Source of the DNA: Fasciola hepatica
Taxonomy: Eukaryota; Platyhelminthes; Trematoda; Plagiorchiida; Fasciolidae
Reading direction: 5' to 3'
NCBI GenBank assembly: GCA_948099385.1
Contig: CANUEZ040000199.1
Coordinates: 3,730,001-3,794,000 of the forward strand
DNA: 64,000 nucleotides
This document shows, in pieces, positions 1 through 64,000 of this stretch. The notes beneath the pieces were generated by a model, which saw only the letters and a program-made list of their open reading frames with translations, had not been told where the DNA came from and made no database searches. Positions within the stretch are counted from its first letter, which is position 1, and every line of letters begins with the position of its first letter. A program made the position numbers and the translations under genes.

Positions 1-1860
1 GAGAAGGACAAAAAATGACCACCATGAATGAAACCCCCACCAGTAAAGATAGGGAGTGCAATTGTTGTTGCTGCATAAAACATCCTTTGAGATGAGAACT
101 TACAGTCCGATCATCTTTATCCTCATCAACTGAGTGCTCATTTGATGTCATTACATGTCATGCACTATTTATTATGCACTTTATGGGAAGTGTAGATTAG
201 TATTTGTACTTTGAACTATATTGATGCAGAAAGATGTATAAAAGAAAGAGGTTCCACATATATTAGGTGTAGATTATAGCCCACCATCTAATGCACGTCA
301 TTTATCTGAAACCATCACAATCGCGAATAGTTACCACGTGGTAGTAGTCACAACTTCTTAACTACTTTCAAAGACAGCAGGTCTTGAGGGTATCTTTCTA
401 CAACTCTGTTTCTATTCCAATTAAATTACTACTTTTAGGAAATCTAGTTGAAACTTCAATGAATAACTTATTGACCGATCTATCTGCTCGTTCATCACTT
501 AGTTGTAATTCACCATCTAAGAATTACTAAGTCGAATGATCTGCACATTGTTTAGGCTTCCACGTGGTTCGGCACAAAACATTTCTCATCATGCCTAACA
601 GACACGAAACAAAGTACACATCGTCCACAACATCTCTTACGGCGGCAATCAACTGGACCATTGATTTTATCACACTTTATCTCGATCTCAGAAGGAATAT
701 ATTACCTATGAGCTCTTAGTTTATTGTTGCTATGGAGCCCAGAGCCGTTAAGCTACACCAAAATATTTCGGCATTCGACCTCTCCGTCGAGTACTCATGT
801 TGTACATTCGGTAGACTGCACGTCTGTTGCAATCAACTGCGTCTGTATCTTATTTTCTTGATCACAGATTCTGGTGTCTGATAGGACTTCACGGTGTTGC
901 ACAAGTGAGTTCACGGTACAATGACACTGAGATGTGGATAGCCTCAGCGGATTATTCGTGCTTGCTCCGTACAAGAAGCGTACTGATGCACAGAATCACA
1001 ATTACAGTGTGTTGAAAAAATTGATACTGTCCTTTGGAATTTGCAAATTCCTACTGTTCTTGTACACACTGATTGAAACGGAATGTTCAGCTGACTGAAG
1101 GTGCCAATGTTTCAGTACATTTGCAGCAAAAATAACTAAGGGCAAACATTTTTTTAATTTCTTCGTAGATTGAGATATGGTATAGAATTAAAACAATAAA
1201 TGCAAGAAAAATTAAATTGTGAACAAAAATGTCGATCTGTGACCGAAGGCGAAATGCACTTGTTCGATTAGTTAATAACAGAATGTGATGCTTGTCGATA
1301 ATAGACGAAGCTTGTCGAAGACATTGTGACATCTAAACAATATGATGACAATAAGTGTTTTAAGGTGGATATTTTTATTTTTGCATATAAATAAAAGTAG
1401 TGCATTTCGAGTAGCATGCACGACTGCATACTAGTTCAGAACTGATAGTGGCAGCGAGTCAATAACATTAAGAACAACAATCATTCATTCTGTGATCGTC
1501 CTAGTATAAAGACAACATAGAATGATAAATTTGACAAAAGAATTTAAAAGAACTGGAAACCGGAGCACGGAAATATGTGGTGGAGTTGAGTATGTAGTCA
1601 CTCTCCGTGATGCTCATGTGAGATCTGTTTCGCCGGATGACGGGAGTTGTAGACCGGCTTCGTCCGTCCAAACTGCGACCATCTTGGATTTGTAGTAAAT
1701 ATCGTCGAAGCACACTTGGAAAAATAACGGATTTCAAATAAGTTTCGACTAGTTTTGCTACAAGTGGCAGATATTGCGTCTGCAGTTTGAGAAATCGTGT
1801 AATAATGACGCCTTTAAATTAAGCAATATGATAGTTTTATCATTGGTCGAGGCAATCATG
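1..1860. other. AT-rich stretch without a recognisable gene
   Basis: I see no conserved domain, RNA gene or retroelement motif on either strand. The open frames are short (60-80 codons) and have no clear splice context. It may be intron or intergenic sequence of the minus-strand gene(s) whose exon-like segments begin near 1.94 kb. Confidence 0.4.
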
Positions 1861-1937
1861 TGTCACAAATTCGAACGTGAATCGTTCGGCATGGATCGTG
1901 CTACAAAACGTGATTGGAGCCAGTACTTACAGTTCCA

Positions 1938-2120
1938 GTCGCCAGCGGTGAATTCTGTACACATCTTCCCGGATAGATTCTTGTTAAACGTCTGTGTTTC
2001 CTCCCATGGGAGGTTTGTTGCACTTGTGTGGTTCTTCCCATAAATGCAATTGCGATATTCAGATAGGGATATTCCAGTCCACCGGTCTGTCAAATCTCTG
2101 GTACTAAAAATGCTACTCCA
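1938..2120 (-). CDS. Candidate exon of an unidentified minus-strand gene
   Basis: A minus-strand frame is open over this segment and runs into a strong splice donor (GTAAGTACT) just below 1938, leaving one base of a codon (phase 1). An AG that could serve as acceptor lies near 2120, where TTTTTAG precedes the open frame. The product has cysteines, asparagines and tryptophans (for example NCIYGKNHTS and GKMCTEFTAGDWNC), as in an extracellular protein. No family is recognised. It could belong to the same gene as the open segment at 2295-2570 and the cadherin exon at 4916-5289, but phases and order are not proven. Chance open frame remains possible. Confidence 0.3.
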
Positions 2121-2300
2121 CTCTGGACCCACGACGAAGAAACTTTTGTCTTCGTTTTGGTGGGTTATTATCTGCGATATCATTGGGCCAAGATATATAA
2201 CAGAAATGATCGGTGAATGACGACAGTACAGTTAACGAGTGCTGTTTCGCCTCAGTAAATTTTAAAAAATAGTATTAATTGAATCGGCAGGTTGTCACTC

Positions 2301-2570
2301 ACCAAACCATGTTAAACCATTCCCGTCAACAAGACCAGTACATTTCATTCTGGGAAAGAAGAATGTGGCCAATTGCGGGACTGGATGGCAGATGATCAAT
2401 ATATCTTTCACACGAATATACGATCGATTAAATAACAGCATTGATTGTGGGAGTGTGGGTCCCCTTTCCGGTGCCAGCGTGTACGGTTTAATGCAAGGAT
2501 CTAAAAAAGGGATTGGTTCAACAAAGGACAAATGGGTGACATGCGGCGCGGATGGATCATTCAATGGCAT
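2301..2570 (-). CDS. Candidate exon, unidentified, with strong donor
   Basis: An uninterrupted minus-strand frame of about 90 codons ends at a consensus donor (TTTG followed by GTGAGTGAC). It opens with an ATG (MPLNDPSAPHVTH). The NDPSAP stretch is faintly like the ND-x-x-P linker between cadherin repeats, but too weak to assign. The end CTGLVDGNGLTWF precedes the donor. The other two minus frames carry stops, which favours this frame. Host exon is inferred from the open frame plus the donor only. Confidence 0.3.
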
Positions 2571-2774
2571 ATTATAGAAGAAAATGTTTTATTTATTTGA
2601 TACCTATCGTTTACAAATCAATTAAAAATAGTTAACATTATTGTTTCATTGTGAGTTGTCAATTTCGTCGGTGCAGTTTTACTTTCACCTTCCAATGACC
2701 AAATATCCCCAAATATTAGAAAACGTTCCTAGGGAGGATGCAAAAAGAAACACAGCTATTTGAATCTCAACAAA

Positions 2775-3014
2775 ATGATGGATGTCTCTTTTGTAATGTA
2801 TGCCATAAAGTTGGACAGAAAATTTTGTTATGTCACTTTATTCGCTGGTTTCGTAGGTATAATTCTAAGTCCGCGGGCTTGGAACGAGTGTTTAAAGACA
2901 CAGATATGTTATTTGTCTTGGTATGAATTCGATAATTTGGATGTCCAAATTATAGATGCTGTTATTCAGAAAATATCTGGAAGAGTTCAAACATGTACAA
3001 GAGTTTCGAATTAA
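2775..3014 (+). CDS. Small open frame with hydrophobic N-terminal segment, uncertain
   Basis: The frame from the ATG at 2775 encodes about 79 residues. After a short N-terminal stretch (MMDVSFVMYAIKLDRK) comes a hydrophobic run (CYVTLFAGFVGIIL), then a cysteine-containing tail (NECLKTQICYLSW). This could be a small membrane or secreted protein or a first exon, but there is no homology I recognise, and a chance frame in AT-rich DNA is quite possible. Confidence 0.15.
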   Translation: MMDVSFVMYAIKLDRKFCYVTLFAGFVGIILSPRAWNECLKTQICYLSWYEFDNLDVQIIDAVIQKISGRVQTCTRVSN

Positions 3015-3099
3015 AGCATCTATTTCCATTTTATTACTCTGATCGAGCGCAAGCACTTGTGAGTACTGGAGATTGTGGTTATCTTCCCCAAATTTTGAA

Positions 3100-4900
3100 T
3101 CACCCGTTTTGCTTCAGCCAGTTATTTTATATTGCAATAATTTACGGAGTTCCCTTTAAAATCGAATCAAGTTGAGGGAAGGGAAATGGGTATTTTTCAA
3201 ATTCATTTCGGTGACGGCAAATTCTAGGTATGGTTATGAAAACGAACCTCTTCGGTATCAAAAAATGCTCTTCCATCTGAAGTTTTCGAAATGTGGCTGG
3301 GGAACCATCTGTCCTCAAAGTCCGGTAAATTTATCCGGATGTAATTTATATCACTCGCCCTTCCTAGTAGTATGGTAAGGTGTCGTCGATAGAAAGGCGA
3401 TTTACTGGTATGCGTGGTTCCGGTTGTCGTCAGGGACACAGCTTCTGTTGTTTGATATGCGGATGTTCATGTTTGGACTTGGCAATCCGCAGTTTAACTC
3501 GGAGTGTGGTCGATCAGTTGTTTGAATTGGTCTAGTTTTAAATACGAAAGAAAATCCAAAGCCCATTCAGTAATGTGAACACAAGCTTGGTATTCTGAAA
3601 GGTGTGTGATAAACAATCATGAGACTCTCGAAAAATCATAGAAGGACATTGTTTTCTCTTACATGAATGGAAGAGGTTTATTCGAAATAATGAGCCTATG
3701 CACTGATTAGTTCGATATTATTCGATACTAGCTTTTATAATCTAATTTTCTTTTGAGTTACAAGTTGTAACCCATCCACCAGAAATGAACACAGCACAGT
3801 TTGATAAATAGATAAATTGGGAGTTCAATTCATTTGGTTGTGGATTCTCATCGAACAATGCACGAATGATGACCTCATAATTGCTTCGTCCATTTCACTT
3901 GAGTAAATGAGGGTATGGGTGTCACCAAAAGACAGTTCCAGGAAAATCATGGTAAGTAATATTTGGGGTGGACCAAAACTTTTTCTACTCAAGTTATTTC
4001 CTTTATGCCCCTCCTCTGCGATTCCAATCAACGTTTGGAAATTGAATTAACAATCAAAAAGTGTTCTATTGAATATGATGGATCATAGCTGAACGAAGAA
4101 AAGTCAGTTGAACATCAACCACCGAACACTTTTGTTCATAAATGTAAGCGCCTGTTCAATTAAATCCCATAAAATTCATCCCACAACTGCCAACATGATT
4201 CACAATGTAAATGACCACGTAAAAATTGTAGGAAAAATCAAACAGGATTATCTTTGGGAAAAATGAATAACTTTTTATTCCGGAGAATTATTGAACATTT
4301 GAAAAAAACTGTCGTATTTAGAACAGCTTTGGATGTCTTTTGGCTCGCTACCGTCAAAGATCAACCACATGATGTTATTTACTGCAGAAAATAAATATAT
4401 ACATGCATGGTTAACTACTATAAATAGTTAAAGTAGTTAAAGTGAGGAAATCTCCAACCGACCTACTGAATTCCGTTTCACTTATTTGACAAGTAGTCTG
4501 TGAAAATCTCTGAGCTAAAAATGCATCCATGGGAACGGTCATGCCAGCTTGTTTTCAGTCACACTTCTTGACAGTTGTTGAAGAACATTTACCGTGTTTT
4601 ACATTATGCTGCGCAAAATTAACCATTTTATCTAGTTAAATTGGACTAAGTTTCTTTCATCAATTCACTCTTTACTTCCTAGCAAAATTTCATTTTTAAA
4701 CTTGATTACTAAACTCATCAGATTATTCACCATTTCAGGAATCAAACGCACTTATCCAAACAGATTCGGAAACTGAAACGAGCCTTCATTTTGAATAAAC
4801 TAACTAAGTGTTTTGTCATTGATTTGACTACTTTCAACAGTAGGATAGGATTTAGGTGTGCAATGAAGCAAGCGCACGCGACATTGATTGTGAAACACGT
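3100..4900. other. Mostly non-coding; one open segment on the minus strand
   Basis: The stretch is AT-rich. The minus frame at 3224-3439 (containing INLPDFEDRWFPSH and SKTSDGRAFFDTEE) reads like protein and could be another exon of the minus-strand gene, but I find no convincing pair of splice sites. Nothing else is seen. Confidence 0.25.
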
Positions 4901-4915
4901 GATCAACTAACTCAC

Positions 4916-5289
4916 ACTTTTCAGATTGAGTAAATTGAAATTTGTCGATTTCCGGATTGCATCCCATGCATGTGAGCCAACGAAACAGACCACGTGTACG
5001 CGAACCACCGTTTCGGCCTCAAAGTGATTTGATCTATCCCCTAAGCTAGCTTTGACAGTCAAAGCCATTGACATTGTGGGCAGCATGGAGAACAATTCCA
5101 ATGTTCCGGTATTGGAATCAATCCTGAATGCGTTCTGCTCAACCCCATGATTCACAAGTAGGTACTGGATTCTACTTGAAGATTTCATCTCGTCAACTTG
5201 TAGACGGATAACAGGGATCAGACTGGGTATTTCATCTTCACAAATCGTCATATGGTATACGGGTTTTGTGAACAAAAGCGTCTCAACGA
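4916..5289 (-). CDS. Cadherin-repeat exon
   Basis: This minus-strand exon is bounded by a pyrimidine-rich acceptor (AAATCTTTAG at 5290-5299) and a donor GTGAGT at about 4915. It enters in phase 1. The product is a cadherin-type beta sandwich: an opening YHMTICEDE like the strand A Y-x-v-x-E, a middle QYLLVNHG followed by AFRIDSNTGTLEL (the F-x-I-D-x-x-T-G-x-L signature), then LTVKASLGD and ETVVRVHVV for the last strands. The calcium motifs (DRE, DxD, DxNDN) are largely missing, so calcium binding at this repeat is doubtful. Role by family: cell-surface adhesion or signalling. Upstream exons must lie at higher coordinates. A CELSR/protocadherin-type parent is possible but cannot be chosen from one repeat. 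Confidence 0.7.
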
Positions 5290-5549
5290 CTAAAGATTTA
5301 AAATAGAACAAAGCAAAAGATTTTGGAAACGGAACATGACTCAGTTTAACATCAGCAAAGGACGACTTTTCGTAATGAGGAAAGTGAAATTAGTCAGAAT
5401 TGCATGTAGTCTAAATATCATTCATCATTTGTAGTTTGGGTTACAGAATTGCTCAAGAGAGTCAAATAGCTGCTCGAAAATAATGAAATGTGGTGTGCAA
5501 ATGGATTCATTATTGATAATTAGCAAAATGATTAAAATAATTTCGATTG

Positions 5550-5806
5550 AACATACCCAACCGAGAATACTGTAGAAACAGTAAAAGTGTTACTGCATGA
5601 AATATGATCAACAACTTTCAATGATGACACCATAATTGATGGGAACCCGCCCATTAGAGAAATTTTTTCAATGCCTACCGTGCGGTGGCAGTTTTTAATT
5701 CGCCAAAATACGATAGGTTTAAAACTGAACAGCCAGTCCAAAATGTCCGGATAATTAGCCAGCCAAATGAGTGAAAATAAGCGATTGAAAAAAATCGAAG
5801 CCGTAG
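5550..5806 (-). CDS. Candidate exon, minus strand, unidentified
   Basis: A good acceptor (TTTCATTGTTTGTAG) sits at about 5807 and a donor (GTATGT) at about 5549, with one frame open between them. It contains LDWLFSFKPIVFWRIKN and FPSIMVSSLKVVDH. It lies just upstream of the cadherin exon on the same strand and could be its neighbour, but the exit phase of this frame (2) does not match the entry phase (1) of the cadherin exon. So either the frame, the boundary or the link is wrong. Confidence 0.2.
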
Positions 5807-6097
5807 CTACAAACAATGAAAGATAAATCGTAAGATGTGATACTAATGCTGATCAGTTTAGCTTGGCCGTTACACACTGATTTCTATCTAGCTGCCAAAT
5901 GACGATAACAAGTAGGTACTGAAGGAACCTTCCAAATAGATGCGAATTGAGTAAGAAAACTCTTTTTCACATGGAGGTTAGTTCTAGCCTAAAGCTATTG
6001 ATAATTTACAGCAATGAATGAAAAATGAATGGAATGGATAAATTTCAATAAATTTTTCACCATGGATGTTTCAATTGAGATAAATTCTGATTACTAA

Positions 6098-6263
6098 ATG
6101 AGATCCACCGTAAAATTGTCACAAATCTCCCAGCTATATTTCATACGGGTGTTCAAATTTGTGTCACTGTTACAGCTGACTGTAATCGGCATTCTCATGG
6201 GACAGGTCCAGCAACCTTTTCAAGTCGAATCAAGTCATATCTCTGCAGTCCGCACCCCATGCG
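6098..6263 (+). CDS. MEG-like exon 1: leader exon
   Basis: ATG at 6098 is directly preceded in frame by TAA, which sets the start. The exon encodes 55 codons plus one base and stops at a consensus donor GTGAGTA (phase 1). The hydrophobic run FVSLLQLTVIGILMG follows a basic N-terminus (MRSTVKLSQ ... IRVFK), consistent with a signal peptide or signal anchor. The remainder, QVQQPFQVESSHISAVRTPC, would be the start of the mature part. Confidence 0.5.
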
Positions 6264-9200
6264 GTGAGTATTCATTTGTCATATGAACAACCCATTTATT
6301 GAGTGAATGAAAAATCAAGGAGGCATGGCAATCAGCTTAGTTATAGCTTGATCAGGCTTGCTGGGAAGTCTGACGAGACAAGTAATAACAACATTTGTAT
6401 GATTTTAACGAGAAAGTGATTGCAACTAAGTGGTTTGGAATGATTCGGAACACGTTTGACAGGATCTTGGTAGAATACGTATCAGGCGTCTGCTAATGTT
6501 TTTCGGACAGACTCGGCAATACTGTGTTTCTGATTAGTGGGAGGAGGATATACGATGGGTATACCGCTGCACCAAGAAATAGTCGTCAGCAGTCTGAAGT
6601 TAAAGTAGAAGCATATTTGAAAGACAGTAAAATGCCAGATGCTTGCATGATAATTAGATACGTAGAGAATAAATGGAACCTCGTAGAACACTCAGTTTCA
6701 AAGTTGAGTCGGAATAAGTCCTGCCACGATAGCAAGTGAATTAGTGGCGTTTACCGAAGCAATAATATAATCAAGCTTTGGAAGAAGACAAAATTCCGCC
6801 TGCAGAAAGAACGCGGAGTAAATTTCCTCTTTCAGTATAGCTGAACGTGTCGTTGTAGTCTAAAAGAGCACCATGCAAACCTTACTTTACTTATCTAAGG
6901 ATGTCAGAATGTGATGGCATAAATAGCCATGGGCATCCACATCAAAGTTTGAAGAAAGTGGTAATCCAGCCTGTTTGATCATTCCACTTTTGTATGTAGC
7001 ATTGGTTATCATTTGCATTTGGGGCTGAAACAGAAAAATGGTCGTTTCCACAAGACGGATTACACCTTTGGTTCCAATAAGAGTCAAGTATACTTTCAGA
7101 TTACGGTAGACATAGGTCAGGGATAAAATTTATATTCTCTTTTTCGTCTAAGAAATGTGAGCAGGACATTTCCGGAAACCGCGATATGATAGGGTGCAAA
7201 ATAGGCTACACTTTATTCGCTCATGTAATGAACATATTGTGTTAGCTCTGGCTCAGATTAGTTTCAATCACTCCTAAACAATATTTCAAACTTAAAAATC
7301 TGTAGGGGAATTGAGTCGATCAATATAAATCTTATATGAAATTATTAGAAATTCAAATTTCAAGAAAACTTTCAAAAATCCTCAGTCTGCTTTAAACACC
7401 TAAAGAGCTGAAATGAGAAGTGGACATGACACAAACGAATATACAAAATTCTCTACTTTAATCAGCCTCAGAAAAGTCAATTCACTAAACGGTATATATG
7501 AAATTAGCCGCACGGGAGAATATATGGAATTGTTTGTCTGTGGCTGGAATTTACCGGAAGCTCTGATTTAGCACAACTACGAATGGTTGGCGGTTTAATT
7601 CCGCATCTCGGTGTTGTGTATTAGCCATACTGCTTAGGACATTAATAAATTTGATATAGGTATTACATAGTCTATTCCATCGTATTCAGTTGTGTGATGT
7701 TTGTCCGACTGGGAAGTGACTAATGAGGATAGTCCAGTTATTAAAACAAAAATATGTAATGCATATCCTTGGAAGAGTGCTTTTTGCTCCATCGGATATT
7801 CGCTTATTATTCACATTCGACTGGCCGTAGTACCGTAGCTCAAACAGTGGCGCATCTTCTCGGTAGGCAGAAGGTTGTCGTTTCAGTCCTGGCTGATGGC
7901 GCGGCACTTTCGGAGGCGAGGTAAACAATTTTAATTAGCTGCGGTCCGTGCTTCCATTGTAAAATATATCAATAGGGAGTAGATAGAATGACTGCACGTC
8001 ATTGTTATAAAAAGATCACATACTTTTCACGTAGCGCCTCTTATACATTGAATTACAGTATGTACAGCTGGGATTCATTCTTCTCCCAGAAACCTGGCCA
8101 TTCAAATAAACTTGGAAGTAGAACTGTTCAGCCTGAAAGATTCATTTTTGGTCAAAAAATATAATCCTAATGTTATACCAGGGATTACCAATTGATATTC
8201 AAGTTAGTGAAAACCTTGTTCGTAATATACGTAGAAAACACGGATAGAGAACAAGCTTGTTTTCGGTAACATCATCCTCGTGGCTAATATAGTTACATTT
8301 ATAGGTTAGAAATGCATAAGTTATGAACTATGTCTGTGTGCTAAAGTGTGATTGGACGGTCATCAAAATTTGTGTTTCGTAGTTAGGAAAGATATGAGTG
8401 GAATGTTGTTATTCCGTGGTTGGTAAAAAGACCAGTGAAAGAATGAACGTGGGTTTCGGCGATTATACATTTCCGGTTTAAACCAAAGGGTAAACGTTTG
8501 GGTCACACCGAATTCCAGGGTCTGTCTTGGATAGCGGCAAGGGCAGTTCGAATGTCTTAAGAAAAGGTTACTTAAAAAAACTACTGGAATAAATAATTTG
8601 ATCGCTATAGACGTTGCCGTTGCTATTTTGAACGCGTCGTCGTTTATGTTATGTTCAATGTTTTCAAGATGCGCCAGAATTGCACTGGCGATGAATTTCC
8701 TATTTCCCGTAGTAAGTCAAGTTGGTTTGTGCCCTTTGATCCCTTGTAATAGCTGCCGTGTCCTTCTACCCATATAGCTTGCCAAACATTGCCAAATAAA
8801 CGAGAAGGTTATCATGGATGAGATGAGGACAGGTAACGTGTCCTCCAGATTCGTTGAGATCACTGGTCGACCGGTGAAGTGGGCACGCAGTGTAAGAGCG
8901 GGAAAGGTGCAAGCGATTGCCTTTTCCAAGCGTCTTATTAGTAACTCCTTTGAGAGGGAGTTGAATTCGTAACTCTTTCTTCTTGACGGTCACTCAAGCT
9001 CGTCCCGTTGCTCTTTCTGCCATGTTCTTCTGAATGAAGCGCTCGGGGTATCCGAAACCCAGAAGCGCTTGCCGTACCATGACTACTTGTCCACGCACCG
9101 CCTCATCCGCGGAAATTATTAGCACACGGGCTGTAAGGGTGTGAATAACATTACGTTTATGCCCAATATATACAAAACTGGCGACATACTCGCACGAAAT

Positions 9201-12200
9201 CCCATAAGTATGATCTTGAACTCAGTCTTGTGAGATATCTTGAACAAAGTGAGTAAAGTACAGATGAGCTTGAAGTGATGCTTTGCAGTATTAACGTTGA
9301 ATTTAGGCTTGTTAAAGCCGAAATAATCTGCATGCTTATAGTTGTTAATCTACGCAAGGACACTCAAAATTGCTTAGTTGTTCGAAATCATTAAATTTAA
9401 ACGAAACCAGTGATTGCATTCAGATAATTCACGAAGCAAGTGATAAGGTCTAAGCTTCGTGATTTTCCACCCCTCCCCCCATTGTGCTCGGTTTACCCAC
9501 TAGTTGAAAAATTTGTTGTAAATTACCCGTCAACAACGAACGATGTTTCATTGATTTGGTACGATTGATCAAGGCAGCTTGCTAGTAAATCGATTGTGTT
9601 TAGCATGGGTTCTGCCTGAGCAATGTAATTGATCGCATAAGACCGTTTTGCATTTCGTACTATACATACTTGGCTGTGTGTCAACGTGCTCAACTTTTGA
9701 TAGATCGTGCATAAAGCAATAACCGCACACGTTCGTATAATCACATCTCAGTGTTATTTGCTCATTTACAGTACTTCGTGAGTCACGAATTTTGTTCTAC
9801 TATGAAACCTGTGGTTATTTTATGGGGTACTGTTTGCTTAATCAGTTTTAGTGGAACGGAAAATGCAAGTGATGTAGTTAAGTTCAGTTTCTTGTATCAA
9901 AACACAACTTTATTCCAAACTACATCCGACAAAAATTATGATATTTTCGTGTAAATACAGAGGTTTTTCCTGGGCAATGTACTTGGTGAGTTGGCCAACA
10001 CGAAATTTTATGTTGCTTGAATGCGTCTATCGCATTCTGCCATCTCCTTCTTGGTTTCCAATTTTGTATCCGTGGTGATAAGGAAATCTCTGAATTTGTT
10101 GTTATTTTACGACATGGTGTATAAAATAAAATTCTCCATACCGAAATGCGGAACCGTCAGTGAAGCACGATACAATTCATCCAGCTCCTAAATAGTGTAT
10201 CCATTTGCGAAGTGGTAGGAGACAACGACCTGAATGTATGAGTTATATCTATCAGACTGATCAGACGGTTTCGTATATGGGTTGGAAAAGGAGCTACACT
10301 TACATTGGATGTTCTGAACAATTGCAGTTTGCTCAGCGTGGATTATTCTACATTCATTTCTTCGTAGAGCGCATAGATACAAATGCTGATGTCAGCTGTC
10401 TGAATTATTCTGCAGAAATGCTCAACCATATGGTTAAAAAATGAAAAAACCTGGAATGATGGAAACGAAAGACTTCGAAATAAAAAGTAATGAAGCTTAG
10501 TTTACTTCTCAAGGATTTATTACTATTGGTTTCAGAAAGTCTCGAACAAACCAATAATCTAGATAATAAGATTATTTTTTCTTTACATGACTCACATATT
10601 GTGGCAGATTATATTTGATATTATGATACTGAAGAGTAAGAACTGGTTTGCACCGACTGACAGTGTTGGAGTGAATTTTCATAATAAATACAGCGATGTC
10701 CTTGAACAAGTTAATGGAATTGAAAATAACTTTGGATTCGCATATAAGCACTTCAATTGTTAATAAACTGCTGCAGAATTTTTCTATCCCCAGGAGCTGT
10801 AATACAACGTGAAGCAATCAGTAAGTATAGCACTTCACGTCACCCACAGGAAGGTGACGCGAAAAACGTTATTGTGTATGCATGTTTTCAAGGTGACAGT
10901 TCCCCTACTTGCACCCTACTTCATCAAATACTTTCTTGAATAATGAATATTTTTCGAACACATTATTTACGAACATTTCGATCCATTTTACTTTGCTCGA
11001 TTTTTATTCAAATATGATAACAACTACTTGTAATATGCATGGTTATGTTCGATTCTGATGAACAGTTTTCAGGTAAGCTTTTAGGTATTCCAAATCGGAA
11101 TAGGTGGAAATCAAGCGCCTCTCAGCGGAAAGCCGTATTTCACCAAAACACCAAACACGATTAGGAGTAAGTGGTGGAGATGTTGCCCTCGGTTACATGT
11201 TGATTAAAGGTGAAAAGAAATCAGTTTTCAGAGAGAAGAATCTAGTGCGCTTCAAATTAGGTAAACTTGACGAGTCAGTACTGAAATCGGTTCGGAATGT
11301 ATCAAAAAATCGATGCGCCACGAGAAATGCTGTGCTAGAATTTTATTGTTTAATAACACAGTGTAATCGAAATCGTTTGGAAGTCATCGACATTTCGGTC
11401 ACCACGGGTAATATTTTACAAGACTGTTATTAAACAATAACATTTTACCTTAAGTGAGCTTGCTTTGAAACAACACTAACACAGTCGTTGACAATTCCAT
11501 TCTGGCGAAAATGTCTGCTTTCTGGGAGTTGAACGTTTAGAAATAAATCAAAATTCGGGTTGTCATTCCGACAGTGTTCTGCAAATACTATCTGAATAAT
11601 TTTAGATCAGATATTCAATAAACTGTTTTCCATATTCGGTTTTATATTTGCACTGAAGTAGACTACTTTTCTTCAGCTAAAGAAAAATATTGTTTGGTAG
11701 TGGTGGTTATGTGCGAGTGGATTCACTGATAATAACAGGCATTCGCTTGATCAGTGATCAGTGATATTGAACTAAAGGCAAAGTAAAATTACGGGGAATA
11801 AGTAGAAAAACAACCAGTTTATTGGCCACTGAATTGCAGTTTTTTATTGTAATCTATCTTTATAGCTGGAGCGTTGCTTGAAGAGGAACCAGCGTGAACT
11901 GATGAACGACAGTCGTGTGTACACATAATGGAGGGGGGAGAGATTTACTGGGATTATTATTTACGTACACCTGTGGACACATGGACCTGCGCACCAAACG
12001 AGCACGTAACAAATGAGAAGCTTTTTTGTGAGCTGTATCAACACCACAGATTTGACCACTGTTCAAGGTAAGTTGAAACACTTTAGTGCTCATACGAATA
12101 CATCTTGAACTTTTACACACTAATTGATTGACTCCGATATTAATAACGAATGATGCTACCGTCTTATTGGTCAGTCACAATAAAGAATTCACAACAACAT

Positions 12201-13640
12201 TCAGAAATTTGTTCCTTGTTAAGCAAATATAGCAAGCAACAATTTGATTTAAGGACGCATGATATCCATCGCTGAACAATGACAATCACAAATGACCTTG
12301 CACGCATAAATCCTCATACTAGCGTAACAGCTAGTGAAAGGTAATCGGAAAATTTAAGCCGGCAAATAGTTTTGACCGGTAGTAGTAGAGTGGACTACCG
12401 AACTTCCTTACCGTCTCGAAGGTCAGAAGTCCAAGTTCCAACAGGAAGTCAACTTGGTTGTAGGGGGTAATGCACCCTCATTGAGCTCGTTACTACACAT
12501 AACATTTCGGCACCTTACGTCATCCTCTAATTCAAATTTCGGGGTCGCGTTGCCGGCTATCGCTGACAGTAGTGGGCCTTCGCGGCAATGACGTACGCCC
12601 CTTCTACTGCACTAACACCAACATTACGCATTACATCATTGATTTCCATTGAGGCTGGTCATTTCAAATTTGGAATCAGAGTTTATTTAGAGACAAAGCT
12701 GCCATCTTTGAACCACACAGTATTCAAACCTGTTTTAAAATAATTGACTGAGGACATCTTTTCGATATATATCATTGAGTACGAACGGAATTTAGTAATG
12801 AGCAAAATATCTTATGCGATTCCTTTTATAACCTAGACATCCGAGATTTAGGAAAGAGAGAGAAACCAGAAGAAAAATCCTGACTGTGTTTCACTCTGAA
12901 ATTCGATTTTACATGCTGAGCTTTTGTTTTGGTACTTGGTTTGTTTTCACAGGTGACAACGAAGTGCAAAGCACGAATAAAACTCTAACAAATACCTGTT
13001 TGTCCTCACGGCTTGCAGATTACTTTGCTTGTAAGTACACCCAAAATTCCCTTATTGAAGCATCTTATTCTGTTTCATCTCGAAGTTAATGCAATACAAC
13101 ATACATTGTGTTCACAACCATGGATCAGTTCCATCTACATACAATGGATCTCTTGATAATTTTAGGTCAGGCGGTCACGATTCCATGTAAGTGCGAGTAC
13201 AAAAATACTACCACAATTCCCATCCATTCCACAGAGGTTATGCTAGATTTTTGAGGAAAATTGCTTCAACAAATCAAACCGATGCTTGATCTCAGTCGAT
13301 AGTTTATTCACCAGTCACAAACAGAATATGAAACCGTCTTTCTTCTGCTATTGACAGCATTATTGGTTCACTGGATGACATTCTTATTTTTTTCTCTTGT
13401 GTAGTTACGCAACCTATTTTGAATATTACGGCAATGGTTTCCTGTGGTACAATTTGGAGTAGAACTTTTGGCATTATCGTGATCCTCCGATCTTTTTCTC
13501 AATTATTCATGTTTTTTTCTTGTGATTATCCAACACCGGATCCCTTGCTTCTGCCTGTATCCATCAGTTCAAAGATTGGGAGAGTAAATGGCTTCCAGTT
13601 GTTCAAGTTTAGGAATCTCATCGGCAACACGGCAAAATGA
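6098..13640 (+). CDS. Candidate micro-exon gene (MEG-like secreted or membrane protein)
   Basis: A spliced plus-strand gene is inferred from exon to exon. A leader exon (6098-6263) ends in phase 1. Tiny exons follow at 10794-10820 (27 nt), 12050-12067 (18 nt), 12953-13030 (78 nt) and 13166-13186 (21 nt), then a terminal exon at 13405-13640. Each internal exon has AG before and GT after, is a multiple of three, starts with two bases of a split codon and ends with one. The joined frame has no stop until TGA at 13638-13640. Optional exons at 6538, 9772 and 11073 also keep phase. This is the hallmark layout of fluke micro-exon genes: a signal-peptide exon, then symmetric 6-81 nt exons, which permits exon skipping without frame loss. 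Estimated product is about 185 residues. Unusual for MEGs is the membrane-spanning stretch near the C-terminus. Known family function: secreted, variable parasite proteins of unclear role. Individual microexon calls could be chance; the shared phase is the main support. Confidence 0.5.
6538..6558 (+). CDS. Possible 21-nt microexon
   Basis: The acceptor ACTGTGTTTCTGATTAG precedes 21 nt, followed by GTATAC, a weak donor. In phase 1 it reads GGGYTM with split codons at both ends and no stop. Included because it keeps phase; the donor makes it doubtful. Confidence 0.15.
7820..7895 (+). repeat. Possible tRNA-derived SINE-like segment
   Basis: TAGCTCAAACAGTGG (7835-7849) resembles a pol III A box. 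GTTTCAGTCC (about 7879-7888) resembles a B box at roughly tRNA-like distance. It may be the head of a SINE lying in an intron of the MEG-like gene. No tRNA fold is claimed, and no second copy was found in the window. Confidence 0.22.
8480..9130 (-). mobile_element. Penelope-like element fragment (linker and GIY-YIG endonuclease), decayed
   Basis: Two minus frames together give a Penelope-type C-terminal half. The linker motif GYPERFIQKN lies near 9040. Then come KKKELRIQLPLKGVTNK, LEKAIACTFPAL and LRAHFTGRPVIST. The nuclease start is altered (ITFSFIWQCLASYMGRRTRQL, compare F-x-C-x-C-x-x-x-Y-I-G-R-T-x-R-x-L), followed by IKGHKPT and the downstream HLENIEHNINDDAF near 8650. Frame changes and lost cysteines show it is dead. 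It lies antisense in a putative intron of the MEG-like gene. Confidence 0.7.
9772..9777 (+). CDS. Possible 6-nt microexon
   Basis: The acceptor TTATTTGCTCATTTACAG is followed by six bases (TACTTC) and then the consensus donor GTGAGTC. Six nucleotides is the smallest size known in fluke MEGs, and the phase fits (split codon, Leu, split codon). A chance AG/GT pairing is a real alternative. Confidence 0.25.
9802..9868 (+). CDS. Possible alternative signal-peptide first exon
   Basis: An ATG opens MKPVVILWGTVCLISFSG, a typical signal peptide with a basic n-region, a 13-residue hydrophobic core and a polar c-region ending TENA. A possible donor (CAA followed by GTGATG) at 9868/9869 would leave phase 1, which fits the downstream microexons. 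It could be a second start for the MEG-like gene. The donor is weak, and the frame also runs on to a stop at 9954. Confidence 0.25.
10205..10444 (+). CDS. Unassigned open frame, uncertain
   Basis: An open frame of about 79 codons contains SYIYQTDQTVSYMGWK and LFYIHFFVERIDTN. No family is recognised. The opposite strand (10188-10382) is also open and has a donor GTAAGT near 10307, so the coding strand cannot be chosen. It lies within an intron of the MEG-like gene. Confidence 0.12.
   Translation: MRSGRRQRPECMSYIYQTDQTVSYMGWKRSYTYIGCSEQLQFAQRGLFYIHFFVERIDTNADVSCLNYSAEMLNHMVKK
10794..10820 (+). CDS. MEG-like microexon, 27 nt
   Basis: One of the best-defined tiny exons. The acceptor AATTTTTCTATCCCCAG is pyrimidine rich and the donor GTAAGTATAG is consensus. 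Phase 1 in and out, reading AVIQREAI between split codons. Confidence 0.6.
11073..11084 (+). CDS. Possible 12-nt microexon or alternative last exon
   Basis: The acceptor GAACAGTTTTCAG is followed by 12 nt and a GTATTC donor, reading KLL between split codons in phase 1. If the donor is not used, the same phase stays open to a TAG at about 11160. That gives an alternative basic C-terminus (LGIPNRNRWKSS ... FHQNTKHD). Both readings are tentative. Confidence 0.25.
   Translation, partial: VSF
11104..11433 (+). CDS. Open frame of about 109 codons, unassigned
   Basis: This plus-strand frame (EIKRLSAESRISPKHQTR, LGVSGGDVALGYMLIKG, KSVRNVSKNRCATRN) is open across the region between MEG-like exons. 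A possible donor GTAATA follows ISVTTG near 11407. It has no match I recognise and is not in the phase used by the MEG-like gene. It may be a separate exon, a pseudogene piece or chance. Confidence 0.2.
   Translation: MEIKRLSAESRISPKHQTRLGVSGGDVALGYMLIKGEKKSVFREKNLVRFKLGKLDESVLKSVRNVSKNRCATRNAVLEFYCLITQCNRNRLEVIDISVTTGNILQDCY
12050..12067 (+). CDS. MEG-like microexon, 18 nt
   Basis: CTTTTTTGTGAGCTG...CACCACAG forms the acceptor and GTAAGTTG a consensus donor. The 18 nt read LTTVQ between split codons in phase 1. Confidence 0.5.
12360..12620. repeat. GC-richer insertion-like segment
   Basis: Base composition is visibly richer in G and C than the flanks, with phrases such as GAAGGTCAGAAGTCC and GGGGTCGCGTTGCCGGC. 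It looks like a fragment of a dispersed repeat inside an intron of the MEG-like gene. No coding motif and no second copy in the window were found. Confidence 0.25.
12953..13030 (+). CDS. MEG-like exon, 78 nt
   Basis: A strong acceptor (TTGGTTTGTTTTCACAG) and consensus donor (GTAAGTACA) bound 78 nt, phase 1 in and out. It reads DNEVQSTNKTLTNTC then LSSRLADYFA. There is one N-glycosylation sequon (NKT) and a cysteine, plus a second cysteine formed at the downstream junction, as expected of a secreted protein. Confidence 0.6.
13166..13186 (+). CDS. MEG-like microexon, 21 nt
   Basis: The acceptor TCTTGATAATTTTAG and donor GTAAGTGCGAG bound 21 nt in phase 1, reading QAVTIP between split codons. 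If left unspliced, the frame continues to a TGA near 13253 (KCEYKNTTTIPIHSTEV), which could be an alternative C-terminus. Confidence 0.55.
13405..13640 (+). CDS. MEG-like terminal exon with membrane-spanning stretch
   Basis: A very strong acceptor (TTATTTTTTTCTCTTGTGTAG) starts the exon, which enters in phase 1 and stays open for 78 codons to TGA. It encodes TQPILNITAM with an N-glycosylation sequon, then TFGIIVILRSFSQLFMFFSC, a likely membrane helix with one arginine. After it come a proline-rich part (DYPTPDPLLLPV) and a basic tail. This would make the protein membrane anchored unless the exon is skipped. No clear AATAAA follows within 150 bases. Confidence 0.5.
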
Positions 13641-13796
13641 TCCCTGAAAATGGGAGATTTAGTTAGATTTCATTAGTTGAAAGTGGATGCTAGTGTTCGA
13701 CCACAGAGCATTTGAATAATGATAAGTACAATCATTTTTACCGTTTGCGTGACTCAAATGTCAGTTGAAAAATTACATGAAACTTGTTAGACGTCT

Positions 13797-14072
13797 ATGA
13801 AGTTTGTAGTTGAAATTCAAATGGATGTTTCCGTGGATACCCTGGAATTAGGTATTTCTACAGAGTATTTCCAGGATTCTCTGTTCTATGGCTTCCAAAC
13901 CGTCATATTGCACGAAACCACGTCTTTTTATTTCTATAAGCAAATACGAAGAAAATTATGTTTTCGGTGGGAAGAGGAAAAGCCATTTATAGGCTGCCAA
14001 ATGAAGAATCGCAAGGTAGTTGCAGAAAACGAACCCGGGTTGCAAGGGTTCAAAGTTCAAAGTGATATCTAA
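13797..14072 (+). CDS. Unassigned open frame downstream of the MEG-like gene
   Basis: 91 codons are open, containing VEIQMDVSVDTLELGIS and YFYKQIRRKLCFRWEEEK. No family is recognised and splice context is poor. It could be a further exon or a chance frame. Confidence 0.15.
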   Translation: MKFVVEIQMDVSVDTLELGISTEYFQDSLFYGFQTVILHETTSFYFYKQIRRKLCFRWEEEKPFIGCQMKNRKVVAENEPGLQGFKVQSDI

Positions 14073-14209
14073 TTGACCACCGATGAGCATAGATATTTCC
14101 ATGAGTTTTAACCTATACTGCTTTATTAGCTAATAATTCTCCCCGTGTTAACAACGACCAAAGCATCATTTAGAACCGTGAAAAAGCTGCACATCTCTTT
14201 TATCCTTAT

Positions 14210-14950
14210 TTGCAATGATTATCAATGCCGATGATATTGCCTTCTTGGGCAACAGTGCACTAGCAATTCAACACGCAGCTGACCGCTTAGCAATTACCTT
14301 GTCTGAATATGATGTGTGCTTTGCGGCCTCAAAATGTAAGGAACTTCTTTAAGTCTGACAGGAGCCTGTACCTACACTCAGCCGGTTGTTGTGATTTGTT
14401 AGAGGTGGTCAACAGCTTTAAGTACTTCGGGAGCTTGATCACAGCATTCTTCTTTACGGTTGCAAGACCTGGCCCCTCCACGTTGAAGATGCTCGATTTC
14501 TTTCCGTATTCGACTATCGATATCCCGGAAGCATTGCCCGAACCTGATTGCAACATCAGGTGAGCAATGACGAGATTCGTTGTCGTGTGTATGGTGCCTG
14601 TAGTCATCCTCCGGCAGAAATATTATTTACACTACCTCCGATAGCTCCAGCATGTTTTGCGTATGCTTGTCCGTCGTTTACTTTTTTGTGGTCTTTATGC
14701 ACGTGCTAAGCAAGGCTGCGAGAAAGGATGTCGCAGTCAGGTTAGGACTTGGCGCAGGCGCATCAAGAAGTTAGCTTCAGCTTTAGCTTCACTTGGTTCT
14801 TCACTTCATTCTAGTTGGGACTTGAGAGATGAGGATCGCAGTTGGCTAAATAGGCTGAGAGGTAAGGCTCAGAACCAAATCCTGTGCCGCGAATGTTGTA
14901 TGGTCTCCTTGTTGACTTCCTGTTCTTCATAAGTGAGTGAATAACAGAAA
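14210..14950 (+). mobile_element. RTE-like non-LTR retrotransposon, 3' fragment
   Basis: NADDIAFLGNSALAIQ at about 14225 is the reverse transcriptase catalytic box (normally Y/FADD), followed by YDVCFAASKCKELL. A later piece (LEVVNSFKYFGSLIT) matches the thumb region. After a gap or rearrangement the C-terminal tail of this family appears at 14657-14932 (VRRLLFCGLYARAKQG, TWRRRIKKLASALASLGSS). The end is followed by GTGAGTGAATAACA, the short-repeat tail expected of RTE elements. Several stops and a missing middle show it is inactive. Not related closely to the element at 38.7-42.5 kb, but like the one at 44.1-45.0 kb. Confidence 0.7.
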
Positions 14951-15424
14951 AAAATTCACAAGGCGTTTGCAGTGTAAATATCACATTTCGCTTTAACTTG
15001 TTGTAATCTTCATGCTGAATCCTAAAGCTCCTCCCCCGACTTTGCATTTACCTCCCTATTGTTTTTTCGTTGACACCATGGTTGTTTTTATTTGGGTTTA
15101 TTAACATCTATATATCGTCAGTGCACATCCACTGAGTCCCGAATAATTATGAAACCCTGATGGATGTTTGTGAACTGAATATCTTTTTATTGCCACGGCC
15201 ATCAGGGGTCTGACCTTAAACGGCTTGCCTTATATCCTAACAACAAGATGAAACATCCTTTGGTCACTAGCCTTAGCTATTCGTTTTTCTTTCACTGAGT
15301 ATAATGTATAAGCTTTATCAAGCACGTCTTTAATTCCGTTTTTAACGGTAATAACTAATCAGCCTGGTTGACATGTGGTCGAAGTACCGTTGCATTTTAG
15401 GTTCAAACGCAAATTATGTGAACA

Positions 15425-15628
15425 AACTTCTGTTTGTGGTAATGTACACCTCGAACGGAGGCTGAATCAAATAGAAATCCAATGATCTCATTCTTCTCGT
15501 GCATGAAGGCAATGACGAAGAGACGGTAATGTTCATATCTGGAAATACAGCTTCCACTTGATGCGTTTGCGACACCTGGATCCACTTCCTTCTTGACTCT
15601 GAATTGAATATCACGATTCGGAAGCTAA
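15425..15628 (-). CDS. Candidate exon, minus strand, unidentified
   Basis: A pyrimidine-rich acceptor (CTAGTATTTATTTTAG) lies at about 15629. Two minus frames stay open beyond it. One reads LPNRDIQFRVKKEVDPG and FVIAFMHEKNEIIGFLF, ending at a possible donor GTGTAC. The other contains SRRKWIQVSQTHQ and IQPPFEVYITTN. A donor GTAAGT on the same strand near 15805 could close the previous exon. Host exon is plausible, but frame and family are undecided. Confidence 0.3.
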
Positions 15629-16489
15629 AATAAATACTAGAAAGTAGTGCACCAATTCTACGGCCACAGACAATGGGGTTTGCTTTTGTCCAGCAAATGT
15701 GTGCTTGAAATGCAGATAAAATCTATCTTCGCTACAAACAGTCGGCCTCACACGCGACATAAAATGAGCTTTAGAGAGAAAATGATGTAAACCATACTTA
15801 CGTTGAACTGACCGAGATGATAATGGGGAACGAAGTCTACTGATCTTCAATATGACTGCGTGCACTGTCAAGACATTTTCCTATTCTCTTCATCAAAGAT
15901 TACACTTAGTTATCTATAAAATAATTGTTTGTCCTTCTCACAATGATGCCACTAGAACAATCATATAGGCTGGAAAATGGCTTCTACTTACATAGATGGT
16001 TAATTATTTTGAGTCGGGTCAGTGTTATTCACTTTACATCCACGAGCACAATCTGCGACCCATAATTTTCATTTTGCAGGCAGTTAATTTCTCTCTAATG
16101 AAGACATATGATCAACAATCTAAAGATATTTGCCCTAGGATTAGGCCATCAAATTTCTTGAACTTTCATGATTGCCAACTTTAATCACCCGACTCCAGGT
16201 GTCGATTGCCCTACTAGTTTTCTGCTGTGGATCGTGGAGAGTAGTAAGCCTTTATATCTCATAAACCTCCATCAGCCCTCTTAGGATTCGACTCATGATG
16301 GTAGGCCTGCTTTTTTCCATTTTATACCATTCTCTGATGGTCACCCAGCCACAGAAATCCCTCTCAAAAGCACCATGCAGTGTTCACAAAGGTTCTCCAA
16401 CTTCAACGAGTCCCCGGTGGTTATTACTCGGGTGACTATCTGTAGTCAACGATGAATTCTAACACATGTTAGGCATAGGGGTTATTCAA

Positions 16490-19400
16490 CTTTCAAGCAG
16501 TCCTTTACCCGGTAAACTTCAACAACGACTGGATCCTAAAGAGGACATTTCAGCTGTGAACCAAAGCTCGGCTTTGGGGAATTAACGAGTGCCGTGGATT
16601 GCAACCGGAGGTGATGCGCTCCATCAGGGCCAATCGTAAGTGGTAGTGGATAGAAATAGCTAAGTTATGGAGTTGGCATCAGAGGCTGGCTACTTTGGCA
16701 ATCTATTCGGTTCAGTTCGAAGCTTATTGAATAGGGGCTGCAAGCAAGAGTCATATCTGTGCAATGCAGTTAGTCAGCTTATACCTGAGCAGAGAAAGAA
16801 GACGAACAGATAAAGCACGGTGATCAAATGCTCAAACGACTTTTGAGTCAAGCAACAAAGGTACAATCCTAGATAATTCAACAGCCATGTGACGTCAGTT
16901 GAAAACCACCACTTACAACCAAAATCATCACCGGAAAAGATAGCATACCACTGTTAGACTGCAAGTGCAAGCTGTTGTCACTGATCAACAGACCGCGAAA
17001 AAATAAATCAATTTGGCAAGAGGACGTCTTCCTGAATGATTGGGGCGTATTTATTATACTAAACCATTTAAGAAAGCGTAACAAACACGATTTGAGGATA
17101 ACCTAAAGATATACACAAAACTTCAAACATTCTGCATGGATCTATTCAACCGCGTCTCAGCTGTGAGAGACCGTCACACCCGAACAAACCAAGAGAGCTT
17201 CAGCCGTAGCAGAGGAAGTATTGATCTATTCTCCTCATGGCTTTGGAAGATGGGGTATCGATACACGTCCTAGCAGTCAGCTGTGGCCTGTTTCGCCGAC
17301 TTTCACGTTGCTTTCATTTCAGTCATTTAGGAATCTCTCTGCGCGATAAGTGAATTTGATGTGACGCCTAATAAACTAGCAAAGCTTCTGAGGGGACACT
17401 ATTCGTCAACTATAGCCTGGGTTTGTATGAATAACAACGAGTTTTCAGAGTTCCCACTTAAAACCATATTTATATATCCTTCCCCAGTTGCAGACGCTGT
17501 TTAGCAATGCCATCTACTGGACTGCGAATCAGACACCGGCCGACTAATTGGAAATTTGTCTGAGTCAGGAAATACGAATCTTGCCTGTAGATTTTATGAA
17601 TGATATTCTTGCATTAAAAGGCTCCTCACCGAACTTCGTCTAACTGCTGGTCGAATCGATTTCTTCACGACAGCAATCGGGATAGGGCTAAGAACAATGA
17701 AAAAAATATTTTACCGACTTACTTCGGACCATTAGCTTGAAACCTGTTCATCAATGGCCAACTACCTGATTACATTTTATTATTCAATTTACTGAGGACG
17801 GTCAATTGAGGATGAATACTGAGTGTCAACAGCTCTAGGAATCCGTTTCATTTGTTACGATGGAAAAAGTGAATCAACAGTAAAAACAGGTCTACACTAA
17901 GGCTGTCCGTCGTGCCGCTATTCGCCCCGTACTATGCTAAAACTGAATGTTCTGACCACCGGGAAAGGAAATATTAAAATGTTGAAAATATTTGACCTCT
18001 GGTGCCTGTGACTTAACTCGAAAGTAGACAAGCTCGACAGAGTAACAACCATCATGCTAGGATAAGATTCCTCAAAATCTACAAAATTATGGTTCTCTTT
18101 CACTGTAATTGGCTGCGAAAGTTCCATCATATCCTACGGCGAATTAAGATGGAACTTACTGTAGAAACACTCCCATCACTACACTTTCCTGGATGGTCTG
18201 TCTCTTTTTGGTCGCAAGCCTAAGGCTTGGAACAAATCTGCCCAGAATGATGTAGATAACCTTGAATGCGGTCGGTCTATGGTGCCCTAACTGGTACAAA
18301 ACCTAGTGATGACCTGCACCGATATATTTTCGAACTACCGCGCAAGGTCAGGTAGGATCGACGACTTATCCTTTCCAGCAGAAGTCAATAAAGCTAAAGT
18401 TGAAGTCCAGGTGAGGAGAAAATCGTAAAACTGTATGCACAGTCGGAAATGAGTACATCACACACACACATACACAAGAGGGAGAGAGAGGATAGATCCA
18501 ACCGGACTATAGCGCACAAACAGGAGAAATATCTGTTCACACAAATGTGAAATCACCGAAATAAGAATGAATGGGGAACACAAAAGCTGGTTTGCTGGTG
18601 GCCTCCGCAAGCTCACTGTAAAAGTTTTCAATGTAAGACTGATCTCACGATTCGTTTGAATGACTCGAATTTTCATGCATCCCATTTAAGTCACAAAGCC
18701 GGGTTCAACCAACAAATGATGAGAAAAAAGTCTCGACATGAATTAGTGTAATTACTGTAGTCACCCAAAAACTATCACCAATTCTCCATCACTACGATTG
18801 TTTAAGTTTATGCAGAGACAGAGCGAAAAAAGACGATAAACAAGGGGGCTTCACAACATTGATAACGATACAACCGTTCACACTGACAGTGGTGATAAAC
18901 GATTTGAAACTGACATGTTGGGCGGAAGAAAACTTATCAATTACTAAAGCTACTGTTAAGATGTGAATTCGATACAACTGGTGAAACACTTCAGTCATGA
19001 TGTGCAGTTGAGGTGCATAAATAAATAATCGACAATCCATAGTTCGCGAGCCTTCGGTGGGCTTCAGTAGCTCACAGAGCACAGTGTAAGTGGAAATGTA
19101 GCTTGATATGGGGGTTGATATCCAAAAAGTAACAGATGTTTTGAATTTGATTCATTAAGACCCTTTGTCAAATCTGCTAGAGACTAATTGATATTCATCG
19201 AATCGCTTTGTCAGAAACGCATGAGACACTCAACTGAAAAGCAAGGACGACACCAGCTCATTAATATGAAAACCATTCCGTTTATTCCTTTTATTTCCAT
19301 TAAATGAAGGAGGGAATAAATGACGTAGTGTTATTCGAAGTACATTTTAAACAGCTTAATTTGCTATATAATATTAATTTCACCAACAGGAAAGTGAAGA

Positions 19401-19880
19401 GTTTAAATGGTCTCAGGTTAACTGTCAAAAAGGAATTCTAATGTGAATACGGTTATTAGATTAGTGCGGAAGGATTATGTTTTATAAGAAAAGACTTATT
19501 CAATAAAGCGTGGTGATCTACATAATCATTATCTCAATGTAAAAAGCATTTACAAACGAATCACACTTGCTTTCAGGCTTCCGTAATGTAAGTGTATGAT
19601 TCAAAAGGTGGCATTGGCCAAAAAATAAATTCAGTCAAATATTTTGCTTCACTAAGATTAACATACCCAACTACAAAAACGTTCATTTACACGAACTGTG
19701 GTTTTACATAAAGTTTGATTGTCGGAACCACAGAGTTGCCCTGAAAGTTGATAGTCAGTTGTGGGCTATAATTTCAGGTTGGAGAATTGACCTGATTGAA
19801 CTAGACAATAGTTTTAAGAGATAATGCGTCGCAGCGAGACTTTGTTCTCACATGGTAAGACGGTTTGTGTTCCTCAGCGA
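16490..19880 (+). mobile_element. Old RTE-like retrotransposon copy A
   Basis: Heavily mutated plus-strand element. NRGCKQESYLCNAVSQLIPEQ (16733-16795) matches the NASDR-CKQ-LIPEQ segment between endonuclease and RT of the better copy at 38.7-42.5 kb. SRSRGSIDLF near 17205 matches the RT motif NQGGFRxxRGCVDQIF, and NKLAKLLRGHYSST near 17370 the next segment. A second copy lies at 25480-27830 and shares many phrases (GAGTCATATCTGTG, GATAGCATACCAC, CATTCCGTTTATTC/CATTCGGTTTATTC). Homology extends past the coding part through a long 3' region. Many stops. Outer boundaries are approximate. Confidence 0.65.
18460..18500. repeat. Short CA then GA-rich microsatellite
   Basis: Runs of CA (CACACACACACA) followed by GGGAGAGAGAGAG inside retrotransposon copy A. 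Confidence 0.8.
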
Positions 19881-20740
19881 CCCAATCAGCTATAAGGGAT
19901 GATTTATTCCAATTTTACTTGGAAGATCAGTGGGTAGAGGATTGACAAAACAGTCTCCTGATCCCCAAGTTTGACGGTCGCTTTGAGCTGGCAACTCGGT
20001 CGGTATATCAGTGGTATAATAGTTGATCAAAGCAAACGGGCTTCAGTTCAGCCACACACTCTGCCTTCTGGGCACGTTCTTGTCACAACTCAAGATTAGA
20101 AATCCTAATCGTTCCCTTGCTTTGCAGCTGGACACAGTGATAGTATCCATAAACATCTCACATGAACTGCACAAATGCAAAGAATTCCACACTGCATCGG
20201 TCGTGGCGCAGGATGATCAGGACCGTTCTGCCCGTTGCATCCAAAACTGTTGGTAGTCATCAGTAGGATATAGTTCAAAGTCCTCTCTCTTCTATTCAAC
20301 TTCTGTATTCTGTCTCCAACCACATCTACTTGCCCTCTTTATCCTCTAATAATGCTCTAACTAATGACATCCGTGATACTTACATCGGTTCATCGTCAAA
20401 CCTCCTCAACCTCAGAATCACAATTTCTTTACCGTGCGTACTCTCACGCAGATTGATCAGCAGGCGTTCCTAGCGCTCACATTAGATTCTCTGAAGATTG
20501 ATGTATGCTGCTTATTTGAAACACCTATCCAGGATTAGAATTGTGATTCAACTAACTGCTCCTGGTATCTCGTCGGGGTATTTCCTGCGCACTTCAGCAG
20601 ACGAAGAAGCTAGAGCTTTGGGTCAGCACGGTGTAGGAATAGTCTTGACCGACAAGGCTGAAGCTGACGTTTTAGACTAGATATTGGCAAATAGTCCTTT
20701 TTGTGTTTTAGGACTTGAGAGGTCGGTTGGATTTCGGAGG
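19880..20740. other. No supported gene
   Basis: Open frames on both strands overlap (plus 20023-20256, minus 20105-20323), with no recognisable domain. It may still be repeat flank. Nothing else is seen. Confidence 0.3.
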
Positions 20741-20832
20741 GATAGCCGTGTTAGGCATAGTTTGTGTTGCGATCTTGGCATACGCTCCAACAGGCTGCAG
20801 GTATGACACGCCGAAGGACGATTTCTACGAAG

Positions 20833-21080
20833 AACTCACCACTCTCGTTTGTAAGAGCAAAATGTTCAGACATCGTAGTGCCATCCGGTAACGTTATTGC
20901 ACATGTTGGCAAACTTGATGTGTCAGAAGCTTGTTTAGGTGGGAGTTGTGCCTTACTCATTAGGCGTACAGATAACGGGAATAGGCTTCTCCAGTTTTGT
21001 TCAGATATTCGATAATTGCTATCTAGTTCGAATTTTCGGCACAGCTCGCATTGCATGGGGACTTGATGCTCCAACATTAC
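20833..21080 (-). CDS. Candidate exon, minus strand, unidentified
   Basis: The minus frame is open for 126 codons (20751-21131). Inside it a consensus donor GTGAGTTC follows EHFALTNES near 20839, leaving phase 1. Upstream, TTGGCTCAG near 21091 could be the acceptor. The product has QCELCRKFELDSN, RLMSKAQLPPKQ and AITLPDGTTMSEH. The frame is the longest here, but the plus strand is also open for 83 codons. No family is recognised; a host exon is inferred from length and donor. Confidence 0.3.
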
Positions 21081-21139
21081 AAGTATTCTGAGCCAAATGA
21101 ATCCTATGGCAATAAGGCCCCGAAGGCGCAATTCTGTTC

Positions 21140-24100
21140 AGAACTAGAGATCCTACTGGTCCACGTACGTAGAGTCGGACCGTGCATTATTTTTTATGCG
21201 ACTATGACTCCACCTCCATGGTCATCTACACAGACTGCGAATCCGGTTAGCCAAACAACTGTTGCCTGGTCCAGAGGTTCACAAAAGATATGAACAGAAA
21301 TCAGCACACAAGCCAATATTCAGGACGAGCAGTAATGCATATGAGCAATGGGTACTGATTTTTCTATTTTCCACCTAAAAGATGTGTCCTCATACTGTGA
21401 CCACTTAACGGACTACCTGAAAGTTTGTTAAAACTGATTTGCCCTTGAAAACCTGTAATATTCAATCAATAGATTCTCCTTCCCTCGATTTAATTTGCCA
21501 TAAGAAATCTATCCAATCATCAGGACTTGAACACGACATCTGAGAGGAACTTATATGGACACGGTGGTAGGAAATATGAACCTCCGTAAGATGCGAGTAG
21601 CCCTAAAACAGTTTATCTATGAGAAGCCGAAATTGAGACTAAGTAACCATGATGCAAGTCGGAAGTTCGCCGTTAAATACGAAGCATCTTCACTGCCACC
21701 TCAATACTTGACTCCCATGAACCCAACCCGGCTAAATCCAGTATTGTACTCTGAATTCTTCAAGTAATACAGTTCTCATGAACCCAACTTTTTATCACCC
21801 ATGTCACCAAAAACCTATTTATTAGTCGTACGCATTCTGGGGTGATTCCTGATTATTGGATATCTCTATGCATCAGTTATACACCACAGAAGGGATCCAA
21901 CAAAAATTATCCGATAGTCTGCACATCTGTTTTGCCGGAAAATTGAGAATAATCACCTTCACCGCGTAAAACTTTGAGCTCACTTACATTTGGCCCACGA
22001 ACCCTCTCTGTCAACACTTGACACCGTTGACTATATTATGAACTGCTTTGCTTCGGCTCTTGATCACGGTGGCCGTACTGTCAGGCTGATTATTCATCAA
22101 AATACAAAAGCTCCAAATACATATCATCAAGGGGCCGACCCTGAATACTCGACATGACAGTAGAGTCGAACGCCGTACTCTGAACAACCTACATCGTAAT
22201 TTATTTAATCGCACAGAAATCGGTACCTGTGGTAACAGGCACTTGCCTTCTGTTCAAGTCACCTCAATTATTTTCGCGATATCGTCCATCCTCATTTACT
22301 GTCTCTCTTTAAATCCCCAAGCTCTTCCACTGGCTTTATCTTATTGGCTGCACATACACCGATGGTATTGCACTTGGATGCGCCTGTACCGGAAATGGGA
22401 ATTTAGATTCATCGTTATAATAGTCTGGAAGAACCGGTTAATGTTCATCTCTCATTCTTTTTCAGCCTTATTCCTGAAGTGTGAATCGGGCAACTAAACT
22501 AATTTTGTTGTCACCCTATATCATTCCCTTGATAAAGAACATTTCCCTACAGGTTTTCCCTATCGCTATCAGGGTTTGCTTTGAATAACAACCGATTTGG
22601 ACTAGTTATGCAGAAATATTCTTCGTCGAACTCCGAAAGCTTTCCTTGTCAACATTTAGAACAGAATAACTTAGAGTAACTTTAATCTTGAGGTTCTGTT
22701 TGTACCTTCATGCATTCTCCTTCATTGAATTTACTGCTCCGCGGCCATTTATTCCAACTTAAAAGGAACAGATTTTGATGTTGTCACCAAGTCTTTGAAA
22801 GTTCGTCTTGTTGAAGCAATATTAACATAGATATTCTCAGTGACTTCGTCATTAGTATACTGATGCTTGGGACAAGTTTATAAATAGACAACTATGTGAC
22901 ACCAATTGCCGCCTTCACTCCACACTCTCCATATCCGCCTCTTTCTGTTCCAATAGCTCCATAAATTCAGAAGACTTCTTTCGTGCATGTCTACATATAG
23001 AAATATACTCATCGTTTATCATATCCACCTACTCTTAGACCACGGAAAATGAATCAACGATCTTGTTACTCTTCGTCGCCGTTCGTCTAAATGTATTTAC
23101 TACTTCAAATGGTGCCTCTACGTCATTCTCTCCACATTCCCATTAGTCATTTTATCACTTTGTTTTAGAATTCTCTGTAAATAAAAATATGGCTGAAAAC
23201 TCACCCCATATCGGATCCTTGAAAACTTTCATTCACCTGATTCGGTTTGACTATTCCTACATATCTTAGGAAACTGGCTTTAGTTTATACTGCACTTTCA
23301 GTTTTTATTGTTCCAATCATCAGCCATCATCAGCAATGACGGATAGTCAATACACCCAAGATAAAACATCCCAAAGCCAAAACACGTCCCGTAAACTTTT
23401 GTCAAATTTACCTAATGATCGGTCATCCATCTTTTTCAAAATCCAAGTAAATTTTTCTGTACATCTTTTACCTTGTTCCGGTACAAAAAGATGCTTGTTC
23501 GTGCTAACACTCACGATTCATCTACGATTACCCATGCAACCGGAATTGTTACCAACACAGAACCTTTTGCATGCCTCTATTAAACCACCAAAACTGAACA
23601 TTTCTTTCACACCTCTGATCTTTTCGTTTCTAGTCACTGAATATTTACATCCGATTTTAGCTGACTTGAGTTGCAACAAAAACTAATGATTTACCATAGA
23701 TTCAAAATGATACGGTGGGGAAATATGGATCAGTTGCATAGAAATAAAATAGTATCAAATTACTTCTAACCATGAGAAAAAGATCCCAAATGGCTGATGA
23801 GACAAAACACCCATAAAATACTCAAAGGAAGTTAAGATTATTCATTAAACAGTCGAGTAGTGCTTCTTCGTAGTAGTCTGAGCAAGATCGCACCAAAGTT
23901 ACAAAATGGAGAGCTGAGGAAGTGAACCGTTGAGTGTTGCTCAGATAGATGTTAGCCAAGTGATTGAAGATTCCAGATACAAGTTGGGTTCGCGAACTAT
24001 TACTTCTACTAAAGCACTGATGTAAAAACGTTTGGTTGGCAGCATTGATGTAGGTCTGTGTTGCGATTGAAAATGTGTTCCATGCTATACTGCAAATGGA

Positions 24101-24400
24101 GTCAATTATTTACTGGTTGTACCAGGAAAAATTTGAAGCAGTTTTATGCTCTAAAGCGTATACTTCCATTGTGTTACAATTCACATTTGCCAAAATCACG
24201 GAGAAAAGAAATGACTGAGAAAAAAATAAATCTGAGTGCTCGGAGAAAACATATCTAGCAACAAGCCTGGAATATTCTACAATTATTTTCTACAATCATT
24301 TTCGGAATGCGGAAAGCTCCAAAAGCTCCTAATAGCTGAGCAGTCAGCGATTGGACCGGGTTACCTCATGAGTCTCGAGCAATCACAGCCTGAAATTTCT
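21140..24400. other. Long stretch without a recognisable gene
   Basis: AT-rich and, from about 22.2 to 23.7 kb, pyrimidine-rich on the plus strand. The plus frame 23336-23686 (116 codons: MTDSQYTQDKTSQSQN then serine, leucine and proline-rich) has no motif and looks like a composition effect. No retroelement domain is seen. Probably intron or intergenic. Confidence 0.3.
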
Positions 24401-24409
24401 TGGATGCTA

Positions 24410-24708
24410 ATTGAGTGCGGGTGCTACTGTTGACCAGGTGGTGGCATTTCGAGTGATGCTTGGAATCGCAGTCAAATGACTATCATCCATCAGGGTGGTT
24501 CCACAACACCCACAATAGAAAGACCGTGCATTAGGAATAAAATAACCAAGTTGATCCTTGGGTTTCTGAGTGAAATCATCTCCGTGACGCTTGAAAAAAT
24601 CATTGGAGCTTTCTAAGTCATAATCAGTGAATTGAACGGAGTGGATAAGTGGACGTGAGACCAGCGAGGCAACACATAGAAATGCTTTGATTTGTTGGGC
24701 CACAAGGC
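24410..24708 (-). CDS. Exon resembling UBE3D (HECT-like E3 ubiquitin ligase)
   Basis: The minus frame (open 24407-24775) has a good acceptor (TTCCTGTTCCTTCTCAAG) at about 24709. The product carries ARSFYCGCCGTTLMDDSHL and then SITRNATTW. The pattern F-Y-C-x-x-C-G-x-x-x-x-x-D-x-x-L followed by P and N-W is, as I remember it, that of UBE3D (E2C-binding, HECT-like fold), which moves ubiquitin via a conserved cysteine region further on. A stop follows APALN, so either a donor is used earlier (a GT at AACAGTAGC is possible) or the gene is broken there. Later exons were not found. Assignment is from memory of the motif, without alignment. Confidence 0.4.
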
Positions 24709-24828
24709 CTTGAGAAGGAACAGGAAGATTGGGGAATGGTGTGTGTAAATGATTCAACAGAAATCCATGATTCATGACAAATTATTGTGCAGCATAAAAC
24801 GGATAAATGAAGAAAGAATATTCTCACC

Positions 24829-24990
24829 GAAGCATTTATATGTATCATGCAAAAAGCATTTGGTTATCAAAAGCTCTGTTGTGAGTATGTACGATGAAGA
24901 ATTCCAGATACAGACGTCTCGGCGGAAAAAAGCTTGCCATTTAATTGGTCCATCGACATATGATAATGTTTGCTCGGATTTTTCAGTGTG
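24829..24990 (-). CDS. Candidate upstream exon on the minus strand
   Basis: The minus frame contains IKWQAFFRRDVCIWNSSS and ILTTELLITKCFLHDTY and ends at a consensus donor GTGAGAAT near 24828. The UBE3D-like exon lies about 120 bases downstream in transcription direction, a short intron being plausible. Link and frame are inferred only. Confidence 0.3.
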
Positions 24991-25479
24991 GATCACAAAC
25001 TCTTAGCCTAAATACACAGAAGTCAATTTGAAATTCACCCACGTACCTATTACAAATGAGCGATAAACGAGCCTCGACCTCAAATACTATACTAATATTG
25101 TCACGGATTTGATTTTTGAATTACTGCTGCTGTTACATAGAGGCTAAAGGAGACCAGTCTCTATCTACAAGATATAGCTTTACTGAAACTTAAATAAACA
25201 CTATGTTTAGCTGCAAACAAATGGACTATTGAATTGGGACACAAGGACAAGTTTTGACGTCAGAGTAAGCAAGAATGAAGTAGTTTAATTGTTGCTTACT
25301 TTAGATATCAAGAAGTAGAGGGAAGGGTGTATAATGAACCTTGTTTGATACGTGTCAGCAGAGCTATATGTCACCGGGCGCGTCCCTAGGTCATTGACAT
25401 CTATGTTCTAAACTAGCCTAGAGTCGCGTGCTCTAGAGACAAAATTGTCAACACAACGGTCGAGGACAAACTTAACTGT

Positions 25480-27830
25480 AAAAAGCAGGTGTATACACCT
25501 TGTTGGAATGTAAGAACGCACATTCATAAAATGTGTGGAAGCTGAAGCCCCACAATGGGGACTCTTCACGACTATAACTTGGATATGGTTTACCTCTCGG
25601 AAGTTTGTCTACCAAACTTTTGCAACAAGTGCGTAAAAATTCTAGAAGGTGAGCCATCTTACTAACATTATCATTGGCGGTCCGGTAGACAGATCTGAAT
25701 TCCACATCATCAGATTCGCATTTAGAGATGAAGATAACAGCACGATGATGTCTTTGGAATCAACCTTGTTGTTCATCGCAACCAACGTACAAACGCATGC
25801 TAATCCGGTAGAATTTATAAGATGATCATTTTGGCTGTTAAGGAATCTGCTGTGAAACAACAAATCGAAGGACATCTAAAAGCTATATCTATTAGAGGAC
25901 ATTTCAACTACCAACCAAAGTCCGCCTTTTAGAAATCGCAGAACGCTGTAACCTACAGCGGGAGGCCTTGCGCTTTGTCAGATCGAATTGTTAGTGGTTG
26001 TGGACAGATTTGGCTGATGTACAGGGACGGTATCAGAGACTAGTTACTCCAACGAGTTCATTCGGTCCCATGCAATATTTCTCAGGTTGGAGCTGCAAGC
26101 ATGAGTCATATCTGTGTGTTATAGTAGGTTAGCATATGCCTGAGCAGAAAATGAAAATAAAGGGATAGATGGAGCCCTTCGACCCATTTCTGAACCGAGC
26201 TTTGAATCATACAACGAACGTATAAATCCAAGATGTCCGAGGGCCGTACAATGTCATTTGTGAACCAGCAAGTATAGGAGAGATTACCACCGAGAATGAT
26301 AGCATACCACCTTTAGTATATAAATGCTAGCTGTTGCCACTGATCGACAAGCTGCACGAACTTTTGAATCCTTTTGACAAGAAAGAGTCTTCCTGAGTGA
26401 TTCGGACACATTACAAACTACCGTTCAAATACTACCTATGAATCTACTTGATCGACACAGCTGTAGACATAATTTTTACGCTCCCATTCAATCCTGTATC
26501 GGTTGTGAGAAATCACCCCACTCGAACGAATCAGGGGAGTTTCCATCATTGCAGAGGTTGCGTGGATAAGATTTTGACATTGCGTTGAGAAGTGGAGTAC
26601 CGATACAGGTCCTGCAGTCCATAATGGCCTGTTTCATCGACTTTAGGTTTGGTTACGTTTCGACCATTAGGAAGTCACTCTTGGCAATAACTGAATTTGA
26701 TGTGTTGGTATATAAACTGGCAAAGCTTCTAAGGGAACACTACTCGTCAATTATGGCCCGGATTCCACAACCGGAGACAAATAAGACTGCGCTCTTCCAC
26801 CGACACTCTTCAACAAAGTCACCGACTGAATAGTGAATAAGGCACTGGCTTCTAACCAGTAATATATCTCAGTCAGAAATTGCACATCTTTACCTAGAGT
26901 TTACGAATGACAGTGTTAGGCTATGGCATTCCTCGCTACGCTTCAGAAATCTGTTGATCGAACCTGTTTATCCGTCAGTCCGATGGGGGCAGAAGTGAAC
27001 ACAGCGTTGAAAGCCCCCGACTTGCTGCCGTAGCTCACATAGCATAGTACACGTGACAATAAAGCTCAGTGTCATAGGATGCTATCAAAAAGGATATGCA
27101 CGACGTAAGTCTTATTTAGTTGAACTATTCATCAAATATTCCACAGTGGAATAGATAATTAATCAGTTATTTGGTCAGTTACGCATAAGAAACCTAACCG
27201 ATTTGAGTAGACGACACCAGTTCTCCGGTACAAAAATACATTCGGTTTATTCTTCTCTAGATACATCATAATAATGAAGGATATAAATGATTTATACGGA
27301 TTTCGAGTACTTTGAGAACCGTTTCATTCGGGAAGGGATATTAATTTCACCTACCATGTGGTACAAGACCTACATTTTATCACCCTAACTATCCCAAACA
27401 GAATTCAAATGTGGATGTTGTAATACCAGAGAACGACCTTGTTTTATGATAAGAACTTGTTATAGTAAGCTCAGCGATGTTGATATTGCTTAACCCAAGG
27501 AAATAAGTATCTACAAATGAATCCAACATGTTTGAGGCCTTCCTGGGTGCTAGTGTAGAATTAACATTTTGTGAAAGTTTCAATCAAATGTCCTGCTTCA
27601 CGAACACTGCACTTCTAGCTGCAAAATATGAGTCTAAACATAATGTTGTTTTACATAAAACTTCGAACCTCGATACCACAGTCTTGACCAAAATGTTGGT
27701 AGTCAGTTGTTGGACACTACTTCAGCTTGGAAGATGGACCAAATTGAACTGGTTGATAGTGTTCAACAATACGCACCACAATAGCCTCAGCGGTTAGCAG
27801 AAACTACGTGACTAAGACTGGCTCGAATCA
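25480..27830 (+). mobile_element. Old RTE-like retrotransposon copy B
   Basis: Begins with an endonuclease piece: YNLDMVYLSEVCLPN (about 25574) matches the YDVDIACLSEVRPPN of the better element. The inter-domain piece is near 26095 (CKHESYLCV, MPEQKMK). RT pieces near 26250-26700 include ENDSIPPLVYKC, NQGSFHHCRGCVDKILTLR and KLAKLLREHYSS. A long 3' region follows that aligns with copy A. Many stops and small indels mark an old insertion. Both copies are in direct orientation about 9 kb apart, so a segmental duplication rather than two insertions is also possible. Confidence 0.7.
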
Positions 27831-27999
27831 GAGTCAGTCCCGGGATTATTGAACATATTGGTGTTTTTCCAACAGGAGCTATAACCGTGTAGTTCTAGTG
27901 GATTTGTGGCCGCAATACTCTCATTTATCTTATTATTATCGGAAGGGATTGTTGACGTAGCTTACCGCAGATTTCGTTCTTCGAAGTATCAGCTATTCT

Positions 28000-28710
28000 T
28001 GATTCAATCACAGGAGTACCTTCTGCAATAAATTTGATAGGGGGTTGTTTGTTTTGTTCTCCGCCCAGGGATATCCAATGCATGATGGGGATGGTCTGTC
28101 GACTTGATGACGATACTTTGCTGAAATGTGTGTGATCTGTTATTCGTAACAGATGAATAAATAGGGCAAATTAAAAAAGGGTAAACCCAATATGCAGACA
28201 AGTTTTCAACGTGAAATGAGAAGGAACCGTGTTAATGATTGGAAATGAACTGGGAGCTTGTTTTTCCAGTTGTATTCAACACTACACATACTTTTACCGT
28301 TCGAACTTACTTCTGTCATACCGTGTTTCGTTTTCCGAGCTGCATGATGTGCTTCGTGTCTGTTGCGTAGTTTAAGTGTTGTCCCGTGGGCTACAACCGT
28401 TTTTACTGAGGAACGTTTATTGAGAGTGTGTTTATTATAGGAAATTTCGTAAAGGCTAATAAACCAACGCACTTGGGTGATTCAATTTTAGTTGGTTCCC
28501 GTAAACAATGGTAATTCCGAAAATGTTCTCTGACAGATATTTGCAGAAAGCTTATTTGGATGCCTGCTTGCCTGTAAATGAGAGATTCCGTGGTAAAGCG
28601 ATAGAGGGTGATTGAAACCTTTTACCTTAGATTAGGATCCAGTGCAGTACGGATAGAAAACGAATGAAGATTTAACCGCGTGATACTGGAAAATAGTGGT
28701 AGAATGCGTC
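28000..28710. other. No supported gene between repeats
   Basis: Minus frames at 28004-28201 and 28206-28472 are open but have no motif or splice context. Nothing else is seen. Confidence 0.3.
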
Positions 28711-28714
28711 TTTA

Positions 28715-30110
28715 ACGTACGTGGTATACAGCGGATCTCAAGGCAGGATTTTTGCCTTCTCGGGTGTCAGAATCCCATTCACGCAACTCGTGCTTTCGCG
28801 GGAGATTCTGATGAGGGCCGATTGTGTGGAGACGGTAAACGACCCGTATGAGATAAGTGGCTAGCTCCCAATAAAGCAAGAAGAAGAATGTGGTCAGCAA
28901 TGAAATTAGTCTCCTATGTAACGTGTAATGATCCGCTGTCAACCCACATTGTAGACGATTACACAAATGTTTTACTATACAGAATGAATCAAACATCAAG
29001 ATAATGTCAGAATCATTGAGAATTGAACCAGTGTGATCAATGATCCATTATCTGTGTGGTGGTTATTGGAGATGAACAACCGAGCAACGAGAAATCCTTA
29101 CTCTGTGGACAAATAAATCAATGAAGAACAATCGAGATAGGCAAGAAAGGAGGTGGTTATTGTGAGCATGAGATGAGGTCAAAACTCAATGCAAGGGGAA
29201 CAACAGTTATGTAACAGTTATCGCTCAAATGCCACGCTCACGATTTGTCGGACTGATGATCACCACCTAAAAGAGCCCTACTAAACTCTACCTAATTTGC
29301 ATGCTACTCAACGACATGTTAAGGTCACAACGCGCACTCTATCCTTTATTGCTATACTGGCAACGAGGATTAATATGGTTAATGTACCAAAGAAGCTTGC
29401 TGTATATTGAACGACACTTCATGGAATGTTGGATTATTCCGTAGTTTTCTGTAATAAATGCAACCAAGAATGTTATACTCTAGCCAACATTTTTCATGGT
29501 AGATAAACCTGTCTGAAATCAGAAATCACTTCAGCAGTTCAAGTCCAAAAGAATGAGGCTTGTACAGCATCTCAAATTGAGGTTTTCGCATGGTTTGGTG
29601 GAACAGTCTGTTGATTTTTTGTTTTGATGTGGGTGGCATGAATCATACCCACCTAAAACAGGTTTAGACCCTGAAGCTGATATATGCCATGGTTGTATTA
29701 TTACCGGCAACATCTTACATAACATGGTGTACCATATTCTTTCGATCAACTCATAACGAGAAATGTATAAACAAATAGTCACCTAGACTCGTCGTCACAA
29801 AATGACTGGTTCTAGGGCAAGATACTGGGACTGCCGTGGGTGAGTAAAAGTCAAAGCCAGACCACCCATTAGCCTCAATCTGAACACAGCTGATAAGTGC
29901 GGTTCGAGGACGATTGAACTTGGTTGGATATGAAGTATTTTAGGACGGAGCAGGGCTACCTCCGATGTGGACGGGTAGTTGGAAAACCGACCAGTGGTGA
30001 AAAGGAATGAGTTTGTTTCTGATGTACGAAAGCGCGAGTAGATACAACTTCAACTAAGTAATTAATCAACAAACCGAAATTATTCCGACGTTATAGGATG
30101 TTTAGAGGAT
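28715..30110 (+). mobile_element. Coding-less derivative of the adjacent Penelope-like element
   Basis: 28715-29040 aligns with 30318-30640, the 5' part of the next element. 29040-30105 aligns directly with 32340-33400, its 3' part. The roughly 1.7 kb coding section between them is absent. Shared phrases include GGACAAATAAATCAATG / GGACATATAAATCAATG and GATACTGGGACTGCCGTGGG. This is an internally deleted, non-autonomous copy lying in tandem and in the same orientation as the coding copy. Such head-to-tail arrangements are known for Penelope elements, where they form pseudo-LTRs. Confidence 0.65.
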
Positions 30111-30114
30111 TTCG

Positions 30115-30317
30115 ATAACCTGTCCCGATTACCTCAATGCCGAAGAACCTTATCCAAAACACCACAGAGAAGCCTTTTCATGGGATAGCTTGCACATTGG
30201 CAGCGTCCAAAATTGCTGCAAAGGCTGTACTTGGTCCTTTTTAAACTCACTTGAATGAACCTTCAGACCCATATCTTTTTACCAACAGACCTAATAGGTT
30301 CACTATCGATGCTGTGT
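30115..30317 (+). repeat. 200-bp repeat, copy 1
   Basis: The sequence from CCTGTCCCGATTACC through AAAATTGCTGCAAAGGCTGT to GGTTCACTATCGATGCTGTG reappears with modest change at 34248-34450. It sits exactly between the two tandem Penelope copies, so it may be the original flank or part of the element's own end. Confidence 0.7.
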
Positions 30318-33300
30318 TCTCAAGGCGGGAAATTCTCCTTCTCGGGTGTCACAATCTCGTTATTGCTATCCGTTCTTCGACCAGTGATTTAGATGAGGAT
30401 CGGTTGTGTGAAAGCGGTAAATCGCTCGTGTGTGATAAACGGTTATTTCCCAATACAGCAAGAAGAGTAATGCGATCAGCAATGAAATTGGTCACATTCG
30501 TTACGTGCACTCATCCGCACATCGTAGACGATTACACATATTTCATACTGTTGAGGGGAGTTATTGTCCGAATGAATCAAACATCAGGATAAGGTCGGAA
30601 TCGGAGAGGATTGAACCAGGGTGATCACATATATTTTGTCTGGATAGAGTTCATAGCAAAGTCTTTTGTTGAGTCGCGAATTATGAGGGTGTCGTTTATG
30701 CATCAGGTGTACATATATATACTGTCAATGGTGCTGCATAGTGGTCCAGTTTCGAGTTTTGCTAAGAATATATCCGCCGGAAGGGGCCCAAGTGATGCTT
30801 TCTCTGGATGTGGAATCCCCATTCACAAACGTTCCGTTGCTCGAGACGGCAGAATTCATCTTTCAATACTTGACCGATAATGATATCAAACTCGACATTC
30901 CTGTGGCCAAGCTGAAAGAACTCATTCTTAGATGTACATGAAATATGCAATTTCTGTACAGTGGAAAATCCTACAGGCAGAAGGACGGGGTAGCAATGGG
31001 ATCACCACTTGGACCCCTTCTGGCGGATATATTCTTAGCAAAACTCGAAACTGTACCACTAAGCAGCACCATCGACAGTTTGTTTATGTACACCAGATAC
31101 ATGGACGACACTTTCATAATTTGCGACTCAAAAAATGACATTACCGAAATACTGCGGACACTCCACAACGCCCGCTCAATGACCACATTTACAGTGGAAA
31201 TAGAGACGGACAATTTCCTCGTTTTTCTTGAGGTGGGATTGCGTAGAATGGAGGACGGACATATAGAAAGGAGGGTGTATCGTAAATGTACATGGTTGGG
31301 GCAACACACATATTTTCGAAGTTTTGTCCCCCTCTGATACAAAAGAAACCTAGTGAGCTGTCTTACCTACAAAGCAAGAAACATCTGTAGTCAGGACACG
31401 ATTGCCAAAGACCTCGAACACATAGGTGACACATTACTAAAAAACGGATATCCAGAACCGTTTATTCGTTACCCTATGGGAGAGAGGAGACACAAAATGA
31501 AAGTGCAGATGGCCAAGAAAAAGGGATATTTTTCTAACTGGCCCGTTCAAGGGTGACAAAAACCTAAGAAATAGTAGAACTACGCATATCTAAGAGCCTC
31601 GGGAAGTCCTTCACCACTGTGCATGTCTGAATCTTAACAAATACGAAGCCTTTCGTTGTTCAACATTCCAAGGACAGGTTGCCTCGTCAGTCTCAATCTT
31701 TTGTTCTATATCAGTTTACGTGTTCTTGTAGTGCACAGTATATTGAAAATACGAAGAGACGCCTGTCGGAGAGGATATCAGAACACGTCCCGGCTTCTTT
31801 ACTCAAAGGAACTATTCGTACTATCAATAGTGCAATCCTACAACATCTGGTGGATAGCGCACATCAAATCGACACAGTGACATTTTTCAGACCAGTCTTG
31901 ACAATTCCCACAGTTTACGCGAAAGGATTACGCAGGCGGTTGCTGATGCCATCAGAAGCCATAGCAATTCGACTATTGACACCTAAATTGTGTAAGCAAC
32001 GTAACCTGGTGCAACAGTTGTTGTTGCCGTGGCCGTAACGAGTGATTTTCTTATGGTTCCTATATGCAAATTCTCCCCAGCCTCACACCTCTTTTTTTAT
32101 ACCCTTGTTCTTCACACCTGTCCTTTCACGCCATTTGGTTACACAGTTCACACTTATTGTCGTTCACACAACAAACAAGATTCATCAAGTTGAAGAATGT
32201 TGTCGAGGCAGCGGATATGTTGCACATTTACTTACTCTCTGCTATATTTAGCTGAACATATATTCTCTTTTACCCAGTACTATATATGTCAATGCCTGAA
32301 GTGATATATCGAGAAGACATTTTTTCGTGTTACAAGTGTAATTCCATGTAATGTGGTCGTTGGAGATGGATAAACTAACAGCAAGATCTGCTCATTCCGT
32401 GGACATATAAATCAATGCAGACCAATTTAGTTAGGCAAAAAGGAGTTGGTAATAATAGAATGAGATGAGGTCAAGACTCAGTACAAGGTAAACAACAATT
32501 ATATAACAGTTATTGCTCAAATGCTTCATTCACGATTTGTAGAAATGATGATCACCACCCTCCGTAACTCTTCACCTAAATGACACTCGTTTTATTGACA
32601 TGTTATGGTCGTAACGCGCACTCCACCCTTGATTGTTAAATTGGGGATGAGAGTGATTAGTTTTTGTGTACCAAAGAAACTTGCTGTATACTGAACGACA
32701 CCTCTTGCGATGTTGAACCGTCACGTAGTTTTCTTTAATAAATGCAATAAAAAATGTTTCACTTCAGATAACACTTTACATGCTGGATAAACCGATCAGG
32801 AATCAGAAGTCCATTCAGCAGTGCAAGTTCAATAGCAAGGTCTTGTACAGCATCTCAAAATAGGGTTTGCGCATGGTTTGATGTAACAGTCTATTAATTT
32901 GTAATTTTGATGTGGATGGTACGAATCATACCCACCTAAAACGCGTTTTGAAGTTGAACCCAATATATGCCATGACTGTATTATTTTCCATAGTATTGAG
33001 AACCATAGTCTTTCGATCAACTCATAACGAAAAATATATCAACTAGTAGTCACCTAGATTCGTCGTCACAAAACGACTGGGTCTAGGGCGAGATACTGGG
33101 ACTGCCGTGGGTGAGTAAAATTTGGAGCTAGATCACCCATTAGCCTCAGTGAGACCACACCTGATAACTGCAGTTCAAGGAGGATTATACTCGGCTGAGG
33201 AATGAAATATTTCAGGACGGAGCAGGGATACTGTGGATATGAAGGTGTAGTCAAAAAATTGATCAGTGGAGACAAGGGAAGAGTATGTTTCCGATGTACA

Positions 33301-33410
33301 GAAGCGCGAGTAGGTAAAAAGTCAAATACGCAATAAATGACCTATTTGGAATTATCCCGACGTCAAAGGATCCTTACAAGATGTGATAATTGCATCGTAA
33401 TTTTACCTTC
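30318..33410 (+). mobile_element. Penelope-like retroelement with RT and GIY-YIG, broken
   Basis: The sense reverse transcriptase begins near 30797 with MLSLDVESPFTNVPL. It carries DGVAMGSPLGPLLADIFLAK (30988-31047) and the catalytic YTRYMDDTFIICD (about 31090), then FLEVGLRR, RKCTWLGQHTYF, the linker NGYPEPFIRYPM, and the endonuclease FVLYQFTCSCSAQYIENTKRRL (31697-31762). There the YIG glycine is replaced by glutamate. It ends at about 32038 with PKLCKQRNLV and LLLPWP. Breaks: TGA at 30939-30941, TGA at 31335-31337 and a frameshift near 31545. The N-terminal part of RT is missing. 32.04-33.41 kb is 3' sequence shared with the left copy. Role by family: copy-and-paste retrotransposition. Confidence 0.85.
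30655..30796 (-). repeat. Inverted partial copy of the RT core
   Basis: Read on the minus strand, this segment is a near copy of 30988-31136, the RT catalytic region of the same element (for example GAGTTTTGCTAAGAATATAT in both). It sits head to head just before the sense RT. It forms an inverted repeat of about 140 bp with a spacer of about 190 bp. Confidence 0.75.
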
Positions 33411-33580
33411 ATGTATTGATGAAATGGGTTCGTCGGTCGAGAGAAGCATGCTATGAAGCACGGTGGAGAAAAGAAATAGCGTGGAAAGTAATTTTTTTCA
33501 ATAAACAACAGCACATAGATGCATCAGATGAAAATATATCAAGCGTTTACAAATCACGTCTGTTTTATTAAAAATTTCTG

Positions 33581-34015
33581 TCACTTCATGCCAGATCCGA
33601 TTTCTCCAATCGTTGCATTTACCAGCTGCGCTTCGTTCAACACGGTACACTTCCAATTTGCTCGCACAACACATCCAAAACGAAGTTGGCGGATTGTGAA
33701 TTTTGAGTGCATGGCACATGCCTTACCAGGACTGGTGCAGAAATCCCTTCCCAAGTGGATATCCAGTGTTCGAAAGTGGAAAAGGTTAATCTGTTTTTGA
33801 GTAATCGGGGTTGGTCGCGAGATCATATTTACAGGTAATAAGGGAAGTTTGGTTGGGCAGGGGGGATTCGAGACTGCAGACTCGCCGATAATTTTATTTG
33901 CATGATAAGATGCTTGTTTGATGTTGAGCTGCTTGCCAACAAATATGAAGGTCATGAGGCTAACCCCTGCTAAGATGATATAAATGTGGACCACCTCAAA
34001 GCAACTTTTATGCAA
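33581..34015 (-). CDS. Open frame of 144 codons, possible host exon(s)
   Basis: The minus frame is long for this region. It includes a hydrophobic stretch (IYIILAGVSLMTFIFVG), then NPPCPTKLPLLPV, and after a possible acceptor (TCAAAAACAG near 33797) FHFRTLDIHLGRDFC. A donor GTAAGG follows TGCACCAGTCCTG. Cysteines are frequent near the end (IRQLRFGCVVRANWKC). No family is recognised. The plus strand is also open here (33519-33800), so coding is not certain. Confidence 0.25.
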   Translation of the reverse strand: MHKSCFEVVHIYIILAGVSLMTFIFVGKQLNIKQASYHANKIIGESAVSNPPCPTKLPLLPVNMISRPTPITQKQINLFHFRTLDIHLGRDFCTSPGKACAMHSKFTIRQLRFGCVVRANWKCTVLNEAQLVNATIGEIGSGMK

Positions 34016-35220
34016 CCTTCATATGACTGTCCTACTTCATACTCTTCATATGTTAGTACATACTTTGAAACTTTATCTGTTTCGGACGTATTTGCTATTC
34101 TCCTCAAGTATGGAGCTTCGTGTTCCGTGGGTCCGGATGTCCTCTCGCCTGCAGTTTTTTCAGGCTGGGGGCTGAGTAGTTTTCAGAACCCTTGGCCACT
34201 TTGTTGAATGAATCCCTATGAAGTAGTGCAATCCCTAACTTTTGATGTCCTGTCCCGATTACCCCAATGCCAAAGGGCCCTAACACAAACGGCACGAAAA
34301 AAGGGCTTGTCATGGGATAGCTCTCACATCAGCGGCAATCAAAATTGCTGCAAAGGCTGTGCTTGGTCATTTTTAACCTCCCCTGGATGTACATTCGTAC
34401 CTTTGTCTTTTTAACTAAAACCTAAAAGACTCACTGTCGGTGCTGTAGTTCTTTTAGTCCACTTCGGTACTGAACACTTAGACTTATTTGTCCGATTCCT
34501 CCACTGTGCTTTTCCTTGTTTATTCCTCAGTCTTTGAATCAGCGCCCCTTTTTCGTCTACTGTTAACGCTTCAGGCTTTCCCCAGTCCCACATATATGCT
34601 TGTTACCTCTCTAACAATTTTCAAAATTGAACACAGAAACCCAATTTAGGGTACAAATGTTCCAAACAAGTTGTCAACTATTCTGCGGTAATCTAGGATG
34701 ATATGTTTCTTTTCTCTTTACTTTCCAAGCATATCAGCGACTAAACAGTTTCTTCGTCAACTGGAGAATTTGAATATGCTGAAGATATTGTACTGTGTCA
34801 GATTATTGCTGATCCCATTGACTTCAGAATCTATCACAAATGGAACATTTCTCCAAACGATCTCGTTTATACTAAAACCATCTAAGAGCTTTGAATATTT
34901 TTAGCAATTCCAGCCCTTAACATACAGATTCTGTTTTCATGGATTGCAAATCCTTATCTAGAGTGAGCCCTGTCACGTACTTGGGAGTTTTGATAACAAT
35001 CTACGACGGAAGACTCATACCCAAAACTGTGCTGTTAAACTGAGACATCTTTCCTTTCAACTAGGGAATCTCAGAGTTCTGGACACCGGAGCCGGTTGTT
35101 TACAAGTTCGGTACCAGCATTTTCTCCCTACCTTACTTTAGTGATCTCCAGCAAATTTTCTCGGTCTTCCGAAATAGAACCTTGAAATTCTGCACCATCG
35201 TTTGATAACAATGCAGGTAT
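33985..35220 (+). mobile_element. CR1-like non-LTR retrotransposon fragment, decayed
   Basis: SVGPDVLSPAVFSGWG near 34125-34170 matches the start of the RT domain (S-x-GPD-x-x-x-P). After an interruption by the 200-bp repeat, the thumb region is seen near 34970 (VSPVTYLGVLITIYDG), followed by a scrambled LRVLDTGAG and YFSDLQQIFSVFRN. The fingers and palm motifs in between cannot be read. Stops are frequent. Confidence 0.5.
34248..34450 (+). repeat. 200-bp repeat, copy 2
   Basis: Second copy of the unit at 30115-30317, direct orientation, sharing CCTGTCCCGATTACCCCAAT versus CCTGTCCCGATTACCTCAAT and the block AAAATTGCTGCAAAGGCTGT. Here it lies inside the CR1-like fragment. Confidence 0.7.
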
Positions 35221-35494
35221 TGTCAGAACGGATGCATATGGTGTGGTCTGATTGTATGTGATGAATAGCGGGACTCGAAATGCAGACAAAACCGTATTTT
35301 TCTGTTACCAGTGGGCCACGACAATGACGGAATGTGAGCCTCTGAGGGAAAGTGGAATAAGACTATTTTGCATTGAATTACTCCCAAACATTATTCAGAA
35401 CATACAGTTCCTACAAGATATTAGGCATTTGGTCTGCCTTCAATTATCACGGATTTCCAGAATCTCATCGACATACAGTCCACCAGTGTTGATG

Positions 35495-35620
35495 GTGAAA
35501 TGATTTTCTATCTTGTTGCACTTGTGACTCCAACGGCCAGTATGTTGGTAGACTTATGGATATTCTCGTCAAAACACAAAGGTTTTCAAGGTTACCTTCA
35601 TACGTGACCTGATATAGATC
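35495..35620 (+). mobile_element. Penelope-like GIY-YIG remnant
   Basis: One frame reads FLSCCTCDSNGQYVGRLMDILVKTQ, here read in two short parts, matching C-x-C-x-x-x-x-Y-I-G-R-x-x of Penelope endonucleases. It is too short to place in a family. Confidence 0.4.
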
Positions 35621-38200
35621 AATTATTTCGAATGGACCTTGAAGTTGCGCTTGCTTTCAACGGTCTCACATTGAGTATTAAACAGAAATATTTCCGTTTG
35701 ACTTCATTTACGAACCTCAGGTGAAGCAGCATGAAGAGTCATCCTGAAAAACTATTACCTACCCAGGTGAATTCTTTTCGTTGAATTCGGGTGAAATGCC
35801 GTTTGGGTAATCCGGAATACCGAGAAAGTTAAATAACATTTTACGTGAATGGGTATCATGCTGGTTATCTGTTGGCAGCTCGATTATAGTGGAATTGCCA
35901 ATGCGATCGATAGTTTTGAAATGATTATGGCTAACAATGGCTCCTTCAGCTTAGCGCTCGTTTATTGAAATATTACCCGGTCAGATATGTTTCCACAAGT
36001 TTCATCAATGTGTAACGATAACAACAGAGACTGCAGTTCAAAGGTTTTTCGCAAGAATCCAAGTTGTTCCTGGAAATCCATACTCTCAGATCTTGAAGTA
36101 CTGGTAGTATTGTAGTAGTATTTGTCAAAAAGACAGAACGTTTCCATGTCATTTCCCAAACCGAACAACTGAGAAAAATCCACTCAACACGAAAAGCAGT
36201 GCAAAATCATCGTCACGGATAACGTTGCACATCGATTGTGTTCCCTTCTGTACTAACTGGAACAATTTGCCCTTAAATATTCAGTGCAAATCTACCCTCC
36301 GAAATATTTCTCAATTTAACCCTGTCACCGATTCAGTTTCGTTAATTTGTCATATGTTAATATATTTATTCTGATTTGAACCCGGAAAGTAAAGTTTTGA
36401 AGTTAGGAATGATAATCATTTTCCTTGAATGACTAGAGTATCTCTTTTCGAAGAAACTAGTCTGACACATATTTGCCAATCAACCATCATTTTCATAGGC
36501 TTTTTAGATTTACACAAGAACAGACCGTAACATTTCCATTTGAACGAATACTATTGGGATTCCACTAAACCGAAAAAACAGGAGCAGACTGTTGGTTATC
36601 CTAGATTTCCATCTTTATATCAAAAAGCATTTTGAATCTTCCACTTCGCGAAAGCCATGGCACCGAAAATATCAGAAAGCGCGATTATTCGGTACTGAAT
36701 TCCTAATACCATCTCCTGAAAACGTGGTGAGGCCCTCGGGACATTCAATTTTTATATTCTTGCGTTCAGTACATTAATTTATGCCCGGAATTTTCGGAGG
36801 GCATTGCACAAACGGTGACTGTGGCTATCTACTGAATAATTAGATAAGTCTCTATAGCTTGAAAGTGGCAAGGTGGAAAAAAACGTTGCTCTGATATTTG
36901 AGCAATGATTGCTTCAAAAATAAACACTGGAGTCTGTGACAGTATTTTTGCCGTCGGCGTAACTTACTTTTTACCAGAACGGTGCGTTGAAACAAATATT
37001 TTTGAAGACAATGTTTCCAACAAGAACATTTTATTTTGACAAGCCAAAGACATGTGGATTGGATAATTGGCAAGCGGAGAAAAATGCAGACGTTCAGAAT
37101 ACGAGCACAATTAGGCAGTCGCGTTGTTGAATCAGATATCGGACCTCAAAGAAAAGTGGATTATTGATGAGAAATACTTGCTTTTTTACGCCTAAAAACC
37201 AGAATCCCCAATTCAGTCCACTTTATGACCACATCTTAGCCAACGTGCATTGGTGAGTTCATATGATGAAGAAAGCTGTTTGCAGATGTAATTCTCCAAG
37301 ATTCATACTGGGTACTGTTACGTGTTTCTGTGTGGCATCTCATTGTCTCACACAAAAAATATTAGTACAACATTTTTAAGGTAAAAATAGTTCCCATGGC
37401 CCATGGAAAATCCATTGTGCAAAACGGGAAGTACCGACGAAACAATTGCAGTGGAGAATCCAGGATGTGAAAGTCCTTGAAATAATATTTTCATGAATCA
37501 ACTGTTTCCCGTCTGTAAAACTAAAGTGCTTCGTGGAAGATTATTGTGCTACCGGGGTTTGCGTCAGCTCAGGCCTCAATTGAGGATGCATTTGTTGTAC
37601 CAGTTGGCATATCCATTCGTTTTATATTCCCCAGTAATAGCGAAACCACGGAAGCCTTGATGGTTCTGTTGCTACAATTGTTACATTATTTCGTAGATTT
37701 GATTATGATGGAGAATCCATTTTCAGCTTTGGAAAAATAAGTCGATTCACTTTTTCCACTTTGGACAAGCGAAGCGAAAATATTACACACATAGTAGCAC
37801 ATGAGAACTAGCGGTACCATAGTTCGGTTGGTAACTTCAATGCACTGAGCGCTGAAATAGTTCACTGAAGAGCGAGATTAGTGTAAATATTATTGCTAGG
37901 CACAAAATATGAACAGCTAACTTCATGTAGCAAAATAGCCCTCATTTTTTAATCGGTGGCTCATATTTATGGATGGACTTTAGGCACAAAGTAGCAAAGT
38001 CGGCCAGTTTACCGTAGTTTATCCCTAAAGATAGGGCAAATAACCCGGAATTTCTTCGGATTTATTAGTCACCAGGTGGTATATACGTGAAATGAGAGAG
38101 TTATTTCAGATTGCAACATTTTATGTAAGTGATAGACAAATTCTAAGGCTTGTAATCTCATTCGAAATTCCTTATTGAGTCTACCGTATGGGGTAACGTT
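35620..38200. other. No supported gene
   Basis: AT-rich sequence. The plus frame at 37546-37740 (ISIRFIFPSNSETTEAL and LMVLLLQLLHYFVDLIMM) is protein-like, but has no motif and no clear splice sites. Nothing else is seen. Confidence 0.3.
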
Positions 38201-38207
38201 TTTCTCG

Positions 38208-38405
38208 CTAGAACTTCCCACTCGATTTCCAGTTGATTGTACGAATCAGATAGAAGGTCTCATTGGCACCCAATGAATCTCCCTCTGCTAACTTCGCAGA
38301 GTTTGGAAATCTCTGAATAATTGTTAGTCCTTCCAATTGAGGATCAAATGAGGTAGAACCATTTTTATGTACTAGTCCACCGTTCACTTTTATTATTGAT
38401 TCCAT
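38208..38405 (-). CDS. Open segment, possibly cadherin-like exon
   Basis: The minus frame reads IKVNGGLVHKNGSTSFDP, then KLAEGDSLGANETFYLI and WKSSGKF. The middle is reminiscent of the cadherin core A-x-D-x-D-S-G-x-N-x-x-x-x-Y-x-I followed by G-x-F. If right, it could be an upstream exon of the gene that includes the cadherin exon at 4916-5289, which would give one gene over 33 kb. This is speculative, since splice sites are not clear. Confidence 0.25.
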   Translation of the reverse strand: MESIIKVNGGLVHKNGSTSFDPQLEGLTIIQRFPNSAKLAEGDSLGANETFYLIRTINWKSSGKF

Positions 38406-38710
38406 CGTTGTTACGGCTTATTGTTTTTTTGATTTTGAGCTTCATCGATTATTGAGTTGGTGTGCACACTTGTCCGTACAACAATTACAAAAAACAACAG
38501 TATGGTTCGATTTCAAGTTGCGAGCAGGTTTCATCCACTTTTGTCGATATCTGAGGATCGGAAGTAATCCTTTGCCAGTGTAGTTCGAGGCAATATTGCG
38601 TTGCATTCGACGTGATTCATTGATGCCGGCATTGGTCTTGATGTTGTGAACAACCTCATGTGAGGGAATCGTGGAAAACAGAGTTGTAGCTTGCTTACTT
38701 ACTTTTACTC

Positions 38711-40365
38711 TTACGCGACTATCTCCTGCGGGAAAAATAAGTCGGCTCCATGGATATCACGGACCACTGCCGACCTCGTGCGGCGGTCGGAGGCGAGCTC
38801 CGTACAAATCCTCATCCAGTCCTTGTTCCATCGCCGGGCTCCATAGACTGACCGAAGGCCTAAAAGCTCTACGTCTTTCTCTATTGTACTGGTCCACATT
38901 TTCAGCTGTCCACCAAGGCGACAACGCCAACCATGGCAGGGAGTAAGGCAGTGTTTACTTGGTTATCTCTGACTCGGGTCGCCGAAGCGTGTGGCCGAAC
39001 CACTGAAGTCGTCGACGTTGGAGGAGAATGGGGAGAGCATCGATATCAGAGCATCGTCTCCTTACCTCGTCGTTGGACACCCAGTCGCGCCACTTGACTG
39101 TGAGGATTTGCCGCAGGCACCAGTGGTCTAAAACCACCGACCTTCTTGTATCCTCAGCTCGTAGTAGCCAGGTTTCGCAGCCATAGATGAGTACGGGCCG
39201 GATGGCAGCACGATAAACACGAACTTTGGTTCTTAAGCTGATTTCACTGCTAGTCCACAGCGTTCGTCTTAACTGAAGAAAGGCTCTCCTGGCTCTGTCG
39301 ATCCGTGATACCACTTCATCTTTTGCCTGGCCGTTCGGAAGCAGAGTTGAGCCCAGATACTTGAAGGAAGGGACGTATTCGACTGGTTGGTCATCGATCG
39401 ACAGTTGTTGAATTGTCGGGCCCAGATGGGTTGTGAAAGCTTTTGTTTTTATTCGAATTTACTTCAAGTCCGATGGACTTAGCGAAGGAATTGATTCGGT
39501 CGAGGATTGGTTGTGGCGTAGAGGTGGAGTCTCAAAGCATGACAAGATCATCCGCAAACTCCAGGTCCGAGATGTATATTTCCTGACTAAGCTGAAAGCC
39601 AGGGTAGTTGTGTAATATCTGTCGCATTGTCCAATCGATGGCGTAGTTGAACAGCACCGGTGTGAAGGGACAGCCCTGCCTAACTCCGGTAGTGAGTGTG
39701 AACTCGCGGGACTCTTCAGCGTACACCAGTTGTCCAGTAGTACCTCTTCAACAGCATTAAAAGCTTATGGGGCATCCCATCGGATTGGATTATGGTCCGA
39801 AGAGACTCGCGATTCACCGAATCAAAAGCTGCCGGAAGTCGATGAAACAAGCTGCCGTCGGATGCTGCAGCTTATAGCAATGATCCAGTATTCGGCGCAG
39901 TGTGAAGATTTGATGCACACAGCCTCTGTCACGGCGGAAACCCCCTTGGTTCGGGCGAATGCGCTGGTCTTTTGCCTCGGAGAAACGGGTTAGTAACAAC
40001 GAACCAAAGGTCTTTGCGGCCACATCGATCAGGCTGATCCCTCGGTAGTTCTCATATGCCGATTTATCACCTTTCTTCGGAATGGGCAGCAGTATGGACA
40101 CTCCACAGTCGGGTGGAAATGCTTCCGCTCTCCAAATGGAACCAAAAAGTGTACACAACCTGTCAATCAATGACGATGAACATGCTTTATACACTTCCGG
40201 GGGGATGCCATCTTCCCCAGCAGCCTTTCTGTCTTTCAGTTTGTTTATCATTTCCGTGATTTCCGCGGTATTGGGCGGGTCACAGTTGCTTTCGTACTGG
40301 ACTAGAAGGGTTGATATGGGTTGGTCCGTCCGATGGTCCGTAGGCCGGTTGAGCAGCTGACCAAA
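38711..40365 (-). pseudogene. RTE-like reverse transcriptase domain
   Basis: Order on the minus strand: RKAAGEDGIPPEVYKA, SILLPIPKKGDKSAYENYRG, RPNQGGFRRDRGCVHQIF, FIDFR. A one-base deletion near 39832 then breaks the AFDSV motif. LMLLKRYYW is in a second frame, and a second shift near 39725 restores VRQGCPFTPVLFNYAID and the catalytic EFADDLVML near 39540. Another shift precedes the thumb (RVYRAAIRPVLIYGCETW) and the tail (RRRRLQWFGHTLRRPE; VVRDIHGADLF). The FADD box is intact, but the protein cannot be made whole. Confidence 0.85.
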
Positions 40366-40542
40366 TTATTTCACCCATCGGTCTATTTTCTTGCTCTGTT
40401 CGGGAATTAAGTTCCCTGCCGTGTCACGAAGAAGGGAATTTTGCTTACAAAACCTATCAGAGGCGTTCCTAATAAGGCGGAACAGTTTACCGAAGTCATC
40501 AATTCCGGACGCAGTCTCCATTTTTTCAGCTATTTCTATTCA

Positions 40543-41800
40543 GTATCTTTTGCGATCAGCCTTGGCGGAGCGTGTCGCCTCTCGTTGCAGTCTGCGGCGT
40601 TCGGTACTACCTGCCAGTCGCGTTTCGTGCGCTCTGGTTGACAGCTGGAGTGTGCTCTCCGAGATCCAATCTTTTGTCCGCCTTTTTGTTCTCCCGAGTA
40701 CTGTCCAGGAAGCTTCCTCGATTGTCACCTTCATTCGAGTCCACTGCCCTTCCATGGAAACTTCATCTGCTTGTGCATTGGTTGCATTGGTTAGTCGGGT
40801 TGTGATTGCTCGTGACAACGCTTTTCGCTTCTCTGGATTTCCTAGGGCAGCAACGTTTATCCGAGAGGGTGCAGACACTTTAGCACGTGTGGATAGATGA
40901 ACTTTGAAACACGCGCGTAGGAGGACATGGTCAGTGCCTTTTCTGTTGCCCGTTATTGCACCTCGGTACTCTCGGAAATCCTCCACGGAAGAGGCCCAAT
41001 GGGCTTTTACCAGGATGTGGTCGAGTTGGTGTGTAGTGCGACCGTCATTGGAGTACCATGGGAGTAGGTGCTTTTTGGGGTGTTGAAATCGAGTGCTGCA
41101 GACAACCATTGTGTTGATGTCGGCTAAAACAGTCAGTCGGCCATCGTTCTCGCAGTGTTGACCAAGGCCGAATCTCCCGAGAATATGGCGAGTAGATTCA
41201 TTGGCCGTACATGTGCGAGCGTTCCAATCTCCTGCGATGAAAAGTACATCGTGCCTCGAAACCCGGTTGATTACCTCCTGCAAGTAAGTGTAGAATTCGT
41301 CTTTGGTTTCGTCATCAGCTGAATTGGTTGTAACATAGATCGCGATCACCGTCAAGTCGTGCGGGGAGCCTTTAAAACTTGCCAAGGCAAGTCTGGATGA
41401 GACTGGTTCCCAAGAGATCATTGCATCATTAGCTGCTTTGTTCAGAACAAACGCGACACCGTAGAGACCGGAGTTGTCTTTCGGGCTACTGTGATAAAGC
41501 CAATAGGATGTATCCACACCCGGGACCTTTATTGTCGGCTACCTGAGTTGGGCGGGCGGACTTCCGAGAGGCAAGCAATATCTACGTCATATTTATGTAG
41601 AGTTGGCATTAGAATGCACTGACTGCCGACGACTAGATACGTCCAGACGTTCCAACAAGCTATGTGTGTTCTTTTCCTGCAGTGAAGAATCCTAGCTTGT
41701 TGTCTTATCACCTTGACCGCCGGGACACGAGACGCGTCGCTTACTGGGGAGGCCGTGGCTTGATGAGCGCTTGAGTTTCCGTGAACAATCATAGAGAGTC
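40543..41800 (-). pseudogene. RTE-like AP endonuclease domain
   Basis: Starts in one frame near 41690 (HIACWNVWTYLVVG, YDVDIACLSEVRPPN) and shifts frame near 41525 into a 325-codon stretch. Catalytic landmarks in order: N and E of the first motifs, SGLYGVAFVLN, FIAGDWNAR, THQLDHILVKA and GTDHVLLRA. These are the D-x-N and DH pairs of the exonuclease-endonuclease-phosphatase fold. It nicks the target DNA to prime reverse transcription. It continues into a linker (WISESTLQLSTRA) and is stopped by TGA at 40540-40542, where the frame otherwise runs on (IEIAEKMETASG). A second stop, TAA, is at 40366-40368. Confidence 0.85.
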
Positions 41801-42649
41801 TCGGCAGTAGGGTAGGAAGCGGTGTCTCCAGCACCGTTCGGCCTTTCTGTTCGAGGTTGCACCTCTAGCCCGTGCACACCCAAGCGCAGACTGCAAGGCA
41901 GCAGGATATTCCTAGAGGAGCAGATGACCTGCTGTACGGTTCGTTCGCTTCCTCTGGAATGCCGGATGAGGCAGTTGAACAGGTCTCCTTTGTGGCCGTC
42001 GGATCAGTATATTTCGTCCGCCCATTCAGAAGGATCCGTCTTCACATGCCGAACACCGTCTTGACGACGTTTTTTAGACCTCGGTAACCCTCAACCTGAT
42101 TCCGCCCGCCTGTGGAGCGGTTTGCCGGAGTGTGGCCGCTGATGCATGCTTCAGCTTTGTGGAGCCACAGGTGAGAGCTGGGTGAATGATGGAGACCAAA
42201 GAGATAGAGGATGCCCCAAGGGACACGACAGTCAACCAACTCCGAGTTGTTACTCCTCTCAGACACCCATACACTCCTAATGAAACAGTTCATAGGGCGG
42301 GAGCGGGGCCGTAACCCAAATCTCATTTTTAAGCCTAGCACTACCAATCATGGCAGTATAACCCGTTATCCTGGCTTGGACAAGCGCCCCGAGAGACGCA
42401 AGCATACCATCGGAGTATCATACAGGTATGAGCTTGCGTCCATCCCCGACGCATAGCATCAAGACCCGTTAAAATAAAGTGAACCAATTGGTTCGAATAT
42501 GGTTCAACGTTTGCCTTTATCAATCTTTTTGTGGTTGTCATGGCTTGATCATTTTCACGATTTTCACTGTTGTTGATTGATGGATAGGTGAGAACACTGA
42601 GGTTTACCACCAGTACACTGAAATGCATTGGTATGAACATGAATTTGTT

Positions 42650-44090
42650 CTACTGTTATTATCAGACCGATTTCGTCCCTTCAAGTTGACCGTACATCGT
42701 ACAATGTCCCAGTATATGGTTGAATTTGGCCAATGGATATCGCCATAGGAAGAACTACATCAGATTCCAGTTCATGTTATAGGTAATGTGAAAGCAAAAC
42801 GATGAGCATATTCAGCGAAAATCCTTTTTTGTATTTGAATTGATAGCTAACTGCATTGATGAGCTGAAAGATGCTGATCAGATACATCCTAAATCAAGAG
42901 ACCCAATGAAGTATTACTCAAGGTAACTTATAGGCAGACCGTTGACAACCAAAGTGCAGTCAATAATCACAAGCAGGGCTTGCTGCTTCAGAATTATCGT
43001 TCAGGTTCTACGGGATCTGGTCTATGGGTTCTACGCAATTCAACGAAAGTTGTGATTTTCATTGATCCCTGTTTCAGAACTTCGTAAAACATTTGAAAGG
43101 AAGTTATGCACGAGATCAGGTGAAGAATTCGCATAAGTATTCTGGTATTTGCTTTGATATTCTTTGACAGTCTAAAGAATTTTACTGATATACGGATTTC
43201 CCCACTGTGTAACTGACGATTTTGGCTGTAATTATTAATAAATTAACTCAAATTAAGTACTACATCAGGCTTTTTAGAACAATCCTGTACCTTTGCATCA
43301 TGAAGTAGGCACATGTCACATAAAGAAGACTAACAAGAGCCTGTCTACTGAATTTTGCAAACTAGGCAGTATCAGGCTTCTACCGTGGGGTCAAATACAT
43401 CCACTCATTCAGTGATTTGTGACCTATCAGGACAGGATCCTGTATCTCGGCAAGTGGCTCTTCGGTGTTGATATGGCTCACTCATATACTTGATTCTATA
43501 ACTTGTTTTTCCTCTCTTTTTTTTCTGATGAGTTCATCGATTTCTTAGTTGAAATGCAAATGAGAAGTAACAAATATTGCTCCCACCAAAAGTGAATATT
43601 TTATGGTTGTTCGAATTGAATTTCGTCAGCTAGAGAGTCTCGTATTCAGAAGACCAATAGAGTTATACAAACATTTACTTCAATCAGTTATCGGCTGCAG
43701 AGTGTGAGATTGCACGGAATGTTACTAACAAAATCCTCCATTGCATTTGATGGAGAACGCGTTCTTAGAGGTGATGTTTGACTTGACTGGTGTATTCCAT
43801 GCCAGCGGCTACCAAGGCGCCAAACGTAGTCAGAATATGCACAATACGCGAGCCTTTTTTTCCGAATCATCCACAGAAAAAGCCCATGAAACATGAAGGT
43901 GACGTTGTGTGCACATTGTGAGAAACTATTACACTTCCCAGTACATGCTCATCGGATGTCCACATCGCTGATAGTAATTTCTAAGAGAAAGCCAAATAGG
44001 TTATTTCCGCTTACATAATATGGAGCTAGCATTTGACTAATTTTATTTATTAGCATCCCGTAATGGAATGGATAGTCCTTCTTGAAATAC
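42650..44090. other. No supported gene
   Basis: AT-rich, short open frames only, no retroelement motif. Nothing seen. Confidence 0.35.
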
Positions 44091-44099
44091 GGCTGAGCC

Positions 44100-44990
44100 A
44101 TCATAGACGGTGTAAAGCGATGACTTCGTTAGAAGAGCGGCCATCCGTGTCTAGCACACGAAGACCCACCTGGGCATACTAAGTTGAATTTACCACCAGA
44201 CACGAGCAATGCTTCGGAGACATCAGTTATCGAAAACAAAAAGACACCCAGGATCCTCAACGCGAAGTGGCCAGATCTCACAACAATAGACTAAAATACT
44301 AGGAACCGGGGCAGTGTGCACCTCTCAGCTAAAACAGAGCCGGATTTCACGACGACGCCACAGGTGTCGCAGGTCTGCGAAAAATTCTCTAGCTGTCGCT
44401 AAGCGTGAACTGATCTCCTCCCTACCACCACCTCCAGCTGTTATCGATTCCCAAAGGCACTTGAAGATGTCCTCTGATTCCAGCTGATCACCATAAACGG
44501 TGAATGCAGGCACGGGCACCTGTCAATCTTTCGAAAGCACTTCGCACTTGCAGGGCGCAAAGTGTACACCATATCCGTATAATTCAATCATCAAGCACTC
44601 CAAAACGTGATGTATTTTCTGTGCATTGTCACTTAGCAAAGCGGCAATGCCAGCATGTTCAAAGTTAGGATCTGTGTTCCTTGGGAGAAGTTCAATTCCA
44701 CCGGTTAGAAGATCAGATAAGGCTTCTCGTAGAACATCCTTTATGGCAAAATTGGAGGGAAAAGGGCATATAGTTTAGTCTTGTCACACTCGACTGGGGA
44801 CGACCAAAAAAGGGCCAAAGCTGGCAGTAAGCCCTCACCCGACCTGAGATGTGAGAATCCAACTCTTTGAGGAGAGATATATACTTCTCAGATACTCCAT
44901 TTCTCAGTGAACAATTACATAGTACAGTTCTATCGAGAGGGTCACATGCCTCACGAATGTCCAGGAATATGGTGATCACTGGTAGTTGGA
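44100..44990 (-). mobile_element. Second RTE-like family, RT fragment, decayed
   Basis: Minus strand: IFLDIREACDPLDRTVL (RT palm, normally AFDS-D), LLKELDSHISGRVRAY, then a region where the catalytic box should be. It reads FEHAGIAALLSDNAQ, so YADD is lost. HFAPCKCEVLSKD, VPAFTVYGDQLES and REEISSRLATAREFF follow, then DLRHLWRRREIRL. A decayed tail near 44250-44100 (CLRSIARVWW in another frame) follows. The 5' half is absent; truncation at 5' is the usual product of target-primed reverse transcription. Confidence 0.75.
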
Positions 44991-45414
44991 AAGCGTGACA
45001 GTGCCAAAGAAGCTGTCAGAGGGTGAATAACTGGTCGATTCATCCACGACTGGTATGAAACTCATTGTGTTCCTTAACACTCTACTTTTGCGCTTTTGGT
45101 ACATGATAACAATCCTCTTCAGTTGATGCAGTATGAACAACAGAAAAATGGAACCTGTTGTGTGGCCGATCCATGCGTCATTGGCATTCGTATGTGATTC
45201 GTTCCGGTTCCGCTGGCCTTGCACTCGCCTGCGCGATACCTGTCTATCCCATGCGTTGCTTTCTTCCATTCCACCAATCACATGCGGCTAACTGTGCGTG
45301 AGACTGAAATTGACTTATTGATCTCAACCACTTGTCATATTATGGTGTGTGCATTTACCGTGTGATGTACCCAAACACAGATTCGTTCTCCCATACTATT
45401 TCAGACTACTATCA

Positions 45415-45445
45415 CGCATGCATGCACGCACGTACGCACATAGCC
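45415..45445. repeat. CGCATGCA/CGCACGTA-type simple repeat
   Basis: Short purine-pyrimidine alternating tract (CATGCATGCACGCACGTACG) between two retroelements. Confidence 0.6.
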
Positions 45446-45653
45446 GTGACTTCATTCATACCACTAACGGCACCGAGTCATACGTTCTTGTTGGTTCATT
45501 GCTGCTGAACGGACCTGCTTGACCGCACTCGATCACATGTTCAGCTTGGGCTTACCAATAGATGATTCACATTTTTGCTTGTTTGCCCGCATATGTATTC
45601 ATTCTTCATTCTTCATAATAGAGGAAGAGGGTATCTCTCTCGTGTAAGCCTCC

Positions 45654-47430
45654 TCACCACAGCGCAGTGATGTTGACTCGTGCATGCGTCTGCCACAACC
45701 ATTTCTCAAGAAATACATCCACATGTCGACTGAACAACGTGTCGTTAGGCTCTTCCACCAATTCGGCTGGCAGCGAGTTCCATAGATTGGTCACCCTCCG
45801 AGATAGACGGTACACCAATGGGAGGCCCACCGACTGCAGTTTCCTTAGAGTTAGTGGGTGCCCCCTCGTACAGACATGTCCTCGAAAAGGGAGCTCTGCA
45901 CGTAGTTCTGGGCCGAAGTCGCCTCTGATGGTACGCCTGGTGAAGATCAGGTCTCCCCGGACTCTCCGATAGAACACTGGAAACAGCCCCTTGATCTTCA
46001 GCCGCTCTTCGTAGCTGACCCCAAGTAGCCCTCCAATAAGGCGGATTGCACCTCTCTGTACTCTTTTCAACTTTGCCATCTCTGCCAACGTACAAGGGTA
46101 AACCGCTGGCCCCCCGTATTCGATCCGGGGACGCATATGGGTAGCCTATAGTACCTTGAAGGCGTTGAGTGAGAGATGGCCGAATGAACGAGTAATCGGC
46201 CCGAGGAAACTCTACGCTGACGAACAAACTCTATCAGTGTTGTGCTTCGTTTTTAGTGACGAGACCACCATCACTCCAAGATCTTTTTCGCGGACGGAAA
46301 GCCGAATGGGTGCCCCGTGTATATTGTACATCCCATTGTTGGATGGAGCTCCTACTCGGATATGCGCACACTTGTCGGTGTTGACTGGCAGTGGCCACAG
46401 ATCTGACCATCTCTCAAGGGCTTTGATATCCTCCTGAAGAACGAGCTCGTCTGCATTTGATGTATTCGTGCTCTAGGTCTTAAGTTCGTCTGCGTAGATG
46501 AGACACGGTGATTGAAAAACTGGTGGTTGATCATTGATATAGACCAGGAAGAAGAGCGGACCCAGAACCGATCCTTGTGTAACACCACCAGTTGCCACTT
46601 GCCAAGTTGACAGTGATTGTGCTACTCGTACTGTAAAGGTTCTCCCTTTTAAAAAGTCCTCTATCCACAGAATCAAGGGATCTACAACACCAAGAGCCTT
46701 AAGCATACCTAAAAGACGGTCATGCGGGACTTTGTCAAAAGCTTTGGTGAAATCCACGAGGATTATGTCCGTAGGGTGTCCTTTAGCCTTGGCCATCGTC
46801 CAGCTTTCTTGCGCGATTACTAAGTTTGTCAGGCACGACTACTTTTCCAAACCCCATGTGGTTGTCGGCATATTATGTTCCCGGATTCGCGTTGCCAGCA
46901 GGCGCTCTATAACCTTTCCTACCACCGGCGTTAGACCGACTAGAGACGTGTTGAACAGTCGTGTGACCGGTTGAGTTAACACATCGGCCAGCTCCTTTAC
47001 CACTAAAGGATGAACACCATCAGGTCCCGGAGATTGGTCGACTTTGATGATGCGCATGGTTGCCGCCACTTCTTCCGCAGTGAGATCTTGGCACGACATT
47101 TGAGAGACACCAACTGCAATGTGTGAGGGACGGTTGTGCTTCTGTTCAGGAGCATAGACTGACAAGTAGTATCTCTGCTTTGTGTTCATCTGTAACTCTC
47201 AGAGAGTGTCCGTCCTGTAGGGCTGGGATTGCAGTTGTGATTTGCGTTTTCTGTCGCAGATATGCGAACAGGCGTTTGGGTGCTCGAACCGAGTCCACTG
47301 CTAACGTCTCTTCAAAGAGACGTCGCTTTTTCGGCTTCATTTGGGTATACTGATTCCGAATGGTGTGGTATCGGTCATATCCCTCTCCAGTTGCGTCACA
47401 TTGTTTCCATGCTCGGTTCCGACCCTTCAA
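45654..47430 (-). pseudogene. CR1-like reverse transcriptase and C-terminus
   Basis: SPGPDGVHPLVVKEL opens the RT. Then RLFNTSL joins directly to VGLTPVVGKVIERLL, so the segment that normally holds the W-x-x-A-x-V-x-P-I-x-K-x-G and YRPIS motifs (about 30 residues) is missing. A TAG follows WGLEK. The palm DIILVDFTKAFDKVPHDRLL and GVTQGSVLGPLFFLVYIND are intact. The catalytic box reads YADELKT instead of YADDLKT, followed by TAG. Thumb and tail (RIEYGGPAVYP, FYRRVRGDLIFTRR, VTNLWNSLPAELVEEPN) run to the stop at 45654. Confidence 0.85.
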
Positions 47431-47699
47431 AAGACGCCTAAGTTGCGAGTCAAACCAAGATGGGCCTTTTGCAAGCGGTCACACTCTGGATGGTGGAGCA
47501 AACGTTTGGCAAAATTAAAGGATTTCATTTCGAATTACTCTCAAAGCCTTGTCTGTGTCGTACAATTCTGGCGGGTACCACATCACTGAGAATGCAGCCT
47601 CCCTGAGTTGTTGGAATAGCATTCGCCAGACGTTGAGTCCACTCTGTTATCTTGGAACTAACGTCGATCCTCTATTCCAGCTGATGGTCAACACCGCAT

Positions 47700-48330
47700 G
47701 GTCACTGCACCCTAGTGGGTGTAGGTACACAATCTGACCAACATCGGAACGCCTTGGAGATATCGCCAGATCCGGAATAGATGAATGGTGATCCTAGGTT
47801 CCGGTCGGCGTTCTGACCTGTTGGTACGAGGAAAGTTCCAGCACCGTAGAAAGGAGCCCGCGGGAAAATAAATCCACTCCTGCATTGCACCGTAAGTTCT
47901 CCCAGTCCACATTTGGCGAGTTGGAGTCATCCAAAATTAGACAGTGACCATCGTCAGCCCAAAGTCATACGCCGGTCAGTATTTCCCGAGGATATGCTTC
48001 TGGGGACCGATAAATGACCCGGACAGACTCAAATTCACTGGATGTCAACTTCACGCGACACCAAAGAGGTTCTTCAAAGCCCCCCGGGTGTATCAGGCAA
48101 TCCAACTGCAGTGAAGAGATGTCTGGTCGAATGTACATCGCCACGCCCCCTCCTCCCCGAGCTTGGCACCTATCAGCACGGTAAAGTGTATATCTCAGGA
48201 TAGCCACTGCCAAATCCTACACTTCACTAGTAAGCCACATCTCCGTCAAGGCGAACAATATTGGCCAGTGTTGAACCACCCATGCCTCAAGCTCATCTCG
48301 TTTGTTCAACGGACTCCTGACATTAGACGA
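47700..48330 (-). pseudogene. CR1-like AP endonuclease
   Basis: Scrambled N-terminus with LNKRDELEAWV and ALTEMWLTSEV (48.3-48.2 kb, two frames). Then YRADRCQARGGGGVAMYIR, RVIYRSPEAYP, and after a stop LILDDSNSPNVDW (the catalytic GDFN-like motif, G changed). It ends LGCSDHAVLTISWNRG, the conserved SDH triad end. Several shifts make it non-functional. Confidence 0.75.
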
Positions 48331-48532
48331 CATGATAAGTGCTTGTCTTCTTCTGTCTTACCTCTCCGTACAGACCATCATTGCAACTCCACTGCCGGGG
48401 TCACCTGGTTGGTGATGCTGTTGAGAGTGAACGGTTCCCATCTCAGTTGAGGACGCCTCCGTTGAACACGAAAATCCTGGATAAAAAGACGTGTTCCTCC
48501 ATTTGCCTGACGTTCGCGGAGCTCTCTCAACG

Positions 48533-48739
48533 CTAACCGGCAATTCTGTCGTTCCTCAGAATTTGCCGGAATGGGGAGCTGCAGGAACTCAGCAACTCAT
48601 ATTTATCCTTTTCGATTTTTGTACACTTAAGGTGAATCCACCTCTCACAATAATCACACATCAGGGTTTTGACCCGAGGGCCAATAGTTTTTTTGCATAC
48701 CAAACACGCACATTGACCCTCAAAAGTAACTGAACTCAT
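48533..48739 (-). pseudogene. CR1-like ORF1: PHD-like zinc finger
   Basis: From the ATG at 48739 the product has CACLVCKKTIGPRVK then LMCDYCERWIHLKC, the C-x2-C ... C-x2-C-x4-H-x2-C pattern of PHD or related treble-clef fingers. The last cysteine pair expected after SSCSSPF is lost. In CR1-type elements this finger precedes the endonuclease and may guide nucleic acid or chromatin binding. The frame stops at 48533. Confidence 0.65.
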
Positions 48740-49649
48740 ATTATTTATAAATCTGCTGAGATGCCACAAATATCACAAAACAATACATATCCACGAAGCA
48801 AAACGGTAGACACCCGGTGTAGCGCAAGTGTGTTTACTGATGTGCTAATAAACAGATCTGTGTTATGTTCGCCACGGAATACGAACACGGCAGAAGCCAT
48901 GTTCAATGACAACCCCGGGGAAACTGTTGGGGAAGTCGCTATCATAAGTGAAAAATGGCGAAAGATCAGCATCTTGAATGAAGCTGAAATTGTTCACTAG
49001 GAATTTGGACGACTTCCTTATAGATCAAATGTTCTGGTGACATCCCGAAAAACAAACACTGAGTCATATCAATATATCAGGTGAAAAATGAAAGAATTGA
49101 GGTTTCTGCGGTGTGAGTGATCGAGGAATTCAGCACAGACCAAACTAATGATCTAGCAGTATGCTCCCAATAGATAAGGCGTAGCTGTTCAGCTAATTTG
49201 ATGTGTAGTCCCGTAGACCAATCGAGAACACTCGACAAAAAGCTAAAATACTGGTTTAATTTCTGGAGAAATACAAAACGAAGTGACATGAGGAGAAAAT
49301 TACTCACATTCCACATTATTCATCCTCAATATATTAAGTGCCTCATGATATACATAAAAATTGGTGAACGGAATGCTTGAATGAAATAGTAGATGGGAAT
49401 GAGAATGTCAGTTTTCGCTACATTGTTAGACGAAAATGTGATTCATCTAACTACGGATGAGGCAGAATCTGTCTGTTGACTTCCAATTATAATGCAGTTC
49501 ACAGCCAATTCAATTATGGTAACAGGCAATTGGATAAACCCAATTAGTCATGGTGATGTTGTTGTCAACTTGGTGCATTTGCTTGTGCATTCGGATGACA
49601 TCAATCAAATTCTGAACCATAGTGGTTAACTGAATTTCGACTGCCTAGT

Positions 49650-51440
49650 GAAGTAGTGTGCACTTCAGCACACTTGTGTGCCCAGAATACCGGTTCAGAT
49701 TGTGTCGTTATCGTTGCTGAGTGGTCGCCGTGGCTCATTTTTAGTAGATTGACAGTATTTTCCGTGGCCCTTCCACCAGTCACTTCCATTGTTGTTCAAC
49801 CCTTATTTCGTCGTTCTATTTATTCTTCCCATCATTCCGTTCGACTGATGATGGTAAGGTGACTTCTGTGTTTACCGGACTTCCCATTGTTCCAACCTGT
49901 CCCTGAACTTCCTAGATTCGAAGCCAAAGCCTCGGTCAGTGATGATCGTCTCGGGTATATCAAATTGTTCCGAAACATTATTCACAAATACGCGAGAGAC
50001 TTTATCACCCGTTTGACCTCGAATCGGGATTGTCTCTACCCAACGAGACACATGGTCAACCGTTGTTATGATTTACCGGTTTCCGGTCGAACTCATGGTT
50101 AAGGGACCAAAAATATCCAACCACCATCTTCGAAAGATTCGTTGTGCTTCTGCTGGTTGCACTGGCGGTGCAACCGTCACGAGCTATTGGTTCCTCTGAC
50201 AGTCGGGGCAAGTACAAAGGTAGTCGTCCACGTCGTGCCGCATCAAGGGCAAGAATACAGTGCACCGCAATAAACTGAAGGTTCGTTGTTATCCCAAATG
50301 AGCGCTGTCATGCGCTAGCTGTGTTACACGCTCACGTAAGGCCTCGGGAATAAGAGACAGTCAACTGGGTCGCAGAACACGTGTCCTATCGATGTCAACA
50401 AACAGCCTACTAACCTCCACATACAAGAGATCCCACATTTCCAGTAAGTCGTGCAGCTTGGGTGAGCTCTCGTCTGGTCTAATTTCGGTTCGCATATAAG
50501 AATAAACAGTCCGCGCTTGACTGTCATTCTTCTGATGGCTGAAAGCGTCAACACTTGGCACCTACCGACTCACTGGGACTGCTTTGGCCGCCAGTTGGTC
50601 ATCTGGGATCGGGTAGGACAAAACTGCAGGTACCTCGTCTATACTCGATAGTAAAAGGTGAATTCTTGCTGGCGGTTAGCCCATCACACCAGTATTCCTC
50701 TCGGATCTATTGCTGTTATCGATCAAGGCAATGGTTTGTGATCGGTTTTAATGCGAAAACTAGTAGCAATCAGATACATTCTCCACTCCGCCAAATCACT
50801 CATGACTGCCATACATTCCGTTTCCGTTGCGGAGTATTTTCTTTCTGAACTTGTGAGCAAGCAGCTGGCGTGCATGATTACCCCGGACGGATGTGATAAT
50901 ACTGTGTCCATTCTGACGTCACTGGCATTTATAGCCACTTTAAATTTCTCGTTTTGTCTTTGTATTGTCAAACAGCTGCAAGGGTTTGTCCCACTTGCCT
51001 TGAGTTCCTTGAACGCAGCTTTCATATATGAAGTTCACTCAAATTTCGTGTCTTTCTTCAGTAGCCAAAACAGGACACAAGCTTTCTGGGCAAAGTTTGG
51101 AACAAACATGGCGTCGTAATTGACCAGGCCAAGGAAAGATTTCAGTTCACGATTTGACTGTGGCGAGGGAAAGTTTTGAATTGTCTCCACTTTCTTGGGC
51201 AGTGGCTGTAGTTTGCCACCCCCAACAATGTGTCCCACACAAACAGTTCTGTCCCGTACGATCTCACTCTTCTTCCCGCTCAACGTTGAACCCGCCATTT
51301 TCATTTCCTCCAAGAATGGAATTAGCTGGAAACATGCTCGCCGATCGTCTTTGAAAATATCGCGAAATCGTCCCTATGGAACAACACAATCCGGATTTTG
51401 CAATTGGGGGGCCAATAAGAGAATTCAGATGTTCGCCCCT
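49650..51440 (-). mobile_element. Gypsy-type LTR retrotransposon pol fragment
   Basis: Minus-strand order: end of RT, RNase H, then integrase. RT end: GHIVGGGKLQPLPKKVE, ELKSFLGLVNYDAMFVPNF. RNase H: KVAINASDVRMDTVLSHPSG and RKYSATETECMAVMSD, ending FRIKTDHKPL. Integrase: the HHCC finger (AHDSAHLG, then MRHDVDDYLCTCPDCQ) and core (WLDIFGPLT, TIITDRGFGFESRKF, SPYHHQSNGMMGRIN). The finger and core carry at least four stops, and the third acidic residue of D,D(35)E is glycine. Protease, gag and LTRs were not found nearby. Truncated, dead copy. Confidence 0.85.
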
Positions 51441-51705
51441 TCTGATCTACATATTTTTCTGTTTTTATGAATGAAGTGCCAATTTATTATTGCTTTGGTT
51501 CATTAAAATTTAAAAAGACTTACTCGTACAAGAGCTTACGAATGTTTTGTTGTCCTCTATCTTGCGAGATTTCTTAACAAGCTTGATGATTCTATGACTG
51601 AACTGGAACCCATGCTTGCTTGATTTTCTTCGTTTTCTATTCAATGAGGAAAGTGATTTGTGTTCATGTGACATCTGAATATTCGTCTCTCATGTCAAAG
51701 TAAAG

Positions 51706-51918
51706 CCAAGCATTGAGTTGCTTTACGCACATAAACAGTGAATCTTCGTTCTTTTGCACTATTTCCGTGGATAAAATAATGCGATGCGTGCACTGTTTCA
51801 ACGAAGGAAAAAGGATTGACAACGGACTAATGTTCGACTTTCAAGCTGTTTCGTAATTTGATATATGTATGTCTCACAATTTTTGCGGGCAATGTGTGGG
51901 GCTGATGATACATTGTTT
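51706..51918 (+). repeat. Inverted repeat, left arm (about 213 bp)
   Basis: Almost identical to the reverse complement of 52752-52967, including CTTCGTTCTTTTGCACTATT and TGTGTGGGGCTGATGATAC. Only a few differences at the edges (AGCCAAGC versus AGCCAGC; ATTGTTT versus ATCGTTT). Confidence 0.85.
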
Positions 51919-51919
51919 G

Positions 51920-52750
51920 GCTTACTGTCTTTTGGACTCTACTTTTCACGCACAAACCTCAGGTCATTCGACCAAGCCTTCACTCGGAAGCACCAAGTCG
52001 GATGACCTAAGGTTTGTTTCGTATTTCTTGGTGAACCTTCTTGCGATGAACCAGTAGACGAGCGAGATATGGCAAAACAGAATTACGACGTATAAGAGTG
52101 CGAGTTAACAGCAGTTTGAACTTTGAGAGTGGAGAGAGTAGACAGTGTTTTTCAGTATGATCAAACAAGATAGAGGACAAAAGCTGCAAGAGGAATCCCG
52201 TTGTATGCTCTCATCGTTCACGAACGAATAACACTTCATAGGAAATATGAAATGATTTACTGGAAAGTATGGCAATAATTGATGCGTGCTCTTCTGTGGT
52301 TGTCCGTGTGTTTGTGTTGTCGCAGTCTATGGGCTTCATTTGTACATGATTTACTGTGCAGCGGATGATGGGAATCAGAGAGAACTTTAGAGGTAAAATT
52401 ATCACTAGCACAAAGTGCCTGATTATGATAATGTCAACAAAGCTAGATATGTTTTATGGATCTTATGATCAAACGAAAGTCCTTTTTTAGCAAACCAGGA
52501 AAGAATAACTAGGGAGAAGTAAAGTCAGTAGGGAATAACGAAAGCAGTCTCAAGTTTCGAAGTGCGCTTTTGAGGTACGAGGAGCATAAGTATTCCGAGA
52601 GAAAAACAGGAAGTTTCTAACTTTGTATAATACCTCATTGACGTGCATAGACCGCGAAGATGTGCAAGTAGGAAAAGAAACAAAATATTTGACAGTGGAC
52701 GATGCGGAAATCTGTCAGTGATTTTCGATTGGATCCCTCGCGTGGTAAAT
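51920..52750. other. Spacer of the inverted repeat, no supported gene
   Basis: Contains short frames only (plus 51869-52057, minus 52211-52411). No transposase or retroelement motif. A foldback element with unknown cargo or a plain inverted duplication could explain it. Confidence 0.3.
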
Positions 52751-52751
52751 T

Positions 52752-52967
52752 AAACGATGTATCATCAGCCCCACACATTGCCCGCAAAAATTGTGAGACA
52801 TACATATATCAAATTACGAAACAGCTTGAAAGTCGAACATTAGTCCGTTGTCAATCCTTTTTCCTTCGTTGAAACAGTGCACGCATCGCATTATTTTATC
52901 CACGGAAATAGTGCAAAAGAACGAAGATTCACTGTTTATGTGCGTAAAGCAACTCAATGCTGGCTGA
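52752..52967 (-). repeat. Inverted repeat, right arm (about 215 bp)
   Basis: Partner of the arm at 51706-51918, spacer about 830 bp. On the minus strand this arm is the end of a 99-codon frame (52814-53113) with SSFFCTISVDKIMRC and the end FDFQAVS. The left arm carries the same last 40 codons but lacks the beginning. The 99-codon frame has no recognised domain. Confidence 0.85.
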
Positions 52968-53111
52968 TTCTTTTTGGATGTGTATAACTCAACTTTGGAA
53001 CTGTAGCCGTTACTGGGTAGCAGTGAAATATTACTGAAAGGGCCCAGGGTTCTGACTACTGATAACTTCAAGCGCCACGGAATTTGAAGATTATTGGATG
53101 GATGGACAATC

Positions 53112-53116
<5 letters not shown>

Positions 53117-53189
<73 letters not shown>
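53117..53189. repeat. (TA)n microsatellite
   Basis: About 70 bases of pure alternating T and A. Open frames of isoleucine-tyrosine repeats across it are artefacts. Confidence 0.98.
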
Positions 53190-53192
<3 letters not shown>

Positions 53193-53409
53193 ACACCGGC
53201 TTGAAAACAAGCATAGTGCCAACGCATCAACAACAGAGAATAAGTGCGAAGTCGATTGGTGGAGGATGAATAGTCAGTATAAAGATTACGTGTTAAAGCA
53301 AAATTCTAAGCTTTGTAAATTTTTGTCCGCTTTTTTCAGTTGTTTAGGAAGAAATGAGAAGTCAATACACAGTCCATACAGCATTCGCTCCTCTGAATTC
53401 GGTTCTTAG

Positions 53410-54800
53410 CCGTATCTCCCAGCGTCTCTAATCAATGGAAATCCTCATCTCGTGGGCCCCAACCAGGAAGAATGGGAAGCACCAATAGAAGAGAAAGCCG
53501 AAGCTAACTTCTCCATGCCGCTGCGTCATGTCATGCCCGAACGTCACCTTTGGTAGGCTGCTCGATTTATCGATACTCTGACTGAACCGCTATCCAGCGA
53601 TTGAGCGATTAGTAGAACACTAGCCCGAAATCCAAAGTCATATGAGGTGAGTTGGTGAACTTCAGGGAACGATCATTACAAGCGTAAATAACACCTTAAT
53701 ATTGGAGGCAATCCATTTAGGAGGAATCATGAATGGATATAGGTCTTTCAAATGAGCACAGAGGAACGTACTGCGAGCGATACGGGAACAAGTCATCGTC
53801 GGAAAGTAAGAATCAGTTATTGTTGTACAGAAAAAACGAATCAAAGAAGAAACTTGGGTTACTCGTATGACAATTGGACGGGTAGCAAGTTCAGACCGTG
53901 ACAGAGGAAATTGTACACGCGCCCGAGCTAGACAAGCATGCAGACATGGAGTGGTATTACCCTTAATGCAAAAAGTCATTCGCATCTTACAGAAGAGGAA
54001 TTCAACCGGGATTTCGTGTGAAACCTAAGCGTGCACCCACCCGAGACGTAGACATACACAAAACAGCATGAATAGCGCCCAGAGAAAAAGGTCAGCGCAG
54101 AGCAGGTAGGCTGGTTACAGGAATAAAATGAATAGCTCGTGAGTCTCCAGAGTAGAAAACAAACCCAGAGTAAAAGTGTGCACCTAACCCGTGATGGACG
54201 AAAAACGCTAGGCAAGAGCAAATTCAACGTAGAAAGGGACAGACAAATTGCGCTCAATGTGATCGAAATGGGGAAGAATAAAAATGGGGTAGGAAGTTTC
54301 AGCTTGGGAATTTCATAAACCATTTGATTCAGCGTTAAACCGGGCCCAAAATTCTCCTGCCGCATGGTCTTCTCAGACAAAGATCAGCCGAGGTTCGCCT
54401 AACTATAGCAACTCCCGTTCCTCACGTTCGCTCGCCAACCTCAACGGAGAATGTGAAACACATGCGGAACACAGGCCGTTCTCCGTGAACTACGTTGTGT
54501 GCTTTATTCGCGTTGTCCCTCTAATCTACATATTTTGTGGACATCGTGTCTTAAAATTCCACTGCTGGTTCACACCATCATGGTGTACATTAGGCCATGT
54601 CTACTAATTTCACATTCTTCGACCTGGAACACGCATATTAAATGCATAAGAAACGCTCGCCTTTCTGTATGATCCACCTCCTGCGCTTCTTCCTTGGGTA
54701 CCCGTGCCAAGACCACATTTTACCCGTTGTCCTTTTGATTTGAGGATTTGGAACCTCTTACCATTACGGAGCTCAGCAGATTCTTTGGTTTCCGTTGAAA
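53410..54800. other. GC-richer stretch, possible repeat, no supported gene
   Basis: Minus frames of 107 and 134 codons (53662-53985, 53976-54380) are open. The products are rich in Leu, Ser, Phe and Cys with no conserved motif, as expected from pyrimidine-rich DNA. The stretch may be LTR or UTR sequence of a retroelement, as it differs in composition from the flanks. No terminal repeat was found by eye. Confidence 0.25.
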
Positions 54801-57800
54801 AAATGCCAACATCGAAATGCGTGTACTCCTTACCACGTATGTGACTGGTTCCCGCAAATTACGAAACCCTTTTTCTCCCCTTCCGTCCTTTTATATTTGA
54901 TAGACTCGGCGCATTCGTATTGTATTAGTTTCGGCAGAAAGCACTGCCATCTGCCGATAGCTATCAGGTTGTTTGTATCAGCATCTCAACCACGTTTGCA
55001 GTAGTGCGATTGAGCGGGTTGTCTTACCTGTGGTTAGGTCCAAAGGAGCTTCGGATCTTTTGATTGCTATGGCTGGCATGCATATATGTTTGCAACAGAC
55101 TCACCGTTGATCTGTGAGATTGGAAGACACTGAAATGGAAAATGTATTTTTCGATCCTAAAGTTTTGATTGCGATTTCTCTTAAACAGGAGTTGGTTGTT
55201 AGGTCTGCTATCAGAACGATAACTACTCCTCAATAACCCATATACACTCAAAATCAGGTTTTCAATTGGCCATCACTAGTGTTCTGATCCACTCTCCTAG
55301 CTCTAGGGAGAAGACTGTTCTGCTTTCAAATTATCTGAGTCTGTTAGAGCAAAAGAAATTGTTTATATAGGATGAAGAGTGACTGACATCAATCGTTGCA
55401 CCAGGAACAAGTTAATCTAAAATCAGGCATCGGTTAATGTCTATTCTAATCTGTCAGAGAAACGGTCAAACACTGCTTGATGGGAATCCTGTCTTATCGA
55501 TGGTCGTCACTGATCCACGGTCCTGTCATTCACAGGTCTGTTTGCTCAATTCTTGACCATGATTCTGAACAGGCGCTGATATCCTGTCTGATAGAGAGGC
55601 TTGACTGTCCATCGACGGTGTGCCACGCCCATGCCTTTAAAATATCGTCACGACTAGAACTACCATTTTGTTTATTCTTAGGAAGTGCCTTAGAGTCAGA
55701 CACAACGATAATTAATTGCAACCAGACGGCGGCAGCTCCATCGCCAAATGGTTACCTCATATACGGGTGGCTTTCTTCTGTCATGCCCCACCACGCACAT
55801 CACAGGTCGGCTAGCGCTAATCAGTGGTCCTCTAAAGGTTAGTAAATCCAATCTGCGCCATCACTGGAATTTTTAGGTTTGCTTATCTAGATTCACCTGC
55901 TACCATTCGGCTTTGGCTCACCAATACGGTGTAAATGTCAGACGCTGTTACAGGCGGTGGTCAGACGAGATTGTGGTGGACTTAAATCCTTTCTGTCCGG
56001 GATTTAAATCTTCATACAGCCACCAGTAACTGCCCCCAATTGACACTTAAATTGGCAGCTACTTTTTTATTCTGACATTGTACGATTAATGTATGACAAA
56101 AAGGAAGTAAATGAGAGAATATAAGATTAGTTGAGAAGCTTTGCGCCATAGTATAAAAGTCCTCGGCCGTACCTTTAGAGTCGTGTATGGCCACCTTTTG
56201 ACTGACTTTTCCCCACCCCGTATTATTAGTGGAGTTTTGGAGATTTTGAATCAAACATCTAGTCATATGACTTAAACGTGCATCTGATTTCTAGAAAGTG
56301 ATGGGAACACCAACACCAAACTGCTAGCACATTAGAACCTAGTAAGACTGAAAAATCAAAAATTCCACGTGCACATACAGAAACATTCAATTATTACGGC
56401 ATGTGATTGTTGCTTCTCGATGTTGTGAAATCCAGGTAATGTGTTTTTACCTACCGGGGGAACGACTTGAATAATTGGGCTTGATGCGTACGAGCGGCCT
56501 AATTAGGAAAAGTGATGTGAGTACCACAGAACTATTAGCAAAGCTTCAGCTGAGAAAGCCTCGAATCTCTACAACCGAAAATTACACAAACCAAAATAGC
56601 AAAAGGGTTAAGGCTGCAGCACTGTACGCCAAGTCTTTTGCAAACTAGATTTGTATAAGTAATTTATACCAAGGAAAATAATTGGTGGATAAAAACTCAG
56701 TCAATCACAGCGAGCATGAGTTGATCATAGCAACTCGGATTTTCCGGAGAACCTCAGTGTGTGTAGCCAAGGGCAGTGCCAGGTGTAATGCTTGCTAACT
56801 AACTGTCAGCTACCCCGAGTCGCCCATGGGAGTATGATAACTAACAATTAGTCGTGACCGGCTGTTTGTCGTCTCTCAGTTTCCACCTAACATGATGTTA
56901 TGAAGATAGGCAACTGAGACATTCCGAAAACGAACGAGAGAAAATGAAGATCTCCTCTGAGGATGTTACAGAGGAAATATAAATAATCGTTCTGAACCCA
57001 GAGGACGAAAACCATATATGCAGAAAGCAATCTGTCAGAAATTAGGATCGTAAGTGCTCGAAAAGACAGTGATCCGATGTCCCGACAGTAAGAGAGAGAG
57101 AGAGAAAGACGTAGGTTGGATGTGAAAAGAAGCTTGATTGTGTGCTCGCCATCACCAGGACAATTGGGTACCTTTTAGAGAAACAGTTCTAGTGCTATAG
57201 GTGGTTAGTGATGGAAACTGCTATCATTTCGTGTCCCACGTTAGCGGTAACTAATGAATGTGTGAGCCACTGGCTGATGTGGACACTGAATTCCCCTAGA
57301 AAGGCTATATTGTGGTTCGGATCATTTACCAGGATATCTGTCGTAACTTGCAACAACAAGTCGAAAACAGAATGACCAGAACTGTTGAAGGCATGATAGC
57401 GGATGATGAAGTATTGGATGTGATGTGGGATTTTGAGTTCTATTCACATGAGCTGGAATTCTTGGTTGTAAACGTTGGAAGTGGATCAAGAAGTTAATGC
57501 GAAAGATTTGTGGATATAGGCTGCAAATAGAATGAATGACAGAGTGGGCAATTGAGCAAAATTAAGATGGGTTGTCAGAAGAAAGAGAAATTTGGTTTTT
57601 GGAAATGAGGACCAGGAAAGAGGGAGATTCCAGAGATTGGTGCACAAAGCTAATGTTACCATTTAGCCGAAGACTGTTTGTGAGTGCAATGCGAGAGTTG
57701 TGAGAACGATAAGAAAAAGAAGTGTGTCTGACCGGTAAGTCAAGGTCCATGTGCACAATGAGCAAATTCGCAAATCCCTCAGAGAGCTTCGAGCGATGAA

Positions 57801-58970
57801 CTACATAGCAATTTTTAGCTGGGCATTTCCATGGGTAACAAAAGGGACTATCTACTACCTAAATATTTTTATTTTTTATTTCAAACACCGTATAAAAAGT
57901 TCACAAACAAATGTGCCTGTCGTGAAGTTTCTCTCAATCCTCTGTCGAAGGTCACAAGAAAATGTCCGACCTCGGCGGAACTCAGTAAAATAATATGGGA
58001 CCAGTAATCTCTAAAGTAGCATATTAATTTGTTAATTCCTAACGTAAATTTCCAACTTTTTCATATTTTTAGTCTCATCTGAAATAAGCTAGTCAGAACC
58101 GGCTCGACAGCCTGGTAGTTAGGAATTAGAGGCATAGTGGTTCACTCCGGTTTTGAATTATGAAATGTCACTTTACGGATGTACACTGTAGATGATTTCG
58201 AAAAGTATGAAACTGCCGTACTTTACTATCATGTATTTAATGCTCGGCTATGTGTTCATTCTAATATGATGAGTACATTAAGTGCAATCGAACTCCGTAC
58301 GACATATAATGATCAAATGAAAGTATGGCATTTTCTGTGCTGAACAGAAAGTGATTATAAAAATTCAGGATGTGGAGGGAGCCACCTGTAAGCACCGTCC
58401 TTTTTTGAGGTGTTTGAATAATATGATGATATTGTTCTTGTTCAAATAATTTCCAATCTCCCAGCACCCCTCCTAACCTATTTTTAGAACCGTTTGTGAA
58501 AATATATCTCGGACGGAGCATTTTCTCTCTCAGTCTGGTTTGAAAGTGAACCCTTTCCCTCGTTGTGAGCTTCTTTTCAATAATTTCCTTTCTGTTTTTG
58601 CCCGACAGATTCTGTTTTTGTTATTCCCAAATCTTTATCTAAATTCAACCGTGGCAATTTCTTGGGGGTTACCTGAAATATCAATCAACGACTAAGAAAT
58701 CATCTTCACAACTAAATTGGAAAACTGTGATGTCTCTCCTTTCAAACATAGAAAATCAGACGACATAAAAAGACGCAATCCGTTACTTCCAATGTGTTCT
58801 TCCTACCCTCATTTACTGCTCCCTCACTTTTTCTCTCGGCCTTGTCAGACGTTATCTTGAAGCGCCATGCAGTGTTTTGGTAGTTATGAGCACCGTTTCA
58901 TCTAACCCTATGGTCACTAGCAGCATCATCATGGTGTGTTTTGATGAATTGCGTGCCTCCATGATTCAAA
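54800..58970. other. Mostly featureless; one plus-strand frame
   Basis: The plus frame 55477-55842 (121 codons: SILDHDSEQALISCLIERL, SRLELPFCLFLGSALES) ends close to a GTTAGT donor and could be coding, but is not recognised. A GA-rich tract (GAGAGAGAGAGAAAG) lies at about 57094-57110. Elsewhere only short frames occur, with no retroelement motif. Confidence 0.25.
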
Positions 58971-58979
58971 GAGTTATGC

Positions 58980-59780
58980 AAGATGGCTTACTTTAGCCGA
59001 AGATGCAATCATGTCCGACTGGTCAAAGGACAGAGGCCAGACGAAGTCCAGCTTCAGAACCAGTTGATGGGCAACATCTGTTTCTAACCCCTTTGCCCCT
59101 GGAGAGGACACCTCAGCAAATAAAAACGGAGAGAAACAGTTTACCGGTCTAAAAAACCTCACTAGATGGACGTAGGAGTGGAGTACCTGTGGTTTCTCTC
59201 GACGGTGGGAGAAGCCATCACAATTCATTGGGCAACTGTCGCCCGCCTAACCTGGGTTGCCCCCAACTCAAAGGAGGCTGCTCCGTAGACGTTCCTTTCC
59301 CTCCATTAGGTGCATAGAATTAAGGCTCGAATGCGACAAGCGGATCTACAACAAGGCAACACCAAAGACAACGATGTAAGCATGAAACAACCAGGTTTCA
59401 TGTGACAAGCCAGAAGAAGTTCCCTCAAGGTTTCTCCGGTCACATTCCAGCGCTGCTAACACTCCACGGCCTTGCGTGTCAGGCTATTACGCTGAAGGCC
59501 ACGGTCAAGCTTCACAAAGAAAAATCTCGTCTGCAGTATGGCAAGTAGCGAAATATAATTCTCCCAGAAACCTCCAGCATCGTTCTTGTAAAGGGCCTCA
59601 TCGATTTCCACTTCCTTTATGTATGATCAATGATAAATGTCACGAATAACTGCGGTTTTTAAGAAAGCAATAGTTCAGGATTCGTGCATTAATCGAACGC
59701 ACATCTTGAGCTTACTTGCTTGCTTCAGATGGCTGCATTCAACGTTCGCACACTATGTCAGAATAAAAAAACAGACTGGC
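58980..59780 (+). mobile_element. RTE-like element, 5' end only
   Basis: MAAFNVRTLCQNKKTDWH at about 59730 is the N-terminus of an RTE-type endonuclease (A-F-N-V-R-T-L), followed by a stop and unrelated sequence. The preceding 0.7 kb is GC-richer. It shares a phrase with the 5' region of the 38.7-42.5 kb element (GGTCTAAAAAAC), so it is probably 5' UTR. Truncated at its 3' side, which is unusual for a target-primed insertion. Confidence 0.5.
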
Positions 59781-59799
59781 ATTGACATATCTTTTTAAC

Positions 59800-61085
59800 C
59801 TCATGCTCCAGTTCTTTTTTCCTTGACTGGACGACACTGGGAGTTAGTTACCGAAATCGGGGCACAGAAGTGTGAGTTTACTTGTTGAAGGAACTGAACT
59901 ATTTTAATTGAATTGATTGATCCGCATATTTACTCTTCTTTAGCCCGAGCCCAGAAGAAACGTCAGGACAGTACTCATGCGTTACAAACTGAATTATTCC
60001 TTTGTCGCACCCCATTATTCACCTGTTCTACCTTCCAATATGTTTCTTCTGAAATAGGTCTGCCCAAAAATTATCATACACAACATTGCCCGGGTTATCA
60101 CTAATGTAGAGAACATAAAAACGAAGTTACTTTCAAAACATTATATGTAAAAAGGGTTTCCCCCAACTGATCTTATCTATGGATACTTTCCAGATATTTC
60201 TACGTTAGCGATTTTTTGTTTACTCTTTTTTCGTTTTTATGTGTGATCTCCGAAACTTCAGCATACTACTGGCATAAGTTTACCGTACAACTGCAGAAAT
60301 AACCGTCTTGTCAAATTGGTTTCGTGATTTCACACGAACAAGTGCGCATAGTTGGAGAATGCAAAGTGGTTTGACAATCTTGCTCTAACCATCAAAATTG
60401 TTCATCGATTTTCACAACAAACGTGCTCAGTCTAAAGGCTGACAATTTGACTCCTCGAGTGACCAAATTTGTCACTGGTATTTTTACTGAGACTGTTGAT
60501 CGATTGTGTTAAAACTGCGCATGAGCGGTGTATGTTGAATGAACAGCATTTAGTAGAACGAGAACAACAATGTGAGCATAATTATTATCGACAGCAATAC
60601 AGCCACTACAAGCAGGTTCCAGGATATGGAGAAGTTTCCTTCGAGTGTTTGGGAATGCAAAATGTTTGGAATCAGGGGAGATTGCAGAGAGCATTCTGAT
60701 CATTAAAGTGAACACACCGAAAATGGAGTACGAACGGCGTCAAAACCAACCATCCTAAAATCATAGACACATGCACTAACTCGTATTTCGTTATAGAGCT
60801 TTCCACATCTCTTTTCCGGCATACTTTCCCACTGTTTTTAGTATGATCATATACATCCCCTTCTTATGAATGGTGTTTCATGCAACAATTAGTAAACACT
60901 GTTCTCAGTGAATCATAATCATGCCATTACATCACAATATATAACGACTAGTCAAATGGTTGATAATTGGGAAGTGATAAAAATAATAATGAGAAAAGGG
61001 GGTGGGGGAGGCGAACACAATTGTAATCCAGGCTTTCATCAAAACCGGATGTGTATCGTTTTTTCTCTCGTGTATTTTCACTTTT
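59800..61085. other. No firmly supported gene
   Basis: A plus frame 60469-60699 begins only with TTG. An ATG at 60532 opens MLNEQHLVEREQQCEHN and QVPGYGEVSFECLGMQN, about 55 residues to TGA. It is protein-like, but neither family nor splice signals are seen. The rest is AT-rich. Confidence 0.25.
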
Positions 61086-61089
61086 CATC

Positions 61090-62600
61090 TAGTCTATGGT
61101 TTGTTGTAGGAGGAGGAGGGGCCAGGGCAGCTTAAGGGCACATACAAATTGTTTTTGAGCACAAAAAGAGGGGTTGTGGCGGCGGATGCCGACGGCCTCA
61201 GCTGTGGCTAGTATGCGACACTTTGCCGGTCTTGACTGTCGACCGCGAACCGCATACAGCGCACGGAAGGCTTCAGCCACGCATACTGCGTGATTAGTCT
61301 AGGCAAGGGGTGAAACGACAGCTCTAGTGAGTGACCTAACTACTCCAGTGATTAACCATGCAGGGTGGTGTTCGCGGATGCGTTCAGACAAAGGCCTGGT
61401 CTTGCGTCCGATGTACGTTGTTTCATAGTATCAAGTGAGCAAATCAACACAAAATGAGGCTGCAGAAGCAGGCACTTTGTATTTCAACCGCAAAGGCACT
61501 AACGGCTGGGATTCGAACAAAACCCGGAACTTAGCTGCGTAGGACGTTTTGCTGATTACCCCTGACAATCTTCTCTACACAATCTCTGCCAACGTATCAC
61601 CCTTGAATGACAAAGAAATATATATCGGCTTTCTTTCCAACCCAACCTTCTTTGGGGTTTCCACTTCAGCAAGCATTATCTTCTCAACTAGCCAGTTCGG
61701 GCAGCCGTTTTGGATGAAAGTTGTTCGCACCGTTTGCATTTCTTCTGCAATGATGTCCTTCGAACATATTATTCTTGCCCTGTTTATGAAGCATCGAATT
61801 AGGTTCTTTATATTCTTTGGAGGCACAAAGATGTAGAAGTGAATGTGTTATCCTTTCCAAGTTGCTTTTCTATATACCGACCGGCTCTTCGCGGCGACTC
61901 ATCCGAACGACAAGGAAGGCGATTGGATTGTCTGACTCTGCTCCTATTGCGCAATGTAAGTTTATGTGAGCTGAGTTCAAGCTGTCCAACAGTTGGCTTA
62001 TGTGGTCTGATGAATTGACAATATAGAAAATGTCATCTACGTAGCGTCTGTATACAACACAGTTTCGGATTGAAGATTCAAGTGGACCATTTTCTAACTT
62101 TACCATCACGATATCGGCAAGTATTGGTCCGAGTGGGGAGCGCATTGCTACCCCATCCGTTTTGCGATAGATCTGATTGTTAAATTTGGACTGAATGTTA
62201 TACGTGCACAAAAACGGTAGCCGTTTCAGATTTTCAAGAGGTATGCTTATACCAATTGTGTTCCTTTCAATATAGTGACATAGGTAGTCGACGGCCTCAC
62301 CTAACGGGACGCTGGTAAAAAGTGAGCTGACGTCAAATGAAAGCATCCGACATTTTTTCACGTTTAGATCTTAACAGCAGTTTACGAATTAAAATGAGTC
62401 TTTGAGGCAGTACTTTAGCATTGCCTGTCTTACTGGTACCACCAACCTTGCAACCATTTAGTCACCTCATGGTATGGTGAATTACACATGTCGAGGTAGG
62501 GTCTTAAGTGTACACCATTTTTATGTTTTCGGTAACCCGTACAATCTGGTAATGGTTGTTCCCGTAGGGCGTATCCGATCAAATGTGGCTGACTCTATCA
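61090..62600 (-). mobile_element. Second Penelope-like family, RT and endonuclease remnants
   Basis: Minus-strand order: RPTGTTITRLYGLPK (62.59 kb), then in the next frame NGVHLRPYLDMCNSPYHEV, then LSFDVSSLFTSVPL (62.33), DGVAMRSPLGPILADIVMV, the catalytic YRRYVDDIFYIVN (62.05) and IAFLVVRMSRRE. The first stop of this frame is at 61870. The linker can be followed to 61575 (CFINRARIICSKD, NGCPNWLVEKIM). The nuclease is mostly unreadable, but the C-terminus AEAVGIRRHNPSFCAQK ... LKLPWP at about 61.2-61.1 kb aligns with EAIAIRLLTPKLCKQR ... LLLPWP of the 30-32 kb element. RT residues YVDD are intact; frameshifts and stops disable it. It is a distinct lineage from the 30-32 kb element. Confidence 0.85.
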
Positions 62601-62619
62601 TATTCTTTTGCTTCATACG

Positions 62620-63420
62620 TTCCACCCCCTTCTCTCATTAATAATTTTTATCACTTCACACTTATCTGACTGGTTCAACCCTTTGACGTGTCGTAATATA
62701 TTGTGATGCAGTGGCATGATTAGGAATCACTGAAAACGAGCTTGTTCGCCAAACTGTGTTTTCCAAATGTGTTCATTGGGAATTTTCCGACATTTGGAAC
62801 ACTGTTCTCTTACTCTTTAATATTATTTGAAAAATCAATCAGTCCATAACCACGAGGCACTTCTTCACAAAACATGCGAATGCTATGCCTTTCTGAGTAG
62901 CAATCTTTCACTAGCATAGATCTACAGATGATTTATTATCACACATGTACTACATCTGGTACCCAACAATCCCTCTTGATCGAGGTTCTCATATTGCGCC
63001 ACCGGATTACTCTGAGGCAGTTAAGCGTGTCTGTTACGAATCTTTCTAGGAAAGATAATCCGTATCTTGATATGCCATTGGTTACATCCCGTATTCATAG
63101 CTTCCTCTGAGGTCGCTTAGATAACCTATCACTCGACAATGTCATTTCCAGAGCACTGTTTATGAGACACACAATACACGTCCAAATCAGTGCGACTGTT
63201 GAGCTTCGATACTCATTTGCCACGCGTGTTCATCCGGCAAATAATCTGAATATTGTTATTGTTCCTATCAAACTAAAAATAATTACGGGAATTCATCGGC
63301 AGTAAAAACTGGCGATCTTCATGTCTTACATCCACACCAATCAGCTTTCTCAGGCACTCAGAAGAATTGGCCAACTTCTGAAGGACAAACTCAGGCACAG
63401 TCTGGTGCAAACACTCTAAA
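62620..63420. other. Possible N-terminal remnants of the Penelope-like element
   Basis: Minus frames are broken. One (63418-63280) reads VPEFVLQKLANSSECLRK then VDVRHEDRQFLLP, and may belong to the upstream coding part of the element or to something else. No motif is decisive. Confidence 0.2.
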
Positions 63421-63423
63421 CTT

Positions 63424-63433
63424 TATATATATA

Positions 63434-63504
<71 letters not shown>

Positions 63505-63506
63505 TA
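63424..63506. repeat. Compound (TA)n(GA)n microsatellite
   Basis: About 55 bases of TA followed by about 24 bases of GA, then AAGAGAGAGAG. The second long TA tract in the window. Confidence 0.97.
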
Positions 63507-63509
63507 AGA

Positions 63510-64000
63510 AAGAGAGAGCTTGCTTCTTGGTTTGAACTTGACCTCTCTGCTGACCCTGACGTTAGCGGGTTACCAGTAGATTACTCAAGGAACAGTGTTC
63601 CCCGAAAGGAGGATTACTTTTGTTTGGCCTGCGGAATACAAAAGCATAGGAAACTCCACGAGCACAAAGCTCAGCGGGTGTCTCAATGAGAACCCATTTT
63701 GACATTACTCGGAAGCCAACATGAATGCCTCAAACGTAATCAATTTACTAATTATGAAAACTTGACCTTGCACAGCAAATTTCTAAGTTTATGAAACTGA
63801 CATTCGGCCTTTTGAGAGGCCGTTGAAAATCACCAGTCTAAGCTAAAACTAACATCCATTTTCACAAATATTTAGAAAGCATATATTCGAATGCATACAA
63901 CTGATTTTTTTCACGAGTAATACAAAGAATTTTCATTTCGAACCTTTCAGATGCGGCCCTGAAAGTCTAGAATAAGGCATTCGACACACAGCTGTTCACC
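63510..64000. other. No feature seen
   Basis: No open frame of note or repeat to the window end. Confidence 0.4.

Follow-up and report, generated by a model that had tools for sequence, protein, structure and literature searches.

A probable degenerate copy of a nine-exon, micro-exon-like gene of the liver fluke Fasciola hepatica

Described micro-exon genes and the Fasciola family

Two published descriptions of micro-exon genes (MEGs) provide a measure for the gene family considered here. The strict rule, in the excerpt of PMC7653826 used here, includes the terms that a gene has at least seven exons and that at least half of its exons are shorter than 70 nt and divisible by three; a looser description, excerpted from PMC10526429, speaks of exons from 6 to 81 bp, most of them divisible by three, set between long introns. 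According to a paralogue comparison, the intact F. hepatica gene has exons of 76, 24, 98, 235, 27, 51, 45, 72 and 131 nt. Its exon number (nine in the loci L035, L037 and L044) exceeds the strict minimum, but only 4/9 exons (24, 27, 51 and 45 nt) are both short and divisible by three, their longest run is three (27, 51, 45), and the gene fails the strict rule. The run becomes four if a 6-nt exon implied by the annotated protein P0002 is real, or if exons 3 and 4 are left out, which is the case in the annotated protein P0001. Five of the nine exons fit the looser description; they hold 219 of 759 coding nucleotides, and therefore not most of the coding region. The earlier note had assigned this locus to a MEG-like class, of which a micro-exon-like character appears to survive, but not the class in its strict published form, nor a gene free of a conventional domain (98+235 nt).

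As far as the excerpts of PMC10526429 and PMC4350168 describe them, Schistosoma mansoni MEGs share with the Fasciola family a leader exon, short multiple-of-three exons, some long introns, a small-exon part with little constraint and clustered copies. In contrast, the Fasciola family carries a constrained four-cysteine domain on two conventional exons, has only 4/9 exons below 70 nt and ends in a hydrophobic C-terminal tail. The tandem MEG cluster on Hymenolepis microstoma chromosome 6, in the excerpt of PMC7653826, is likewise amplified and has a conserved leader in common, although the Fasciola exons fail that paper's counting rule. Schistosome VAL-6, a venom-allergen-like gene that has a MEG-like part according to the excerpted PMC4350168, similarly combines a conserved domain with small symmetrical exons, whereas the Fasciola domain matches no Pfam family above cut-off.

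The intact nine-exon model

We give a probability of about 0.85 to the reading that the window, a 64,000-nt stretch of F. hepatica DNA, contains a degenerate, clustered copy of this nine-exon gene, whose predicted product is 252 amino acids long in intact relatives. Homology of the window copy to the family holds over the unit. The gene is intact in L037 (C199:3554500-3564490), L035 (C98:4939000-4948990) and the distant L044 (C116:13210100-13214400); 22 of the 24 aligned rows, the window counted, are not intact under this model. Exon lengths, splice sites, frames, copy number and dN/dS values were computed, and the exon model is a computed one, not RNA-derived.

The product begins with a leader, followed by a domain of about 110 amino acids with four conserved cysteines, encoded by exons 3 and 4, then by a symmetric phase-1 stalk and a hydrophobic C-terminus. 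The leader exon exits in phase 1, the five small internal exons are multiples of three in phase 1-1 and the terminal exon continues the same phase; the phase-1 rule proposed in the earlier note belongs to the family gene. Its corollary, that small exons may be omitted without frame loss, holds in the exon model of the intact relatives, where the frame would survive the loss of any one small exon, or of exons 3 and 4 jointly (333 nt). Exon 6 measures 60 nt instead of 51 in some relatives, and several introns are short, only about 60-210 nt. The best 19-residue mean hydrophobicity of the leader is 0.91-1.36, which does not exceed that of the best interior stretch (1.32-1.73).

All nine exon lengths are identical between L037 and L044, with complete GT/AG sites in both, while their introns are 40% different in global alignment. 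The exons contain 0 gaps in 759 nt, compared with 11.5 expected from the introns (P about 1e-5). Against L044, dN/dS is 0.25 (L037) and 0.23 (L035) in the domain, and 0.95 and 1.09 in the stalk; among close copies it ranges from 0.44 to 1.05. L044 was selected among protein-level matches, and patterns fitted to the L037 model served to locate its exon borders; despite this selection and fitting, the comparison is a cleaner conservation test than the earlier scans.

Three annotated F. hepatica proteins, all from different copies, contain overlapping and differing subsets of the exons in frames that match the model, and none of them contains all nine. P0001 ('unnamed protein product') has exons 1, 2, 5, 6 and 8, with exons 1, 2 and 5 joined; it also carries additional sequence between exons 5 and 6, and its C-terminus is foreign to the model. 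P0002 ('unnamed protein product') has exon 3, the start of exon 4 (first 18 residues) and exons 6, 8 and 9; it reads exon 1 in a different frame, and its exon 4 is cut short. P0003 (hypothetical protein D915_010854) has exons 6, 7 and 8 between a foreign start and an altered end. By their shared exons they are members of the window's family, though their annotations are partial and assign no function. P0001 and P0002 were found with an early 118-aa model as the query, later replaced.

The window copy and the exon chain of the earlier note

The window contains the following features of the family gene, together with the leader proposed in the earlier note.

6098..6263, + strand: leader of the earlier note, outside the gene model; open in the window's clade only
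9802..9877, + strand: exon 1, leader MKPVVILWGTVCLISFSGTENASDV; 76 nt with exit phase 1 in relatives; window lacks the donor GT; begins P0001
9961..9985, + strand: exon 2; relatives have 24 nt in phase 1-1, the window 25 nt with frame lost; in P0001
10118..10214, + strand: exon 3, first half of the four-cysteine domain, YEMKFSIPECGTVSEALYKIIQLL.. in L037; relatives have 98 nt, the window 97 nt and no acceptor AG; in P0002
10256..10486, + strand: exon 4, second half of the domain; 235 nt if intact; in the window 231 nt, interrupted by in-frame stops
10794..10820, + strand: exon 5; 27 nt, phase 1-1; in P0001; 27 nt also in distant L044
12062..12067, + strand: candidate micro-exon of 6 nt, which P0002 implies for the L037 copy; the window has lost its acceptor AG; looked for in L044 and not found there
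12846..12869, + strand: exon 6 remnant; 51 or 60 nt in relatives; window lacks the 3' part and donor; in P0001, P0002 and P0003
12953..12997, + strand: exon 7; 45 nt, phase 1-1; kept in 21/24 rows including the window; of the annotated proteins, P0003 alone includes it, while P0001 and P0002 skip it
13166..13237, + strand: exon 8; relatives have 72 nt in phase 1-1; donor at 13237 lost in the window; in P0001, P0002 and P0003
13405..13525, + strand: exon 9, the terminal exon, encoding the hydrophobic C-terminus; in L037 it runs 131 nt up to the stop; in P0002

Compared with the family model, not all exons of the window copy keep their splice sites and frame: there are seven splice or frame defects, located in exons 1, 2, 3, 4, 6 and 8 (6/9). 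Because of these defects, the window copy is most likely a pseudogene, which in its present state would be unable to make the 252-aa protein. Indels have also altered exon 9, and consequently its frame runs on to 13640.

The earlier note had read the region as a candidate micro-exon gene. Every sequence string that it cited is at its position: a 166-nt leader (6098-6263) with exit phase 1, exons 10794-10820 (27 nt), 12050-12067 (18 nt), 12953-13030 (78 nt) and 13166-13186 (21 nt), and a terminal exon from 13405 to a TGA at 13640, which join into an open frame of 181 amino acids. The family does have small frame-neutral exons. The family copy in this window has seven defects, so that the chain is unlikely to be a working gene here. 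Five exons of the family model are absent from it, and only one internal exon (10794-10820) is right at both ends, with two right at the acceptor only and 12050-12067 at most at the donor. The acceptors 12953, 13166 and 13405 belong to the gene, the acceptor 12050 and the donor 13031 do not, and the donor 13187 is doubtful. The leader at 6098 is not that of the gene, as only 6/21 rows keep it open, namely the window with the five copies closest to it, and the 18-nt exon is likewise confined to the window's clade. The exon 7 donor of the model lies 33 nt upstream of 13031. At 13031 itself, GTAAGT is confined to the window, L021 and L022; most other rows have a stop ahead of this site. At 13187 the GT is kept in 17/20 copies, but since it is absent from L044 and none of the three annotated proteins is spliced there, it would be at best an alternative donor. 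Retention of AG, GT, length and open frame over 20 paralogues is 17 for 10794-10820, 17 for 13166-13186, 5 for 12050-12067 and 4 for 12953-13030. As part of our preferred reading, and with the same high confidence, the chain links splice-like motifs that are in part leftovers and in part accidental.

With thresholds set by the weakest of the four internal exons of this chain, the window contains 27 phase-1 exons of 15-81 nt on the + strand and 24 on the - strand, at chance level by the Markov expectation (mean 25.6, range 18-32, in 20 first-order controls). There is a modest local excess that favours the earlier note: 10 overlapping pairs at 7 distinct places on the + strand of 6.2-13.7 kb, compared with about 3 pairs expected. 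A relaxed scan with bare AG/GT pairs gave no excess on the + strand over the - strand. A separate strong-site scan of paralogues, an early null test (exon chain intact in 8/8 copies; null mean 3.1) and a six-copy scan lean toward conservation because their paralogues were picked for an intact leader donor. The six-copy scan, which used six of these paralogues, kept exons 2, 5 and 8 in 6/6 and exon 6 in 4/6, with 1/151 phase-1 pseudo-exons kept in 6/6. Over 23 rows, exons 2, 5, 8 and 6 were kept in 13, 20, 17 and 12 (pseudo-exon mean about 6, maximum 21). Exon 1 was reached via one low interval (9787-9876) of a noisy six-frame pN/pS scan over 9.8 kb (4.7-14.5 kb). In the early null test, a pN/pS of 0.60 across exons 1, 2 and 5 and one exon since dropped was not unusual, as 17% of shuffled-position controls were as low. 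An early model that retained the 78-nt exon of the earlier note, lacking exons 3, 4 and 6 and having a 118-aa frame, was superseded by the nine-exon model, and a terminal exon at 11866 (..GALLEEGTT*) was dropped because it is absent from all three annotated proteins. Searches found no Rfam match in the window at gathering thresholds, no match of a 20-mer in the genome, and none or sub-threshold matches only in the Pfam, NCBIfam and PDB sequence searches.

We weighed three other explanations. It is very unlikely that the earlier chain is right for this window, with new exons behind the leader at 6098-6263 replacing the old ones: its open 181-aa frame, several strong sites with their local excess and the widely kept GT at 13187 speak for it, but such exons occur at chance frequency over the window, the leader and the 12050 exon are limited to one clade, the surrounding inherited exons are broken, and, with E up to 1 allowed, none of 44 candidate proteins resembles the 181-aa product. 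We consider it similarly improbable that the whole family is a non-coding, segmentally amplified repeat with accidental open frames and mispredicted proteins. The 22/24 rows that are not intact, the transposon pieces in the window and the bare AG/GT conservation without strand bias would agree with such a repeat; however, it does not account for identical exon lengths and sites without exon gaps amid 40% intron mismatch, for a domain dN/dS of 0.23-0.25, or for the distant domain exons on C95, C97, C116 and C117, which are mostly open. Unlikely, and compatible with a pseudogene, is that the window copy still yields short or non-coding spliced RNA or donates sequence to intact copies; exons 5 and 7 retain their sites here, and the contigs hold many similar copies together, in clusters.

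Proposed working and genomic spread

On our preferred reading of a degenerate copy, the family to which it belongs is large and almost undescribed, and its products are probably secreted or surface proteins of the liver fluke. We infer that the protein would be exported, exposed to the host and held at the surface by its hydrophobic tail, either membrane-spanning or lipid-anchored. Alternative splicing could keep the domain while the small frame-neutral exons, singly omissible, vary the stalk. A broader proposal, which we hold at a little under even odds, is that F. hepatica has a very large superfamily of leader-bearing, C-terminally anchored proteins, part domain family and part micro-exon system, in which a constrained four-cysteine domain is joined to a weakly constrained small-exon stalk, intact and broken copies lie in megabase clusters, and surface variation by copy choice and splicing is possible.

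If expressed, the family would add numerous candidates for surface or secreted proteins in a fluke important in livestock and humans; its small exons and the similarity of its copies may be why it was missed. Expression would also bear on micro-exon systems in a non-schistosome fluke, as add-ons to an ordinary domain. The locus carries a caution as well: when a small-exon gene is read from a single broken copy, the exon chain obtained can be plausible yet largely wrong.

The region is one among many diverged copies of one unit in the F. hepatica genome. Two probes from it gave 40 scored matches each (of 76 and 56 candidates) at 78-100% identity, and the domain exon gave 150 scored genome matches, haplotype duplicates included. 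The window also contains pieces of transposons.

Conserved and unconserved parts of the proposed exon chain

The earlier note had proposed a gene of six exons (6098-6263, 10794-10820, 12050-12067, 12953-13030, 13166-13186 and 13405-13640), and all of these exon strings were found in place and together give a 181-aa open frame. We counted micro-exon-like pairs at or above the weakest of the chain's four micro-exons, using 20 Markov sequences as controls. Over the whole window the + strand held 27 and the - strand 24 (control mean 25.6); the + strand from 6.2 to 13.7 kb contained 10 at 7 distinct places against about 3 expected; the motifs are therefore at chance overall, with a modest local excess.

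Paralogous copies of the locus (a sample of 20, with three more added afterwards) separated the proposed exons. In 17 of 20 copies, exon 10794-10820 retained its AG and GT borders, its length and its frame. Exon 13166-13186 did so equally often (17/20), but the annotated protein P0002 has it as 72 nt rather than 21. Exon 12050-12067 kept these features in just 5 of 20 copies, the leader 6098-6263 survived in 6 of 21 rows (the window being one of them), and the 78-nt exon 12953-13030 in 4 of 20 copies, with the annotated protein P0003 joining a 45-nt exon instead; with the borders proposed, these three do not hold as family exons. At 13031, GTAAGT occurs in the window and copies L021 and L022, while the remaining rows carry GTAGGT, GTTGAT or other forms, and most of them have a stop before the donor site. 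The GT at 13187 is widely conserved, and 13 of 14 copy groups score there as a donor; the annotated proteins continue past it, however, and the distant copy L044 has no GT there, so it may be an alternative donor at most.

A nine-exon model and its distant copy

Other copies carry a different leader exon, the first of nine in the following model (given in window positions).

9802-9877 (+), exon 1, leader
9961-9985 (+), exon 2
10118-10214 (+), exon 3
10256-10486 (+), exon 4
10794-10820 (+), exon 5
12846-12869 (+), exon 6, a remnant in the window
12953-12997 (+), exon 7
13166-13237 (+), exon 8
13405-13525 (+), exon 9, terminal

Annotated F. hepatica proteins are stronger evidence for this model than a strong-site scan. 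P0001, whose exons closely match copy L043, opens with the predicted junctions of exons 1, 2 and 5 and has exons 6 and 8 further on. P0002 contains exon 3, the beginning of exon 4, then exons 6, 8 (72 nt) and terminal exon 9, and P0003 (D915_010854) joins exons 6, 7 (45 nt) and 8. None of the three spans the full gene, and each departs from the model: P0001 by additional sequence following exon 5 and a C-terminus foreign to the family, P0002 by exon 1 in another frame and a cut exon 4, and P0003 by a foreign start and an altered end. P0002 would also imply an unproven 6-nt exon; one site fits in the searched part of copy L037, 14 of 24 rows keep this candidate, and a search of L044 did not find it. 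The scan looked on either strand and in every phase for symmetric exons conserved in at least 7 of 9 copies selected for an intact leader donor. It returned 9961-9985, 10794-10820 and 13166-13186, all on the + strand with phase 1 open (in two cases further phases as well), and zero - strand hits in those nine copies. Since the copies were preselected and bare AG/GT criteria gave no + strand excess, we treat the scan only as supportive.

The distant copy L044 (C116:13210100-13214400) supports the predicted nine-exon structure. Its introns differ from those of L037 (C199:3554500-3564490) by 40% mismatches and 1.52 gap openings per 100 bp of global alignment, while the exons align over 759 nt with 0 gaps (11.5 expected). 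With exon borders located by patterns fitted to the L037 model, L044 has every splice site, nine exon lengths equal to those of L037 (76, 24, 98, 235, 27, 51, 45, 72 and 131 nt) and, as in L037, an encoded product of 252 aa. L035 (C98:4939000-4948990) is likewise intact. In L038 one donor differs, and in L041 the splice sites are complete but a premature stop limits the frame to residue 55; exon 6 begins nine bases upstream in both, with the frame kept. The 24-row alignment has 2 intact rows and 22 that are not.

In the window copy, donors are missing from exons 1, 6 (also truncated) and 8, exon 2 is 25 nt, exon 3 is 97 nt and lacks its acceptor, and exon 4 is 231 nt with stops. It has seven defects in total, shared by the near-identical rows L021 and L022, and is therefore read as a pseudogene, with intact copies elsewhere in the genome. 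The working gene proposed for this window is thus unlikely, but exons 5 and 7, seen in part by the earlier note, are still sound.

Genomic spread, product and constraint

Probing the genome with the leader region (5950-6400) gave 40 scored matches among 56 candidates (83-100% identity), and with the 3′ region (12900-13700) 40 among 76 (78-100%); where paired by coordinates, they lie in the same order, about 3 to 9 kb apart. Similarity spans most of a unit of about 10 kb including introns, with gaps in some copies. Copy numbers are inflated because several contigs look like alternative haplotypes; matching copy spacings suggest this for C98/C224 and C199/C231. Match coordinates suggest that about 1.36 Mb may be duplicated within C98. 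Of 254 candidates for the domain exon, 150 were scored as matches at E <= 0.01, haplotype duplicates included. They cluster on C98, C224, C199/C231, C95, C97, C116, C117, C220, C242 and further contigs, and 102 of them, counted from the list, contain no stop. An exon 8 22-mer with up to 3 mismatches occurs 69 times (backward control, 8); 57 of these sites fall on the nine contigs of the subfamily and 12 outside them. On C95 (1.6-3.4 Mb), copy L045 (C95:2270300-2274300) belongs to a separate cluster with barely alignable introns, exon 3 at 64%, exon 4 at about 39% aa identity, and apparently, if weakly, related leader and tail exons.

Domain cysteines 44, 64, 85 and 114 are common to L035, L037 and L044. 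In 19-residue windows, hydropathy reaches 2.04-2.47 C-terminally, 1.32-1.73 in the interior and 0.91-1.36 in the leader, so hydropathy shows the tail clearly but does not settle the leader. Compared with L044, the predicted domain is constrained (dN/dS 0.25 in L037, 0.23 in L035), the small-exon stalk shows no constraint (0.95 and 1.09) and the tail is intermediate (0.66 and 0.47); among closer copies the contrast is weaker or none (domain 0.62-0.99, stalk 0.62-1.23). Pfam, NCBIfam and PDB searches gave zero entries above cut-off.

Relation to micro-exon genes and other elements

The locus had been called MEG-like, which stands in part. The rule of PMC7653826 calls for at least seven exons, at least half of them micro-exons (<70 nt, divisible by three), and a run of four; with 4 of 9 and a longest run of 3, the family is no micro-exon gene under this rule. 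Five of nine exons fit the looser 6-81 bp description of PMC10526429. The closest precedent in plan is schistosome VAL-6, in which, according to PMC4350168, a domain gene carries a MEG-like portion. The family would thus function partly like a micro-exon gene, without being classed as one. No such Fasciola family appeared among the listed titles and abstract openings of literature on micro-exons in Fasciola, liver fluke, trematodes or platyhelminths, on Fasciola genomes and on Fasciola multigene families, and 'micro-exon' is absent from the searched passages of the genome papers for F. hepatica and F. gigantica (PMC4404566, PMC8519440); with subscription papers largely outside this coverage, the family may still have been described.

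A conserved frame at 11962-12081 (+; ..YWEHYLRTPVDTWTCAPNKHATNEKLFRELYQHH..) has pN/pS 0.24-0.31, shifts relative to its neighbours between copies and is absent from the three annotated proteins. The open frame at 4907-5389 (-), which has a Cadherin-like domain (Pfam PF00028; E 2.6e-5, under the curated cut-off), is amplified along with the nine-exon gene. At 0.89-0.93 identity across the 4900-5300 bins it ranks among the unit's best conserved stretches, and the copies are nearly stop-free over 4940-5284. Retrotransposon remains comprise reverse transcriptase fragments (RVT_1) and a sub-threshold endonuclease match:

30942-31334 (+), retrotransposon remains
46473-46835 (-), retrotransposon remains
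61873-62370 (-), retrotransposon remains
40540-41535 (-), retrotransposon remains

By eye, a stretch from about 14200 resembles such remains, and a long TA-type simple repeat near 53100 reads YIYIYI.. in ORF 53056-53409 (+).
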